DNA of 64,000 nucleotides from Candidatus Heimdallarchaeota archaeon (GTDB lineage Archaea; Asgardarchaeota; Heimdallarchaeia; Hodarchaeales; Hodarchaeaceae): contig CP070695.1 of assembly GCA_020353515.1 (NCBI GenBank), positions 2,905,231 to 2,969,230 of the forward strand, written 5' to 3'. The notes under the pieces are model-generated. The model was not told the DNA's origin. It did not search any database and saw only the letters and a program-made list of their open reading frames with translations. Shown here one piece after another: positions 1 through 64,000 of the stretch; the first letter of the stretch is position 1; each line of letters begins with the position of its first letter. A program made the position numbers and the translations under genes.

Positions 1-277
1 GCTCCTAAAGAAATTTCTTCATTTAGGGAGAAGGAGGGAAGGAAGATTTGAAAGGGAAAGGGGGATCCTGAAATAAAAATAATTTCTAATCCGACTTAAA
101 TGAGGTATAATCCTTCAGAAGACACCCCCCTCCTGTTTAGATACCTTTATAAGGGTGATTTGATCCAATAAAAATGGTGGGGTCAGCACACTGATCACGA
201 TCTTCGACCGCTTTTATGCAGAGGATGGTTCCCTCGAGCATGAGCAGCAGCGTCAGGTCGCGTTTCCCATCGGGGAA

Positions 278-526
278 ATGGTTGAGGCCGAGGCGTGGAA
301 TCTTGAGGGATTTCACCAGCTAATCATCTCTTGGTTTTCAATGGAAGAGACTAACTATACTGCTACTTTCACTGAATTTCAGATTGATGGGATGGGCGCC
401 ATCTTAAAGGAGGTCACAGCGATATTGGATCCTAAGGAACATGCGAGGTATCGGGATGATTGGAAAACCCATGGTTACCGAGGTTCGTGGCCTACTGTTG
501 TTTATTGGCCTGTCTTTTATTTTTAA
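278..526 (+). CDS. hypothetical protein, start unclear
   Basis: I do not recognise the family. The predicted 82-residue product is acidic and aromatic-rich, with no signal peptide or membrane segment. The same frame stays open upstream to about position 164, and the extra residues (starting LITIFDRFYAEDG at 191) look as protein-like as the rest, but there is no ATG, GTG or TTG there. An ATG at 174 is in another frame and stops after six codons. A single-base frameshift near 190, a rare CTG start at 191, or a decayed gene would each explain this. A TATA-like stretch lies near 148-155. Existence as a functional gene is uncertain. Confidence 0.4.
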   Translation: MVEAEAWNLEGFHQLIISWFSMEETNYTATFTEFQIDGMGAILKEVTAILDPKEHARYRDDWKTHGYRGSWPTVVYWPVFYF

Positions 527-735
527 CAAAGGGAGGAATGGAGAGAGGAAACCGAGAAAAAATACGCATTGTTGGTAGCCTTTAAGCGAATAGCTTATAT
601 ACACCTTTGTCTGTTACAAGGCAGATAGAATACTTCTTTTGGTTTGTTAGAAGGATATATCAAATAATCACATGAGAGCGAATACTTCTTTAGGAAACCA
701 AAAGAGATTCAAGGAAATTAAAGGAAATTGAGCGT

Positions 736-1458
736 ATGAAATCTATTCCCGAAATTGAAGTAATTTTTGACCAATTATTCGCAGATCCTAATGTACAACA
801 ATGTATAGTGTCAACTATTGATGGGTCTCCTATTACAGGTAGAACCAGAGGGGAAGAAACTGGGGAGGAGTTGTTTGTCATTCCAGCTGCAATCTCGAGT
901 GCCCTAGCCATTTCGCAGGGATTTCTTGAAACAAATCTAGATGACAATGTTAGAGAATACATTGTCTTTCAAGAACGGTCAATAATTTTAGCAACAAGGA
1001 AGGCGAATACTGTTCTGATTACTACGATTTCTCTTCCCAAATCATCTTTTGAATCACGAACACCTGTTGATGATCTGATCGAAATAATGAGAGATGCTGC
1101 TGCCAAAATAGACGCCATAGTCAAAACATTAGAGATCGAAGATAGCTTGATCGAAAAACTCCAAAGGGCCATCCCAGAAGCAAGTGCAATCTTATTACTT
1201 TCTTCTGCGGGAATTCCTCTGAGTGATCTCTTATCCAGTCTAGATATTGATTCAGCACAACTTTCAGCGGTCTCTTCTGCCCTCAGTTTACCTACACGTG
1301 TATTAGGTCAGGACAGTCAGAGTATTGCTGTGACTGGTAAAGACAACATCATCCTTCTTTACTCTTTAGATGCTGATCGTATACTCATGGTATCGTTGAA
1401 ACCGAAAGATAGCGTTGAATCCTATCTAACACATATTTCCCGTATTGTAAGCCATTAA
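736..1458 (+). CDS. tandem Roadblock/LC7 domain protein
   Basis: The 240-residue soluble protein contains two Roadblock/LC7-like units, about residues 5-110 and 135-235. Each has the pattern of a helix, a strand ending in a small-residue turn (STIDGSPI and SSAGIPLS), a long helix with small residues, and two closing strands (SIILATRKANTVLITTI; NIILLYSLDADRILMVSL). In bacteria and eukaryotes Roadblock proteins bind small Ras-like GTPases (MglB-MglA, Ragulator) or dynein. Asgard genomes are rich in them. A Rab-like GTPase lies 1.1 kb away at 2581-3153, so a regulatory partnership is a reasonable inference. A TATA-like sequence is near 595-602. Fold assignment is fairly sure; the partner is inferred. 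Confidence 0.75.
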   Translation: MKSIPEIEVIFDQLFADPNVQQCIVSTIDGSPITGRTRGEETGEELFVIPAAISSALAISQGFLETNLDDNVREYIVFQERSIILATRKANTVLITTISLPKSSFESRTPVDDLIEIMRDAAAKIDAIVKTLEIEDSLIEKLQRAIPEASAILLLSSAGIPLSDLLSSLDIDSAQLSAVSSALSLPTRVLGQDSQSIAVTGKDNIILLYSLDADRILMVSLKPKDSVESYLTHISRIVSH

Positions 1459-1741
1459 TTTCATGATAAAATTGGAATTCTAACTTTAAAAGCCTATTTG
1501 TTGGATTATATCACTAAATTAGGCCAATAAAGTTGTTCTAAAACATAATTATGTATTTCAAAAGAGTCTTATTAAGAAAATTTAGTGTAATAATTTACTT
1601 GGAAGCATAAATCCCACCAAAAAAAAGATATTAAGATAAAAAGATATTAATTAGTACAGTCCAAATTATATAAAATCAATTAGAAAGATTAATTCTCCCC
1701 GCTTAACTCCAAAAAAAGCCTAAGGATTGAAGGAATGGAAG

Positions 1742-2437
1742 ATGGATATTAAACATGCCCTTAACGAAGCAAAGACTCTAATCATTGAGAAAAAAGCTGA
1801 ACAGGCTGCGGAACTTCTCAATAATGCATATAATATTTTACAGAGTCAACCCCCTGATGATCTAACCCAAGAAGAGAAAATATTATTGGAAGGAGAGATT
1901 CAAGAGAGTCTGGGTGATACAAAGATCCTCCAACAACAAGATCAAGAGGCATTAAGCCACCTGTTAATGGCAATGACTCAATTACAGACATTAGAGACAA
2001 TGATTGACAAACCCCCTCATGAGGTTCTTTTTCGTGTATATCGAAAACTGTCTGGTGCTTTCAATCGATTGGGCCAACAATTTGAAAGTGAAAAGTATTT
2101 ACGTAATGCTGGTGAGATTAAGGCAGCTATATTGAAAACTGAATTACATACACGGTTCAGAGAAGCAGGATATAAAGTCCAAGAAAATGTCCGTGCAGTG
2201 GAAACAGAAGCATCTCCAGTCGATGTAATGGCAGAAAAGGGAGGATTTTTTTCAAAGAAGCGCGTAGCAATATGGTTTGCCATGGACGAGGCGGAGCTTG
2301 ATACTATTGCGTTTCTCACACGAGGATATGCCAAATACGCTAAAGAAAGATATGTCTTGATGTTAATGGGGGAATCTACGATTCCTAGTCTCCAAGGAGC
2401 TACGATTATTTCTTCTATTGACCAAATCAAGATGTAA
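1742..2437 (+). CDS. TPR-like helical protein with C-terminal alpha/beta segment
   Basis: The product is 231 residues from the ATG at 1742, chosen because AAGGA lies 7 bases upstream; a TTG at 1727 would add five residues. Roughly the first 145 residues form helical pairs with TPR character (ALNEAKTLIIEKKAEQAAEL; LFRVYRKLSGAFNRLGQQFE). The last 60 residues look like a separate alpha/beta unit (RVAIWFAMDEAELDTIAFL, then YVLMLMGESTIPSL). It has no signal peptide or membrane span. TPR-type repeats usually bind other proteins. It sits between a Roadblock protein and a small GTPase, so a role in that system is possible but unproven. A TATA-like box is at 1665-1676. The exact family is not recognised. 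Confidence 0.7.
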   Translation: MDIKHALNEAKTLIIEKKAEQAAELLNNAYNILQSQPPDDLTQEEKILLEGEIQESLGDTKILQQQDQEALSHLLMAMTQLQTLETMIDKPPHEVLFRVYRKLSGAFNRLGQQFESEKYLRNAGEIKAAILKTELHTRFREAGYKVQENVRAVETEASPVDVMAEKGGFFSKKRVAIWFAMDEAELDTIAFLTRGYAKYAKERYVLMLMGESTIPSLQGATIISSIDQIKM

Positions 2438-2580
2438 GTAAGGAGTTGGAACTGGGAGAGAGGAAATTTAGGACTATTTCTTCCAATAAAGTAATATAAT
2501 CTTTCCTTTCAATGGTATATGGACTATATGGCCCAATCTTCGTTCTAATCCATTCCCTCCGAGGAGGATGGAAAATAGCC

Positions 2581-3153
2581 CTATTTCGGTTGTTGAGCTT
2601 CCACAAAATCCAGATAGACGCTTCCCAACATATCAAACGCTGTAGAAACATTCAGTCCCGTTTTAGCACTCGTAGGCATGAATTTGACAGGAAAGCCACT
2701 TTCCATGGTCTTCTTTGATAAATTCTCCGCAAATTCCTCAGCTTGATTGTCTGTGATATGGTTTGGAAATTGTTCTCTAAGATCCACTTTATTCCCAAGA
2801 AGGACAATTGGTATCATACCCTTCCCATTATGTTTAAAAATCTCCTCTAACCAGCTTTCAAGATTTGTGAAGGTATCAGGACGAGTTACATCGAAAAGGA
2901 GGAGTGCACCTAAACAACCATAATAATAAACGCTTCTTACAGTTCCAAAACGTGGTTGACCTGCTAGATCCCAGATTTGGAATTTTATATTTTTTTCCCG
3001 TATGGTCGCTTCTTTCAATGCGAAATCTGCGCCGATAGTCATCATATAATTACTGCTGAATCCTTTACCGAGATAGCGTTCCCGTAATGCGGTCTTTCCG
3101 ACAGCACCGTCACCCGCGAGAACTATTTTCATTAGGAAGCTCATATTTTTCAT
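2581..3153 (-). CDS. Rab/Ras-like small GTPase (Asgard)
   Basis: All five nucleotide-binding motifs of Ras-superfamily GTPases are present: G1 GDGAVGKT (residues 14-21), G2 Thr39 in MMTIGADF, G3 DLAGQ (62-66, keeping the catalytic Gln), G4 NKVD (121-124) and G5 SAK (162-164). The switch region (KFQIWDLAGQPRFGTVRSVYY) is most like Rab proteins. The C-terminus (EAQQPK) has no cysteine, so it cannot be prenylated as eukaryotic Rabs are, and the protein is probably cytosolic or recruited by partners. Three in-frame ATGs occur at 3153, 3144 and 3132. GAGGT abuts the first, so 3144 is an equally good start. The gene converges on the TPR-like gene and lies near a Roadblock protein. Confidence 0.92.
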   Translation of the reverse strand: MKNMSFLMKIVLAGDGAVGKTALRERYLGKGFSSNYMMTIGADFALKEATIREKNIKFQIWDLAGQPRFGTVRSVYYYGCLGALLLFDVTRPDTFTNLESWLEEIFKHNGKGMIPIVLLGNKVDLREQFPNHITDNQAEEFAENLSKKTMESGFPVKFMPTSAKTGLNVSTAFDMLGSVYLDFVEAQQPK

Positions 3154-3397
3154 AACCTCTATTTTTCTTTGACTAGAGCTATTTTTTATACCCTAAGACC
3201 AAGTATTATTGTGTTATTTTACTTGTATTGTTATTATTATTAAATGTTATCTTTAGTTTTTGATATGAAATATTTCATTCCTTTATTATCAAAAGAATAG
3301 GATAGATTCAATTTAAACGTTTTTCAAGGTTCTGTTTAATAAACCTTTTCAATAATCGTGTTTTAACAGATCTGGATATCTACCTGATTGAAGATAG

Positions 3398-4348
3398 TTA
3401 TAATCTTCTATGATTAAAGAGAGGATCTTCCTCCCAGAGTTCGATGTTTAATCGTTCCCATCGTGTAGTAATACGGCCTTGTCTTCGACAGATTTCCGCA
3501 GCCATCCAGATCCATTTTCTTGTTAGAAGCAGAATTCTCTTAACCCCCATGAACTCCAAAGGTGGAATACTTAAGATTTCATTTAGGATCGAATTGATTA
3601 AGACCTCATCAATTTTCTCTTCCTGTACAACTATCCATACTACGCCCCCTGTCTCCTCATCAATCCCAATTAAATCTACAGTCCCAGCGATTTGTCCCGG
3701 AACAATCGAAGTCAGATAGGAACAACCAAATGTGCTGGAATCTGTTAAAGCACGGAGAACCAGATCAACCCGTCGATGTTCTGAGCGAGTAATTAACGAA
3801 TTATGAATTGATCGGATAATATTAGCTTTTTTGGCAAATATATCCCACAACAACGATTTCTTATCAATTACTCCACCTTCAGGCTGGTAGTCGAGATCAG
3901 CATGAAACATCAAATCAATGATGTGTTGTGCTTCTAAGCCCTCGAAATCAATCAAATCGGTTACAAAATTCTTGGGAAGGATCATATCGCCCCGAGAATA
4001 AAACCATGTTCGAGGAATTTGATCAACAGGTCGTTGACTTTCTTCTGTACGAATCATTCGATACCCAAAAGTTAATCCTAACTGTTGAGCTCGTTCAACA
4101 GTCATTTCTGCTACAGTGGAACCACATGATGCACAATTAAATTCAGAGCTCCCTCGTTCTCTACCTAGAACATCATCACATAGATATTTTATCTGACAAC
4201 TACGACAATAATACAGGATATCTTGACCTTGGGTAGCAACATCTTTCTCCCGCACATGTTTACAAAGTTTGCAGGGGCCATCACACACAACTTTGGTGTC
4301 ATATTCAGAACTTTCAACCGTTTCTGAGGGTGCCAGCGAAACCACCAA
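3398..4348 (-). CDS. zinc-ribbon protein with nuclease-like C-terminal domain
   Basis: The 316-residue protein starts at TTG 4348 or GTG 4345; no ATG is available nearby. The N-terminal quarter holds several Cys pairs (CDGPCKLC, CRSCQIKYLC, CASC), which look like two zinc ribbons. The region around residues 220-285 reads GTVDLIGIDEETGG, then VVWIVVQEEKIDEVL, matching a D...(E)xK arrangement seen in PD-(D/E)XK nuclease-like folds, followed by a helix and a further strand (VKRILLLTRKW). Known families with this layout act on nucleic acids, but I cannot assign a substrate. The nuclease call is an inference from one motif. It stands alone between the GTPase and acylphosphatase genes. Confidence 0.6.
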   Translation of the reverse strand: MVVSLAPSETVESSEYDTKVVCDGPCKLCKHVREKDVATQGQDILYYCRSCQIKYLCDDVLGRERGSSEFNCASCGSTVAEMTVERAQQLGLTFGYRMIRTEESQRPVDQIPRTWFYSRGDMILPKNFVTDLIDFEGLEAQHIIDLMFHADLDYQPEGGVIDKKSLLWDIFAKKANIIRSIHNSLITRSEHRRVDLVLRALTDSSTFGCSYLTSIVPGQIAGTVDLIGIDEETGGVVWIVVQEEKIDEVLINSILNEILSIPPLEFMGVKRILLLTRKWIWMAAEICRRQGRITTRWERLNIELWEEDPLFNHRRL

Positions 4349-4428
4349 GCGATTTCTAAAAAGCTACCTTTTATACATATCCATTTCAATTTAGTAAGGG
4401 AGAATTCAGGTTTTAATTAATCATTCTA

Positions 4429-4707
4429 TTAATAAGTTATTTGAAAGTCTGAAAACTGAGGTTTCTCAATATCTTCCCATACTTCCTTGGTACTAGCTAT
4501 TCGTGAATATGGAGAACCTTCGTTCTTTGCCCATGTGGCAATTTTTCTTAATGAATCTTCGGTACCTTCAGCAACGATTTCAACTCTCCCATCTGGCAAA
4601 TTTCTGACATAACCACAGATCGCGAGCTGTCTTGCCATGTCTCGAGTATATACCCGAAAAAATACTCCTTGTACTCTACCAGTAACATAGATTCTGACTC
4701 GTTTCAT
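4429..4707 (-). CDS. acyP: acylphosphatase
   Basis: This 92-residue cytosolic enzyme hydrolyses the carboxyl-phosphate bond of acyl phosphates. The signature loop GRVQGVFFR (residues 10-18) ends in the catalytic Arg18, and the second catalytic residue Asn36 is in GYVRNLPDG. The length is normal for the family. The stop of inositol-1-phosphate synthase at 4752 lies 44 bases upstream of this gene on the same strand, so the two may be co-transcribed, although no functional link is known. Identity is secure. Confidence 0.95.
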   Translation of the reverse strand: MKRVRIYVTGRVQGVFFRVYTRDMARQLAICGYVRNLPDGRVEIVAEGTEDSLRKIATWAKNEGSPYSRIASTKEVWEDIEKPQFSDFQITY

Positions 4708-4751
4708 TTACACTAACCATATCTGTGAGCATCGTAAATCGAACTTCAATT

Positions 4752-5819
4752 CTAAATCGATCGTGTCCCATCGATAAATTCCTCAAACCTCTGTACTGAA
4801 TCTTGTTCGCTAACATATACAGGGGGGAATTTAAACCCATAAGCGGATATGGAAATCAAGGGACCATCAATCCCTTTGTTCATAGCTAACTTTGTGGCAC
4901 GGATCACGTTTATGAGGGTTCCTGCAGCATTTGGGCCATCTACTGTTTTAATTGTGAGATCAATTTTAAACGGAGTATCCAAGAAATACCCACCATAAAT
5001 CCAAAAATAACCAGTCCGATCATTTCCTAGAAAGTCAAGATAATCAGTGGTTCCTGAAGCGATATCTTCATCAGTAAGATAAGGGAGTGTCCTCTTAATA
5101 CTGTCTGTTTTAATCTGACGTTTTTCCATACGCCGTTCAGTATACAAAGTATTCATCCCCTCACTTCCACCCGAGACGTCTAATTGATATGTATTCCTAA
5201 TTCGTGCACCGAAGGAGTTTAACATTTCTAGTAATCCTTTATGGATTCTTGTTCCTCCTAATTGAGATTGTAAATCGTCACCCACCACTGGTAAATTAGC
5301 TTTTTTGAATTTTCTTACCCATTTATCGTCAGAACAGATTCGTGTTGGAGCTGCTTCAATAAATGCTAAATCTGCTTCAATACATGCATCTGCATAAGTA
5401 TATGTAGCCTCTTTTGCTCCTGAAGGCAGTAATGAAATTACCATATCAGCATTCGCAGTTTTCATTTCTTTTACTAGATCTACATCTGGTGTTGAGCTTA
5501 TCTGAATGGTTTCGGCTAACAAAGGAGAGATACCATCAAGAGGGGGGCCTTTCTTTACTTCTACTCCTAAGGGTGTCGAATAGTCAATAAAACGTGGTGC
5601 AACGTTTGGTTCTGCAAATATGGCTTCAGTTATGTCTTTTCCAACTTTCCCCTCAACAACATCGAATGCAGCTGCAATTTCTATATCGCTAATTCGCATT
5701 CCCCCAATTGTTTCGTATTTTAGTCCTGTTGTCTCATGTTTGGTATAATATTCTAATGCTTGTACAAGTGCAGAAGCTGCATTTCCCACACCAACCAGAA
5801 TGACTCTTGCCTTTGTCAC
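4752..5819 (-). CDS. ino1: myo-inositol-1-phosphate synthase
   Basis: The enzyme converts glucose 6-phosphate to inositol 1-phosphate using NAD. In archaea this feeds inositol-headgroup ether lipids and, in some species, compatible solutes. The 355-residue length fits archaeal/bacterial short forms. Visible features are the Rossmann glycine loop (RVILVGVGNAASALVQ, residues 5-20), the DDLQSQLGGTRIHKGLL segment, the Lys-rich catalytic stretch MEKRQIKTDSIKR, and the C-terminal motif KIDLTIKTVDGPNAAG. Start is GTG at 5819. The upstream 377 bases contain TATA-like sequence for both strands. Confidence 0.93.
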   Translation of the reverse strand: MTKARVILVGVGNAASALVQALEYYTKHETTGLKYETIGGMRISDIEIAAAFDVVEGKVGKDITEAIFAEPNVAPRFIDYSTPLGVEVKKGPPLDGISPLLAETIQISSTPDVDLVKEMKTANADMVISLLPSGAKEATYTYADACIEADLAFIEAAPTRICSDDKWVRKFKKANLPVVGDDLQSQLGGTRIHKGLLEMLNSFGARIRNTYQLDVSGGSEGMNTLYTERRMEKRQIKTDSIKRTLPYLTDEDIASGTTDYLDFLGNDRTGYFWIYGGYFLDTPFKIDLTIKTVDGPNAAGTLINVIRATKLAMNKGIDGPLISISAYGFKFPPVYVSEQDSVQRFEEFIDGTRSI

Positions 5820-6196
5820 TATATTTACATCCCAAGTTCAAAGATTCATTATAAACGGATAGAAGAGAATTGAGAAGTGATTAAGAACTTTTTTAGGTCT
5901 ATTAATACGAACCACAAATCCTATTATATTGGCATTTCTATAGATACATCTGTCATCAATGTTTTATATATTGAATTTCAGTGGTAAAGGGTTCTACTAA
6001 AAAGAAAACGTTTTTTGTCGGTAATATTAAGCATTTCACTCCCGTCTTACAAAACACTCTCATCAAATAATATTGAAAAGCTATAAGAATAGTAGTAACA
6101 TTACATAATGTTCGGATGAGTTTTTAAAATATAAAAAAAAAGTATTATTAGATACTTAGTAAAAGGAAAACAAAAGATTTTAGGACGGACGAGTCG
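5820..6196. promoter_or_regulatory. divergent intergenic region between ino1 and the Pro-rich gene
   Basis: These 377 bases are AT-rich and hold no convincing coding frame or RNA gene. A TATA-like element on the minus strand near 5920-5932 could serve ino1. An A-rich, TATA-like run on the plus strand near 6126-6140 could serve the gene starting at 6197. No clear inverted repeat stands out. Confidence 0.4.
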
Positions 6197-6949
6197 GTGG
6201 TAAAACTCTTTAAAAAGAAGTCCAAGGTAGCAACAAGAGATTTCAAGTTTAATACATCTTTAAAACTAAAGTCGCTCCCACTAGAAGAATATGCCCATGT
6301 CTCATATGCTTTCCAAGTTGCAATTCTTCGCTTTGAACGTATACTCAAAGAAAGCCTCCTTGAGGGGTATATCACTTCTACAACATTGGAAAAAATTTCA
6401 CAGGAGTTTAACCTTTCAGAGATTCGAGATTTGGAAATTCCTGATACTCCTTCGTTGCAAACAATATTTGGATCCGAAGCACCTGCGGTAACCGCAAAAA
6501 AGCCTATACTAGAGGCCATATCACCCACTCCCACTATAGATATTGCTGAAACTCCCACTCCAAAGCCCATCACCCCTGAAGCTCCTTCAATCACTCCTTC
6601 CACGATTATTCCTACAGAACCCACACCTGACGCGAAACCCACTACACCCAGTATTCCTGCTGAACCAAAAACTCGTCCAACAATCAGTTTTTCATTTCCA
6701 GAAACTCCAGCAGAACCTAAAGAGGTCGCACCCTCACCTACCCCGACTTCCACAGGAAAGATTACCCCACCGACAATCCCAAAGATATCTTTTCCATCTA
6801 AGCCTACCACCCCACCTGCAATTAGTCCATTGTCACGATCCACTAGTGGACGTGAAGAAGATCGTGCCACTGGAATCGCTATTCTTCGCAAACAAATGTT
6901 GACAGAATTAAAAAAGATTCGATCCGTGGTTTCAGAGCAAGATCAATAG
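6197..6949 (+). CDS. Pro/Thr-rich low-complexity protein with helical ends
   Basis: The 250-residue product begins at GTG 6197 without an evident ribosome binding site. It has a basic N-terminus (VKLFKKKSKVATR), a folded-looking helical segment to about residue 95, then about 125 residues of low-complexity linker dominated by Pro, Thr, Ser, Glu and Ala. It ends in a short charged helix (AILRKQMLTELKKIRSVVSE). It has no signal peptide or membrane span, so it is likely cytosolic with a disordered middle. Such linkers join binding modules, but no family is recognised. The antisense frame over the same region is open for 247 codons because of the repetitive codons and is not considered a gene. 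Confidence 0.7.
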   Translation: MVKLFKKKSKVATRDFKFNTSLKLKSLPLEEYAHVSYAFQVAILRFERILKESLLEGYITSTTLEKISQEFNLSEIRDLEIPDTPSLQTIFGSEAPAVTAKKPILEAISPTPTIDIAETPTPKPITPEAPSITPSTIIPTEPTPDAKPTTPSIPAEPKTRPTISFSFPETPAEPKEVAPSPTPTSTGKITPPTIPKISFPSKPTTPPAISPLSRSTSGREEDRATGIAILRKQMLTELKKIRSVVSEQDQ

Positions 6950-6986
6950 TGTTAATAGTGTTAAGGTTCAAAGAGTAATATCCTAG

Positions 6987-6994
6987 TTTTTTTT
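6987..6994 (+). terminator. oligo-T terminator after the Pro-rich gene
   Basis: A run of eight T lies 38 bases after the stop at 6949, with more T-rich sequence following. Archaeal RNA polymerase terminates at such T tracts without needing a hairpin. The position fits the end of the plus-strand transcript. Confidence 0.5.
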
Positions 6995-7045
6995 CAAATT
7001 TTCGTGTTTAGAGAGTTTCTCACGTAATCTTTTAATTCATGTGTG

Positions 7046-7061
7046 AAAAAAAAAGAAAAAA
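7046..7061 (-). terminator. oligo-T terminator after the alpha-2-macroglobulin gene
   Basis: An A-rich run on the plus strand, broken by one G, reads as an oligo-T tract on the minus strand 9-24 bases past the stop of the large gene ending at 7070. It faces the plus-strand terminator at 6987-6994, as expected for convergent genes. Confidence 0.5.
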
Positions 7062-7069
7062 GAGTAACT

Positions 7070-10000
7070 CTATACCGATTTTCTCCGTACAGCTACACTA
7101 GCAATAGTTGCAGACACAATTGCAACAATTAACAGTGTGATAATAGGAAATACTGGGACTACTAGGGAATCTAACTCAAGATACTTCTCGGTTGTATCAC
7201 CTACCTTGGTGTTCCCCGCTAAATCTATTACTTCAACGAACGCTCGACTCTGACCATCGTGAAGCTTGGAAATCTTCACAGTCCACGTATCATCTGTTTT
7301 CACGCATTCGTATATTCCCCATGATTCCTGTTCAACGAAAACGCGGACGCTTGATATTCCCCAATTATCTACAGCATTAACTTCTACATTTAATACTGCC
7401 CTATTGTCATAAACTCCTTCTTCCAGTTTTAAGCTTTGGATTATAGGGAATTCCATATCTTTGATAACGGATCCCGTTGAAGGATCAATTGGAATTCGAG
7501 TTGCTCCAAGAACTTTTGAAGTGCTGTGAATTACCCAATCGTGATACATGCTTGAGAGTTGAGCAGGTGGAACCAGAGATTGACGAACATCCATCGCAAT
7601 AATGCCATATGAAACCTCAGTTGTTCCCATTGCTAGCTCTGGAAAGAAGAATGCTACTCCAGATGAAGTGATTTCATAGGTGGCATCTGGATGGACGATG
7701 GTATTAACATCAAGATCAAAACCACTAGGAACGGTATCCTCGAGCATGATGAAATTCTCTACTTGTTCTGTGTTTGTAATAGATAAAGTTACAATAACCA
7801 GGTCTCCTTTTTGATATGACGTTGATTTAGAGTATCCTCTTTCCAGAATTAACCCTTCTTGAAGAATTTTGTCTGTGTTTTCACTGAACCTTGGAGGACT
7901 CGAATCTTGAGTAGGTACAAACAGAATGCCCTCTACTTCTTCAACCACCTCAAGTTCAATTGGTCCATATCTACGAGAAATAATACCTGGTGATTTTTCT
8001 TCCTTGTTTAAATCAGACAATCGATAAGTAATTTCAAAACCTGAAATAAGATAGGTCCCTATTTTTGAAGGCGCTTTATAATCATAAGAAATGATTATTT
8101 TTCGATTAAGAAGAGAGATAGAATCGCTCAAATTGATTAGGGGAGTAATTTCTCCTTTGATCGGCTCTATAGATAATTCTGAAGCAAAGACGTTTGATGA
8201 TTGTGGTGAGAGTGAGAGATCCACACTGAAATCACCTCCAGGAGTTGCTTCGACTTTATCAGGAATCACGATTGAGGGTAAGCTCCGAAGAACTTGGGAT
8301 CCTTGGAAGTAAAAGGAAACATTACCATTGCCATACTTAACGAATTCAACTTGATTTGGACCTGAGACGAGGATATCGGATAGTTTGAGGTACACAGAGG
8401 CTTGTGATGAAATTGAGAGACTATAATTCCCTTGAAGTAGATCATTTACATAAACAGCAACTGAACTGTCTTCATCAGAACCACTCAATTCGTGATTCAC
8501 TGTAATAAGACTGGAAATAGCAGCAGCAGTATCTGCTGTATTTCCCCATCCATAATACGACTGTCTATCTAGAAGCCATTCCAATGCTCCTTGTATTACA
8601 TGCATATTTGGACCTGCATCATTTACAACTAGAGCATGTATCGCTAATGCAGTTACTTCAACATCTCCACCTAAAGCTCTCCACCAATAGTTGTCTTCAG
8701 TAGCATAGCTCCAATAAGAACCCTTGGAGGAAAATTTGGTTTCTTCCACTAGAAAATCTAAAAGCTCACTTGTGAAAGATGATGTTCCATAACCTGATCC
8801 AGGTACACTAGTCAAATAAAGCCCTACAAGATAAGTAGACTGTTTATCTGAATCGGTCCAAGCGGATTCAATATACTCAATTGCGTCAGTAATGGCATCA
8901 GAATCTGTAAGCTCTTTAAAGGATAATACTGATCTCAAAATGAGTGCTGTAAAGGAAGTTTGATCAATATTCCGCCAGGAATCTGGTTCCCAATAACCTT
9001 CACTATGCTGATGTTGTTCTAAATACTTGAGTCCATCCTCAATTACACCAGAATCGATAGAAATCCCAGCATCATTTATGAGTCCGAGACAGTAAATTGC
9101 CAGACTTGTCATAAAGACCTTTGATTCATCGTCATGCCACCAACCCCAACCTCCATCTCTGTGTTGGAAGCTATAAAGTCGTGATAGACCAGAAACTATC
9201 ATATTGTGTATTTCTTCTTCAGTTTCATTGTCCAATTGACCGATCTCAGCTAAGTATTGTAGAACTAAGGCATTTGGTATTAATCGTGAGGTTGTTTGCT
9301 CAACACAACCATAGGGGTAGCCAACTAGGCGTTCCCAAGAGGAAATTGCTGCTGTTCCAAAACCAAGTGTTAATTGTAAGAATTCTGTGGCCTGCACAGC
9401 CTCCTCATACTTTTCATATGAAAATGAAGGATTAGTAGTGACAAAACCACTATTTCGAGCTTCAAAACTCACTCCATTGGGTATTACATCTAAGGGTTTA
9501 CGAATGGCGTCGCTAAATTTTGTGCCATTTGAAACTGTTGTACTCCCATATAGTGTAATATTGAAGAAACCAGAACCCTCGGCGAAACATGCCCATCCGA
9601 TGGAGCCAAGAAATCCACTTGGTAATAGTAAGTGTTGTTGCTTGTACCCTAAGAGTAAAACTCCTTCCTCTGTGTCAAGAAGAAGGGAAATATTTACCAT
9701 TTCATCTAAATAATTATAGACAATTCCACGAATAACAAAGACATCATCCTGGAATACATATGGATCTTTGTTGATTTCTACAAAAAACGGAAGGAATGTT
9801 TTGAATGTACCTTTTTCTAATACCCCAGCTCCAGTTTCCGTTGTTGCTACTACCCTAACGGTCCATTCACCGATATTATCTGGAAGATTTATTTCCATTT
9901 CCCATAATCCTGAATCTACAATCACACACGGGTTCCAAAAGGCATTTTCTGGTAAATTGTCTCGAACTTCTTTTTCCTGTTCTTCCTGTGAAACATCACT

Positions 10001-12913
10001 CTTCTGATCTCCCACATCCTCCACATAACTCCTCTCTTCTGGGCCTTCCATCATAAGCACATCAAAGAAATACCACCGACTTATTCCGCCTTGAAGAACA
10101 TAATAATCCTCATACCACCAGAACCACCAGAGTTCCTGTCTGCTTTTCCATGACGTGACAGTGAAAACTGAGGGCCAATAGCTTGAATCAGCAAAATGTT
10201 CATTCTCAGACTCGGGATCTGGCTCCACTCCATAAACTGAACTGTCAACAAAAGAGATAGCTAGAACAGTAGAGATTGGATTGCCATTTACATCTGAGAC
10301 TCTTATTGTTACTTTCGCAGTATCACCAGGTTCATAAACAGGACGATCTGAGGTGATTTCAACTTGGATTGTTGAATCAACTTCTATCTTCAAATAAGTA
10401 TCTAGAATTGCTCCGTCGTCTAATATCGCATAAATATAAACATAGAAATAGGGGGCTAGAAATCCGATATTCTCTATGTTAAGAGTAAAACTATTGATAG
10501 GTGATACAATGTCAATAAACTCAGTTGAAGCAATGCCTCTCTTGACGAATTGAACCATCACTGGCGTATTAGTATTTCCATCAAAGTTGCACTGAAGTGT
10601 TATACTTTCATCAATACTATATTTTTCTTTGTCGGAAGACAAAGAAATTTCCTGAGGGGAACCAACGGAAAATTCAAGAGTTGTTGGCGACCGATACATT
10701 ATCCTGGAACCCCACTCATAGCTTACTTCAGTCTCTAGATAGATCCAAAGCCTGTATTTTCCCTTAGGAGCCAGAGAAGAGAGTTTGAAGAATAAAGAAT
10801 CCCCATATTCTGAAATATCTTCCTCTGTTTCAACTAGTAAATCAAAATCTGGATCATAAACTCGAAGTAAGACTGATCCTTCTATCAGTTCGTTTGATGC
10901 TCTGTTTAGGATCTCAACTGACAGTTTTACCTCATCTTCAGGTTCATATGTTGTAGAATCTAAAGAAACTTTCAACAAATTCCGATTAACATTGAATCTG
11001 GTTATATCTGAACCCTTACGACCATCATTACTAATGATTTCAATTAACAAGCAAAAATGAATGAAATCAGCTAGCATTGATTGAGTTAAGTTGAATTCAT
11101 AGCTACCCCGTCCGTAATCATCAATAGAAGAACTGAATGTAGCTAGTGAAGAATTTTCTCCTGAATCGCTTACTCCATAAAGAGTTATATCAACATCGAC
11201 ATTTGTAACTGGTTCCCAATTCCACCACCACGAAGAAGATCCAGTTTTAATTACTTGATAGGCACCAAAATAAACTGTGATAGATTCATCTACATGTGGA
11301 AACCAGGGGTTGATATAAGACCAGACGTAAATGTAGTCAGTAATTTGTACACTATCTGACGTTGGTACCTCACGACCCACTGTATCTGTAACTGTAACAT
11401 TTATTGAAATAGAAGACTCATCATCAAATTCGTCTTCTTCAGGTAATCTTTGTCTAAACTCCCAATAACCATCGCTATCCGTTATTCCTGAAAGAACTTC
11501 AAAATCTCCGATTAACAATTCAATTTGACTATTTGACACAGGACGGCCGAAATAATATTCTGCAGTCACATTTCCAGATAATACATTCCCAGGAGCAACA
11601 TACTCTTGGTCTAGATTTAAAGAAACTCGGAATGCTGGTTTTTCATATTTATCAACTCGTATTTTAATCGAATCATCAGAATCTCCTTTTTCAACATATA
11701 TATAATACTCTCCAAGCTCTGAATCAGGATCTAAAGAAAATGAATAAGAGATAATTCCATGTTCATCAGTTGACATTACTTTTTGAAACAGTATATGTTG
11801 AGATGGCGAAAGGAATTTTACAGTCACCTCTGTTTCAACTGGTTCCTTTAATGCCTTGTAATAATCATTTTTCCATACTAATATTCGTGTATTGATAGTT
11901 TCAGTAGGTAAATAGATTGGTTTGTCAGTTGTAATTATAAATTCATAAGGAGTGAATGTCTCATAATTTCCATTCCAATCCCAAGAATAACCACCACGGT
12001 ATAAATCACGGATAACATAAACAGATTCACCATTGAATGTCGCACTGAGATTTGCTAAAATACTCCATTCGTTTGAAAGTGTTTCTGAAGGGGTAAATTC
12101 TATTTCAACAACTCCCTGATCATCAGTTTGCCATGTTAAGGGATCAATACTTGAATACTCATATTGAGAAGTATTATAATTGTACGAATAACTACCAACA
12201 ACAAGCTCAACGTCAGCAAAAGGAATTGGGGAGAAATCACTCGTATTTAAGACATATGCAATTGAAGCATGGGGTATCCCTGGAACATATTCATAGGGAA
12301 CTCGCCAAAAAAGACCAATACTTGCAACAGTAAATGCTCTATATCTTGTAGTAGACTCAGATTCGGATCGAACTATAATCGAATAGCGACCACTTGTTTC
12401 AGTTGTGAATGATCCTGCCCACTCACCATTGGAGTCTGTAATAATCGTCCCCGAATCAATAATACGCTCTGAACGAGGTTCATAGCTATAATAATAGTAC
12501 CATCCCCAATATTCTCCCTCAATGATTTCCCATGTCAGAGTTTCTCCTGCTGCTGGATTTAATCCTCGCTTTGCTTGGATTGTAAAATCCAGAGGCTCAT
12601 TTGGAGTGGTAATTTGGCTTTCAAGATCTATATTAAGAACTAATCTATCTGAATACGATGAAATTTTTGTTTTAACAGGACTAGACTGCTCATCAATAGA
12701 TAAAGGACTAGGTTGAAAGTCACGAGATTGATAATTTACCTCATAGTCAATGGGTTCAACTTCTTGATCAACCGTAAACATCGAATTATTATTATCAAAA
12801 GCAGTTTTTATATCATTATTCTCTATCAAACCTTCATTATGAATACCTAGGGTTTGATATACGTTTGTAAAAAGAATAAACACAAGAAATAATCCAACTA
12901 TCCTTTTAAACAT
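7070..12913 (-). CDS. membrane-anchored alpha-2-macroglobulin family protein
   Basis: At 1947 residues this is the largest gene here. It has an N-terminal hydrophobic signal (IVGLFLVFILFTNVYQTLG), a series of beta-sandwich macroglobulin (MG) repeats, a bait-like Glu/Asp-rich segment near residue 975, and the A2M signature (VDSGLWEMEINLPDNIGEW). The thioester motif YGCVEQTTSR follows, with Cys1203 and Gln1206, and then an alpha-helical thioester domain with GGWGWW. It ends in a transmembrane helix and basic tail (VAVRRKSV). The family traps proteases or covalently tags targets through the thioester, here at the outer cell face. Bacterial relatives carry CLEQ or CGEQ. The gene is transcribed alone. 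Family assignment is firm; the target is unknown. Confidence 0.92.
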   Translation of the reverse strand: MFKRIVGLFLVFILFTNVYQTLGIHNEGLIENNDIKTAFDNNNSMFTVDQEVEPIDYEVNYQSRDFQPSPLSIDEQSSPVKTKISSYSDRLVLNIDLESQITTPNEPLDFTIQAKRGLNPAAGETLTWEIIEGEYWGWYYYYSYEPRSERIIDSGTIITDSNGEWAGSFTTETSGRYSIIVRSESESTTRYRAFTVASIGLFWRVPYEYVPGIPHASIAYVLNTSDFSPIPFADVELVVGSYSYNYNTSQYEYSSIDPLTWQTDDQGVVEIEFTPSETLSNEWSILANLSATFNGESVYVIRDLYRGGYSWDWNGNYETFTPYEFIITTDKPIYLPTETINTRILVWKNDYYKALKEPVETEVTVKFLSPSQHILFQKVMSTDEHGIISYSFSLDPDSELGEYYIYVEKGDSDDSIKIRVDKYEKPAFRVSLNLDQEYVAPGNVLSGNVTAEYYFGRPVSNSQIELLIGDFEVLSGITDSDGYWEFRQRLPEEDEFDDESSISINVTVTDTVGREVPTSDSVQITDYIYVWSYINPWFPHVDESITVYFGAYQVIKTGSSSWWWNWEPVTNVDVDITLYGVSDSGENSSLATFSSSIDDYGRGSYEFNLTQSMLADFIHFCLLIEIISNDGRKGSDITRFNVNRNLLKVSLDSTTYEPEDEVKLSVEILNRASNELIEGSVLLRVYDPDFDLLVETEEDISEYGDSLFFKLSSLAPKGKYRLWIYLETEVSYEWGSRIMYRSPTTLEFSVGSPQEISLSSDKEKYSIDESITLQCNFDGNTNTPVMVQFVKRGIASTEFIDIVSPINSFTLNIENIGFLAPYFYVYIYAILDDGAILDTYLKIEVDSTIQVEITSDRPVYEPGDTAKVTIRVSDVNGNPISTVLAISFVDSSVYGVEPDPESENEHFADSSYWPSVFTVTSWKSRQELWWFWWYEDYYVLQGGISRWYFFDVLMMEGPEERSYVEDVGDQKSDVSQEEQEKEVRDNLPENAFWNPCVIVDSGLWEMEINLPDNIGEWTVRVVATTETGAGVLEKGTFKTFLPFFVEINKDPYVFQDDVFVIRGIVYNYLDEMVNISLLLDTEEGVLLLGYKQQHLLLPSGFLGSIGWACFAEGSGFFNITLYGSTTVSNGTKFSDAIRKPLDVIPNGVSFEARNSGFVTTNPSFSYEKYEEAVQATEFLQLTLGFGTAAISSWERLVGYPYGCVEQTTSRLIPNALVLQYLAEIGQLDNETEEEIHNMIVSGLSRLYSFQHRDGGWGWWHDDESKVFMTSLAIYCLGLINDAGISIDSGVIEDGLKYLEQHQHSEGYWEPDSWRNIDQTSFTALILRSVLSFKELTDSDAITDAIEYIESAWTDSDKQSTYLVGLYLTSVPGSGYGTSSFTSELLDFLVEETKFSSKGSYWSYATEDNYWWRALGGDVEVTALAIHALVVNDAGPNMHVIQGALEWLLDRQSYYGWGNTADTAAAISSLITVNHELSGSDEDSSVAVYVNDLLQGNYSLSISSQASVYLKLSDILVSGPNQVEFVKYGNGNVSFYFQGSQVLRSLPSIVIPDKVEATPGGDFSVDLSLSPQSSNVFASELSIEPIKGEITPLINLSDSISLLNRKIIISYDYKAPSKIGTYLISGFEITYRLSDLNKEEKSPGIISRRYGPIELEVVEEVEGILFVPTQDSSPPRFSENTDKILQEGLILERGYSKSTSYQKGDLVIVTLSITNTEQVENFIMLEDTVPSGFDLDVNTIVHPDATYEITSSGVAFFFPELAMGTTEVSYGIIAMDVRQSLVPPAQLSSMYHDWVIHSTSKVLGATRIPIDPSTGSVIKDMEFPIIQSLKLEEGVYDNRAVLNVEVNAVDNWGISSVRVFVEQESWGIYECVKTDDTWTVKISKLHDGQSRAFVEVIDLAGNTKVGDTTEKYLELDSLVVPVFPIITLLIVAIVSATIASVAVRRKSV

Positions 12914-13067
12914 GCAATCATCTCAAATTATTCAATTATGTGAAGAATTGACCTCATCAAATAATTACAACAACTGCAATAAGATACCAAGCATTAGAAC
13001 AGAAATTAGCTAAGTGTTCGAATTTTTAGAATAGGTCTTAAATTCTCCAATTAGGTTTGATATCTGA

Positions 13068-15647
13068 TTAATTAAAAAAAACGGTTAATGGGATAATAAG
13101 TGCACCTTGTTGTGCTTCACTCTCCCTTATCTGAATTCCAAAACGGCTACTAGCTCCCAGGATTTCCCTCACGTAATGCATCCGATCAATGAATTTCTGT
13201 CCATTACGAAACACATCTGGATGATAAGCCCTAAGGTATTGAGGTACATTGTGAGAGCCTTTACCAATAATATAGGGAAATCCGTCCCACTTTTTCCATT
13301 CTACTTCGGGATTCAAACCCATTTCGTTACAATAATGTAAAAAAGCGCCTACTGAAGGTGTTTTAGAACGATATTTGGTGGGTGACCGCCGTAATGGTCC
13401 ACGTATTGTCAAATCTGGTAATAATTGTGAAACCTGACCTCTAAGAATGTTTCGACAAATGTTAAAAATAACTCTACGAGCATTTTCTCTCCGATTAATC
13501 GATTTATCGGTTAGGAGTGTCGTAAGGAGCTCTCTCTGAGCTTTTCTAGCTAAGGGGGACCAATCAGACCTAACAGCTTCAAAACCTCGGATTATTATAC
13601 TGTTGGTTAACATGCTAACATATGCATATGCCTTTTTTCGCCCTTTTTTCAATATAATCCGTGAAGCTATGTCCTCAAGTTGGAGTTCTAGAAATTCTGG
13701 AAGTTTCTCGGATAAAAATGATCGATAATCATCAATGACTTTCAAAAGTTGTTTTCTTTCTTGAGATCTTGTTAAATGAGACCTTTGGTTTGATAGCACA
13801 AATTCGATGAAAATTGAATCAGTATCACCATATCGAAGAAAAACATCGTAAGGATGATCCTCTGAAAACTCATTTGTCCAAAGTTCAAGCTTGTCGCGTA
13901 ATAATTCGCGCGCTATAGCTGTAATAGAATTCGCTATTATATGATGGTAGAATCTTCCTCGTGGATAATTTGATGCACCCAAAAGAGAATTTGCCATCAA
14001 CTTTAAGGATCGCTGTCTCTTTTCAAGTATATCCAAGCGTTTTTGGATCTTTGCTTCGTTAGATTGGTCTTTAGTATTCCTTATTTCTTCTTGTGTCTGA
14101 TATCGCTGTTTAAGAATTCGATCCATTAACTCGGCAAGCGCACCACGAAGCTCTTTTTTGAACCTTTGATCAGAGGGGAATGATTCTGAATTGGGGATCA
14201 ATGTTTCACCTGAAATATTATGTGTCCGTACGATATTCGGATACAATGATCTGAAATCTAAGATCGCTACTGATGAAGCCTCATCAACTTTGGGATCCAA
14301 CACCCACCCTCCTAAATGGGGGTATTTTCGAGAAAATTCATTCCTTCTTTTCAATTCAGCTTTACTTGGTTTTGAGGGAATAAGTATGTCTCTCGAACAA
14401 AGGATTCTCATTAATTCAAGCTCCCCAATATTTCGACTTGTAGAAAGAATCCCTTCAGGTAACGGGTAACCAGATAATCGACATAATTCTATGGAATTTG
14501 ATACTCCTAACTCGGTAGCTAAACGAAATGTAAGGATCGCATCTTTCAAAGAATAATCATAAAATAGTTGTGCATCGTTTTCTGATCCTTGAATCCCATT
14601 CCGCCATAATTCTCCAAGACTTTTTGTCAGTTTAACTTTCGTCTCTCCTAAAACCTCCTCAGCCACGGAATCTAATGTTTTTTGTCCGCTGATTGGGTGT
14701 ATTCCCCATGTCTTTGGTAATAAGTCTACTACCGCTCGTCCTTTCAAACGGTAACTTTCAACAGGAATTTTTGATTTGATTATTTCTTTCTGTAATCCCT
14801 TGAATAATGCTAGCTCACCCAAGGATTTTCCATATCTTGATAATCGGGCAGTCAGATAAGGGATGTCAAAAAATGTTCCATTAAATGAAAGTAGAATATC
14901 TGGTTTTAATACCTTAATAGTATTTAAAAACTCATTTAATAACGTTATTTCTGCCTGGTCAGTATTATTTTCAAGAATAATTACTTTGGAGTCAGGGTTA
15001 TCAGTTTCCACCGTCCCCCAAGCCATTGAGATAGCTGTGATCCTTCTTTTCTTTTCGAGTAATAGTTCGTGAATCGTTTCTCCTTCTTTATAATCAACCT
15101 CAATATCAAAGGCGAGAAGTGACGGTTGATAATCACCTAACACCTCAGGTTTCTGTGATAGATCTGTGTATAAAGCTTCTATTATTAAAGCATCTTCTTC
15201 TTGCTTGAGAATTGTCCCTGTTACAGTAATACGATGCAATGCCCGTAATCCTCTATCAATGAGAAAACGACGGGTAAATGGAATATCAGCTTCATGAACT
15301 TCGATTCCAGCTTGTTGAATGAGGTTTCTGACCTCTGGAACACGATACGGAACATTTCCAATTAATTTTGTTACTCTCCGAGGGAACCCTCCAAAATAAG
15401 TGCGTTTCTTACAAGGTGTTGCCTGAAATAACCAATTCTTAATGTAATCACTCCCCCTTGCTAATATTGTCTCTATCGCATCCTCTCCAGCTTCTGCGTA
15501 AAAATAGGGGAGATAACCACTGACCCGAACTTCAACTCGCCTGCTGTTAGACCGACCCCAGAGACGAAGAAGAGGTCTTTCAATTCCTTCTTGAATTTGG
15601 ATCTCATAATCCGCATCTAGAAGGACAAACTCAAAAGATGATCCCAC
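13068..15647 (-). CDS. polB: family B DNA polymerase with 3'-5' exonuclease
   Basis: The 859-residue protein starts at GTG 15647. The exonuclease motifs are intact: Exo I FDIE (about residue 178), Exo II FNGTFFD and Exo III YDYSLKD. Polymerase motif A is DFRSLYP (about 461) and motif C is YGDTDS (about 605), with both catalytic aspartates. Motif B reads KLMANSLLG, so Leu556 replaces the usual Tyr of NSxYG. The C-terminal IIPLTVFFN resembles a PCNA-binding PIP box with Ile in place of Gln. It copies DNA in replication or repair. The non-standard motif B hints at a specialised paralogue rather than the main replicase, which is an inference. Confidence 0.93.
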   Translation of the reverse strand: MGSSFEFVLLDADYEIQIQEGIERPLLRLWGRSNSRRVEVRVSGYLPYFYAEAGEDAIETILARGSDYIKNWLFQATPCKKRTYFGGFPRRVTKLIGNVPYRVPEVRNLIQQAGIEVHEADIPFTRRFLIDRGLRALHRITVTGTILKQEEDALIIEALYTDLSQKPEVLGDYQPSLLAFDIEVDYKEGETIHELLLEKKRRITAISMAWGTVETDNPDSKVIILENNTDQAEITLLNEFLNTIKVLKPDILLSFNGTFFDIPYLTARLSRYGKSLGELALFKGLQKEIIKSKIPVESYRLKGRAVVDLLPKTWGIHPISGQKTLDSVAEEVLGETKVKLTKSLGELWRNGIQGSENDAQLFYDYSLKDAILTFRLATELGVSNSIELCRLSGYPLPEGILSTSRNIGELELMRILCSRDILIPSKPSKAELKRRNEFSRKYPHLGGWVLDPKVDEASSVAILDFRSLYPNIVRTHNISGETLIPNSESFPSDQRFKKELRGALAELMDRILKQRYQTQEEIRNTKDQSNEAKIQKRLDILEKRQRSLKLMANSLLGASNYPRGRFYHHIIANSITAIARELLRDKLELWTNEFSEDHPYDVFLRYGDTDSIFIEFVLSNQRSHLTRSQERKQLLKVIDDYRSFLSEKLPEFLELQLEDIASRIILKKGRKKAYAYVSMLTNSIIIRGFEAVRSDWSPLARKAQRELLTTLLTDKSINRRENARRVIFNICRNILRGQVSQLLPDLTIRGPLRRSPTKYRSKTPSVGAFLHYCNEMGLNPEVEWKKWDGFPYIIGKGSHNVPQYLRAYHPDVFRNGQKFIDRMHYVREILGASSRFGIQIRESEAQQGALIIPLTVFFN

Positions 15648-15700
15648 TGCTTTTTACACCAAGAAAAGTTAAATTTTGGTTAACTTCTGTGATTAAACCT

Positions 15701-17653
15701 TTAAGTTTTATACTTGATGGCAAGAAAATTGATCACTTCTGCTGCATCTTCAGCAGAGTCAGCAGCTTGCTCAATCATGTTAATCACATCTTTAATAGCG
15801 TACCATGTCCCATAATGCATTTCTCGAGAAGAAATGAAAAGATGCTGATTCATTATTTGATACAATAAGTCGAGATCAGTTTCACGGTCTCTAACTGTGT
15901 GATAAACCCCTGCAACAGCGTCTAACTTGATTTCAAGTACTTGGAGAACATCAACTGTTGTTCTAACTAATGCTCGCAAAGCAATTGCAGCATCATGTAA
16001 CTTTTCTTGAATTAATGGAGGTACTTCCTCAATTGGGATCGTTTGAATGCGAAATAATGCTCCTAAAGTCAATCCTGCGACCCGATCTAAACGTCTGGCG
16101 ATTCGCAAGAAGTTATTTGCATCAGGTGTTTTATACAAACTTCGATAAGTCTGGACAACAATTTCCTCAAGTTGACTGTCAGCTTGGAGTTCTAGATCTT
16201 TTGCTCGTAAGGAATATCTTGCCGACCTTTCCTGAAAATTTGCTGTTTCCATCGCTTCTTGCTCAAGATAAACCAACAAGCCCTTTGTCGCATGGATAAC
16301 AGATTTTTCTACAAGCTGAGCATGATCCAAAGTTGTTTGAAACTGAGCCCAACCCGGCCGTGTTTCTCGAACTATGACTAAACTGATCGCGCCAAGTAGT
16401 AACAACAAACCTGCCGTGTGTAAAGGCACACGTAATACTAAATCTAATCGTTCTTGATTTGAGTTGTACCAAAGCTGGGCAATAAAACAAGCTACCATTG
16501 GTCCAGTGAAGTAACCTAGATCTTTGATTGCACGATAGAAACCAATAACTTTTGGTTTTTGGTCTTCAGGAGCGATATCAACTGAAATTGAAGGTAATAC
16601 AGGATAATAAAGGCCTACACCAATCCCACCTAAGGCTGAAAGAATGAATAACACTAGAAAGGGGGCATCTCCCGCCTGCAAACCGAAAATTGCCACTGCC
16701 TCCACAACCAAACCTAGAGAAGTTGGAACCTTTCTACCAATTTTATCGCTAATATTTCCCGCCAAAGGCATTACGAGTGCCCAAGATAAAGTGAAAACTC
16801 CTGTGATTAATCCGGTTTCTCTAATCGAAAACTCATAACCATACATGGTACTACTAAGCATTAGAGGGAGGAACAGTACAATGATACCATCTACCATTTT
16901 ACTGATGTGGCCATTAAGGCAGGTCAAGATTACAGTTGGCCTTATAATGAGATTTCGAAACTTGGGGGTAGTTTTGGTTTCAATAGGAGTACGAAGCTTT
17001 TCTAGTTCTTCTTGAGTCCCCGACTTGACAGTTGACCTTACAGCAATAAATGCTATAATTAATCCGAGGGAGGAAACAATTGCTGAAAACGTAAATGCTT
17101 CAGCTGCTTCCGTTATCATAGTTATCCAGCCAGCCATCACTGCTCCAAATGAATAACCTCCATAGACTGCTAGCTCCATAACACCCATCCATTGAGCACG
17201 TCGGGCGGCAGTACTTATATCAGAGAGATAAGTCATAGCACCTGCGTAAAGAAGTCCTTCACCAGCACCTAAGATTGAATTTCCAATCCCTAATAACAAA
17301 GGGTCTCCGTCTGAGAACAAAAGAGGAATAGCTCCGACTACAAAACACCCAGCACCTAAGAGAATCATAATTTTTGTACCAATTCTCTGCGTATACACTC
17401 CAGTAAAAAGACCAGCAATAGCTTTAAACAATCCAAACCCCGCGATAGTAAACGCAATAGATATCCAAGCCCAATTTGTAAACCATCTCGAAAATTCAAG
17501 TCGATCTTCTGCAAATGTTGATAGAATGGTGCGTTGAACTCCATACGCCGAAGCAATGAAAAATAAGACACTTAATATTCCTAGAATTAGTATAATTCGG
17601 TTTAATCCTTTCTCCTCCACTTTTTTTTCCTCTAGATTCTCATCATTTGCCAC
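15701..17653 (-). CDS. MFS transporter fused to a C-terminal PhoU-like domain
   Basis: The protein has 650 residues from GTG 17653. Residues 20-440 contain about twelve membrane helices with the MFS loop motifs (GVYTQRIGTK and GNISDKIGRKVP, the form of GxxxDxxGRR/K). Residues 455-650 are soluble and helical (RIARRLDRVAGLTLGALF; KDVINMIEQAADSAEDAAEV), like PhoU/DUF47 proteins that regulate phosphate uptake. The fusion suggests a transporter whose activity is sensed or gated by its own cytosolic domain, possibly for phosphate or a phosphorylated solute. A TATA-like box on the minus strand lies near 17708-17717. MFS is sure; PhoU-like is likely; the substrate is unknown. Confidence 0.85.
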   Translation of the reverse strand: MANDENLEEKKVEEKGLNRIILILGILSVLFFIASAYGVQRTILSTFAEDRLEFSRWFTNWAWISIAFTIAGFGLFKAIAGLFTGVYTQRIGTKIMILLGAGCFVVGAIPLLFSDGDPLLLGIGNSILGAGEGLLYAGAMTYLSDISTAARRAQWMGVMELAVYGGYSFGAVMAGWITMITEAAEAFTFSAIVSSLGLIIAFIAVRSTVKSGTQEELEKLRTPIETKTTPKFRNLIIRPTVILTCLNGHISKMVDGIIVLFLPLMLSSTMYGYEFSIRETGLITGVFTLSWALVMPLAGNISDKIGRKVPTSLGLVVEAVAIFGLQAGDAPFLVLFILSALGGIGVGLYYPVLPSISVDIAPEDQKPKVIGFYRAIKDLGYFTGPMVACFIAQLWYNSNQERLDLVLRVPLHTAGLLLLLGAISLVIVRETRPGWAQFQTTLDHAQLVEKSVIHATKGLLVYLEQEAMETANFQERSARYSLRAKDLELQADSQLEEIVVQTYRSLYKTPDANNFLRIARRLDRVAGLTLGALFRIQTIPIEEVPPLIQEKLHDAAIALRALVRTTVDVLQVLEIKLDAVAGVYHTVRDRETDLDLLYQIMNQHLFISSREMHYGTWYAIKDVINMIEQAADSAEDAAEVINFLAIKYKT

Positions 17654-17959
17654 TAGAAGAGTCTCCCTAATGATAGGTTTGACTAATTTTTCTGAGCATA
17701 CTTAACTCTTTTTATTTATACATCTTCTCTGAATTTTATTTTTACTCGAAAGCTTTCTGTAGAGTATCTGTTCTTGGATCGTATGGATGAAAGAGGAATC
17801 AATTATTTTTTGTGGAGAGAAAAATTATGACTTCAAGAGGCTATTGTTGTTTAAACTCTAATCCCTCAATCTAATTGTGAGGGGATAAAATCAATCTCAT
17901 GATAGACAAAAAGAAAGGAGAAGAGAAGAAAACTCCTCAATGAAGAATCTCTTGTTTTT
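17654..17959. other. intergenic region upstream of the MFS-PhoU gene
   Basis: These 306 bases hold no convincing gene. On the minus strand a T-rich stretch after 17960 probably ends the membrane-protein transcript. A small inverted repeat CCCTCA/TGAGGG (17863-17868 with 17878-17883) is present. A TATA-like sequence near 17708-17717 fits the promoter of the gene starting at 17653. Confidence 0.35.
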
Positions 17960-18985
17960 TTAGGAGGCTTTTGACTGTTCTTTTATTCTCTCTGTTGAAT
18001 ATTTTCCTCGAGAAATGATATCCATAAAGCGGACAATGATAAACATTTCAAGGACTCCAACGCCTATCCCTACGGTGAACAGAATTAACAGAATAAAACT
18101 ATATAATTGTTCCTCGGGAATCTTTCCAGACATTATCACTATTAATCCTGATAAGAAGGTCAATATTCCAAGGAGATAGATATATAAGAGCAATTTTTTG
18201 TGATAACTAACACTGTAATCTCCCAATCTTGAATCTCCTATTATAAAACCGCTAATCACACGATTAAAACGCAAATAGGCATTATTGATTGTATTGAAGC
18301 CTTTTCGGGGAGTAGTCCGTAGAACTCTAAAAATTCTTGAGAAAATGGAAACAACACTTACTACAATTCCAGTTTCAGATATCACAATAAATATGATTAC
18401 GAGAACGAACATAACTGCTACAATGCCTATAAAAAGCATCAAAGGGTCTTGAATGATGTCAGCTATTATATCGAAAATAAAACCTATGATGTCAAGGATA
18501 CCAAAACGATCGTATTGTAAGCTACCATCAGGATTATACACATCATATCCAATTATACGTAAAATAATTTCCAATATAGACCATTCTGGATACGTCGCAA
18601 AGAAGAAAGTCCATAAGCTATCTAACAAGGAACCAATGTCAATATTCTTAAAAAAATCTCCAAGTTTCAACAAATTTTCATTGATGATATAACCTATGGC
18701 GATTAGAAAGACACCAGAAAATACCCCTGAGATTATGAAAAAACCTGGTATGCTTTCCATAAAAGCGCGTTCATCAGGATTCAATGGATTGTCAGTAGCT
18801 TTAACTCGAATGAACCGTATAGACCGTCCAATGACACGGGAAATCCAAACATAAGGCCAAAAAATAATTTTAAGGATTCCTACTATGAAACCCCAAATTC
18901 CTGAAAAAATGGCCCTAATATCCTCCTTTCCAAAACCATCACTTAAATCAAAACTATACTTCCCTTTTTTTGTTTCTTCTGTCAA
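17960..18985 (-). CDS. multi-pass membrane protein of unknown function
   Basis: The 341-residue product starts at TTG 18985, supported by GAGGTT about 7 bases upstream. It has a hydrophilic N-terminus, an amphipathic or re-entrant segment (IWGFIVGILKIIFWPYVWIS), then about five clear membrane helices (for example FFIISGVFSGVFLIAIGYII, FIGIVAVMFVLVIIFIVI, FILLILFTVGIGVGVLEMFI). A basic cytosolic loop lies in the middle and the tail is charged. No family motif is recognised. Transporter or scaffold roles are both possible. Confidence 0.7.
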   Translation of the reverse strand: MTEETKKGKYSFDLSDGFGKEDIRAIFSGIWGFIVGILKIIFWPYVWISRVIGRSIRFIRVKATDNPLNPDERAFMESIPGFFIISGVFSGVFLIAIGYIINENLLKLGDFFKNIDIGSLLDSLWTFFFATYPEWSILEIILRIIGYDVYNPDGSLQYDRFGILDIIGFIFDIIADIIQDPLMLFIGIVAVMFVLVIIFIVISETGIVVSVVSIFSRIFRVLRTTPRKGFNTINNAYLRFNRVISGFIIGDSRLGDYSVSYHKKLLLYIYLLGILTFLSGLIVIMSGKIPEEQLYSFILLILFTVGIGVGVLEMFIIVRFMDIISRGKYSTERIKEQSKAS

Positions 18986-19217
18986 TTAAATAACCTCACT
19001 ATTGAATTAAAGAGTTTTCCATGCCTCTAGATAATATTTTTCAGAGCTTTTAATGAAGTGATAAGATAGCTAATCTCTCTTCTGATAAATTTTTATATTT
19101 TTTTATATTTTCAACAAATCATTTGAAATAACATGATTATGTTTTTTTATAATTCCGTAACTATACCTTTTTTTGAAAAATAAACTTTATTTTAAGGAAA
19201 TCAGAGGTAATTAAGAT

Positions 19218-19748
19218 ATGTCAGAAATTAATCTTCTTTCATCCTTATCAAATGATCAACAAATTGAAATACTACGTAAAAATTGGATGTCACACGATGC
19301 AAGATGGCAATACGTAACATTTCAAGAATTGGGAATTGAAAAGGGGAATAAACTTAATCAAGATGTTAGCCATCAAATGGGTAAAGTTATAACGTACCGG
19401 TTACTGAATGCGTTGGGAATTTCACAGGTAAATACCATTAAAGAGATGCAAACCATTTTTCATACCATTATGGAATTATGTTACCCAGCGCCAAGATTCA
19501 TATATCATTTTGAACAGAAATCTGACTCATCTCTTCTTGCAGTAATGGAGTACTGTACTATTTATGAAAATGTGAAGAAAGCAGGTATCGCAGACCAATA
19601 TGAATGTGCTTGTAGTGCAATGCATTTAGGTTGGTGTGAAGCAATGAAAATTGATGCAGAAGAAAAAATTACTAGGAGCCTAAAAAAGGGAGATGATTTT
19701 TGCGAATTTATCTTCAAAGTCAATAAATTCAACATTACTGAAGACTAG
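19218..19748 (+). CDS. DUF6125 / ATC-hydrolase-like protein
   Basis: The 176-residue cytosolic protein starts at ATG 19218 with GAGGT 11 bases upstream. The C-terminal part (a Cys-containing YECACSAMHLGWCE stretch, then KITRSLKKGDDFCEFIFKV) matches the pattern of the DUF6125 / L-2-amino-thiazoline-4-carboxylate hydrolase-like family, in which a conserved 'GD..C.F.i' closes the domain. The N-terminal part has the family's Trp-rich helix (RKNWMSHDARWQYVTFQ). The true substrate of these archaeal members is not known. The gene is isolated and converges on the radical SAM gene. The family call is moderate. Confidence 0.55.
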   Translation: MSEINLLSSLSNDQQIEILRKNWMSHDARWQYVTFQELGIEKGNKLNQDVSHQMGKVITYRLLNALGISQVNTIKEMQTIFHTIMELCYPAPRFIYHFEQKSDSSLLAVMEYCTIYENVKKAGIADQYECACSAMHLGWCEAMKIDAEEKITRSLKKGDDFCEFIFKVNKFNITED

Positions 19749-19794
19749 ATAAAGTTTGAACTGAATTCAGACATCACGACTCATGATATCTGGA

Positions 19795-21273
19795 TTACCT
19801 TTTGAGATTTCGGAAATCTTTCTTAATCATTACCATTTTCTTTAAAAAAGAATTATAATTTTCCCGTTTTATTTTATGATGAATTTTTATCAGTGATAAA
19901 GGAAGAAGTCTGCGAAGTAGTTTGAGAAAATACCATGGGTAAGCTCTGCGGAGATTCGTATGAAAAATCCAATCTAGGCTTTTAAAATTGTCATATAGGT
20001 ACTCTGTTAAGATTTCTACCGCGTCTGTAGTTAGGTACGAGGTCTTGATATTGGCTGATAGTGCATCGTAGTTGCTATAGTCATATGGATTAGTAACCAG
20101 CTTTTTTTGAATCAAAATCTCTCGAATCTGGGTGTTTGGGTAAGGAGTCAGAACAAAAAAGACTGGTGCATCAGCTTTTATTTGTTTAGTATAATGGAGA
20201 ACGTTGTAGAAATCTTCGACTTTGTCATCAGGATTTCCGACAATCAATCCTCCCATTGCAATCGCTCCATGACCTCTTATTTGTGACACCACAGCCTCAG
20301 CCTTTTTTGCCATATTTGATACATTTTTACCTATTGTCTGTAGTTTTTCTTGGTGTGGGTTTTCTATTCCTAAGAAAAATGCTTTGAAGTTAGCTTCTAG
20401 GGCTAATTTTAAGAGTTTAGGTTTGCTATATAAGCTGCCAACATGAGCTTGAGTAGTATAGTGGATGTCAGTCAATCCTCTTTTTATAATCCCTTCACAT
20501 AGATTACGAAAATGCCTAGAATTCAAACTGATGTTGTCATCTGCAAAAAAGATTGCTTTAGTTCCTTGTTTTTTACAATTCTCAATATCTGTTAGGATTC
20601 GCTCTATTTTATATGCCCGAAAGCTCCGCCCATACATCTTATTAATAGAACAGAACTTACATTCATATTTACATCCACGAGAGGTTTCAATCACATCTGC
20701 TTTCTTTCCTAGTATATGAAAACCTTTCGTTAATAATCGAACATCACGATTTGGTAGGTTTAATGAGGATAACTCAGTTAAAGGCCTCCAAGCGTTGTGG
20801 ATAAATTCCCCATTTTTTCTGTAAGATAGACCTTTGATATGTTGTAAATCTGTTTCATTGTTTTCAAGAGCGTGAAGTAACTCCTTAAAGGTGTGTTCAC
20901 CTTCTCTTTTAACAATAAAATCAATATCATTCCCCCATGAACGCCCAACTTCTTCAGGTATCATTGAGGCATGATAACCTCCAAGAGCTATCCTGATTTC
21001 AGGGTTGAAGGTTTTGATGAATCTTGCAATAGATCTCGCAGTTTTACTCTGAAAACTCATTGAAGAGAGTCCTACCAAATCTGGAGGATCACATAATAAT
21101 CTTTTTTCAAGAAAACCTCTAACATTTCGCCGTTGAAGTACTAAATCTGCAATACTGAGATGATGTTCTTCCCCAATATTACCTGCTATAGAACAAAGTG
21201 CTAGATTAGGAAGTACAGCAAAATGATGAAAATAAAAGGCAGTATTGGGCATAGCTAATAGCAGAACATGCAT
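19795..21273 (-). CDS. B12-binding-domain radical SAM protein
   Basis: The 492-residue protein has an N-terminal cobalamin-binding-like domain (residues 1-150, with LGGYHASMIPEEV but no DxHxxG histidine motif). A radical SAM domain follows with the [4Fe-4S] ligands CKYECKFC around residue 203 and the AdoMet-binding strand segments after it (IFFADDNISLNSRHF; FKAFFLGIENP). A helical C-terminal extension follows. Family members methylate unactivated carbons or assemble natural products, lipids or tetrapyrrole derivatives. The substrate cannot be read from the sequence and no biosynthetic cluster surrounds it. Confidence 0.85.
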   Translation of the reverse strand: MHVLLLAMPNTAFYFHHFAVLPNLALCSIAGNIGEEHHLSIADLVLQRRNVRGFLEKRLLCDPPDLVGLSSMSFQSKTARSIARFIKTFNPEIRIALGGYHASMIPEEVGRSWGNDIDFIVKREGEHTFKELLHALENNETDLQHIKGLSYRKNGEFIHNAWRPLTELSSLNLPNRDVRLLTKGFHILGKKADVIETSRGCKYECKFCSINKMYGRSFRAYKIERILTDIENCKKQGTKAIFFADDNISLNSRHFRNLCEGIIKRGLTDIHYTTQAHVGSLYSKPKLLKLALEANFKAFFLGIENPHQEKLQTIGKNVSNMAKKAEAVVSQIRGHGAIAMGGLIVGNPDDKVEDFYNVLHYTKQIKADAPVFFVLTPYPNTQIREILIQKKLVTNPYDYSNYDALSANIKTSYLTTDAVEILTEYLYDNFKSLDWIFHTNLRRAYPWYFLKLLRRLLPLSLIKIHHKIKRENYNSFLKKMVMIKKDFRNLKR

Positions 21274-21432
21274 TCGTCAATCATCTGAGATAATATCTTT
21301 GAATTTAGATTCTTAGAGTGAGTAGAATAATCTTCTTTTATCTGTATTTTTAGAGATTTGGGTTCAATATCCCCAAACAATGCAGACATAATATCGTTTA
21401 AAAGTAAATTTGTCACAATAAAGACGATAAAG

Positions 21433-22002
21433 ATGGATATTTTCGAAGCGATTCAAACTCGCAGATCTGTACGTGATTTTTCCGCTGATAAAATCCCCAA
21501 AGGAGATTTGGAGAAAATTCTCAATATGGGGAGATATGCACCAACTGCAGGGAATATCCAACCATGGAAATTCCTTTTATTGAAGAAGATAAACAGAAAA
21601 GGAAAATTCAAAGAAAAATTAGCTAAAAATATAGCGCGAATTGTAGAAGAATTAGCGATTCCTGACGAGGAAAAAAAATTAAGAAAGAAAAATACCAAAG
21701 AGGCATTAAATAATATTTTTAATGCGGCGCTAATAATACTTCTATTTGTTGATACAAATACTTATCCAGATTTAGTAATATATGATGGCGCACTAGCAGC
21801 ACAAAACATAATGCTTGCAGCCCACGCCTTGGGCTATGGTTCCTCATTTCAGACGTCATTTTTCCCAGAGCGAATTGTAAAAGATTTCTTCAGGATTCCG
21901 GAACACTATAAATTTATCTGTGCCCTACCAATTGGGAAAGTTGGAAAAAAACCAATAATGCCAGAAAAAAAGCCCTTAGAAGAACTTACCTGGAAAGATT
22001 AA
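21433..22002 (+). CDS. nitroreductase family flavoprotein
   Basis: The start is set at ATG 21433, since the family begins almost exactly at MDIFEAIQTRRSVRDF; a TTG at 21358 would add 25 atypical residues. The product has 189 residues. The FMN-binding RRSVRDF motif, the APTAGNIQPWKF segment (about residues 36-47) and the dimer-forming GALAAQNIMLAAHALGYGS helix are all present. Such enzymes use NAD(P)H to reduce nitro compounds, quinones or flavins. Physiological substrate unknown. The family is certain. Confidence 0.9.
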   Translation: MDIFEAIQTRRSVRDFSADKIPKGDLEKILNMGRYAPTAGNIQPWKFLLLKKINRKGKFKEKLAKNIARIVEELAIPDEEKKLRKKNTKEALNNIFNAALIILLFVDTNTYPDLVIYDGALAAQNIMLAAHALGYGSSFQTSFFPERIVKDFFRIPEHYKFICALPIGKVGKKPIMPEKKPLEELTWKD

Positions 22003-22065
22003 GCTCTGCATTTTCGCTAAAAAGTTTAAATACTCCAAAAAATAATTCGTTGAATTGTGATTATT

Positions 22066-22440
22066 ATGGCTGATTTAAAAGGTATTGGACGAATTTTAGG
22101 AGTTCTTGGGGGATTAATAATGGTAATTTTCGCTATCGTTATTGTCATTTCGAATATTGCCGCTGAACTCGTGGAAACAATGGCTGACTTGGTAGATTTA
22201 ACTACTATCAATCTTGCTGGGCAAGCTTTAGGTACTGGAGCTTGGATTATTTCTGCAGCAATCACAGTGGTCTGTGGTTGCATTGCAATTTTTGGATACC
22301 AAAAATTATCATCTAGAGATAAAAGTGATTTAATTCTTTGGGGAATCATCTACATAGTTATTGGTCTAGTTGGTGGTACACTAGGCGGATTAATTGTACT
22401 AATTGGTGGAATAATTCTTGTTATTGATTATTTCATCTAG
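22066..22440 (+). CDS. small membrane protein, three to four helices
   Basis: The 124-residue product from ATG 22066 is strongly hydrophobic. Helices are about residues 8-30 (GVLGGLIMVIFAIVIVISNI), 57-78 (WIISAAITVVCGCIAIFGY) and 88-124 (two short Gly-rich helices, YIVIGLVGGTLGGLIVLIGG). The loops are short. It resembles DUF4064-like or 'hypothetical membrane' Asgard proteins, but no named family is recognised. It is encoded alone, convergent with the next small membrane protein gene. Confidence 0.65.
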   Translation: MADLKGIGRILGVLGGLIMVIFAIVIVISNIAAELVETMADLVDLTTINLAGQALGTGAWIISAAITVVCGCIAIFGYQKLSSRDKSDLILWGIIYIVIGLVGGTLGGLIVLIGGIILVIDYFI

Positions 22441-22498
22441 AGAATTTTCATTCTCCCTTCCCTTTTTTATCATTAAATAAAACTTTACAGATAAAGCA

Positions 22499-22792
22499 CT
22501 ATTTTTCAATTTGTCTTTGCATGTGTTCTTTGTCTTTTAGGTTTATATACCCCCAGATAATAAACAAGGTGCCTCCGATTACTGTACTGATGATGAACAA
22601 TGGATTTTTAGTAACAAACCAAAATGCTAGAGAGACAAAAAATATCATTAAGGTTATAGAAATCCCTAACACAATACCAATTACCCATAATATACCTGTA
22701 AAGGTGATAGGTATGAAACTACCATTTTCTTTGAGCTCTTGAACTTCCTCAGAAGATTCAGGAGAACTTTTAGAGTTTAATTGAGTTCTCAT
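22499..22792 (-). CDS. small two-helix membrane protein
   Basis: From ATG 22792 the product has 97 residues; a TTG at 22807 would add five. A hydrophilic Ser/Glu-rich N-terminus (to about residue 28) precedes two transmembrane helices (GILWVIGIVLGISITLMIFF and PLFIISTVIGGTLFIIWGYI) and a charged tail KDKEHMQRQIEK. No family recognised. It lies back to back with the HAD gene at 22963. Confidence 0.55.
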   Translation of the reverse strand: MRTQLNSKSSPESSEEVQELKENGSFIPITFTGILWVIGIVLGISITLMIFFVSLAFWFVTKNPLFIISTVIGGTLFIIWGYINLKDKEHMQRQIEK

Positions 22793-22962
22793 ATTAATAT
22801 GATCCAATAGATTTCTCTGAAAATTTTTAAAAGCCCTTCAATATCTTTGATAGTATTTTGTAACAGTTTTTGATCTTTGAATGCGAGATTTGAACAGGAA
22901 TATTTTCATATCAGGTAGAAATATAATAATCTACTCCATTTCTACTAATGATGGATGGTTGA

Positions 22963-23637
22963 ATGAAGATCAAAGGTTTGTTAATTGATTTCGATGGAGT
23001 ACTAATAGATTCAACACGAGCTTACATGAAAGCGACTAATAATGCCCTGAAGCGCTTTAACTATTTTAACGTACCCAAAGATGAAGTAAGAGAGATTTCA
23101 TTGGAGATTGCTAGAAGGTTAGACCTAGGAGTTTCAAGAGATAAATTACTAGACGGTATAATTTCAATTTCGGGGAAGGATAATTCATCTTTTATGGATG
23201 TGTGGCTACAAACTTGGAATGAAGCCTGTCTATGGGAAGTTGAGCTCATACCAGATGTAAATAAACTCTTGAATGATCTTTCTAAGAGCTTCCCACTTGC
23301 TCTTGTTACTCTTCGATACATAAAGAGACCAGATATTGAAGATCAGTTGAGAAGATTGAAAATAAACAGATATTTTCAAACAATTATAACAGCTTTAGAT
23401 GTTAAGAGGCCTAAACCAAATCCAGATTCCTTTCTTGAAGGAGCAAAGAGATTAAATGTTTCAATAAATGATTGTGCTGTTGTTGGGGACTCTATTCTTG
23501 ATATTAAGGCTGGAAAGGCAAGTGGAGCGAAAACTGTTGCAGTTCTCTCTGGAATATTTGATGAAAGCGCATTAAAAAAAGAAAATCCTGATCTAATCAT
23601 CAAGAACATCTTAGAACTGTCAATTTATCTAGAGTAA
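22963..23637 (+). CDS. HAD-superfamily phosphatase (phosphoglycolate phosphatase-like)
   Basis: The 224-residue enzyme has the four HAD motifs: I DFDGVLIDS (nucleophile Asp9, acid Asp11), II Thr in LVTLRYIKRP, III Lys in KRPKPNPDSF and IV GDSILDIKAG. A helical cap domain lies between motifs I and II (residues 18-95). It resembles phosphoglycolate phosphatases and related sugar phosphatases, but cap residues do not identify the substrate. A TATA-like sequence near 22920 fits a short leader. It appears monocistronic. Confidence 0.85.
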   Translation: MKIKGLLIDFDGVLIDSTRAYMKATNNALKRFNYFNVPKDEVREISLEIARRLDLGVSRDKLLDGIISISGKDNSSFMDVWLQTWNEACLWEVELIPDVNKLLNDLSKSFPLALVTLRYIKRPDIEDQLRRLKINRYFQTIITALDVKRPKPNPDSFLEGAKRLNVSINDCAVVGDSILDIKAGKASGAKTVAVLSGIFDESALKKENPDLIIKNILELSIYLE

Positions 23638-23824
23638 TTCTTACTCTTTGATTTTTTCACTTTTTCGATGATGATTCGGAAATTAATAAAATTTCACCAA
23701 TGATAAGAGGATTAAAACTTTAGGATCATTTTTAAATTATTAAACTCTAAAAAATCGAAAATAGAACGTGTAACATTTTTATCAATAGTAAAATTCTCGT
23801 TCAGACTGTTGTAGGAGACAAAAT

Positions 23825-24169
23825 ATGACCGAAGATCAGTACAGAAAGATTATCACGGATGAAGTACAGAAAAAAATTATTGATGAATTCGCAACAATAA
23901 TATCCGAAAAAATAACCCTCAAAAAGATGGTCATCAAAGGTTTTTTATGGCAAGCATTGAGAAAGTGGCAAGAAACTCATGAAATGACTATTCTAGAAAC
24001 TGAAAAAGGGGGAGGAAGTAGTCCTGAAGAAAGAATTAAGCAAGCTTCTGAAATTCTTGATATTTGTTTTAATGAAATGCGATATTCAGTTAAAAGTGAA
24101 GTTGAAGCTCTTAAAACTGGTATTGACGAAGCAATACAACATTACACCAGAAATTATGCTGAAAGATAG
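23825..24169 (+). CDS. hypothetical helical protein
   Basis: The 114-residue product is hydrophilic and almost entirely helical (TEDQYRKIITDEVQKKIID; PEERIKQASEILDICFNEMR). It has one GGGSS break near residue 64 and no membrane segment or metal motif. No known family is recognised. It is followed after 43 bases by a HAD gene on the same strand, so the two may be co-transcribed. Confidence 0.6.
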   Translation: MTEDQYRKIITDEVQKKIIDEFATIISEKITLKKMVIKGFLWQALRKWQETHEMTILETEKGGGSSPEERIKQASEILDICFNEMRYSVKSEVEALKTGIDEAIQHYTRNYAER

Positions 24170-24212
24170 TCCTTTTTAGAACAGAGGAAAATGAAAGCAG
24201 ATATTTCTAAAT

Positions 24213-24941
24213 ATGAAGACCGAGGTGTTACTAATTTCTTCAGATGAGCAAATATTTTCTCTTTTTCTTGATGATGGTGGAGTGATGAATGATAATTTTA
24301 GAAGAGGAGAACAGTGGAAGAGTCTCATTGCAGAATATTTTGTACCACGGTATGGTGGGCTTCCCGATAAGTGGAAAGAGGCAAATCATCGTGTTGTCGA
24401 ATTACTTGTGAAGAAAGTTGGAAATGTAATTGATCACAGTATCAATCAAGATTATGAAAAATTTCAAGCTTACGAAGACGAGTTGTGGATCAATTTTATG
24501 TTTGATTCGGTGGGTATTGAACGACCGCTAAAACATGATTATTATAGAATATGCCGGGAAGTGGAACAATGGATAATCCCTCAGATTCAGGCAGATATAG
24601 AATGTATTGTAGAAGTCATTAAAAAATTAAAATCTGAAGGTTTCACTCTTTATACGGCTTCAGGAATCGTAGATTGTTTCACTAATTTATATGGACCAGA
24701 TCTCATTGGTGTAATGAAAGGAGGTTTAGAATTTTATAGAAGAATCTTTACTCACACTCAAGTCAATCCACTGCATGCTATTGTCATTGATGACAATCTG
24801 AAGGTTTTACAATTAGCTGGTCAACTAGGAGCCCACACTATTCAATCATGTGTGCTAAAGGAGTCAACACCGAAAAATAAGTATTATTATAATGATCCTG
24901 CTGAATTACCTGAAATAACCAAGAGCATTTTTTCTATTTAG
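24213..24941 (+). CDS. HAD-superfamily hydrolase
   Basis: The 242-residue protein carries HAD motif I as FLDDGGVMND (residues 18-27), a helical cap from about residue 35 to 120, the motif II region FTLYTASGIVDC, and the motif IV acidic pair in IVIDDNLKVLQLAG. The N-terminal 14 residues ahead of motif I (VLLISSDEQIFS) are unusual, since HAD proteins normally start a few residues before it. Motif III is not obvious (MKGGLEFYRRIF). It is probably a phosphatase of unknown substrate. Confidence 0.7.
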   Translation: MKTEVLLISSDEQIFSLFLDDGGVMNDNFRRGEQWKSLIAEYFVPRYGGLPDKWKEANHRVVELLVKKVGNVIDHSINQDYEKFQAYEDELWINFMFDSVGIERPLKHDYYRICREVEQWIIPQIQADIECIVEVIKKLKSEGFTLYTASGIVDCFTNLYGPDLIGVMKGGLEFYRRIFTHTQVNPLHAIVIDDNLKVLQLAGQLGAHTIQSCVLKESTPKNKYYYNDPAELPEITKSIFSI

Positions 24942-25024
24942 AGAATGATAGGTTTCAAATTGTTTTCACTAAGCTTTTGCCTTAAAGGAGTCTTTTTAAT
25001 ATATGAACAAAAAAATGATCTCAA

Positions 25025-25945
25025 GTGATTCAAAAAGTGTTTGATTCGATAGTCCCAAAAGTTTCACCATTAATTGTTGGAAGAACAAAGGAACTAGAGT
25101 TGATTGTTGCTGCTTTAGAAGCACGCAAACACATTTTACTAGAAGGGGCACCGGGAACTTCAAAATCCACCATTTTAAGACTCATTTCTGAAAACTCTGA
25201 ATTACCAATGTATATCATGGAAGGTAATGCGGATTTGACCCCTTCCAAGTTGATTGGTCAGTTTGATCCATCTTTGGTAATAGAGGCAGGTTATAAGCCA
25301 GAATTTTTTAGGAAAGGACCATTATTCTTGGCAATGGAAAAGGGAGGATTGTTGTACATTGATGAATTCAATCGAATGGCTTCTGATGCTAGTAATACAT
25401 TGATTAGAGCAATTGAAGAGAACGAATTAGTTATTCCACGTTGGGGATTATTGAAAGCTAAAGAGAGTTTCCGAGTGATATTAGCCCAAAATCCTTTTGA
25501 TGAGGTGGGTGTTGGAAAAATCTCACGAGCTTTATTTGATAGATTGATACGTATTAGTATGGATTATCAAGACGAACTAGAAGAACAAGAAATTGTCCTG
25601 AACGAATTGGGTGAGAACGAGAGTGTTGATCTTATAAAACTAGCAGTTCGTCTTACAAGAGCAACCAGAACACACCTAGAAATTAAGCAGGGTGCTTCTG
25701 TCAGGGGAGCAATTGATTTTGTATCTATGGCTTCTACTCTCATTCAATTAAGTCAACATAGATCAGCTTTTGAAATCCTGCGCGACAGCGCGTTTGCTGC
25801 TCTTTCAGGTAAGATTTGGCTCGATCCAGCAAGTGAACGAACTGCAGAGGAGATAATTGAGGAGCTACTACTTCAGATTATTCGGTCGTCAAATCTTACG
25901 CTCGAGATAGATTGGGAGAGCCTAGAAAACAGAAAAAAAAAATAG
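25025..25945 (+). CDS. MoxR-type AAA+ ATPase
   Basis: The 306-residue protein starts at GTG 25025; a nearby ATG at 25003 is in another frame and stops early. Walker A is GAPGTSKST (41-49), Walker B is LLYIDEFNR (about 110-118), and sensor/arginine elements (ILAQNPFD; ISRALFDRLIRI) follow. MoxR ATPases remodel or load cofactors into partner complexes and are usually paired with a von Willebrand A protein, as here: the VWA gene overlaps the 3' end by 34 bases. The client protein is not encoded nearby. Confidence 0.9.
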   Translation: MIQKVFDSIVPKVSPLIVGRTKELELIVAALEARKHILLEGAPGTSKSTILRLISENSELPMYIMEGNADLTPSKLIGQFDPSLVIEAGYKPEFFRKGPLFLAMEKGGLLYIDEFNRMASDASNTLIRAIEENELVIPRWGLLKAKESFRVILAQNPFDEVGVGKISRALFDRLIRISMDYQDELEEQEIVLNELGENESVDLIKLAVRLTRATRTHLEIKQGASVRGAIDFVSMASTLIQLSQHRSAFEILRDSAFAALSGKIWLDPASERTAEEIIEELLLQIIRSSNLTLEIDWESLENRKKK

Positions 25946-26817
25946 GAGAAATTCATCTCTTCTCTAATTTAGATGAAAATACTGAGGGGATAGATGAGGA
26001 GAGTATTTCCTCACCAGAAAGAATTATTGCAGAAGTAGAGGCTGAAATTGACAAGATCGAATTGGTGGGGTCTGTTTTGCTTGAGCTCCAAGCAGAAACA
26101 AAACAAAAAGTCATTGATTGGGCAACCCAACTTATCATTAATACCACTTCTGAACAAGTAGGAAGACAATGGAAAAAACCGAAGTACATTTCTAAAAAAT
26201 TAAAGAAAGAAAATTATCTTGATTTAGATATTGATAAAACTATTGAAAACATTGTAGATAATCCTATTGACAAAATTAATGCAATTCAAGTCTTACATCG
26301 AGAAAAGAAGGGACACTCTGTTCTTCTCATTATTGATTCAAGTTATTCAATGTCAGGAAAAAAGCTTGTGATGGCAGCAGCCGCAGCAGCTACCATAGCT
26401 CATTTGTTTGACTCTACGGATATAGGAATTGTGCATTTTGGAACAAAAGGGACAATTCTAAAACATTTTGACGCTGAAGAGTCGATTCAAAGCACCGTAG
26501 AAAAAATCTTTAATCTTATTCCAAGAGGACTAACCAACATCTATCAAGGATTAAAAGTGGGTGTTGAAGAACTCGGACAGAGAAAACAATCCTCTTATAC
26601 AGCGATTTTACTCAGTGATTGTGATGTCAATACTGGTAAAATTCCCTCTGTAATTGCATGGAAGCTCCAAGGATTGAAAATCATCACTTTCCCACCTGTT
26701 AACGAGTTTGTTGCTGATATTTTACAAAAAGAAACGAGAGGAGAGATATTTCATACAGCTTATGTTAAAGATATTCCGAAAATTTTACGTAAAATTTTCG
26801 TTGAAACCATAGTATGA
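25912..26817 (+). CDS. VWA-domain partner of the MoxR ATPase
   Basis: The start is uncertain: TTG 25912 gives 301 residues and overlaps the MoxR gene by 34 bases. The N-terminal half is charged and helical. The VWA domain begins near residue 135 with the metal-ion site DSSYSMSG (DxSxS); the MIDAS Thr is in GLTNIYQGL and the Asp in LLSDCDVNTG. VWA partners of MoxR bind the client protein through the MIDAS metal and deliver it to the ATPase. It is translationally linked to the ATPase gene. Confidence 0.85.
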   Translation: MGEPRKQKKKIGEIHLFSNLDENTEGIDEESISSPERIIAEVEAEIDKIELVGSVLLELQAETKQKVIDWATQLIINTTSEQVGRQWKKPKYISKKLKKENYLDLDIDKTIENIVDNPIDKINAIQVLHREKKGHSVLLIIDSSYSMSGKKLVMAAAAAATIAHLFDSTDIGIVHFGTKGTILKHFDAEESIQSTVEKIFNLIPRGLTNIYQGLKVGVEELGQRKQSSYTAILLSDCDVNTGKIPSVIAWKLQGLKIITFPPVNEFVADILQKETRGEIFHTAYVKDIPKILRKIFVETIV

Positions 26818-26870
26818 ATTTTATAAAATATGAGTTCAGTCTTATGATGGATAAACGTTAAGAATATAAA

Positions 26871-27197
26871 TTAGGGAACAGTAGTTTTTACATCTTTAGG
26901 TGATAACTTTCTCCGAGTGATTTTAAGAACAACTCCAGCAGAGGTAGGATCAGGGCAACGGACAAATTCCGTAGTGACTCCCTTGGAATCAATCACTTTC
27001 TTATATGGGGTTCCCCCATATGTCCAGGGGAGTTTTCCATCATACTCTAAGACTCGAATCATTGTATTTGCACTATCTAAAAGCCATGAGCAAAGTTTAG
27101 CCTTGTCATCAGGGTACCAAAGCGTCTCCCCAGTCTTATGATAAGGACAACCACTCTCATGAATCTCTAACTCAAAAGAATATTTTCTTCTTGCCAT
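26871..27197 (-). CDS. TIGR04076 family protein
   Basis: The 108-residue cytosolic protein matches the TIGR04076 layout: an early Cys-Pro and His (SGCPYHKTGETLWY), a second Cys (KLCSWLLDS), the LPW turn, and a closing Cys-Pro-Asp before the last strand (RCPDPTSAGVVLKITRR). The three conserved cysteines and the histidine might bind a metal. The biochemical role of the family is not known. It is encoded alone on the minus strand. Confidence 0.7.
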   Translation of the reverse strand: MARRKYSFELEIHESGCPYHKTGETLWYPDDKAKLCSWLLDSANTMIRVLEYDGKLPWTYGGTPYKKVIDSKGVTTEFVRCPDPTSAGVVLKITRRKLSPKDVKTTVP

Positions 27198-27328
27198 TTC
27201 AGGTTCACCTATATGATAAAAATCTTTTTTTGTGATTTTATAATCATGTCTTTTCTGGCAATATCTGTGAACATAGGAGTAATCCCAATTGATCTAAGAA
27301 GCTTTACTTCACTTGGACACGGAAAAAA

Positions 27329-28930
27329 CTAATTTGTTCTTCTTTTTAGAAATAGAGAGCAAAATAAAACCAAAAGAATAGTCAAAAAACCTAATGCTGA
27401 TGTCATACCTGAGGTAATTTCAGTTGAATCGAAGGTTGAAGTGGAACTAATTAACGGAGTGGCTTCTCTTGTGGTGTTCGAAATGGCAGATGTTGGGATA
27501 GTAGGAGTGATGCTAGTAACTGGAGTCGTTGTAGGTGTTGGAAGTTCAGATTCATATAAACCATGGGCATAGTAAATATCTAACCATCCCCACCGATCCG
27601 TACCAGTTGCTTCGGTCCATACTACATGTGGCCTCTCTTCAGAATCAAGCTTGATAGAAAAATATTCCCCTGGTCGACGGAAATAGCTGTCTGTATATTT
27701 TCCCGAGATGGGTATGGGATCATGAAAAATAGGGGCCGCAGTCAGATTGTCACCAAATTCAATCATCCGATAATATGGTCGAAACTCAGTTGACGTTTCA
27801 TACATATCATAATACACAATATGACAACGGCCGAAGGAATCGATAGTCATTTCAGGATGCCATTGATCCCAATTATCGCGAGGATTCACCCGATACCGAG
27901 GGCTCCAGTTTTGTCCGTAATCGTCGGAATATTTGATGAAGACATCCCAGTAAGCGATGGAATCTGTATCATATTTACCAGCCCAAAGAGCGTATAATCG
28001 ATCATGGGTATCAAAGTGGATAACTGGGAACGTTCCCCGTCCTGCAATTCTACCTGAAGCTAAACAATTCTCACTGTCTAGATTGATGTCAATTGGCTCA
28101 GAGAAGGTCTCTCCCATATCCATGGAATAAGCAAGATACACATCACCCCAAGTAAGATATCCTTCAGTATCATTAGCAGTATATTGCATCCAGGCAACAT
28201 AAACATACCCATGACTATCTGTGATAACATAAGGCGCAAATGGGGCGATTGGACGAGTGATTGAGTCCGTAATCACACTTATTTCCTCAAAAGTCTCCCC
28301 ACAATCAGTGGAACGAGTTAAACGGACATAGGTGTCAATATTAGGAGAGGAAAGATCAACATCATCATAGACTACGTACACTGTACCGTCTTTACTGACG
28401 GTCATGGTTTCTTTGTCTGCAAAACCAGTCCCATTGGTTGCGGGTACAATATTCCAGGTTTTTCCATAATCAATACTTTTAGCTACTGTGATTTGAGAAA
28501 ATCCGGTAAGATTAATGAAATAATCGTCTTCATATTCAAGGTATGAGTAGTATAATGTCTCATGCTCTTCATCCCAAGCCAACCATGGATCACTCTGCCC
28601 CGCTTTCCATTCCAATCCTGGAGGAAACGGCATTAAGAATGGTTCCGACCATATAGTGCCATTATTCACGGATCGGGTAAAACTCACACGTTTCCCAATA
28701 CCGCTTTGTGTGGCTGCATCTTTCCATCCTGCAAACATGGTTCCATTGGCTGTAATTGCAAGTGTAGGTTCTACGTGGTGACTGTATGGCCAGTAGGATA
28801 GTTTTTCAGACAGCAAAATACTTTCAGAAAAAGCAACACTATTAAAAGGCTCAGGAACCTGTGTGGAAAAAGGAATAAAAGTAAAAGAAACAAAGAGGAT
28901 GACAAAAAGGAAAATATTTAATTTTCTCAC
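27329..28930 (-). CDS. secreted Asp-box (sialidase-fold) surface protein
   Basis: The 533-residue protein has a signal peptide (NIFLFVILFVSFTFIPF), then a beta-propeller region with repeated Asp-box motifs of the SxDxGxxW type (SIDYGKTWN, STDCGETFEE, SMDMGETFSE, SDDYGQNWSP). A Ser/Thr/Pro-rich stalk (about residues 470-505) follows, then a C-terminal membrane helix and basic end (SLFLKRRTN). This is the design of a cell-surface BNR/sialidase-like protein, possibly glycan-binding. Sialidase catalytic Arg triad residues were not identified, so enzymatic activity is unproven. Confidence 0.8.
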   Translation of the reverse strand: MRKLNIFLFVILFVSFTFIPFSTQVPEPFNSVAFSESILLSEKLSYWPYSHHVEPTLAITANGTMFAGWKDAATQSGIGKRVSFTRSVNNGTIWSEPFLMPFPPGLEWKAGQSDPWLAWDEEHETLYYSYLEYEDDYFINLTGFSQITVAKSIDYGKTWNIVPATNGTGFADKETMTVSKDGTVYVVYDDVDLSSPNIDTYVRLTRSTDCGETFEEISVITDSITRPIAPFAPYVITDSHGYVYVAWMQYTANDTEGYLTWGDVYLAYSMDMGETFSEPIDINLDSENCLASGRIAGRGTFPVIHFDTHDRLYALWAGKYDTDSIAYWDVFIKYSDDYGQNWSPRYRVNPRDNWDQWHPEMTIDSFGRCHIVYYDMYETSTEFRPYYRMIEFGDNLTAAPIFHDPIPISGKYTDSYFRRPGEYFSIKLDSEERPHVVWTEATGTDRWGWLDIYYAHGLYESELPTPTTTPVTSITPTIPTSAISNTTREATPLISSTSTFDSTEITSGMTSALGFLTILLVLFCSLFLKRRTN

Positions 28931-29086
28931 ATGACCATCTCAGAAACTAGTAGATTTAAAGATATAATCCAGTTTAAAAGGTATTTGAACCTTTCGATGT
29001 TTCTTCAATGAAGTTTTTTTGTACTAATTAATAGCATATCTGATTAAAAATCTCAAAAAATTGTCGTGGTCCCGCACTACATAATA

Positions 29087-29923
29087 TCAATGAAAACGTG
29101 AAACGATGTCATTCCGAAATTTTCGAATATTTTGAATCAGAATCTCTGAATTGTGAGTTGTAACGATGAACTTGAACTGCATTCGATAATCAAGGTCATA
29201 GAGGAAGAATTCAGGTTTATATCCAAATAATCCTGCATAAATATCACAAACTTCTTGGATCTTTTGTTTAGTGGTTTTTAAATCACCTATGGGAGCTCCC
29301 CAAATAAATGTGTATCTTACAACTTCTTCTTCAATTAAATCAAGAGCTAATGTTTTTAGGACTCCTATCCGTGTTTGTTTATGTAGATTTTGAGCTTCCC
29401 GTCTACCAATTCGACGCTCTACTTCTTGTTTGTAGATTACCATATTTGTTGTCAAAAACTTCTGATTAGGAATATAATGATAAATATCATTAATGGTCCG
29501 AATTTTTGTATAATTCAAAGAGATTTCAACAACTTGACCTCGGATCTCTGTTCCTAAAGACACAAAGTCGTCCACACCGAATGGATTGGTGAAGATAAGG
29601 TATAGTCCAGCAATGAAATTACTTAAGGTTTGAACAGATCCAAACGAAATAATTGCCCCAAGAAACGCTGACACTCCAATGATTTCCATCATGGATAGAT
29701 CGAAAAGAAACATGATAAGATAGAGAATTACTCCAGCTGCCCCCACATTTAACATTACTTTAAGTGTATTAAGGATATCTAAGGGAATTATTTCAGCTTT
29801 ACGTATAGGTCTTGAAATAAAGAGTTGTAATACCCAACGAATAATTAAGATAACAATAACAGCTAGAATTAGGAATAGTAATCGAAATTCCAATTGAAAT
29901 GGAGATATCTCCTCTAAAATCAA
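29087..29923 (-). CDS. MscS-family mechanosensitive channel (second gene)
   Basis: The 278-residue membrane protein has three N-terminal helices (about residues 11-34, 48-71 and 73-105) and the MscS pore/beta segment: GVSAFLGAIISFGSVQTLSNFIAGL, then ITRP-equivalent IFTNPFGVDDFVSL. A cytosolic beta domain follows (GQVVEISLNYTKIRTINDIYHYIPN). Such channels open under membrane tension and release solutes on osmotic downshock. Its ATGA start overlaps the stop of the upstream paralogue by four bases, so translation is coupled and hetero-oligomers are conceivable. Confidence 0.85.
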   Translation of the reverse strand: MILEEISPFQLEFRLLFLILAVIVILIIRWVLQLFISRPIRKAEIIPLDILNTLKVMLNVGAAGVILYLIMFLFDLSMMEIIGVSAFLGAIISFGSVQTLSNFIAGLYLIFTNPFGVDDFVSLGTEIRGQVVEISLNYTKIRTINDIYHYIPNQKFLTTNMVIYKQEVERRIGRREAQNLHKQTRIGVLKTLALDLIEEEVVRYTFIWGAPIGDLKTTKQKIQEVCDIYAGLFGYKPEFFLYDLDYRMQFKFIVTTHNSEILIQNIRKFRNDIVSRFH

Positions 29924-30804
29924 TCCATTCTACTCTCCTGTAATTCAGCAAACACTGTTTCAGCAATGGATTCCATTAGGTATGGCCACGAATTGAAAAT
30001 CGTGTAAGCATCAGGCGCCGTGATAACCAAGTAGACTTTTTGGCGGAAATCATATTTTCCAAAATAATAACTGGGTTGAATACCATATACTGTTGAAAAT
30101 TTCTCACAAATTCTGTTTAGACGTTGCTTTAAATCCTCAATTGAAATAGGAGGATTTATGACACTTAATTGGAATTCGATAAGACTCCTATATTTTGTAT
30201 ACCGATCATGGTAGAAATCTACAGGTATAATGTTGATGGAATCCAGAGTTTTTATAATCCCTTTTCGATCATCATTAGTGGGTAATTGGGTACTATAATT
30301 CAACAAAGAAGCGCTAAGTAAACGACTATTGGGTATTATTACTGATGTCCTATCAATTTGAATGATCTTTGTAAAATTCAAACCAATTTCTTCAACAATC
30401 CCTATTGCTTCTTCTGTCTTTATCAAATCCCCAACAGTAAATGGTCTCGTGATAATCAAATACAGCCCTCCAAAAACATTGGATGCAACTGAGGCTGAAG
30501 CAATTCCAATAACCGCTGCTACGATAGTAGAAACACCTAAAATGAAATCTTCATCAGCTCCTAACAGTGAGAAGACCCCCAAGGTAGCTACAAAAATCTG
30601 ACCAACACTAATTAACAGATTAATAGAATTTTTAGCATCCGCGGAAATTTTTGGCATGTAATTAACGAATGATTTAACAATTTTTCCACACAACCATATG
30701 AAGATTAAAAACACAATTATAACGAGTAAGTGTAAGAGTAGATCAACCCACGGTTGAAGAACTTCCGTTAAATCAGATAATTCATTGATCCATTGATTCT
30801 TCAT
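29920..30804 (-). CDS. MscS-family mechanosensitive channel (first gene)
   Basis: The 294-residue protein shows the MscS pattern: N-terminal membrane helices (LLHLLVIIVFLIFIWLCGK), a pore-lining Ala/Gly helix (VSTIVAAVIGIASASVASNV), the ITRPFTVGDLI beta-domain entry and the IVEEIGLNFTKIIQIDRTSVIIPN strands. It is about 25 percent longer in its cytosolic tail than the shortest MscS proteins. It is the first gene of a two-gene unit with the overlapping paralogue downstream. A long non-coding stretch separates it from the divergent actin gene. Confidence 0.85.
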   Translation of the reverse strand: MKNQWINELSDLTEVLQPWVDLLLHLLVIIVFLIFIWLCGKIVKSFVNYMPKISADAKNSINLLISVGQIFVATLGVFSLLGADEDFILGVSTIVAAVIGIASASVASNVFGGLYLIITRPFTVGDLIKTEEAIGIVEEIGLNFTKIIQIDRTSVIIPNSRLLSASLLNYSTQLPTNDDRKGIIKTLDSINIIPVDFYHDRYTKYRSLIEFQLSVINPPISIEDLKQRLNRICEKFSTVYGIQPSYYFGKYDFRQKVYLVITAPDAYTIFNSWPYLMESIAETVFAELQESRMD

Positions 30805-31493
30805 ATTGATTTAGCCATAAAACTTGAAGATAAATACACTTTTTGGTTGTTTTACAAAGAAGTGGTAAGTGTGTAGAGAGAATGTTTTTGTACTAAAAAA
30901 ACATGATATCTCCTATATGAAAACGGAATTTTAAAGAAGCTTTAAAATATTGACGGAGTAAAAAGTAATTTTAAACTTCTGAAGGTGCGTACCTATATTT
31001 AAGCAAAAACTGATGAATTATCTAATGGAGAACAGAACAAAAATTCTACTTATCTATGTCATTCTTACTTGTTATCTCCTGAGAATCGTGTCAGAAAATT
31101 CTCTTTAATACCCTATATATATGTATATTCCGTAAATATCGGTCAAGATCTAATTGATTTCATTTTATAATTCTTTTATCTTATTTTAGCAGCCATATGG
31201 TTCGTCTTTCTCCCCATTCATCCATCCCAGCAGATTTCTCGACATGCCTCAGACGATTTGACGTTTTGATGTTTCTTCACGGTGGGTTTTATCTAAAGCA
31301 AGTCTAGCTTTTATTTCTTCGAACCATATTACCCATGCAGTACCTTTTCCTCCTTGGGACTATTTCTATCGGGTTCGACGCCGTTTTCCTCCTTGCAGTA
31401 CGTCTACCTCTGGGTTGGTATTACATTCTAATTTCAAAACCAAAGGTTTTTATACCAACGGAGAATGGTGGTACTTGCATAGGCAAATGAAAG
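30805..31493. other. long intergenic stretch between MscS and actin
   Basis: No gene is supported in this part of the 785-base gap. The first 380 bases are very AT-rich, with TATA-like sequence around 31113-31122. The part from about 31190 to 31460 is clearly richer in C, T and G and contains a plus-strand frame open for 82 codons (31262-31510) that has no start codon, so it is either a decayed gene or a non-coding transcript. A TATA-like TTTTTATACC lies at 31447-31456. Confidence 0.4.
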
Positions 31494-31534
31494 ACGTCTC
31501 CGTTGAGTGAAACGGTTACTGAGACGTATTTAAA
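31494..31534 (+). promoter_or_regulatory. palindrome and TATA box in the actin promoter
   Basis: ACGTCT (31494-31499) and CCGTT (31500-31504) are answered by AACGG (31511-31515) and AGACGT (31522-31527), giving eleven complementary bases in two blocks, with GAGTGA and TTACTG between and after the inner pair. The right arm runs straight into TATTTAAA (31527-31534), a good archaeal TATA box 55-63 bases before the actin ATG. The palindrome therefore overlaps the place where TFB would bind and may be an operator; in a longer transcript it could instead fold as a hairpin. Confidence 0.5.
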
Positions 31535-31589
31535 TGATCAGCCTAAAAATGATCTTTTTCTACTATCAACATCAATGAAGTGAAAAAAA

Positions 31590-32732
31590 ATGTCAGTAGC
31601 AGAAGGAATTACTGGAAAACCCCTCGTCATCGATAATGGGACAGGGTTAAGCAAGAACGGTTATGCAGGTGAAGACCAGCCCCGTTCAGTGTTTCCCACT
31701 TTAATTGGTTATCCGAAATATCAGTCTATCATGTCTGATGTGGACCATTATGTCCGGGAATACTATGTCGGCGAAGAAGCTATGAACTTACGTGGTGTAC
31801 TCAAGCTTATCTATCCAATTCTCCATGGGATTGTTACCGATTGGGATGCAATGGAGAAGATTTGGCATTACACCTTCCATAACGATCTTCGGGTCAATCC
31901 AAGTGAACATCCTATTTTATTGACCGAAGCTCCCTTGAATCCAAGTACCAACCGGGAGAAGATGGCAGAAATTCTCTTTGAGACGTTTAACGTCCCCGCT
32001 ATGTATGTATCTATGCAAGCGGTTCTGTCACTTTATGCCTCTGGACGGACTACAGGGTTAGTTATTGACGCGGGTGATGGTGTTATCCATATCGTACCTA
32101 TTTACGAAGGATTCGCTATCTCTCATGCGATTAGTCGTATTGACATCGCTGGTCGTGACATTACTGAGTACCTCCGACGACTGCTTCGAACTCGTGGTCG
32201 TGCATTAACCTCCTCTGCCGAGAAAGAGATTGTTCGTGATATTAAGGAACGCCTTTGTTATGTCGCTCTTGACCCTGAAAAGGAATTGAAGCTTGCCGAG
32301 AAAGTCTCTGGTATGGAGAAACAATACACTCTCCCTGACGGAGAAACCCTCACTATTGGACCTGAACGTTTCTTGGCTCCTGAAGCATTCTTCAATCCAA
32401 GTGCCCTTGGAAAAGAAGAAACACCTCTGGATGAAGCTATCTACAACGCTGTACAACTCTGTGATATTGACCTCCGTAAAGAACTATATCAGAACATTGT
32501 TCTTTCTGGCGGCTCTACCATGTTCCCAGGCTTGAAAGAGCGTCTTCACAAAGAGCTCACTGAACTCGTTCCCGAAAATGTTGAGATCCGTATCGTGGCT
32601 CCTCCTGAGCGCCGATATTCCGTCTGGATTGGTGGATCAATTCTCTCCTCCTTAAAAACCTTCCAGCGATTATGGGTTTCCCGCAAAGAATATCAAGAAC
32701 AAGGCCCTGGCGTTATCAAACGAGCTATCTAA
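31590..32732 (+). CDS. eukaryote-type actin (lokiactin family)
   Basis: The 380-residue protein has the actin ATPase signatures: phosphate-1 [18 protein letters not shown] (from residue 15), [31 protein letters not shown], phosphate-2 DAGDGV, and the adenosine motif [10 protein letters not shown], ending [10 protein letters not shown]. The length nearly equals eukaryotic actin (375), and similarity runs through the whole chain, far beyond crenactin. The tail ends VIKRAI instead of the eukaryotic KCF, and the DNase-loop region is altered ([15 protein letters not shown]). Asgard actins polymerise and bind profilin. Codon use has more C-ending codons than neighbours, which suggests high expression. 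The gene is monocistronic, with a strong terminator. Confidence 0.97.
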
Positions 32733-32770
32733 GTCCCCCCCTTTTCCCTTTTTCTTCCCTTTTTTTTATT
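32733..32770 (+). terminator. pyrimidine-rich terminator after actin
   Basis: Directly after the actin stop codon comes a C-run followed by repeated T tracts, the longest being about nine T. This is a strong archaeal-type oligo-T terminator and supports a single-gene actin transcript. Confidence 0.6.
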
Positions 32771-32866
32771 CTTCAACAGTTTTTAATGCTTGTTTTGTAA
32801 GAATTTTAGGTTTCTTCGTTTCGAAGAAAGCTTTATTAGTACCCTTCTAGTTCCAACTAAGTTATT

Positions 32867-34282
32867 ATGCTGGATATTGACACTTTCATAGAGAAGTTTG
32901 AACCCCGAGTTTCTGCTGCTATGACTAAAAACGATGTCCCAGGGATGGCGATCGCTCTTGTTCTGGACGATCAGGTTATTTATTCTCGGGGTTTTGGCTC
33001 TAGAAACGTGAAGAAATTCTTACCCTTCACTCCAGATACCCTGAATGGTTTTGGGTCCTGTACCAAATCATTTACTTGCCTTGCCATCATGCAGTTGTAT
33101 TCTCAAGGTAAACTTGATATTCATGACCCAGTGTCTAAATACATTCCCTTTAAACTTGGATTAAAAGACTACCCTATCACCATCCATCATTTTATGACCC
33201 ACACCTCTGGCATCCCCAATCTCGGGTCTGCAGAGCTAGTCATCGGGCAAAACTATCCCATTAATCTGAAATTTCCTTCTGTTCCGTTTTCCAGTTGGGA
33301 AGACTTCTACACCCATTTTAACCTTGCCCAAGACGAGATCCTCTTCAAGCCCCAGGAGTATTTCTTCTATTTTAACGGTGGTTACACTGCTCTTGGGCAC
33401 ATTATTACCCGAGTCAGTGGAATGCGATATGAAGATTACGTGAGAAAGCATATCCTTGACCCTCTCGATATGAATCGATCTGGGTTCTTAGAATCATGTA
33501 TTTCCAAAGACGACAATGTCTCTGTTCCTTATGAAATGCTTCCAGGGAAGAATGGGAAACCTACACCTACACCAGCGGAATTCCCCTTCAATCAATTTAT
33601 TTTCGCTCCAGGCGGATTGATTAGTTCCGTAAACGAAATGGCAAATTATATCATGATGATGATGAATGGCGGTCAATTTGGAGAAAATCAATTATTAGAT
33701 GAAGATAAAATCAATGAAATGACCAAAATGCACCATGTCGGACAAATCCATTCCATTTTATCCGCATTTGGTGATCAAAGTGGGTATGGGTATGGGTGGG
33801 CCATGTGTGATAATTTCTTCGGTAACACTTTAATTCAACATGCTGGAGGAATTACAGGTGGAACTTCTCTCATTGGCTTTATTAAGGAACTGAAACTCGG
33901 GTTCACGGCAATTGGCAATACTGCTGGCTTTCCTGTGCATGAAGTGTATGCTGCTCTCGCATTACTTCAAGGGAAAGATCCTGATAGAGAAGTTCCTTTC
34001 TTTCTTCGTGATAATCATTATAACAAACTGTGTGGGAACTACAAGAATTACAAAGGGATTGGTAAAGGAAAAATTGTCAATAAATTAGGGGTACTCCATC
34101 TTGAAACCCCAGTTCCAACCGCTAGTTATCCTTTATTTCCTTCATCTGATGCCCACGAGGTGTTAGATTTTTACATTCTTACCCCCACTGGGGTCAAAAT
34201 GCCTGTGGTATTCAGATTTGATGACAGTGACAAAGTGCATTTTACCTTTGAACGCAATTCATATCATAAAGTTGGAGAATGA
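32867..34282 (+). CDS. beta-lactamase-family serine hydrolase
   Basis: The 471-residue protein has no signal peptide. The class C beta-lactamase/esterase elements are present: SCTK (Ser64 nucleophile, Lys67), the Tyr-containing YFNGGYTALG near residue 170, and the HAGG motif replacing KTG near residue 325. A C-terminal beta domain (residues 385-471) is also typical. Such proteins are esterases, D-aminopeptidases or penicillin-binding-like enzymes; in an archaeon lacking peptidoglycan a cytosolic esterase or peptidase role is more likely. The gene follows actin on the same strand but is separated by a terminator. Confidence 0.85.
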   Translation: MLDIDTFIEKFEPRVSAAMTKNDVPGMAIALVLDDQVIYSRGFGSRNVKKFLPFTPDTLNGFGSCTKSFTCLAIMQLYSQGKLDIHDPVSKYIPFKLGLKDYPITIHHFMTHTSGIPNLGSAELVIGQNYPINLKFPSVPFSSWEDFYTHFNLAQDEILFKPQEYFFYFNGGYTALGHIITRVSGMRYEDYVRKHILDPLDMNRSGFLESCISKDDNVSVPYEMLPGKNGKPTPTPAEFPFNQFIFAPGGLISSVNEMANYIMMMMNGGQFGENQLLDEDKINEMTKMHHVGQIHSILSAFGDQSGYGYGWAMCDNFFGNTLIQHAGGITGGTSLIGFIKELKLGFTAIGNTAGFPVHEVYAALALLQGKDPDREVPFFLRDNHYNKLCGNYKNYKGIGKGKIVNKLGVLHLETPVPTASYPLFPSSDAHEVLDFYILTPTGVKMPVVFRFDDSDKVHFTFERNSYHKVGE

Positions 34283-34299
34283 TAACTACTCTGAAGTTT

Positions 34300-35049
34300 C
34301 TAAGGTTGAACTAAATCACTGATGGTGTGTTGATACATAACAACTAATTCATCGGAGAGTTCCTGTTCTAGGATGAAGTTCATTCTATCGAGAGCTCGTT
34401 GGATTCGTTCATTATCCCCTGCTTCGAGTACTCGATCTAATAATCTCATCAATGTAATTACCCGAGTATGGATTAATTTTTGTTCATCTAGGGTTAACGA
34501 CGAAACAAGATAGGAATCTAAATACTTTGTAAGATGTTCACGAATTTTTTCGCCTTCATTGATCACTTTTAGCTTCCGCTTAAGAATGAGGTCTGTTTCG
34601 TGAGCTATTTCTTTTATTAAGGCCTTTTTATGATGAATTGGGTCTCCCTCGTAGTACTCAAAATACTTAGAAAAAATTGCTTGGATTTGCCTTAAATCTA
34701 TCCAAGCCATCTCCATTACTACCTGAGGAATTAGAATTGACACTAAATTGATGCTAAATCCGCCACGATTTGTCTCGGATGTTTCATAAAGTACAGTACA
34801 AATAGAGAATAACTCATGCTCGGGGAATGGGATCGTTGCGGGCATCTTTGAGTAAGAAATATGATTCGGCCGACTCGAAAAGACTGACATCCCTCTTAAG
34901 GATATACCAAATAATAACTCGTCCGATAATGTTTTAGGAGTCCATTCGACTGGCATTCCTCCCTGAATATCGTCAAATGTTGTCCAAACCATCCCTACAA
35001 GGATCTTGTAAGGCTTTGTTTTCTCTTTTAGGGTTTTACTGAGAGTCAT
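34300..35049 (-). CDS. unknown protein with a longin-like N-terminal domain
   Basis: The 249-residue product starts at ATG 35049 (GTG 35076 would add nine residues). The first 115 residues alternate strands and turns (YKILVGMVWTTFDDIQGGMP; LLFGISLRGMSVFSSRPNHI; FSICTVLYETSETNRGGFSI), with the order expected of a longin/Roadblock-like sheet. The rest is a long helical region rich in charged residues. Longin-fold proteins are common in Asgard archaea and eukaryotic trafficking regulators. The fold call rests on pattern only and is uncertain. It converges on the serine hydrolase gene. Confidence 0.6.
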   Translation of the reverse strand: MTLSKTLKEKTKPYKILVGMVWTTFDDIQGGMPVEWTPKTLSDELLFGISLRGMSVFSSRPNHISYSKMPATIPFPEHELFSICTVLYETSETNRGGFSINLVSILIPQVVMEMAWIDLRQIQAIFSKYFEYYEGDPIHHKKALIKEIAHETDLILKRKLKVINEGEKIREHLTKYLDSYLVSSLTLDEQKLIHTRVITLMRLLDRVLEAGDNERIQRALDRMNFILEQELSDELVVMYQHTISDLVQP

Positions 35050-35219
35050 TATTCTTCTGTCCCTGAGAACTCTCACTGATATCTTTGGGTCATCTATTGT
35101 TCCATTATTATTGAACCATTAAAGAATTTCGCTTTGATAACATTCCTAATGGAAAAATCAATTTATATTTATAAAATAACTTAGAAACTTTTTGTTAGAA
35201 TAGCGAGTATTGACTAACT

Positions 35220-35552
35220 TCATTCTTGAGATTTCAGTTTCTTTGAAATAAGATCCGCAACTAGGTCGCATATTTCTAGAATTCGTGAATCTGCTAAGGA
35301 ATAATAAACCTCGTTTGCTTCTCGACGTGTTGTTACTGCACCTTTATCTCTAAGTACCCTGAGATGTTGTGAGATATATGGTTGTGGCTTCTTCGTTAGT
35401 GTTTTTATGTCAGAAACATTTTTTTCACCATCTTGAAGTATTTGAAGAATTTTCAATCTGAAAGGGTGAGTTAAAGACTGACACAGATCCGCTTGAAGAT
35501 TTAATGATTTATTTTCATCATCTAATGTATTTATACTTTGATCGGAGGTCAT
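35220..35552 (-). CDS. ArsR-family transcriptional regulator
   Basis: The ATG at 35552 gives 110 residues, the usual ArsR length; the frame continues upstream to 35756 but that part overlaps the divergent gene and looks non-coding. A winged helix-turn-helix is clear: SLTHPFRLKILQILQDGEKN, then the recognition segment KPQPYISQHLRVLRDKG and the wing TTRREANEVYYSL. Cys24 and Cys95 lie in the first and last helices, the place where redox- or sulfide-sensing ArsR proteins (BigR/SqrR type) form a disulfide. It is divergent from a disulfide oxidoreductase and may control it. Confidence 0.85.
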   Translation of the reverse strand: MTSDQSINTLDDENKSLNLQADLCQSLTHPFRLKILQILQDGEKNVSDIKTLTKKPQPYISQHLRVLRDKGAVTTRREANEVYYSLADSRILEICDLVADLISKKLKSQE

Positions 35553-35671
35553 TTCCTTGTCAAATTGTATATATGGTATTGCATATATATAGGTTTTGGA
35601 ATATTCAAAGAACGGAATATTTATAAATAAATACAGAAAGTGATAAATCAAGAAGTTTTGGAGGATATTAA
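35553..35671. promoter_or_regulatory. divergent promoter between arsR-like and disulfide oxidoreductase genes
   Basis: This 119-base gap contains two copies of GGAATATT (around 35598-35620) separated by about one helical turn, and TATA-like sequences for both directions (a run of TATATA near 35582-35592 and TATTTATAAATAAATA near 35618-35633). The repeated element is a candidate binding site for the ArsR protein encoded next to it, acting on both promoters. Confidence 0.45.
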
Positions 35672-36376
35672 ATGTCCGAAGGTAAAGTAAGAATCGAAGA
35701 AAAAATTTTGAACGAGGTTCGTCAGATGTTTGATGGATTAACCTCAGATGTAACACTACACATGTTTACAAATAAAAATCATTGTTTATTATGTAATGAA
35801 ACCCTTGATTTGGCAGAACAGATCTCCAACCAATCTGATAAAATAACACTTGATCATTGTGAATGTGATATTAATTCCGAAAAAGCACAGGATTGGCGGA
35901 TCACAAGACATCCTGCGATAGCCATTGAAGGAAAAGGAAAAGGATTGATTAGATTTTTTGGTATCCCTTCTGGATATGAATTTGGTAGTCTGATTGAGAC
36001 CATAATTATGGCTGGTACAGATAAAGAAAGTGATCTCCCTCCTGAAATTATCGAAGAGATTGAAAACATTGATCAACCTGTCCATTTACAAGTTTTTGTG
36101 ACCCCCACTTGTCCTTATTGCCCCCGAGCAGTGTTAAATGCATTTAAATTTGCCATGTTGAATGAAAACATTACTGCTGACATGATTGAGGCGACAGAAT
36201 TCCAAGAGATGTCTATGCAATATCAAGTACAAGGAGTTCCAAAGACTGTCATCAATGATGACTGGATTGAAGAGGATGACGATGGTGAAATTCTCAGATA
36301 TCCTAAATGGAGTGTTGTTGGAGCGGTACCTGAAAGTGCATTACTTGCGAAGGTTAAAGAAGCTCTTGGAGAGTAG
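35672..36376 (+). CDS. protein disulfide oxidoreductase, two thioredoxin folds
   Basis: The 234-residue cytosolic protein has two thioredoxin-like halves. The first has the active-site pair Cys38-Leu-Leu-Cys41 (HCLLCNE), the second Cys147-Pro-Tyr-Cys150 (TPTCPYCPRAV), followed by the cis-proline loop GVPKTVIND. This is the architecture of archaeal PDO enzymes, which make or rearrange intracellular disulfides and can be reduced by thioredoxin reductase. The CLLC motif in the N-terminal half is unusual. It is followed by another thioredoxin-fold gene and preceded by a divergent ArsR regulator. Confidence 0.88.
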   Translation: MSEGKVRIEEKILNEVRQMFDGLTSDVTLHMFTNKNHCLLCNETLDLAEQISNQSDKITLDHCECDINSEKAQDWRITRHPAIAIEGKGKGLIRFFGIPSGYEFGSLIETIIMAGTDKESDLPPEIIEEIENIDQPVHLQVFVTPTCPYCPRAVLNAFKFAMLNENITADMIEATEFQEMSMQYQVQGVPKTVINDDWIEEDDDGEILRYPKWSVVGAVPESALLAKVKEALGE

Positions 36377-36431
36377 AAAAAAATTAATAAGGTTGATTCT
36401 ACGATTTGATCACCTATAGGAGACTCTATAT

Positions 36432-37019
36432 GTGCTAGAACGAATAACTGGAGAATTCTATCAGACAGGTGACACTTTTGATGAATTCTTACAATCTGGA
36501 ACAGAAGACGAACAAGAACGATTCAATTTATATTATCGAAGGCTAGAAAAAAAATTCTCTCCTGAAGAATTTCGTATTGATTTAAACTATCCAGTCAATC
36601 TTTTGGTTCTTGCGACGACTTGGTGTTGGGATTCCAAAACCAATGTCCCTGTTTTCATCAGAATCGCAGAACATAGTCCAAATGTCAACCTTAAAATCTT
36701 CAACAAGGATCGATATCCTTTCTTAGTAGATAAGATAAATGGTGGTGAAAAAGTACCTCAAGTCCTCATTTTTTCACAAGATTATCAATATCTGGATCGA
36801 TGGGTTGAGCGGACAACCTTAGGCTATCAATTGTATGGAGATGTTCGAAAGGAATATGGGTGGGACGAAAGTGTTGCTGATGAGTTCTTAAAAGATTATC
36901 GTAAGAAATATCTTAAACAGCAAAAAGATCTTGAAAAAGCTCTCATCCAAGAGACCCGAACACTATTGACTCGAATAGATGCCATTCAAGCCGCGACAGG
37001 ACGTTTTTTCAAGAAGTGA
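36432..37019 (+). CDS. thioredoxin-fold protein with CxxS active site
   Basis: The product has 195 residues from GTG 36432; the ATG two bases earlier stops at once. The centre (VNLLVLATTWCWDSKTNVPVFIRIAE) is the thioredoxin active-site strand and helix, but the site reads Cys65-Trp-Asp-Ser68, with the second cysteine missing. The cis-Pro loop is KVPQVLIFS. Monothiol sites of this type perform isomerase or glutathionylation-like chemistry or act as bacilliredoxin-like or chaperone proteins. The C-terminal helix is long and charged. It lies 55 bases after the disulfide oxidoreductase gene and is probably co-transcribed. Confidence 0.75.
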   Translation: MLERITGEFYQTGDTFDEFLQSGTEDEQERFNLYYRRLEKKFSPEEFRIDLNYPVNLLVLATTWCWDSKTNVPVFIRIAEHSPNVNLKIFNKDRYPFLVDKINGGEKVPQVLIFSQDYQYLDRWVERTTLGYQLYGDVRKEYGWDESVADEFLKDYRKKYLKQQKDLEKALIQETRTLLTRIDAIQAATGRFFKK

Positions 37020-37093
37020 TTTGTATTAACATGAGTTAAGCTCATAACCCTAAATATCTTGTTTGGGAGGGAATCGTTTAAACCCCCAGATTT

Positions 37094-37101
37094 TTTATAA
37101 A
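37094..37101 (+). promoter_or_regulatory. TATA box for the DNA methylase gene
   Basis: TTTATAAA lies 36-43 bases before the TTG start at 37137. With archaeal spacing of about 25 bases, transcription would begin very near the start codon, which suggests a short or absent leader. Confidence 0.45.
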
Positions 37102-37136
37102 AGTTGATACGAAGCAACTTGTAGAGATGCTTAAGC

Positions 37137-39746
37137 TTGAAAAAACGGGTAATTGAATGGAATTTTCCTTTGGCAGAAGTATCAAAAGCATCTACTCACG
37201 AAAAAAGTGTTCGTCATGGACATCCAAGTACATTACATATATGGTGGGCACGTCGGCCATTAGCTGCTTCACGAGCAACCACTTTCGCTGCCTTAATTGA
37301 TCTTCCTTCTGGTTTAAAAAAGCAAAAAGAAATTATAAATTTAATTAAAGAGATTTCACCTTGGAATACAGTAAAGTCAAATTCTAGTCCTGTTATTCAT
37401 CAGAGTCAGCAATTAATTAAGAACCAATGGGATACAAAACCACCTCGAATACTTGATCCCTTTTCCGGGGGTGGTTCAATCCCTCTTGAAGCCCTTAGAC
37501 TTGGTTGTGAAACCTATGCTAGTGATTTAAATCCAATAGCTGTTCTGATTAGCAAAGCCACATTAGAATGGCCCCAAAAGATTGCTAGTCCCGAACTCGC
37601 ATCTTTGGTAGAAAAGTGGGCGATACATATCCATAAAGAAGTAAATCAAAAGATAGGCCGATTTTATCCAAATGACCTTGATGGAAGTATCCCAATTGGA
37701 TATCTCTGGGCTAGGACCATTCCATGTCCTAATCCGGCTTGTCAGGCAGATCTACCGTTAATCAAACACTTTTGGTTGGCTAAGACCAAAACCCGTTCAA
37801 TTGCATATAAACCGGTTATAGATAAACAGCTGAAGACCATTTCTTTTCAGATTCTACATAATCAAGATATTGACTTTGATCCTTCTGTCGGTACGATATC
37901 ACGAGCTAAAGCAAAATGTTTAATTTGTAACCAAGTAACTAATGCCTCTAGGATTCAGGAACTTGCACAACAGGGGAAAATGTATCATAAAATGACTGTG
38001 GTAATTCTAAGATCTCCAGAAAAGCCAATAAAGCGGTATCGTGTAGCTAATGAGGAAGATATACGAACTTTTATTGAAGCAGAAGAATATCTTAGTCAAA
38101 AATTATCCCTCACGAGCAACATAGATACTCTGCTACCCACTGAAAAATTACCACCAATGGGAACATTAGGTTTTGGTGTTCGGCAATATGGGATGGTGAA
38201 ATGGAAGGATCTATTTAATTCTCGGCAGCTACTGGCAATTATTTCCTTTTTAGAGCATATCAAGGAAATTTCTGAAGTGATTAAACAAGAGTATCAGGAA
38301 GAAATTGAGATTGTCCCTCATCCAATTAAGCTTTCAACAATTATCACCACATATTTAGCAATTATTTTAGGGCGATTAGTAGATAAAAATGCAAATCTAG
38401 TTGTGTATAATGCCTATGGTGAAAAGATCGAACACGTTTTTGGTCGAACAGCGCTCCCTATGGCTTGGGATTATGCAGAATTAAATGTTTTTTCTGGTGC
38501 TAATGGTGATTGGCTTCATCAGCTAGATTGGGTAAGAAGGTTCTTAGAAAATAATTGTTGGGCATCTAGTGCAACATCATCTGTGTATCAGGCTTCTGCA
38601 ACAAAGCTTCCGTTTTCTTCCGAATATTTCCACGCGATTCTTACTGATCCGCCCTATTACGATAATGTTCCTTATTCAGATCTCTCTGATTTTTTTTATG
38701 TATGGTTCAAGAGAGCAGTAGGCGATTTGTTTCCTAATCTTTTTGCAACTCCTCTCACCCCCAAATCAGAGGAGATTGTTGCGAATAAAGGAAGACAAAG
38801 TGATCCTAAAGCTTTTTTTGAGGAAATGATTAGTTTGTCGTTCCAAGAGATGTATAGAGTCTTAAAAGCAGATGGTATCGCATTAATTGTGTATGCTCAT
38901 AAATCATCGGAGGGCTGGGAAACAATGTTAAAATCATTGACCTCTGCAGGATTTGTTGTAACCGCTTCATGGCCGATTAATACTGAAATGAAAACTCGTC
39001 TTCGTGCGAAAACCTCTGCAGCCCTTGCCTCCTCTATATATTTGGTTTGTCGAAAGTATCCACAACAAGAAATTGGTTATTTCCATGAAATCCGTCAAGA
39101 GATGGAACTTGAAATACAAAAGCAATTAAATCGGTTCTGGGAAGATGGAATTCGTGGGGGTGATTTTTTTATTTCTGCAATTGGACCAGCTATGGAAATT
39201 TTGAGTAGATACCGCCAAATAGAACGCTATTCGGGAGAAGTTGTTTCATTTCAAGATCAATTAACTCTTATTCGTTCAATTTCGACTAATTTTCTTGTTA
39301 AAAGAGTATTGCATAATCGGGGAGAAATTACGATTGATAATGTATCTCAATTTTATCTCGCATTTCGTTGGACCTTTCAGGAAGCCATAGTTGAATTTGG
39401 GGAAGCTCAAAAGCTGGCTCAAGCGTGTGGAGTGGAATTTAATACATTAGTAAAGGGAGGATATATCCGAAAAAAAGGATCGAAAGTGAGAGTGTCAAAC
39501 GCTCTAAACCGATTGACTTTTAACCCAAATGACACTTATATGGTTAATATCATGCATCTTTCATTAATTGCTTGGAAAGAAGGAGCTGAAACCCAATTAG
39601 AGAAATTGCTTTTAGCTCCTAAACGGAAAATAGACACTAGTTTTTGGCAATATTGTCAAGCAGTTGCGGAATGTCTCCCAAGGAAAAATGTTGAAAAACA
39701 ATTGCTTGAGGGGCTGTTAGTTTCAAAATATTGCAAATCTAGATAA
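37137..39746 (+). CDS. DUF1156 / COG1743-type adenine-specific DNA methylase
   Basis: The 869-residue protein begins at TTG 37137 with the DUF1156 signature (VIEWNFPLAEVSKAS, then HPSTLHIWWARRPLAASRAT). The AdoMet-binding motif follows (DPFSGGGSIPLEALRLGC, about residues 106-123), then a zinc ribbon (CPNPAC and CLIC pairs), and the catalytic DPPYYDNVPYSDL motif near residue 505. Family members methylate adenine in DNA. They often sit in defence or modification clusters with helicases and DUF499 proteins, but no such partner or nuclease is adjacent here, so this may be an orphan methylase. Confidence 0.88.
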   Translation: MKKRVIEWNFPLAEVSKASTHEKSVRHGHPSTLHIWWARRPLAASRATTFAALIDLPSGLKKQKEIINLIKEISPWNTVKSNSSPVIHQSQQLIKNQWDTKPPRILDPFSGGGSIPLEALRLGCETYASDLNPIAVLISKATLEWPQKIASPELASLVEKWAIHIHKEVNQKIGRFYPNDLDGSIPIGYLWARTIPCPNPACQADLPLIKHFWLAKTKTRSIAYKPVIDKQLKTISFQILHNQDIDFDPSVGTISRAKAKCLICNQVTNASRIQELAQQGKMYHKMTVVILRSPEKPIKRYRVANEEDIRTFIEAEEYLSQKLSLTSNIDTLLPTEKLPPMGTLGFGVRQYGMVKWKDLFNSRQLLAIISFLEHIKEISEVIKQEYQEEIEIVPHPIKLSTIITTYLAIILGRLVDKNANLVVYNAYGEKIEHVFGRTALPMAWDYAELNVFSGANGDWLHQLDWVRRFLENNCWASSATSSVYQASATKLPFSSEYFHAILTDPPYYDNVPYSDLSDFFYVWFKRAVGDLFPNLFATPLTPKSEEIVANKGRQSDPKAFFEEMISLSFQEMYRVLKADGIALIVYAHKSSEGWETMLKSLTSAGFVVTASWPINTEMKTRLRAKTSAALASSIYLVCRKYPQQEIGYFHEIRQEMELEIQKQLNRFWEDGIRGGDFFISAIGPAMEILSRYRQIERYSGEVVSFQDQLTLIRSISTNFLVKRVLHNRGEITIDNVSQFYLAFRWTFQEAIVEFGEAQKLAQACGVEFNTLVKGGYIRKKGSKVRVSNALNRLTFNPNDTYMVNIMHLSLIAWKEGAETQLEKLLLAPKRKIDTSFWQYCQAVAECLPRKNVEKQLLEGLLVSKYCKSR

Positions 39747-39765
39747 CCATCAAACTGAATTGAGT

Positions 39766-40294
39766 TTACTCCTTCTGCAATTTCAAGAGTTTCTTGTTTA
39801 TATTAGTTAGGATACTTTCAATTACTTTTTGGCTTTTTGGGATATTCTCCAGATCTGAAGAAAAGGTTCTAACTTCATTTTCAATGTTTTTGATAGTTTT
39901 TTCAATATTTTCAAGACGTGATTCTGTCCTGAAATCTAAGCTGCCCATTGATCCCTTACTAGATGGTGTACTTTCAAACTTATAATCAACATCTTGTGTA
40001 GACAACTCCGAACTTGATGGTACTTGTTTCGGATGTTTTGGAAATAGTTGTGCTTTGAAAAGTTGATGAAGAACTGGGGGTTGTAGCAGGAGGAGGGGGT
40101 TCTTCAAAATTACCTTGTAATTCTATGGGGACAATTGGTTTGAAATCATCGGCTGACCGATCATGAAAAGATTCATCACTGCCACAGTGTGGACAAGGAA
40201 ACTTCATCACATAATTTTTACATTTTCTGCAAACAGGACTAATTGAAATTCCTCTCCATGAATATATTGATTTCGGATTGTGTGGGATATATTT
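39766..40294 (-). pseudogene. frameshifted zinc-ribbon/coiled-coil gene
   Basis: One frame from about 40294 to 40000 reads a zinc ribbon with two Cys pairs (PVCRKCKNYVMKFPCPHCG), then a Pro/Ser/Thr-rich linker, and stops soon after. A different frame from about 40107 to 39766 continues with the same Ser-rich character and ends in a charged coiled-coil (NIEKTIKNIENEVRTF). Together they make a plausible protein of about 170 residues, so a one-base shift near 40050 joins them. The ribbon frame also lacks a proper start, since its upstream part is open only from a TGA at 40295-40297 and the ATG-initiated leader is in another frame. Either a real pseudogene or assembly errors. Confidence 0.6.
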
Positions 40295-40343
40295 TCATTA
40301 AAATAAAGCTTTTCCAAAAGAAAAAGTTGAGAAATCTTCATCT

Positions 40344-41723
40344 TTATTGGGTTGCTGTTGTAATTCGACAATCTTTTACACGAACCGATCCAATCCATGT
40401 GGGGTGCATTATTTCCCACCATTTAACTTGCACTCGATCGTTTCCCATTGCTCCAATATTAGTGAATTGCCGTAATAGATTATCACTAATACGAAAGTTC
40501 TTTATTGGCTGACTTAGTTCGCCATTTTCAACGATAAATGCTGCGTCTCTTGGAATTGTGCTATACTCGGTTGAGATCACACTTGTGAAACGAGTATACC
40601 AGTTGCATGTTACAAAAACAGCAGGGCCCGATCCTTCTAGTAGTTCTTCAAAGGAATGATCTCCATTATTAAACACCAAACTAGTAGGAGTAGGACCTAA
40701 GAATTTTGTCCCCATACCAAATCTTATTAACTCTCCATTACCTGTACTAGTTCCTCCCGCCATCTTAGCTGTTGTAGTATTATGAAGAAAATTTATTAAC
40801 ACCCCATCTTTGAAAATAGGAGTATTTTGACGAGGTGTTCCTTCAATATCGAAAGGAGAAGACCGTAATCCATCCTTCTGCAAACCATTATCTTCTACTG
40901 AAACATAGTCTGGTCCTAATTTTTCTCCCATTTTATCCCCTAATGCGCTTCTTCCCATCAGGATCATAAGGGGATTCGCCATAGCTGGAATTCTTCCTAA
41001 TAGATCTGCCGCAACCGCTGGATTCATAATGATATCATATTTCCCCCTTTTAGCTTGTTTTGCCCCCTTGTGGAGTTTAGAGAAATGGCCAGCTCGTTCT
41101 CCAGCAGCAAGAATTTCCTGTTCAGCGTTAAAAGGAATTCGTCCGCAAGCTAATCCTTGACCAGAAGCATCTAGTTCATCTTGAAACGCCCTGACTGTAA
41201 AATTGTAGTAAGTTCCAGCATAACTCCCACTAGGACCCGCCGAACTCTTCAAATAGATAGTTTTATCTCCAAAGAGATAAGATCCTGCTATTCTAACGCC
41301 ACCTGCGGAGATTGCGGTATCGATAGAGGCATTTACATCATCAGGAGCTTTTTCACGATAATCTTGAATTTTGGTATCTGCTAGCCAATCTTGTTTAGGA
41401 TATTTTGAGATCTTCTCTTCAACTCCTTGGAAAAAAGGACTTACTCCCATCTTTTTAGTGAATTTTACAGTTGCTTCTACTCGTTCCTTTACATTTTTAT
41501 CTGAAGTTGGAGAAAATTCACTGATAGAAAGACGATTTTCATCAACAACTATAACCAATTCTATCTTTTTTGAGTCCCATTGTTTATTAATATCGATCTT
41601 GTTTTGAGAAAATCTTATCTGGTTTTCTATATTTGAAATCCCCCGTGCAATAATAAGATCAACATTCAATTTCTGACCAGTTTCAATTGATAATTCAACA
41701 TAACCTTCCATCTGTTCTGACAT
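40344..41723 (-). CDS. tldE: TldE/PmbA-type subunit of the TldD-TldE protease
   Basis: The start is ATG 41723, 11 bases after the tldD stop; an earlier in-frame ATG at 41768 overlaps tldD and adds 15 atypical residues. The 459-residue protein has the two-domain PmbA/TldD fold (ISAGGVRIAGSYLFGDKT; DIIMNPAVAADLLG; SSPFDIEGTPRQNTPIFKDG) but no HExxxH metal motif, as expected of TldE. With TldD it forms a metalloprotease that cuts unfolded peptides and matures some peptide products. The pair form an operon. Confidence 0.92.
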   Translation of the reverse strand: MSEQMEGYVELSIETGQKLNVDLIIARGISNIENQIRFSQNKIDINKQWDSKKIELVIVVDENRLSISEFSPTSDKNVKERVEATVKFTKKMGVSPFFQGVEEKISKYPKQDWLADTKIQDYREKAPDDVNASIDTAISAGGVRIAGSYLFGDKTIYLKSSAGPSGSYAGTYYNFTVRAFQDELDASGQGLACGRIPFNAEQEILAAGERAGHFSKLHKGAKQAKRGKYDIIMNPAVAADLLGRIPAMANPLMILMGRSALGDKMGEKLGPDYVSVEDNGLQKDGLRSSPFDIEGTPRQNTPIFKDGVLINFLHNTTTAKMAGGTSTGNGELIRFGMGTKFLGPTPTSLVFNNGDHSFEELLEGSGPAVFVTCNWYTRFTSVISTEYSTIPRDAAFIVENGELSQPIKNFRISDNLLRQFTNIGAMGNDRVQVKWWEIMHPTWIGSVRVKDCRITTATQ

Positions 41724-41734
41724 TCTTTCGCACC

Positions 41735-43147
41735 TCAACCAAGCTTGATATCCCGCATACGAATACACCCACCTCCCGCATACACAGGTACTCCCTGAGC
41801 TGGGTCACTCTTTCCACAAATACCAGGAAAATCAAAGACTAAATCTTTGGAAACTGCGTCGATAGAAGAAAACAAGCCTTTAGATGTAAGCTCCATGACA
41901 GGACGACGTACCATTGTTTCAGTCACTTCTCCATTCTTGATTTCATAACATTCAAAACCAACGTATTTGGATTGATATCGTCTATCATCTATATTCCATT
42001 CTGTAAATGAAAGCATGTAGATCCCGTGCTTTACCCCTTCGATCAATTCTTCCAAAGTAAAATCTCCTGGTTTCATATATGTATTTGCCATACGAATTAT
42101 CGGCTCACGATTGAAGTCTGAGGATCGAGCTGCTCCGTTAGATCCCAATTTAAATTTCACACCGTATTCTCGATTAAGTAGAGGTTCATTTATCATTCCA
42201 TCTTTGATTAGAATCCTTTCACGAGCCTTAACGCCTTCATCATCATATTCATAATAACCTCCCGTTCCTGGAATTGTTGGATCTTCGGCAATAGTTACAT
42301 GTTCGGAACCTACACGAGATTCTTTGAGTTTTAGATCACGCCAAAAGGATTCACCTGCTTGTGCCCCTTCGCGACCCTTAATTCGGTCTCCCTCACTAGG
42401 ATGACCACAATTCTCATGACATATAATCCCCACGACTTCAGGACCAACAACGAAATCTATCTTTCCTGTTATTCTATTATTTGATTGTGCTGCAACTTTG
42501 GCTAGGCTGGCACAATCGTTATCATATTTATCAATCCAAGTTTTTGTACCTTCCCACCCTGTACTCCGAGTCAAGTCCACCCAGCGTTGTTCAGAATCAA
42601 GCAATCCTTTCGCTGTTAAGATTCCATAAAATTTTAGCATAGACGATTCGGACTCAATTCGTGTTCCTTCGGAGGTGACAAGATATTTTTCATTGCTTTG
42701 AGCCTCAAAAAAGTTCGCACGGGTATTAATTCCATGATTTTCAGCTTTCTTATCCATTTCTTGTAATAATTCAAGCATTGTATCGGTATCAACGTCTATT
42801 ACTCTTTGTTTGGTGGCTACAGCCCATTTTGCTTCATTAGAAATTGGTTCACCGAAATCAATCTTCTCTTTGGGATTTGAACCTTTCACCATTTTGATTC
42901 CATGATTGATCGCGTCCTTCACTGTGTTCTTGGATAATTCATCTATTGACATAAACGCAAGTCCTCCATTTTTCAACACACGAAATCCAATACCAAGCCA
43001 TGGCCGTTGAGATCCTGAAACCAACATGCCATTACGGAGAAAAAGAAAGGTTCGTTGGCCATTAATTAACCTAGCTTCTGCATAATCCACTCCATTTTCT
43101 TGAGCGTAATTTACTCCAAATTCAGCAAAATCTTTAGCATATGACAC
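41735..43147 (-). CDS. tldD: TldD metalloprotease subunit
   Basis: The 470-residue protein contains the TldD zinc site HENCGH (form HExxxH, around residue 243), followed by PSEGDRIKGREG and the conserved Gly-rich GTGGYYEYDDEG and REYGVKFKLGSNGAARS segments. It is the catalytic partner of the TldE protein encoded immediately downstream. Archaeal TldD/E pairs are widespread; suggested roles are degradation of unfolded peptides and peptide maturation. Identity is secure. Confidence 0.95.
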   Translation of the reverse strand: MSYAKDFAEFGVNYAQENGVDYAEARLINGQRTFLFLRNGMLVSGSQRPWLGIGFRVLKNGGLAFMSIDELSKNTVKDAINHGIKMVKGSNPKEKIDFGEPISNEAKWAVATKQRVIDVDTDTMLELLQEMDKKAENHGINTRANFFEAQSNEKYLVTSEGTRIESESSMLKFYGILTAKGLLDSEQRWVDLTRSTGWEGTKTWIDKYDNDCASLAKVAAQSNNRITGKIDFVVGPEVVGIICHENCGHPSEGDRIKGREGAQAGESFWRDLKLKESRVGSEHVTIAEDPTIPGTGGYYEYDDEGVKARERILIKDGMINEPLLNREYGVKFKLGSNGAARSSDFNREPIIRMANTYMKPGDFTLEELIEGVKHGIYMLSFTEWNIDDRRYQSKYVGFECYEIKNGEVTETMVRRPVMELTSKGLFSSIDAVSKDLVFDFPGICGKSDPAQGVPVYAGGGCIRMRDIKLG

Positions 43148-43371
43148 TCTTTGTCAACTCACGAAAATCCATTCTGTCAAAAATATTCATGTAGTATTTG
43201 GTAATTTTCTTTCTAAATATATATATTTCTCTGTCCCTTCCTCTTGGTTTATTTTTGTGAATTTTCGTGCGAATTTAGGACAATAAAGTTGAAAATTAAG
43301 GTTGTTATTCACAGAGAAAAAAGAAAAAAACCCCAATTGACTGATTGTGGAGAAATAATCAATCGTTTAAA

Positions 43372-43512
43372 TTAATGCCAATTCCAACGTGTCTGTGCTA
43401 ATTCTTTGGCTGAAATTTTGGGTTCTTTTCCATATTTTCTCTCTAGATAAGTAAAATCTTCATCTGAAGATTTTTTTGGTTGATTTTTAGAGGAAGGACT
43501 TTGTGATGACAT
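43372..43512 (-). CDS. 46-residue hypothetical protein
   Basis: A short frame of 46 codons with an ATG start encodes a hydrophilic product: a Ser/Lys-rich N-terminus (SSQSPSSKNQPKKSSDEDF) followed by TYLERKYGKEPKIS and AKELAQTRWNWH. The second half looks helical and ordered. I do not recognise it. The coding-like composition, clear start and stop, and absence of overlap favour a real small gene, with moderate confidence. Confidence 0.5.
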   Translation of the reverse strand: MSSQSPSSKNQPKKSSDEDFTYLERKYGKEPKISAKELAQTRWNWH

Positions 43513-43634
43513 ACAACCTTTATTAGTGTATGAATCATTTAAATTCGAAAGAGAGAGAGTGGAGCGAAAATGATCTCTTTAAGTAATGAATCCTTATAAA
43601 GGCCTTTTTTCAGGTATTACTATTGAGGATATTT

Positions 43635-43766
43635 ATGGAAATGAAGAAAAATCGCTTTTCTCAACGTTTAAAGAAACAAAAAATAAATAAAGAAGTTGTA
43701 GAACAGATTAAGGACACAAAACGTCGGATGAAAGAGAAAATTGTAAATGCAAAACCAAAAGAATGA
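43635..43766 (+). CDS. 43-residue basic hypothetical protein
   Basis: A short frame from ATG 43635 encodes a very Lys/Arg-rich, helical peptide (KNRFSQRLKKQKINKEVVEQ, then IKDTKRRMKEKIVNAKPKE). Its stop TGA overlaps the ATG of the next small frame (ATGA), which suggests translational coupling. Basic peptides of this size often bind nucleic acid or ribosomes, but no family is recognised. Confidence 0.45.
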   Translation: MEMKKNRFSQRLKKQKINKEVVEQIKDTKRRMKEKIVNAKPKE

Positions 43767-43972
43767 TTAGGCTTGATGTTGCTTCTCATTCACTAATAAA
43801 GCCAAAATCGGATAACAAATCAATAACAAATACAATTGTAATTCATAGAGGTTTCCACATGCCCCGAAAAGGTAAGGGAGTTAAACGTATTCTCCGAGAA
43901 GAAAAACGATTAAGAGAAAAGAAGAAGCAAGGAGAAAAATCTTGGCAGTATAAGAAAAAGAATAACGATTAA
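43763..43972 (+). CDS. small basic protein
   Basis: The frame gives 69 residues from ATG 43763, which overlaps the preceding stop by four bases. A second possible start, ATG 43859, would give 37 residues beginning MPRKGKGVKRILREEKRLRE. The C-terminal part is a dense Lys/Arg/Glu helix. Because the basic region begins at the second ATG, the shorter product could be the true one. No family is recognised. Confidence 0.45.
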   Translation: MIRLDVASHSLIKPKSDNKSITNTIVIHRGFHMPRKGKGVKRILREEKRLREKKKQGEKSWQYKKKNND

Positions 43973-44117
43973 ATTCCAGGATCAAAAAGATGGGGAAGCT
44001 TCGGAACGTGAAAAACATAAACAAATCATTCTATGATTAACAACCCCATAGTTTTGGAAATGATGTTGTTACTCCTCTTAAAGCAACAATTTTCGGATAA
44101 TACACTAGTTAAGATTA

Positions 44118-44672
44118 TTAGCGTTCTTTTTTTTGTATTTTTGATAGTTTTCCCTTCGAAACGTCATAAATGTAACCTACTACTTCCACTTCAGCTGGAG
44201 AAATAAGTGGATGCTCCTGAATGGTCTTCACAGTTTGATGTATCTGTACTTCAACGTCATTAAAGCCTAGAAATGCATCAGCGGAATCAGAAGAGCTTAA
44301 GAGGTTGAGAACTTTTTCCCCTGAAATTCCAGTCTTTTTCGATATCCTTGCGAGTAATCTTGTCATGTACTCCTTTGTCATTTCTGCTCCACAATCTGTG
44401 TGACCAACAACCACAATTACATTCACATTAAGCTCATAAATAGCGATAAGTAACGAACGAAGACTATCAAAAGTTAATAACGCACCTGCAGTTCGAATGA
44501 TAATAGCGTTCCCTGGTTCCTCAATCCCAAAGACACTAGTGATTATCCGACAATCCATACAAGTGAGAATTGCTACTCTCCACTGGGGTTGAGTAGTTAA
44601 TTCGCTATATGGAAAGTAAAACTTGATATTTTGCCAAATTCTAAATTTCTCATCTAATTTATACACATCCAT
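44118..44672 (-). CDS. beta-class carbonic anhydrase
   Basis: The 184-residue enzyme interconverts carbon dioxide and bicarbonate. Zinc ligands are Cys38 (in CMDCR), His91 and Cys94 (in HTDCG); the Asp40-Arg42 pair of the active site is present, and the RTAGALLTFD segment is typical. This is a compact archaeal/Cab-like form. It is encoded alone. The intervening base pairs to pheT hold nothing evident. Confidence 0.93.
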   Translation of the reverse strand: MDVYKLDEKFRIWQNIKFYFPYSELTTQPQWRVAILTCMDCRIITSVFGIEEPGNAIIIRTAGALLTFDSLRSLLIAIYELNVNVIVVVGHTDCGAEMTKEYMTRLLARISKKTGISGEKVLNLLSSSDSADAFLGFNDVEVQIHQTVKTIQEHPLISPAEVEVVGYIYDVSKGKLSKIQKKER

Positions 44673-44847
44673 TTCTTATCACAGTAAAGACAGTCATGTG
44701 TTATTACCACTCCTCCTATTTAAGCTTGTATATCTTGGAATTGAAGTGACTTTTAGTTAATCACATCATTATAGATTTTTGGACTAGTACAGGAGAATCT
44801 CACATAGAGCTGAAAAAGCATAATAAAAAGAGGTTCTTGCTGAAACC

Positions 44848-46560
44848 TCAAATTTCAACAGGGGGTAAACTCAAGGTTGATATTGATGATAAATCAAGTT
44901 CAAAGGCAGCTGCAGGTACAAATAATTCCCAATTTTCAAGTAAAGTTGGTGATATCTCCCCAATTATTCCTACTTCTTTACCATCAACTTTAATTTTAGC
45001 AGTTCTTCCTGATATGAATTCAGATGATTCTATGACTTCTAACTCATATCTTACTCCAAGACCCTGTATTAAAGTTTCGAGAATGCTGTGACAATGCTCA
45101 AAAGATACTTCTGTACCAGCCATGATAACTGCAGTCTTAGAAATTGTTTTTACAGAATTTTTCTCTAGTTTTACAACTTCTCCCACTTCAAAAAGATATT
45201 GTGGATATTCATTGTGTGTATTCCGAGAGAGGAAATCAAGCAAACCAGGGAAAAGTCTATTCCTCATAACTGAATAAGTTGAACTCACCGGATTCGCGAC
45301 TTGGACAAAAGAAGAAATAATATCACTCTTATACCCCATCAAAGTAGATAGTTTTTCAGGATCGGTGAGACTGAAACTAAGGACTTCTTGTAAGGAACAA
45401 CCACTTAAGATCTCACGGACATAATTCTCACTTATTGTTCGGGAAGATAAATTTCCAATCGTTGGAACTTCTGAACCAGCTGGTTCAATATTCATGTATC
45501 CATATGCTATAGCAACCTCCTCTGCAACATCGACCCAATGAAGTAAGTCAACCCGATAGGGAGGATATTTGACTTTTATTAACCCATTTTGTTCTGTAGC
45601 GTCAAATCTTCTCTTCTTAAGTAATTCGATGATTTTTTCTACTGTTAAATCAAGACCTAAATACCCTTTAATGTTTTCTGAGTTAACTATTATTTCAAAA
45701 GGCTCAGTTTCAGGAGTAACTAGTGTTGTTGGCGCATCCCCATGATTCTCTGGATAATGAATTTCAACGCTATATACTTTACCACCACGATCTCTTATTG
45801 CTTGAGTAATCAATGTATTGACGACTTTGACAACTTCAAGATTTGTACCAGTCACTTCCACCAACACATCAGTTGTCTCCTCATTTACACGTCCAACATC
45901 ATTACTATTGATGATTGGAGGCATAGAAAGAACCACACCATTAACGTCTCGAAGAATGGGTAGATCACCTTTACTGGGTAAAATGTGACAATATTCAACG
46001 CCTTTTTCATGTCTTGCTAAGATTTCATCAAGAGTCATTTTTTTAGTATATCCAAGAGGATAAAACGAAGTTGTCCGTGGAGTGAGCTCATATAAAATTG
46101 GACTTTCTAACATGTTAACATTATAAATTCCTATTGAAGAACGACTACGACGACGTCCATATGAGAAATCAACTTTTTCCTGTAGTTGGATCAATTGCTT
46201 AATTAGAAAATCGGAGAATTTCACTCCCCTAATAATAGAACAAGCAATGTATGGACGTATAGTTTTGAGTCGAGGGTCAACTTCAATCACAAAACCACTA
46301 GGTTCAGCAGAAATCTCAGGTAAATTTATGTGCAATCCCATCGCACCACTAACCTCTCTCACAAGCCCTTCTACTCCCCAGAGGTCAGGCCGATTCGATG
46401 TTTTACAGTCTACTTTTATGTACCCTTCATCCGCTAAATCGTGCTCTTCAATTTCAGATTTAGCAAAGCTAAATAGATTGTCGAGTTCCTCTATCGTAGT
46501 ATCATCTGGTAGATTGAGTAATTCAATAACATCATAATAAGAGATTTTAAAAGCAACCAA
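44848..46560 (-). CDS. pheT: phenylalanine--tRNA ligase beta subunit
   Basis: The 570-residue subunit pairs with PheS to charge tRNA-Phe. The start TTG at 46560 is chosen because GAGGTG lies six bases upstream and the product then begins VAFKISYYDVIELL, in line with archaeal PheT; an ATG at 46599 would overlap pheS. The B3/B4-like editing region (YIACSIIRGVKFSDFLIKQL; DLPILRDVNGVVLSMPPIIN), B5-type domain and catalytic-like core (EVAIAYGYMNI; LFEVGEVVKLE) are recognisable. The gap to pheS is 11 bases, so the genes form one transcript. Confidence 0.95.
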   Translation of the reverse strand: MVAFKISYYDVIELLNLPDDTTIEELDNLFSFAKSEIEEHDLADEGYIKVDCKTSNRPDLWGVEGLVREVSGAMGLHINLPEISAEPSGFVIEVDPRLKTIRPYIACSIIRGVKFSDFLIKQLIQLQEKVDFSYGRRRSRSSIGIYNVNMLESPILYELTPRTTSFYPLGYTKKMTLDEILARHEKGVEYCHILPSKGDLPILRDVNGVVLSMPPIINSNDVGRVNEETTDVLVEVTGTNLEVVKVVNTLITQAIRDRGGKVYSVEIHYPENHGDAPTTLVTPETEPFEIIVNSENIKGYLGLDLTVEKIIELLKKRRFDATEQNGLIKVKYPPYRVDLLHWVDVAEEVAIAYGYMNIEPAGSEVPTIGNLSSRTISENYVREILSGCSLQEVLSFSLTDPEKLSTLMGYKSDIISSFVQVANPVSSTYSVMRNRLFPGLLDFLSRNTHNEYPQYLFEVGEVVKLEKNSVKTISKTAVIMAGTEVSFEHCHSILETLIQGLGVRYELEVIESSEFISGRTAKIKVDGKEVGIIGEISPTLLENWELFVPAAAFELDLSSISTLSLPPVEI

Positions 46561-46571
46561 TTGTAACACCT

Positions 46572-48065
46572 CTAAGTCATGGGTACTGTGCGGAGCCATT
46601 CCAAGTTTTGTGTGAATAGCTCACGTATATCGTTAATCCCACGTTTTACCATATAGAGACGATCTACACCAAGACCCCAAGCAATGACTGGGTCTGTAAT
46701 GCCGAAAGGAGCAGTAACCTCTGGACGAAAGATACCAGAACCACCAAATTCGATAAATCCGAGCTTGGGATGATAAGCACTAAGTTCAGCTGATGGACTC
46801 GTGAAAGGATAATAATCTGGTTTGAATCTCACCTTAGTAGCACCAGCAATCTCTGTGGCAAACGTTTTAAGAAGGCCTAGGAGAGTACGGAACGTTATTG
46901 ATGGATCACAGGAGATTCCCTCTAGTTGATTGAATTCGGAAAGGTGTACAGCATCAACGGAATCAGGCCGATAGCATCGTGCAATACAGAAATATTTAGC
47001 TGGGATTTCAAGGTGATATAACGTTCTAGCACTCACAGATGTCCCCTGAGGTCTTAATATCAGTTGTGCAGCTTTTCGTGGATCCCATCTGTATCTCCAG
47101 CCTCGTGAACCCGTAGGTTCACCTGTTTCATGAACTAGTTGGACATTCTTCACCAATTCTTTGTCTTTTGGAAGTGTTCCATGAGTCGGGTGTTTTATAG
47201 TGTAAACATCGGACCACTCCCGTGCTGAATGGTCTTGGGCTTGAAATAAAGCATCAAAATTCCAAAATTCACTCTCAACAAGTGGCCCCCTCATTTCAGT
47301 AAATCCTAGACCTATAAGTTTTTGTTTCACTTCATCTAAGAACATCAAATACGGATGTTTACGGCCTACGGGGAATTTTTTAGGACGACTGGTAACATTA
47401 TAACTTTTTAGCTGTAATGATCGCCATTGACCAGATCTGATCTGATCAGAGGTTAATCGTGAAACAGTCTCAACAATTTCACTGTCTGATAATGCTTTTG
47501 ATCCTAGCTTAGTTATTTGAACGGACGCGTATTGGCGTTCTTTTACCTCAATAAATCCTCTATTCGATAGGATTTTTCGAATTTCTTTAGGAATGGGAAA
47601 TAATGGATCTTTGGATACAGATCTTAAAATATCTTCTAATTCTTGATTTAAATCTGAAACTGGTTTAACAGGAATTAATACTCCTTTGGTAATCTTGATT
47701 ATACCAGCTTTTCTAAGATGTCCTACACCTGCATTTACTGCTTGTCTGGATAGATCCAGAAGAGATGAGAGATGAGCTATTGGTATTCCATCAGGTTTGT
47801 TATTCAATTCATTTAGGATTAAATTTTCAGGGAATCCTTTGCTAAGAACTTCATTCCCCTCTTCCGTAAGCCAAATCTTATTGATTGATTTCACCTCTCG
47901 AGTAGCTAAATCGTCTCTACTTAATCGCAAGGTTATCTGTTCAACTTTTGCATGGGATAGCTCGGTTATTTCAGCTATTTCATCAATCGTTAAAGAACCA
48001 CTATCCTTTAAATGCTTTAGGACTGCTGCCATCTCTGATGTAATGAGGATAGAATCGGTATTCAA
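46572..48065 (-). CDS. pheS: phenylalanine--tRNA ligase alpha subunit
   Basis: The 497-residue class II synthetase subunit begins at TTG 48065 with AAGGAG 11 bases upstream; ATG 48032 is an alternative. The N-terminal winged-helix repeats (residues 1-200) are the archaeal/eukaryotic type. The catalytic core shows class II motif 2 (KYFCIARCYRPDSVDAVHLS with FNQLEGI) and motif 3 (AWGLGVDRLYM). It is the first gene of the pheS-pheT operon. About 280 bases of AT-rich sequence precede it. Confidence 0.95.
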   Translation of the reverse strand: MNTDSILITSEMAAVLKHLKDSGSLTIDEIAEITELSHAKVEQITLRLSRDDLATREVKSINKIWLTEEGNEVLSKGFPENLILNELNNKPDGIPIAHLSSLLDLSRQAVNAGVGHLRKAGIIKITKGVLIPVKPVSDLNQELEDILRSVSKDPLFPIPKEIRKILSNRGFIEVKERQYASVQITKLGSKALSDSEIVETVSRLTSDQIRSGQWRSLQLKSYNVTSRPKKFPVGRKHPYLMFLDEVKQKLIGLGFTEMRGPLVESEFWNFDALFQAQDHSAREWSDVYTIKHPTHGTLPKDKELVKNVQLVHETGEPTGSRGWRYRWDPRKAAQLILRPQGTSVSARTLYHLEIPAKYFCIARCYRPDSVDAVHLSEFNQLEGISCDPSITFRTLLGLLKTFATEIAGATKVRFKPDYYPFTSPSAELSAYHPKLGFIEFGGSGIFRPEVTAPFGITDPVIAWGLGVDRLYMVKRGINDIRELFTQNLEWLRTVPMT

Positions 48066-48348
48066 TCTGTTTGAAGCTCCTTCATCTCGTAGTGTTCAAT
48101 TCTAATTGTTTTTTGAGAAATTTGAGGTTGATGTAAAAGTAATTGGAAAAATAAGGGGATTGCTACATCTATTGATGCCTTGTTGAATTTATGAAAAGAG
48201 TTATTTTCACTTAAAGCTATGCAAAGTCCAAGGCATCTACCTCAAACGGTGTGAAAAAATTTATTATTTTAAATCTTTCTATATTATCCCTTTTTTTCTT
48301 TTATATACCCTTGAATATCGATTTTCTTATTACTATATTGCTATTAAA

Positions 48349-51300
48349 TCAAGCCTGGGTTCTATATTCCCAACCTGGCTTGACTATCATACCTTCTCTC
48401 CTTCTTCCATCAATTATAACTAGAAAAGGACTTTCCACCCGAATATGTCGCACAAATTCAGTTTCATTTTCAATGTTTTTCAAAGATTTCAACCAGTTCC
48501 ATTCAATATAGTCTTTCTTAGACTTATACTTTATATAGAAGTAACCGATATTAGCAGTAGTAATATTTTGAAAAAAATGGCTTCCTTGCGAATGTTCTAC
48601 TTGAAAGTCTTCCAAACCAGTTTCAATAATTACCTGAGCACCCGAAATGTGGTTCCATTTCACAGGAATCCCTAAAAAACGGTCAAATGTTCCCCAACGC
48701 CCAAATCCTAAAAGGATGTAGGGAATACCTTGATTTTTCAGATTTTGATTTATTTGATCAATTTCACTTACCATCTCACGGGTTTTCATTTTATTAAAAG
48801 ATTCAGGTTTCAGAAAGACGATATCATTGATATTTTTAATTATCCTATTACCAGAAATTTGTGATGAATATGCTAATATCTCGCCTTTAGGAGCTGAAAT
48901 GACTTCTTCAGCTAGGAGTTCATCCTGTTCCACAAATGGGCGAATTTGTAATGGGTAAAAAGTAGGTCTTTTTTTAGGTATATGTTGAAAATTCCCTGCA
49001 AACTCAATTTCTACACTACACCCCATTGCTTTTTCTCCCAGCTCTAGAATTCGAGATATTGTTTTTGTAATAGGGAACGTTCCGAATTTTAATTGGTTAC
49101 TAAAGGTAATTACTGGGGCCCCTTCTCCCATATAACCATTTCGAATTATCTGATCATTATAATCATATGTATCTGCCACTTCTGATAATATTTCTGGATT
49201 AGTATCGAAAATACTAGCTTTTACTAAGAAAGAATTCTCCCCCTCGGAAATATCTGTTGCTGTTGATGCTAGATCAATTGCGAAAAAATCTCTTTGGCTA
49301 TTTTGTAATAGTTGGTCATGGGTTGAATAAAAACTGATTTCAGGATATTTTGGGCAAAAACGAAGAGAAATACCTCCATCTACAATTGTCTTCCCTAAAC
49401 CAACAGCAAGAAATGCAATTCTATCAGTTGGTTTCATGTAGGAAACTGGATAATAATTATATGAGGAGGCTACTCCAGAGAAACTAGGGTAAGAAAGCCT
49501 ATTAGGATGTTCTCTTCCTACCACTTGCTGTATTACAACAGCCATCTTAGATTCCTCTACAGATTGGTCAGTTGATTCAGCATAACTTTTAGCTTTCTTT
49601 AAGAAAGAAGAAGCATACACTAATTTGATAGCATCACAGAGTAATTCTATTCTGGTATTCATATCCTGATTATTTGGTAAGAAGTAAGTTTCAAAGATTC
49701 CTGCAAATGGCTGATATTGAGAGTCTTCTAATAAGCTTGAAGATCTCACTGATAGTGGACCAGTTAGAGACTTTAAAATGAAACTTAAATCGTCCACAAG
49801 GCTTTTTGAAACCTTTGCTTCCAAGAAACTCTTTTTAATATCTTCATCAGGAAGATCTGATAGTGCAATATCATAAAGCTCTGTGTTTTCTTCCATGAAA
49901 AGATCAAATTCACTTGTCCCTATCACAAAAGTCTTAGGTATTCGAATGTCAACATCTTGGGTAAGATCATCGGCCAGAAGGAATGTATTCAGTAGAAATT
50001 GAAGAAATGCAATTCCTCGGCCCTTCCCACCCAATGAACCTGGTCTTAATCGTGTAAATCTTATTGCAGGGTGATGGCTATCTCTATCCCAATCATGTAC
50101 AACACCCCCTGATTTTTCAACAAGTATAGCGTTGATTGACTCAAGTAAGAATTGTCTGAGTTCATCCTCTGTGAGATCGGTAACCTTGACTGGTTTGATC
50201 TTTTGGGCAATAGCAAATTCTGCTCGATTCATTAACCAGCCAGAAAAGTGATCATGTGACCCATGGTATATTAAAGATTCATTAGGCACTACTGAAATAG
50301 CCTGAAATAACTCCAAGATGTTTTTAGCTCGGCCAACAACTGATCCATCAGCTAATTGGAAGATAAAGTCGCCAAATCCTAAATGTCTCAACATAAATTC
50401 TCGTAAACTATATAGAAGACGTCTTGATTTTTTATAGATGAAAAATGCTCCCAATTCCTTAGCTCGTTCTTCATTCTCAAGCTGTCTTGAATGTAACGCA
50501 GTAGGTAGGGTTAAATCATTAGATTTAACCTCTTTAATGAATCTAATCCCTGCATCATCATCTATTTTCCCCTCTCTGGGGAATCGAACATCAGAAATCA
50601 CACCAATGACATACTTCTTGTATTTTTGATAATAATCCATTGCCTCTTCATATGTGCACGCTAAAAGAATTTTAGGTCGAGCTCTCATTTGAAGAAGATT
50701 GTAAAAATCATTTATTCCAGCTGAAATTAATCGATGTGTTTGTTTCATAAGTTCACTATATATCAAAGGCAAGAAGAGCGAATAATGACGAATAGAATCT
50801 TCAACGATGATAATCACTCGAACAAGACCTATTTCGGTATCATGTGCTACATTGAGTTTATCTTCCAGATGTTTTACTATTGCAACAAAAACTGTTGAAT
50901 CACCATTCCACAAGAAAATCCTATCTATTCCCTGTCTTTTAGTAGGATCTGGTAAATATGGAATATTACTAGCATTATTCAATAAAAGGATGACTGGTAT
51001 ATCTCGAACCTTTTTTATCTCTCGTCCAAATGCAAAAGCATCCACATCTCCCAATCTTCTCATGGTAATAATTAAGTCAAATTCTTTTTCATTAACCAAT
51101 TTTAATGCATCTTTGGCCGAGGCGACCCTAGTAATGCTAGGTAAGGTACGAAGATTCAGATTATGAAATTCCTCAAATATTTGATCAGAAAGTCTCCCAT
51201 CTTCCTCTAGAATAAAATTGTCATAGTAAGAACTTACAAGAAGCACTTTATTGATCCTTTTAGTCATTAAATCATGAAAGACCCTATAGGCAGGTTTATA

Positions 51301-51360
51301 ATCAAGTCCTAGATCATCTTCTTCAACAATATGGAGGGGAGCAGAGTTATTCATACTCAT
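48349..51360 (-). CDS. receiver domains fused to a PEP-synthase-like ATP-binding module
   Basis: The 1003-residue cytosolic protein has two response-regulator receiver-like domains and a pyruvate,phosphate-dikinase N-terminal (PPDK_N) module. The first receiver (about residues 38-165) lacks the phosphorylatable Asp (ITMRRLGDVDA). The second (about 185-335) has the acidic pocket IIVEDS and Asp257 in GVISDVRFP. The PPDK_N part (about 440-830) shows LGGKGRGIAFLQ, GPLSVRSSSLLEDSQYQPFA and VGLGKTIVDGG, the ATP-binding signatures. The swivelling phosphohistidine (GGxxxHAAI type) domain of true PEP synthases is absent. The function is unknown; ATP- or phosphate-dependent signalling is an inference. 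Confidence 0.85.
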   Translation of the reverse strand: MSMNNSAPLHIVEEDDLGLDYKPAYRVFHDLMTKRINKVLLVSSYYDNFILEEDGRLSDQIFEEFHNLNLRTLPSITRVASAKDALKLVNEKEFDLIITMRRLGDVDAFAFGREIKKVRDIPVILLLNNASNIPYLPDPTKRQGIDRIFLWNGDSTVFVAIVKHLEDKLNVAHDTEIGLVRVIIIVEDSIRHYSLFLPLIYSELMKQTHRLISAGINDFYNLLQMRARPKILLACTYEEAMDYYQKYKKYVIGVISDVRFPREGKIDDDAGIRFIKEVKSNDLTLPTALHSRQLENEERAKELGAFFIYKKSRRLLYSLREFMLRHLGFGDFIFQLADGSVVGRAKNILELFQAISVVPNESLIYHGSHDHFSGWLMNRAEFAIAQKIKPVKVTDLTEDELRQFLLESINAILVEKSGGVVHDWDRDSHHPAIRFTRLRPGSLGGKGRGIAFLQFLLNTFLLADDLTQDVDIRIPKTFVIGTSEFDLFMEENTELYDIALSDLPDEDIKKSFLEAKVSKSLVDDLSFILKSLTGPLSVRSSSLLEDSQYQPFAGIFETYFLPNNQDMNTRIELLCDAIKLVYASSFLKKAKSYAESTDQSVEESKMAVVIQQVVGREHPNRLSYPSFSGVASSYNYYPVSYMKPTDRIAFLAVGLGKTIVDGGISLRFCPKYPEISFYSTHDQLLQNSQRDFFAIDLASTATDISEGENSFLVKASIFDTNPEILSEVADTYDYNDQIIRNGYMGEGAPVITFSNQLKFGTFPITKTISRILELGEKAMGCSVEIEFAGNFQHIPKKRPTFYPLQIRPFVEQDELLAEEVISAPKGEILAYSSQISGNRIIKNINDIVFLKPESFNKMKTREMVSEIDQINQNLKNQGIPYILLGFGRWGTFDRFLGIPVKWNHISGAQVIIETGLEDFQVEHSQGSHFFQNITTANIGYFYIKYKSKKDYIEWNWLKSLKNIENETEFVRHIRVESPFLVIIDGRRREGMIVKPGWEYRTQA

Positions 51361-51591
51361 TCACTAGCATTTGATTATTTATACTTTGAAAAAGTTTTGT
51401 GGAATATATACATTTTTCAAATAATAATTAATTCCTCTTGAAATGTATCCAACCTTGAATCATTAGACTTACAAACCCTTTCACTACTTTATTAATTTGA
51501 TATAGGAATTTAACATTCGATACTCTCGGTACCCTCCTTACTATGGCTTAAACTTTGTTTTTCAGTAATGGAGAAACTATACACTTAATTC

Positions 51592-51678
51592 AAGACCGAT
51601 AAAAGAGCTTCCAATGGGGTTAAAAGATGACTCCTAATTGCATCGGTCTTAACAGATAACAGGACAATTAGTCTGTTA
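51592..51678 (+). promoter_or_regulatory. inverted repeats in the gdhA upstream region
   Basis: AAGACCGAT (51592-51600) is matched exactly by ATCGGTCTT (51642-51650), with a 41-base loop. Immediately after, TAACAGA (51650-51656) is matched by TCTGTTA (51672-51678), with a 15-base loop. The second repeat ends 63 bases before the gdhA start. A TATA-like ACTATACA lies near 51576-51583, so if that is the promoter both stems are in the transcript leader. They could form an RNA switch or protein-binding hairpins. Confidence 0.45.
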
Positions 51679-51726
51679 CTCGCTTTAGTATCGAATGTCA
51701 GCAATAAATGTTAGAAAGAAAGCTGA

Positions 51727-53085
<1,359 letters not shown>

Positions 53086-53138
53086 TTATTATTTTTTTGG
53101 AGATTAGATATTATAATATCCTTATTCTCTCTATTTTT

Positions 53139-55061
53139 CTACAATTCAATTGCTTTTGTTTCAATTAATTCTTTAGGAAAACGGAGCTCAAACACATTCC
53201 CTTTTGGATCAGACGACTTGATTTTGAGTACTCCACCATAATATTGCATTATAACTGAAACAAGAGCTATCCCAATATGGTGACCGATAACCTCCCAATC
53301 ATCAGTTATTTGTCCTGAAAGCTGTAATACTACGTCTTGAGTTAATGGTTCAGAGCAATAATCACTAATAAAAACGCTGTAAAAAGAAGGGAAATAAGAT
53401 CCTGTAATTTCGATGGGTGTTTCAGTAATTCTAGGAGCATAAGAGTACAAAATAAATTCCATTAATTCATAAAACACATCATTAAGATGAGTATCAGTAA
53501 AAATTCTGGTATCAAGATTCTTTTCGTTGACATTGATCAAGTGAGTATAATCTGAAAAATCAGAAATCACATCCTTAACGACACCAAGTAGATTTTTGCT
53601 ATCTTTTGGTACAAAAGGAGTCTGGAGAATCTCAAAAATATGATTTACCATGTCAATTGTCTTAGATGAGCCTGAAGCGATAGCAATGACATCGTTCACA
53701 ATATTACTATTTAATTCCAGATTTGATTCATACATTAACAAGACCAATTCAAGATTATTGATTATTTTCTGCATATCATTATTCACAAAATGAGACATCA
53801 TTGCATGGTATCGCTCTTCTTCAAGTTTTACTTGGCGTAATGCCTCTTCAACTTGTTTCCGCTGTGTAATATTACGAGCAATACCCAACATACCTTTGAT
53901 TTCACCCTCCTGTATTTGTGGTGATGCTTTAATCTCTACGGGAACATAATCACCAGTTTTCTTCAGAAGGCGTGCTTCAATTGCAGGAAATCGGGCACGA
54001 TTTAGGATGTTTTCAAAGCCTTCTAATATCAAGGGAAGGTCTTCTTCATGTATTAATGGTAGGAATGGTTTTCCAATCCACTCATCTGGGTGCCAACCTG
54101 TAATAAATTCCATTACAGGGTTAAGAGAGGTTATTTTCCCATCAAATGATATAGAGAATATAATATCCCGAGCATTCTGTATATAACTCCTATATCGCTC
54201 TTCTGACTCACGTAACTTCTGCTCTACGGCTTTACGATCTGAAATATCTGTAAAGACTGATAAAACACCACCAAATTCTCCTTCTTGAGAAAAAATAGGA
54301 GTAGCTGTTATAATTACTGGAATGTGTTGTCCATCTTTTGCTAATAAGCTGGCCTCATAATTCGTGCCGACCCCCTCAGGTCGTTTTGATGTTTCACTTA
54401 TAATCTTGTCAATGTACTCTTGTGGAACGATAAACTCCCAATGCTGACCCAATAACTCTTTTTCTGTATAACCTAGTAATTCAGCTGTTTTAGGATTGAC
54501 AAAAGAGATTTTTCCCTCTGCATCTTCTAAGAGAACTCCCTCTTCTAGTTTCTCGACAAGCATCTGATATTTTTCTTTAGATTTACCTAACTCCTTTTCA
54601 GCTTGTTTATGCTTAGTAACATCGCGTACAATTGCTAGATCAGCTAATCTCCCCTGATATGTGATAAGACCAGCATTTATTTCAACTTCTAACGTTTCAT
54701 TATTTTTTAACAATAATTTTGTTTCATAGATCGTGGGAACATCAATTCCGGAGATACGTTTTTTGTAGCGATCCATGACTTCAGAACGAGAATCAGGATG
54801 AATATAATCAATAAATGGAGAATTATAAAGGTCCTCAAAAGAATAACCAGTTATTTCAATTAAGCTAGAGTTGACATACTTTATCAGCGAATCTTGTAAT
54901 ATGGCAATACCATCGTTTGCTCTGTCAACCACATTACGATACTGTTCTTCTGATTCTCTTAATTTTCGTTCAATTTCTTTAAAATTAGCTAAACTTCGTT
55001 GAATTGCTTTTATCACGTCTTCAGGGATGTCCTCTCTATCCAACAGATCCTCAATTTCCAT
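53139..55061 (-). CDS. three-PAS sensor with degenerate kinase-like C-terminus
   Basis: The 640-residue cytosolic protein has three PAS domains (about residues 40-165, 165-285, 285-410), each ending in the DIT/DIS signature (VRDVTKHKQAE, FTDISDRKAVE, ARNITQRKQVE). A DHp-like helix follows with His424 in SHFVNNDMQKIINNLE, and then a HATPase-like tail. The tail keeps HIGIALVSVIMQYYGG (G2-like box) but the N box is ELMEFILYSYA and the G1 DxGxG is not seen, so ATP binding is doubtful. There is no membrane segment. It is a paralogue of the neighbouring 1519-residue protein. Confidence 0.88.
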   Translation of the reverse strand: MEIEDLLDREDIPEDVIKAIQRSLANFKEIERKLRESEEQYRNVVDRANDGIAILQDSLIKYVNSSLIEITGYSFEDLYNSPFIDYIHPDSRSEVMDRYKKRISGIDVPTIYETKLLLKNNETLEVEINAGLITYQGRLADLAIVRDVTKHKQAEKELGKSKEKYQMLVEKLEEGVLLEDAEGKISFVNPKTAELLGYTEKELLGQHWEFIVPQEYIDKIISETSKRPEGVGTNYEASLLAKDGQHIPVIITATPIFSQEGEFGGVLSVFTDISDRKAVEQKLRESEERYRSYIQNARDIIFSISFDGKITSLNPVMEFITGWHPDEWIGKPFLPLIHEEDLPLILEGFENILNRARFPAIEARLLKKTGDYVPVEIKASPQIQEGEIKGMLGIARNITQRKQVEEALRQVKLEEERYHAMMSHFVNNDMQKIINNLELVLLMYESNLELNSNIVNDVIAIASGSSKTIDMVNHIFEILQTPFVPKDSKNLLGVVKDVISDFSDYTHLINVNEKNLDTRIFTDTHLNDVFYELMEFILYSYAPRITETPIEITGSYFPSFYSVFISDYCSEPLTQDVVLQLSGQITDDWEVIGHHIGIALVSVIMQYYGGVLKIKSSDPKGNVFELRFPKELIETKAIEL

Positions 55062-55293
55062 TAAAGTCCACTACCAATTGTAGGCTGTTTAAAAAGATTG
55101 TGACAATAATGCCTAATAAAGTGATTTAAATTGAAGTAAATTCCTTGAAAAATATGGTTATGTATAGATTATTCTTAGCTAATCACCTTTCCCCCCATTT
55201 TAGCCTCTAAATCATCAGAATCTCTCTTGGTAATATTTTTTTCTAATAAAAAAGGAATAAAATGCCTCAATATACGAACGCTAGCTATAAGAT

Positions 55294-58200
55294 CTATTCC
55301 ACTTGGATTTCGTTCGGAGCTTTGATTAAATCGAGAGGAAGAAGAAGTTGAAACTCATTTCCCTTAGGATCTAAAGATCGTATTTTAATTGATCCTCCAT
55401 AATGTTGCATAATAACAGAGGCAAGAGCAATTCCTATATTATGTCCAATTATTTCCCACTCGTCGGTAATTTTACCTGACAGTTTCGAAACTGTTTCTTC
55501 TGACAATGGTTCAGAACAACAATCGCTAATGAGAACGCAGAAAGATGAAGGGAGGAATGAACCTGTAACTTCAACGCTTGTTTCTTTACTAATACCTTTA
55601 GAGGTTAAAATGAATAAGAATAATTCTTTAAATACATCATTGAGCTTGTCATCACAACTAACTTGAATCTCAAGTGTTTCATTTTCGATGTTGATAGTCT
55701 GAGGATATTCTGATAATTCAGAGATATTTTTATTAATAATATCTAGAAGGGAAGAACTCTCTTCAGGTCGAAAAAAGGGTGACTGAAGAACCCCAAAAAT
55801 TTTATTTACTCTATCAATGGTTTTAGATGAACCAGAAGCGATATTTATGGCATCATTCACGATATTATCATCTAATTCAAGCTTAGATTCATACATCAAT
55901 GTCAGTAACTCTAAATTATTGATGATTTTTTGCATATCATTATTTATGAAATGACTAAGCATTGCATGATAGCGTTCTTCTTCAAGCTTCACTTGTAGGA
56001 GTGCCTTTTCTGCTCTTTTACGTTCAGTAATATCACGTACAATACCTTGAATAACGGGTTTCCCGCTAATTTCGAAGAGGCTTGAAGAAACTTCTGCGGG
56101 AAATACCTCCCCAGTCTTTTTCTTGAATTCAATCTCAAAATTTACATAACCTTCTTTTGAGACGGTTTCAAAGGCTTCCTTTGATGTTGTAAGCATACCA
56201 AAGGGATGGAGCTCTGATATGTTGATTAAAAGAATCTCTGGTTTTGAATATCCAAAAAGTTCTAACGTTTTCTTATTGACATCAATGATATTACCTTCTA
56301 AATCATGTAAGAAGATCGAATCATTAGAATAATGGAAAAGATCACTATACTTCTCCTCGCTTTGCTGTAATTCTCTTTCAACACGCTTCTGTTCTGTTAT
56401 ATCGGTAGATAATACAAGAACTCCTTGAAATTCGCCAGTTATTGAAAAAATTGGTGCAGCAGAAACAATTACAGGAATAATTGTTCCATCTTTAGCTATT
56501 ACATTACTTTCATAGGTGCCGCTAACACCTTTAGGACGTTTTGCAGTTTCAAAACGGGATGCTTCAAGATCATTTTCAGGAACTATAAAACTCCAGTGTT
56601 TGCCAATAAGCTCTTCTTCAGTATAACCTAATGTTTCCAGTGTTTTAGGATTAACAAAAGTAATAAATCCATCTGGATCTTCTACAGTAAGTCCCTCTTC
56701 TAATTTTTCAATAAGCTTTTGATATTTCTCTCTTTCCTCACCTAAGGCTTTCTCCATCTCGATTCTTTCAGTAACATCACGAACAATTCCACGAAATCCG
56801 ATAATTTTTCCAGCAGGATTCCGTATCGGGGACACAGAGGACTCACTAATTCCTTTAACTCCATTTTTTCTTATAAATCCGAAATCAAGAACTTTAGTGG
56901 GCTCTCCTGTTCGATAAACAGTATTATACGTTCGATAGACCTTTTTAGCTGTCTCCTCATCCATATAGTTACGGTAGTTCATTCCTAACAATTCAGTACG
57001 GGAGTAACCTAAGATATTGCAAATTGAGTCGTTAAAGAACGTGAAATTCCCAGCAATATCTACTTCATAATACCCTTCCTCAATCGTTTCTAAGATAGTT
57101 CGGTATTTCTCTGCACTCTCTTCGAGTTGTTTCTCGTACAGCTTTCGTTCAGTGATATCTGTAAAAACAGTTAAAACACCATCGAACTTCCCAGTGACAG
57201 AATAGATAGGAGCAGCTGTTATAATGACAGGGATTTCATGACCATCTTTTGCTCGAAGACCTGCTTCATAAGTACTACTGATCCCTTTTGGACGTTTAGC
57301 AGTCTCTTCCTTGATTTTATTGCCATATTCTTCTGGCACAATGTAACTCCAATGCTTCCCTAATAATTCTTCTTCAGTGTAACCTATCAATTCTGCTGTT
57401 CTTGGGTTTAGAAAAGAAATTTTGCCTTCCACATCTTCTAGGAGAACTCCTTCCTGTAATTTTTCTACAAGCATTTTGTATTTTTCTTTTGATTCTCTTA
57501 AAGCTAGTTCTGCTTGTTTACGTTCAGTAATGTCAATTAAAGTGACTAAGTTAGCAGTTTCACCCATGTAAATGATGGATTTAGAGTAGTTATCAACCCA
57601 TTTTACCTTATTAGATTTAGTAATTAATCTATAAGAATAGTTTGTTACAATATCTTTATCTCCTAATTGCTTTTTCCGTCCCTGTTCCATTACAAACATC
57701 TTATCTTCAGGGTATATAACCTTAGCAGACTCTCCTGGTTCCCAATTAAGTATTTCTTCAATTGAATATTCAAAAATATCCGCTAATGCTTGGTTAGCAT
57801 ATTTTAATACATCATCCTGAAGAATTCCTATTCCAATCAAAGTGCGTTCTGAAATGACCCTAAACTTCTGTTCACTCTCTTTCAGGGCCTCCTCTACCAT
57901 TTTACGATCGGTTATGTCAATCATAGAAGCAAAAAAGCTATGAGGTTCACCAGATTCAGATTTAATCAAGCTAATGGATATTTCAATCGGAAAAAGTGTC
58001 CCATCTCTCTTTTTGGCAAGTAAGTCACCCATCCAACTACCTTCTCTAAGTAAAATTTCCCTTGTATCAAAGAAAATCTCAGACTTGGAAGTAAAATCAG
58101 TCATCGGTTTTCCAAGGACTTCCGATTTATCTTCGAACCCATACATGTCTAAGAAAGAAGAATTGACATAAGTCAATCTTCCATCCAAGTCAGAAATATT

Positions 58201-59853
58201 GATAGCACTAATAGATGAATCGATCGCATTACTTTTTGCTCTAATTTCCATGTCAGCTATCTTACGCTCTGTTATGTCTCTTACAATGCTGATAAAAGCA
58301 AATGGATCTCCATTTACATCAGTTATCATCGCTGCGCTCAATTCTGCTGGATAAAAAGTTCCATCTAATCTCATTAATCTATATTCAATGTTTGATACCG
58401 TTTCTCCCTGTAAAGTTTTTTGAGCGTAAGCAATAGCAATTTCCTGGTCTTCAGGTGCAATTAAATCAACAGCATTTTTTCCAATTAGTTCTTCAGCAAT
58501 ATTTGCACCACTTACCTTAATTGCTTGCTTGTTGACTGCTATTATATTGAAATTAAGATCAGTTAGAGTTATAGCATCAGGAGAAAGTTCAATTAACCTC
58601 CGATAACGCTCCTCACTTTCCCTTAAAGCTTGTTCGGCTTGGATTCGCTCAGTAATATCGCGTACAATACCTCTAAATCCAAGAATCTTACCACTGGAAT
58701 CAACTAGTAGAGATACAGATGCTTCGATATTCCTTTTTTTTCCATCTTTTCTGATAATCTCCCAATTAAATCCTCTTTTGGGCTCTTGTGAATTATAAAC
58801 TGCATTAAAAGTCTTGAATACAACCGTAGCGGTTTGTTCGTCACAGAATCGCTTATAACTCGAATTCATAATTTCTTGTCGCGCATATCCGAAAATTGTA
58901 CATAGTGAATCATTGAAGAAAATAAATTCTCCTGCTAAATTTACTTCGTAATAACCGTCTTCTATGTTTTCAAGAATAGTCCTGTATTTTTCTTCACTTT
59001 CCCTTAATACTTGTTCCACTTGTTTCCGTTCACTAATGTCACGGATGATCGCGAGATCAGCTGGCTTACCCTGATAATTGATTATACCAGCATTTACCTC
59101 AATCTCCAATAATCTGTCATTTTTTAGTACTAATTTTGTTTCATATATCGGGGAGACACTCTCACCAGCCATACGTCCCTCATAACGATTGATAACTTCA
59201 TGAACTAAGTCCGGATGAATATAATTCATAATAGGAGTATTATAGAGTTCTTCTGCTGTATAACCAGTTATTCGGGCTAAACTAGGGTTAATATACTTTA
59301 TTAATGAATCCTGAACTATCGCTATGCCATCATTTGCTCGTTCAACTAAATTACGATATTTTTCTTCGGATTCCTGTAATTTTATCATTGCTTTTTTCGA
59401 TTCGGTAACATTTTTTATAACAGTTACAACACGGGAGACAGTCCCCTCAACAATAATCGGGATCTTCCGTGTTTCAATAATGAATTCATCATCCCTAATC
59501 TTAGTGTGTTCTTCAGTAATCAAAGGTTTTCCAGTACTAAATACTTGGTTATATTCATCAATAATCCTATCTGAGAGGAAGGGAAATACTTCGGTAATTT
59601 TTTGACCAATTACATCTTCTTTAAGGCCTAGTTCTTTGTTCCATTGCTTAAATGTAGAGTTGAATAGGATGAATCGTAAATCAGAACCAACAACATGGAT
59701 GGCATCACCCATTGAATCAAGTGTCTGACGTAAATGCAGTCCTATTTCCTCTTGAGATGTCTTTATCTCCTTTTGTTCAGCTAAATATCTCTTTATCACT
59801 TCTTTTACATCTGTAGGAACATCTGGCCTATCAAGTAAGGTTTCTAATTCCAT
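55294..59853 (-). CDS. giant ten-PAS sensor with degenerate kinase-like C-terminus
   Basis: The 1519-residue cytosolic protein carries about ten PAS domains in a row, starting at HLRQTLDSMGDAIHV and ending before residue 1285, each closed by an ITERK/ISERK-type motif. Some units are closer to each other than to the rest (TILENIEDGYYEV and TILETIEEGYYEV), which suggests internal duplication. The C-terminus repeats the module of the downstream gene: His1301 in SHFINNDMQKI and an HNIGIALASVIMQHYGG G2-like box, with no clear N box or DxGxG. PAS domains bind small ligands or flavins or haem. Signal inputs and kinase activity are unknown. The two genes may derive from one duplication. Confidence 0.9.
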   Translation of the reverse strand: MELETLLDRPDVPTDVKEVIKRYLAEQKEIKTSQEEIGLHLRQTLDSMGDAIHVVGSDLRFILFNSTFKQWNKELGLKEDVIGQKITEVFPFLSDRIIDEYNQVFSTGKPLITEEHTKIRDDEFIIETRKIPIIVEGTVSRVVTVIKNVTESKKAMIKLQESEEKYRNLVERANDGIAIVQDSLIKYINPSLARITGYTAEELYNTPIMNYIHPDLVHEVINRYEGRMAGESVSPIYETKLVLKNDRLLEIEVNAGIINYQGKPADLAIIRDISERKQVEQVLRESEEKYRTILENIEDGYYEVNLAGEFIFFNDSLCTIFGYARQEIMNSSYKRFCDEQTATVVFKTFNAVYNSQEPKRGFNWEIIRKDGKKRNIEASVSLLVDSSGKILGFRGIVRDITERIQAEQALRESEERYRRLIELSPDAITLTDLNFNIIAVNKQAIKVSGANIAEELIGKNAVDLIAPEDQEIAIAYAQKTLQGETVSNIEYRLMRLDGTFYPAELSAAMITDVNGDPFAFISIVRDITERKIADMEIRAKSNAIDSSISAINISDLDGRLTYVNSSFLDMYGFEDKSEVLGKPMTDFTSKSEIFFDTREILLREGSWMGDLLAKKRDGTLFPIEISISLIKSESGEPHSFFASMIDITDRKMVEEALKESEQKFRVISERTLIGIGILQDDVLKYANQALADIFEYSIEEILNWEPGESAKVIYPEDKMFVMEQGRKKQLGDKDIVTNYSYRLITKSNKVKWVDNYSKSIIYMGETANLVTLIDITERKQAELALRESKEKYKMLVEKLQEGVLLEDVEGKISFLNPRTAELIGYTEEELLGKHWSYIVPEEYGNKIKEETAKRPKGISSTYEAGLRAKDGHEIPVIITAAPIYSVTGKFDGVLTVFTDITERKLYEKQLEESAEKYRTILETIEEGYYEVDIAGNFTFFNDSICNILGYSRTELLGMNYRNYMDEETAKKVYRTYNTVYRTGEPTKVLDFGFIRKNGVKGISESSVSPIRNPAGKIIGFRGIVRDVTERIEMEKALGEEREKYQKLIEKLEEGLTVEDPDGFITFVNPKTLETLGYTEEELIGKHWSFIVPENDLEASRFETAKRPKGVSGTYESNVIAKDGTIIPVIVSAAPIFSITGEFQGVLVLSTDITEQKRVERELQQSEEKYSDLFHYSNDSIFLHDLEGNIIDVNKKTLELFGYSKPEILLINISELHPFGMLTTSKEAFETVSKEGYVNFEIEFKKKTGEVFPAEVSSSLFEISGKPVIQGIVRDITERKRAEKALLQVKLEEERYHAMLSHFINNDMQKIINNLELLTLMYESKLELDDNIVNDAINIASGSSKTIDRVNKIFGVLQSPFFRPEESSSLLDIINKNISELSEYPQTINIENETLEIQVSCDDKLNDVFKELFLFILTSKGISKETSVEVTGSFLPSSFCVLISDCCSEPLSEETVSKLSGKITDEWEIIGHNIGIALASVIMQHYGGSIKIRSLDPKGNEFQLLLPLDLIKAPNEIQVE

Positions 59854-60102
59854 TTCAATTCACTGAAAGTGGAGTTTTTCCACATTTAGTATTTATTATT
59901 AGATGTTTATTATATGGTTTTTCAATCAGAAATGTTCTTTGAGTTCAAGCTAATATTAGAGGAGCAGCTTAAATTGCTTCCGTTGCTTTCAGATAAGGAC
60001 AATCCAAACTGTATATATTACTTACTAATTTTCAATACTTATCTGAATCTTATCAAACGTAAAACAGAGTTTTCAAGAAATTATTAATGATAAATTTAAT
60101 CC

Positions 60103-60810
60103 TTACTTGAGATATAAAATATCTAGTAAGGATAGAATAGCTTCATTAACCATTACAGCTGCAAAACCAAGTAAAATAATAGCTGTTCCTCTTTGTACCC
60201 AAACAAACAGCTTTGGATTAGGTAACCTCCCTATCACCGCTAGTAACGTTGTAAAAAACACCTGCCATATTAATACTCCTGATAAAAACATCATAACAAT
60301 TCCTAATCGAAAGAGGGGATTAGGTACGTTAAGATCGCTAAATAAGATTAAAGTTCCCATAGATACCCACCAAAGATACGACCATGGGGAGGTGACGACT
60401 ATTGAAAACCCAGTTATATATTGTTTAACCAACCGTGAATAGTCTGAACGTAAGGTTTCATTTTGATCATTCAGGCGATCCTCAAGAGAAATTTGTTTAG
60501 CAATTAGTGCTGAAATCCCTAAAAAACCCAGGATTATTATGTTCACAGTAAATAGTAAAAATTTGATAATTGGATTTAAAAAGACATCTGTTAATATTTC
60601 TCCGCCTATTGTTAATGCTGAAAAGGCAACAACGAAATCTCCCGTCATTGCACCTATTCCTGTAATTATAGCTGACCCCCAAGCAAGTTTCTCACTGACA
60701 GCTTTATCTAACGCTTGTTTAATCACTTCCGCATTTATTGGTCCAAGGGGAGCTGCTAGTGTAAATCCTAAAAACGCAACAAAGATCCATATGTTTATTA
60801 CATCATCCAA
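60103..60810 (-). CDS. LysE/RhtB-family exporter
   Basis: The 235-residue membrane protein has the six-helix LysE layout, with the signature AAPLGPINAEVIKQAL near residues 19-34, TGDFVVAFSALTIGG, a basic cytosolic loop, and SIVVTSPWSYLWWVSMGTL in the second half. The family exports amino acids or other small molecules. The substrate cannot be inferred. It is divergent from the GH4 operon with a 199-base gap. Confidence 0.85.
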   Translation of the reverse strand: MDDVINIWIFVAFLGFTLAAPLGPINAEVIKQALDKAVSEKLAWGSAIITGIGAMTGDFVVAFSALTIGGEILTDVFLNPIIKFLLFTVNIIILGFLGISALIAKQISLEDRLNDQNETLRSDYSRLVKQYITGFSIVVTSPWSYLWWVSMGTLILFSDLNVPNPLFRLGIVMMFLSGVLIWQVFFTTLLAVIGRLPNPKLFVWVQRGTAIILLGFAAVMVNEAILSLLDILYLK

Positions 60811-61009
60811 TTCAGAATTTACCTCTTGTTTGTTTTAGATAGAGAATAAAAACATTTGTACTTTTATTTTTCCCGATTTAAGCGCTGATTTCTATTACAT
60901 TAACGAGCTTTGTGATTTGAACATTACCAGAGAAAATAAGAATTGAATAATTTGAATGCTTCCTTGTTATTCGTACTATATCTAGTAACGAATAGCAGGT
61001 GTTATATGA

Positions 61010-62380
61010 ATGTCGGATGGCCCAAACATTGTTATTATAGGGGCAGGTAGTGCCAGTTTTGGTTTAGAAAACTTGGGAGGAATTATGCAGCATGAAGCCT
61101 TGAAAGGATCCACTTTAGCTCTTGTTGACATAAATGAAGGGAATTTAGAACTAGTTACTGCTTTAGCACATTGTATGAATGAAGAATGGAATTCAAATAT
61201 GCTTATCTCTTCAACCACTGATCGAAAGAAAGTTCTACCTGACGCTGATTTTGTTATCCTTTCAGTCGCAGTGGATAGGGAAAAAACTTGGATAAAAGAT
61301 CATGAAATTGGATTAAAACATGGGATCTGGCATTATGCTGAAAATGGTGGACCAGGAAGTTTTAGTCACACCGCACGAGGGCTAGCTTTTATTATGCCAA
61401 TTCTATATGACATTCATGATTTAGCACCGGACTCATGGTTAATTAACTTCACAAATCCAGTCCCACGGATTCAATATGCTGCGAATTATGCCAATCTCAA
61501 ATGTGTTAGCTATTGTCATCAACTCTGGCATGGGTATTCTATTGTCGGCCGGATATTAGCTGGAGATCTGGGAATTACTGAACATCTTGATTGGATATAT
61601 GAGTGGACTGATGAAAGTTCTGAAAAACAAGGATTATTCACTGTTAAAGCAGTTTTGGAGTATGAAATTCTTGCAGCAGGATTAAATCATTTTTCTTGGA
61701 TGACTGATATTAGACGCAAGGACACTGGGGAAGATCTATATCCTTTAATTAAGAATGAAGTTCTTAAACTTCCTTCCAACTTCGAACCTCTCACTCAAGA
61801 TGTTTTTAAAACGTTTGGTCTTCTTCCTATTCCTGGAGATTGTCATTTATGCGAATATCTTCCCTTTACTTATACACAAGAAAATTGGTCGCATTATAAT
61901 ATTGCCCTTTACGATTTCAAACGAGCTGAAATAAAAAGAGATCAAATGTGGAAACAAATTCGAGAAATGGCAAGTGGAAAAAGATCTCTTGCTTATTTAA
62001 TATCAAATCCGTTCGATCGGGGTGAAGAGATCATAACAGGGATATATTCTAATGCGAACTCATATGAACCAGCCCTGAATATTACTAATAATGGTACTAT
62101 TGATAATTTACCTAATGATGCAGTTGTTGAAGTACCTGTTATCCTTAATAGAAAAGATGTCTCAGGTTTGCGAATGGGACCATTACCAGAAGGAATAGCT
62201 GCATTATGTCAACAGGAAATATCAATTGCCAAACTAATAACGAAAGCCTCTATAGAAGGAGACCGAGAAGCTGCTCTTCAAGCATTTGTTTTGATGGTCG
62301 ATGATTTCAGATTGGCTGAAAATTTGCTTGAAGATTACATCCAAACCCATAAGAAATATCTCCCTCAATTTTATACTTAA
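61010..62380 (+). CDS. glycoside hydrolase family 4 enzyme
   Basis: The 456-residue enzyme starts at ATG 61010 with AGGTG eight bases upstream. It has the GH4 NAD-binding loop (NIVIIGAGSASFGLENLGGI), the NFTNPVPRI motif, a conserved Cys-His pair (YCHQLWH) that binds the catalytic Mn, and GLNHFSW. GH4 enzymes use NAD and a metal in an elimination mechanism and act on alpha- or beta-glycosides, including phosphorylated disaccharides and galacturonides. The specific sugar is not apparent. It begins an operon with a HAD phosphatase and an MFS transporter, which suggests a sugar utilisation unit. Confidence 0.92.
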   Translation: MSDGPNIVIIGAGSASFGLENLGGIMQHEALKGSTLALVDINEGNLELVTALAHCMNEEWNSNMLISSTTDRKKVLPDADFVILSVAVDREKTWIKDHEIGLKHGIWHYAENGGPGSFSHTARGLAFIMPILYDIHDLAPDSWLINFTNPVPRIQYAANYANLKCVSYCHQLWHGYSIVGRILAGDLGITEHLDWIYEWTDESSEKQGLFTVKAVLEYEILAAGLNHFSWMTDIRRKDTGEDLYPLIKNEVLKLPSNFEPLTQDVFKTFGLLPIPGDCHLCEYLPFTYTQENWSHYNIALYDFKRAEIKRDQMWKQIREMASGKRSLAYLISNPFDRGEEIITGIYSNANSYEPALNITNNGTIDNLPNDAVVEVPVILNRKDVSGLRMGPLPEGIAALCQQEISIAKLITKASIEGDREAALQAFVLMVDDFRLAENLLEDYIQTHKKYLPQFYT

Positions 62381-62439
62381 GGTTCAGCAATGCTTTTTAC
62401 TTCTGTTCATTGAATCACATTACGATTTGGAGCTATTAC

Positions 62440-63093
62440 ATGAATAAAGAATTAAAATTACTAATTTTCGATTTAGATGATACCTTACTTCATTCAAATA
62501 TTAAATATTCGAAGATTCGACTCCAAATTGCGAACCTTTTTCCAAATCACCTTTCAAAGGAAATCATATCTAAAACACCAATTCTCGAATTATTAAAGAA
62601 ATTAGAGCATTTAAACTCTGATAAATTTGCTGAAGGTTATCGGATAGTTGATGAAGCTGAAAAAGAAGCAACTCAAACTGCAACTGTAATATCAGGAGCT
62701 GAAAAGATCCCTGAAATGCTAAAGAAATACGCCCTAGATTCAGTAATATATACAAATAACTCTAAACGAACCATTGAACTCTATTTAGCTAATCCGACTT
62801 TCAAATTCCTTAAGAAATTTTATATTTTAACTAGAGACGATGTTAACCATCCCAAACCTGATCCTGAGGGACTATTATCCATAATAAAAGAATTTCGGGA
62901 TAAACAGATCACAGAAGATAATACAATATACATAGGTGATTCATATATTGATGCAATAGCCGCAGACAAAGCAAATATCAGATTTATTTGGTTCAATTCA
63001 CGAAAAATAGATCAAACCCTATTTCCAAGTTCTCCGTATGCCATTTTAACTGAGTGGTCTGATTTTGAGGCAATTCTAAAAGGTCTGTGTTAA
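62440..63093 (+). CDS. HAD-superfamily phosphatase
   Basis: The start is ATG 62440; an in-frame TTG at 62410 is less likely. The 217-residue enzyme has motif I FDLDDTLLHSN, a helical cap (residues 20-90), motif II Thr in SVIYTNNSKRT, motif III KPDPEGLLSI and motif IV GDSYIDAIAA. This is the phosphoglycolate/beta-phosphoglucomutase-like branch. It lies 59 bases after the GH4 gene and two bases before the MFS gene, so it may dephosphorylate a sugar intermediate of the same pathway. Confidence 0.85.
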   Translation: MNKELKLLIFDLDDTLLHSNIKYSKIRLQIANLFPNHLSKEIISKTPILELLKKLEHLNSDKFAEGYRIVDEAEKEATQTATVISGAEKIPEMLKKYALDSVIYTNNSKRTIELYLANPTFKFLKKFYILTRDDVNHPKPDPEGLLSIIKEFRDKQITEDNTIYIGDSYIDAIAADKANIRFIWFNSRKIDQTLFPSSPYAILTEWSDFEAILKGLC

Positions 63094-63095
63094 CA

Positions 63096-64000
63096 ATGAC
63101 AAAAAATTTCAGTCCAACAAGCAATCTCATTGCATTATGTTTAGCCTCATTTGTTGTAGTAACAGGATTTGGAGTCATATTACCCTTCTTCCCCTTATAC
63201 GCTAAAGAGATATTATTTAAGTTCTACTTCCTCGGTTTCCCGATTGGAATAGCTTTCCAAATCGGGATAATGACCTCTGCTTTTATGTTTACAAGATTTC
63301 TTTTAGCTCCAGCATATGGCGACCTATCCGATGTTTCAGGACGAAAACCTATAATCCTAGTCGGAATGAGTATATACACATTTCTATTGTTCGGATTTGG
63401 TCTTGCATTTGACTTTTTATCGTTATTAACTTTGCGAGGATTGCAGGGAATAGCTTCTGCTGCTGTTTGGCCAGTTGGAGAGGCATTAATTGTCGATACA
63501 TCTTCTAAAACCTCAACAGGGAGAAATTTAGGCTATTATATTATGTCCATGCAGGCAGGAATGGCAGCTGGCCCATTTATAGGCTTTATCTTTTATGCAA
63601 GCCTAAATGGATTTGTTGGTTTCCCTCCATTGTTAGCATATCGTTTGACTTTCATATGTCAGGGGATTATGGGGCTTCTAGCAACTATAATAGTAGCTCT
63701 CTTGGTCAAAGATCCGAGTCAATTTGAGAAAGAGCCTTTATCCATCATTGCTAGTTTCGTGATTGCAATAAAACAGATGGGAAGAAAAACGATCCAGAGT
63801 CCAAAATATCTAATAACAATATTCTCTGGTTCAGCAGTTTATAGGAATAAGAGTCTTTATACAATTTATTTAGTAGCCATAATCAATGGTTTTGGTAATG
63901 CTATGATCTTTCCAATTATTGCCCTCTTTCTTGATGATTATTATTTATTAGACCCTGAAATCATCGCTTTGGTCATTGGTGTTGTAGGTATTCTTGCACT
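63096..64000 (+). CDS. MFS transporter, 3' end outside the window
   Basis: The first 301 residues are visible and the frame is still open at the window end. It has the MFS features: about eight membrane helices so far, the loop 2-3 motif GDLSDVSGRKP (form GxLxDxxGRK), and a Gly/Arg-rich helix 4 (LRGLQGIASAAVWPVGEAL). The gene starts two bases after the HAD stop. As the third gene of the GH4 unit it is a candidate sugar or glycoside importer. Substrate and completeness cannot be judged. Confidence 0.88.
   Translation, partial: MTKNFSPTSNLIALCLASFVVVTGFGVILPFFPLYAKEILFKFYFLGFPIGIAFQIGIMTSAFMFTRFLLAPAYGDLSDVSGRKPIILVGMSIYTFLLFGFGLAFDFLSLLTLRGLQGIASAAVWPVGEALIVDTSSKTSTGRNLGYYIMSMQAGMAAGPFIGFIFYASLNGFVGFPPLLAYRLTFICQGIMGLLATIIVALLVKDPSQFEKEPLSIIASFVIAIKQMGRKTIQSPKYLITIFSGSAVYRNKSLYTIYLVAIINGFGNAMIFPIIALFLDDYYLLDPEIIALVIGVVGILA

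Follow-up and report, generated by a model that had tools for sequence, protein, structure and literature searches.

A receiver-PPDK_N protein family encoded beside glutamate dehydrogenase in Asgard archaea and bacteria, with a probable role in the control of that enzyme

So far as is known, the characterised enzymes that carry a PPDK_N ATP-grasp domain act on small molecules. Fusions of this domain to receiver (REC) domains are also on record: Galperin et al. 2018 (PMC5847659) note a "Bacteroides-like" REC-PPDK fusion in three Ca. Heimdallarchaeota and in Bacteroides, and the passages concerned give the domain combination only, with function, glutamate dehydrogenase (GDH) context, C-terminal domain (CTD) and second receiver absent from them. 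PPDK output domains have further been associated with receivers that lack the acceptor Asp (Maule et al. 2015, PMC4395418). In the open literature we found no function assigned to the architecture and no prior link to GDH, the enzyme at the junction of carbon and nitrogen metabolism. Here we describe one such protein, encoded in a window of 64,000 nucleotides from a Candidatus Heimdallarchaeota archaeon (GenBank assembly GCA_020353515.1, contig CP070695.1, positions 2,905,231 to 2,969,230; coordinates below are those of this window unless a locus is named). It belongs to a very widespread family, as yet uncharacterised, whose strong tie to GDH has apparently gone unreported.

The gene (48349-51360, minus strand) opens with ATG and encodes 1003 amino acids in the order REC-REC-DUF5752-like-PPDK_N-CTD, as delimited from the open reading frame, homologues and AlphaFold. 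A full-length AlphaFold model with 54 diverse homologues as input reached a pLDDT of 86 and a pTM of 0.79; Foldseek with the whole model gave HpeI (PDB 9goj), an ATP-grasp subunit, as the top match (E 3e-9) and also returned the two-receiver (REC-REC) protein PleD, so that the model supports the presence of two receivers. Receiver 1 (residues 36-172; 50845-51255, minus strand) was placed by homologue alignment and a Pfam Response_reg match at 70-127 (E 6e-7, slightly under the gathering score), and its acceptor position, residue 100, is mostly Met or Thr and is Asp in none of the 54 homologues. Receiver 2 (residues 180-327; 50380-50823, minus strand), placed by alignment and the PleD fold match, has E187/D188, D257, S291 and K310. 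Across the homologues E187, S291 and K310 are kept, D188 is found in 51 of 54 and D257 in 52, with Asn in the other two. The response-regulator residue set (acidic pair, acceptor Asp, Ser/Thr and Lys) is therefore complete in receiver 2 and incomplete in receiver 1, with D257 (codon 50590-50592, minus strand) the predicted phospho-acceptor. A first-pass annotation had read one degenerate and one intact receiver with Asp257, and the AlphaFold model, the PleD match and the alignment bear this out. The linker that follows (residues 328-432; 50065-50379, minus strand) contains an invariant H366 and resembles DUF5752, with a weak Pfam match at 344-409 (E 0.01) and matches above the Pfam cut-off in two homologues, L088 and L101.

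The PPDK_N domain (residues 433-816; 48913-50064, minus strand) was delimited with Pfam and by alignment to the PEP synthase of the same genome. The Pfam match covers 442-816 with an E value of 3e-35 and thus did not arise by chance, and the three signatures picked out in the first-pass annotation are all in place (LGGKGRG at 443-449, VRSSSLLEDS at 538-547, GLGKTIVDGG at 654-663). K446, R539, E784, E786 and Q805 are invariant in the 54 homologues and R807 is replaced by Lys in 5 of them; hhalign set the conserved residues against the GGK, VRSS, DIE and VQAR motifs of this PEP synthase. We take these six residues to be the catalytic residues of established PPDK work. The annotation had named the loss of ATP binding as a point that would tell against its reading, and the ATP-site residues are conserved with none lost. 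The databases label relatives "PEP/pyruvate-binding domain-containing protein", yet that the protein is an ordinary PEP synthase or pyruvate phosphate dikinase is exceedingly improbable: Pfam found neither the His domain (PF00391) nor the PEP/pyruvate-binding barrel (PF02896) in its 1003 residues, and the genome has a separate, normal PEP synthase. Many proteins so labelled that share the architecture are, the tie to GDH suggests, unrelated to PEP.

The remaining ~185 residues, which the first-pass annotation set aside, proved to be where conservation in the family is strongest. This CTD (residues 817-1003; 48352-48912, minus strand), delimited by its invariant positions and AlphaFold, holds the family's densest block of such positions (N871, G885, G887, R888, W889, G897, I905, E913, S924, G926, H928, F929, F930 and N932). 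Its signature is GPGRWG...LGIPV...E...SxG(S/T)HFFxN, which in the form GPGRWG...LG(I/V)xV...E...SxG(S/T)HFF is retained in relatives of just 25-30% identity, including those without receivers (REC-less). H928 (codon 48577-48579, minus strand) is present in 54 of 54 homologues and is as invariant as R888 and E913. The CTD never occurred without PPDK_N in the searched loci, and the two were found together with the sole exception of a truncated paralogue (L053). Modelled alone, the CTD gave a pLDDT of 93.3 and a pTM of 0.90, and Foldseek found no significant PDB or viral structure match to this model; a search of PDB sequences returned chance matches only, and Pfam gave nothing above chance over 817-1003.

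The similar-looking order of the SxG(S/T)H motif and a helix led us to consider the CTD as a disguised swivel domain. We dropped this idea, as hhalign detected no similarity between the CTD and the His domain of the genome's own PEP synthase, and the Foldseek matches of the CTD included no swivel domain. The CTD is not a recognisable swivelling phosphohistidine domain, and the first-pass statement that no such domain is present therefore stands. The CTD may be a functional stand-in for the swivel domain, which is possible but unproven, and phospho-His928 is a guess, because known phosphohistidine domains resemble the CTD neither in sequence nor in fold. The annotation had also proposed, as an alternative, that a partner supplies the His domain in trans. 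PPDK_N would then pass phosphate to a swivelling domain encoded elsewhere, an arrangement comparable to HpeI and HpeH. Split dikinases of this kind are real (HpeHI, CreHI and PpsAB; PMC12167813) and HpeI is the top structural match, but the genome did not favour the proposal, and we consider it very unlikely: PF00391 matches in the genome are confined to the PEP synthase and a 129-residue ORF that reads SRGS at the His position, no His-domain protein recurs among the neighbours of the family loci, and the CTD is always fused and has an invariant His of its own. The short ORF (L115:1447-1836, at about 4765684 in the same genome) encodes a stand-alone PF00391-like, His-less swivel domain in which the motif reads HGTRVSRGS. 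The same genome also encodes, at about 4711288 (L117:1432-2514), a stand-alone PPDK_N protein of 360 residues, whose gene adjoins one for a P-type ATPase and has no His domain in its vicinity. Within the window itself, 37137-39746 encodes a DUF1156 protein, part of which resembles an adenine methyltransferase; proteins of this type are often found in defence clusters.

Full-length homologues were found in more than 590 genome stretches from many bacterial phyla. The best 80 come from Asgard archaea, Bacteroidota, Cloacimonadota, Spirochaetes, Ignavibacteria, Acidobacteria, Gemmatimonadota, Krumholzibacteria, Riflebacteria, Myxococcota and others; no viral relatives were confirmed. Within the genus Bacteroides 154 of 159 genomes carry the gene, and identity to Bacteroidales homologues is about 39% over 97% of the length. 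The REC-PPDK_N combination is neither specific to Asgard archaea nor new, and the first-pass view of it as an Asgard oddity gives way to that of a widespread, already published architecture. Contamination of the contig, a possibility raised in a passage of Galperin et al. 2018 (PMC5847659), is as remote as the ordinary PEP synthase, and we rejected it: about 35 of the 148 genomes sampled from the Asgard phylum, to which the window belongs, carry the gene, single-contig genomes included, and the Asgard sequences cluster together in the tree, from which we conclude that the gene is native. The one exception in this cluster is a copy on a 7-kb contig of a MAG labelled Chloroflexota (L039), which falls among the Asgard sequences and is probably mis-binned.

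The divergent neighbour of the gene, 382 bp away, encodes an NADP-type hexameric GDH (51742-53085, plus strand; Pfam ELFV and NCBIfam), with a score of 751 bits against a cut-off of 536 for NCBIfam PRK09414, and the genome contains no other close GDH match. Among 80 independent loci fetched by protein similarity alone, 41 have a gene for such a hexameric GDH no more than 1 kb away; they are drawn from Heimdallarchaeota, Bacteroidota, Ignavibacteria, Cloacimonadota, Spirochaetes, Acidobacteria, Gemmatimonadota, Myxococcota and others. When all loci and paralogues are counted, 70 of the 142 ORFs of the family lie within 1 kb of a GDH gene, which is placed downstream on the same strand (21), convergently (20), divergently (19) or upstream on the same strand (10). 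GDH was the commonest cluster of neighbours, found in 64 loci, and the next commonest was found in 9 of 113. In roughly half of the loci GDH is missing from this 1-kb range; at some of them the contig ends, and at others the absence is genuine (e.g. L047, L071, L094 and L097). In the sample of the Asgard phylum this GDH is present in 33 of 35 genomes with the protein versus 38 of 113 others, for which Fisher's test gives a p value of 5e-11, a value that overstates the association since the genomes are related. Eight loci hold two family members, each with its own GDH, and the paired paralogues co-segregate within Bacteroidales and within Ignavibacteria; this comparison is evidence of co-duplication only, because synteny alone would give the same co-segregation. 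In six Bacteroidales loci (L086, L087, L088, L089, L100 and L069) a long, N-terminally extended paralogue (1177-1409 residues) stands in tandem with a standard one, and each side is flanked by its own GDH.

The REC-less relatives, which consist of PPDK_N and CTD, showed the same neighbour. They lie beside GDH in 17 of 26 Acidobacteriota loci viewed with a 1.5 kb flank only, where the GDH is mostly of another subfamily, the archaeal type, and other Asgards have divergent REC-less relatives of about 870-880 residues that are likewise neighbours of GDH. The GDH link has been re-formed in every orientation and with two GDH subfamilies, which argues for function and not for inherited gene order. 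Some REC-less relatives end in a nucleotidyltransferase domain; in three cases beside an archaeal-type GDH (L048:6578-9346, L063:13950-17108 and L079:12936-16436) the domain is of the Pol-beta type. The occurrence of the REC-less form with a nucleotidyltransferase implies that the core works without receivers, and by analogy with GlnD/GlnE the added domain hints at covalent modification, so that these proteins may possibly be GlnD/GlnE-like modifiers. Near the window's GDH gene are two large PAS-repeat proteins, at 53139-55061 and 55294-59853, with 3 and up to 9 PAS domains, respectively, and with nearly identical degenerate kinase-like C termini. The former (minus strand; Pfam), a predicted sensor, is a possible, unproven upstream partner of receiver 2, and ORFs similar to it were found in only 4 loci.

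Since the protein lies beside a GDH gene in so many archaea and bacteria, it most likely switches GDH on or off. On balance we favour, with reasonable though far from complete confidence, a receiver-gated, ATP-using protein that serves as a dedicated regulator of GDH activity; what we infer is that it acts on the GDH protein, and also the direction of its effect and the chemistry involved. A signal would phosphorylate D257 of receiver 2, and a movement of this receiver against receiver 1 and the DUF5752-like linker would then gate the PPDK_N-CTD core; in this subfamily the receiver pair, one member structural and the other phosphorylatable at D257, would control that core. PPDK_N would bind ATP and form the active core together with the ever-present CTD, in which His928 might act as a phosphoryl carrier or as a catalytic base. 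The core would spend ATP to raise or lower the activity of the GDH hexamer with which it is paired, most likely through ATP-driven modification or remodelling, and judged from sequence GDH could be phosphorylated, remodelled or merely bound. The ATP-dependent signalling switch suggested in the first-pass annotation holds in outline, as it agrees with a conserved ATP site and with a receiver that is intact, but the link to GDH had been missed. A more specific version, that PPDK_N and CTD constitute a new protein-modifying machine that transfers the phosphate of ATP to GDH through the non-swivel H928 under two-component control, is put forward only tentatively. If true, the H928 route would be a post-translational nitrogen checkpoint in bacteria and Asgard archaea that is separate from PII, GlnE/GlnD and PTS-Ntr.

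Two other readings of these data have to be weighed. PPDK_N might sense the ATP/ADP ratio and, together with receiver 2, alter the binding of GDH non-covalently, as an allosteric partner or assembly factor. A receiver, a nucleotide-binding domain and a GDH partner would suffice for such an energy/nitrogen checkpoint, and all of the conserved residues could serve binding; the PPDK_N set (K446, R539, E784/E786 and Q805/R807) and R888, E913 and H928 of the CTD are nonetheless invariant or nearly so, whereas binding usually needs less, and we regard this reading as conceivable but doubtful. The gene neighbourhood would fit regulation of the GDH protein and action on GDH metabolites alike, and the core could be a dikinase or ligase that would phosphorylate or use up a substrate or product of GDH (glutamate or 2-oxoglutarate), with flux tuned by the receivers and GDH a mere pathway neighbour. 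RPH and HpeHI (PMC12167813) are PPDK_N enzymes with small-molecule substrates, HpeI is the best fold match and the CTD signature looks catalytic. We judge this enzyme slightly less likely still than an adenylate sensor, as no other pathway gene recurs among the neighbours, each family paralogue has one GDH paralogue as its counterpart, the protein was found to have neither a PEP/pyruvate nor a swivel domain, and a report on Bacteroides thetaiotaomicron puts, downstream of gdhA, trans-acting gene(s) with an effect on the activity of GdhA (Baggio & Morrison 1996, J Bacteriol 178:7212).

Post-translational on/off switching of GDH in Bacteroides-type organisms has been a question since reports of 1987 and 1996. 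The GDH of B. fragilis is said to have been found by Yamamoto in 1987 to be inactivated reversibly, and this would be physiology that matches the role proposed for the family. Baggio and Morrison reportedly also observed in 1996 that E. coli with gdhA alone made the transcript and showed no activity until a downstream segment of ~3 kb was supplied in trans. In 4 Bacteroides genomes a family gene of 2.97 kb lies 94-316 bp downstream of a gdhA-type GDH in convergent orientation, and in 6 more there are 2-6 kb between the two (94-5723 bp over all ten relatives). The 2.97 kb of the family gene come close to the ~3 kb reported for the complementing segment. A second GDH is found on the far side of the family gene in the Bacteroides loci, and the choice of which of the two is the published gdhA is our assumption, made with the help of NCBIfam names. 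In Parabacteroides (L031:10988-14199) the family gene is separated from the second GDH by genes for an EEP-family protein, a nucleotidyltransferase and a RapZ-like protein, and it is these genes, and not the family gene, that are directly downstream of the gdhA-type GDH. The family gene is thus a candidate for the trans-acting factor of 1996, a match that rests on the Bacteroides relatives and is unproven as to identity. With a candidate gene named in Bacteroides (154 of 159 genomes) and in Asgard archaea, the old question becomes directly testable.

Compared with the described systems, the Heimdallarchaeota protein has the same domain combination as the Bacteroides-like REC-PPDK response regulators (PMC5847659), and it is placed among them by its REC and PPDK_N domains and by full-length homology to Bacteroidales proteins. 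With PEP synthase, PPDK and rifampin phosphotransferase it shares the PPDK_N ATP-grasp domain with matching ATP-site motifs, but it is without their swivelling His, PEP/pyruvate-binding or drug-binding domains and has receivers and the CTD in addition. Its best structural match is HpeI (PDB 9goj; PMC12167813) from the two-subunit dikinase HpeHI, yet HpeI works with a separate His-domain subunit of which no counterpart was found in the Heimdallarchaeota genome. Receiver 1 resembles the Asp-less receivers described with PPDK outputs (PMC4395418), whereas here an intact receiver follows the Asp-less one. As to the B. thetaiotaomicron factor of 1996, the family gene does adjoin gdhA in the Bacteroides relatives, but the Asgard protein and its Bacteroidales homologues share only about 39% identity. 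Both features by which we define the GDH-linked PPDK_N-CTD family, a CTD fused to PPDK_N and an adjacent GDH gene, are present in the window.
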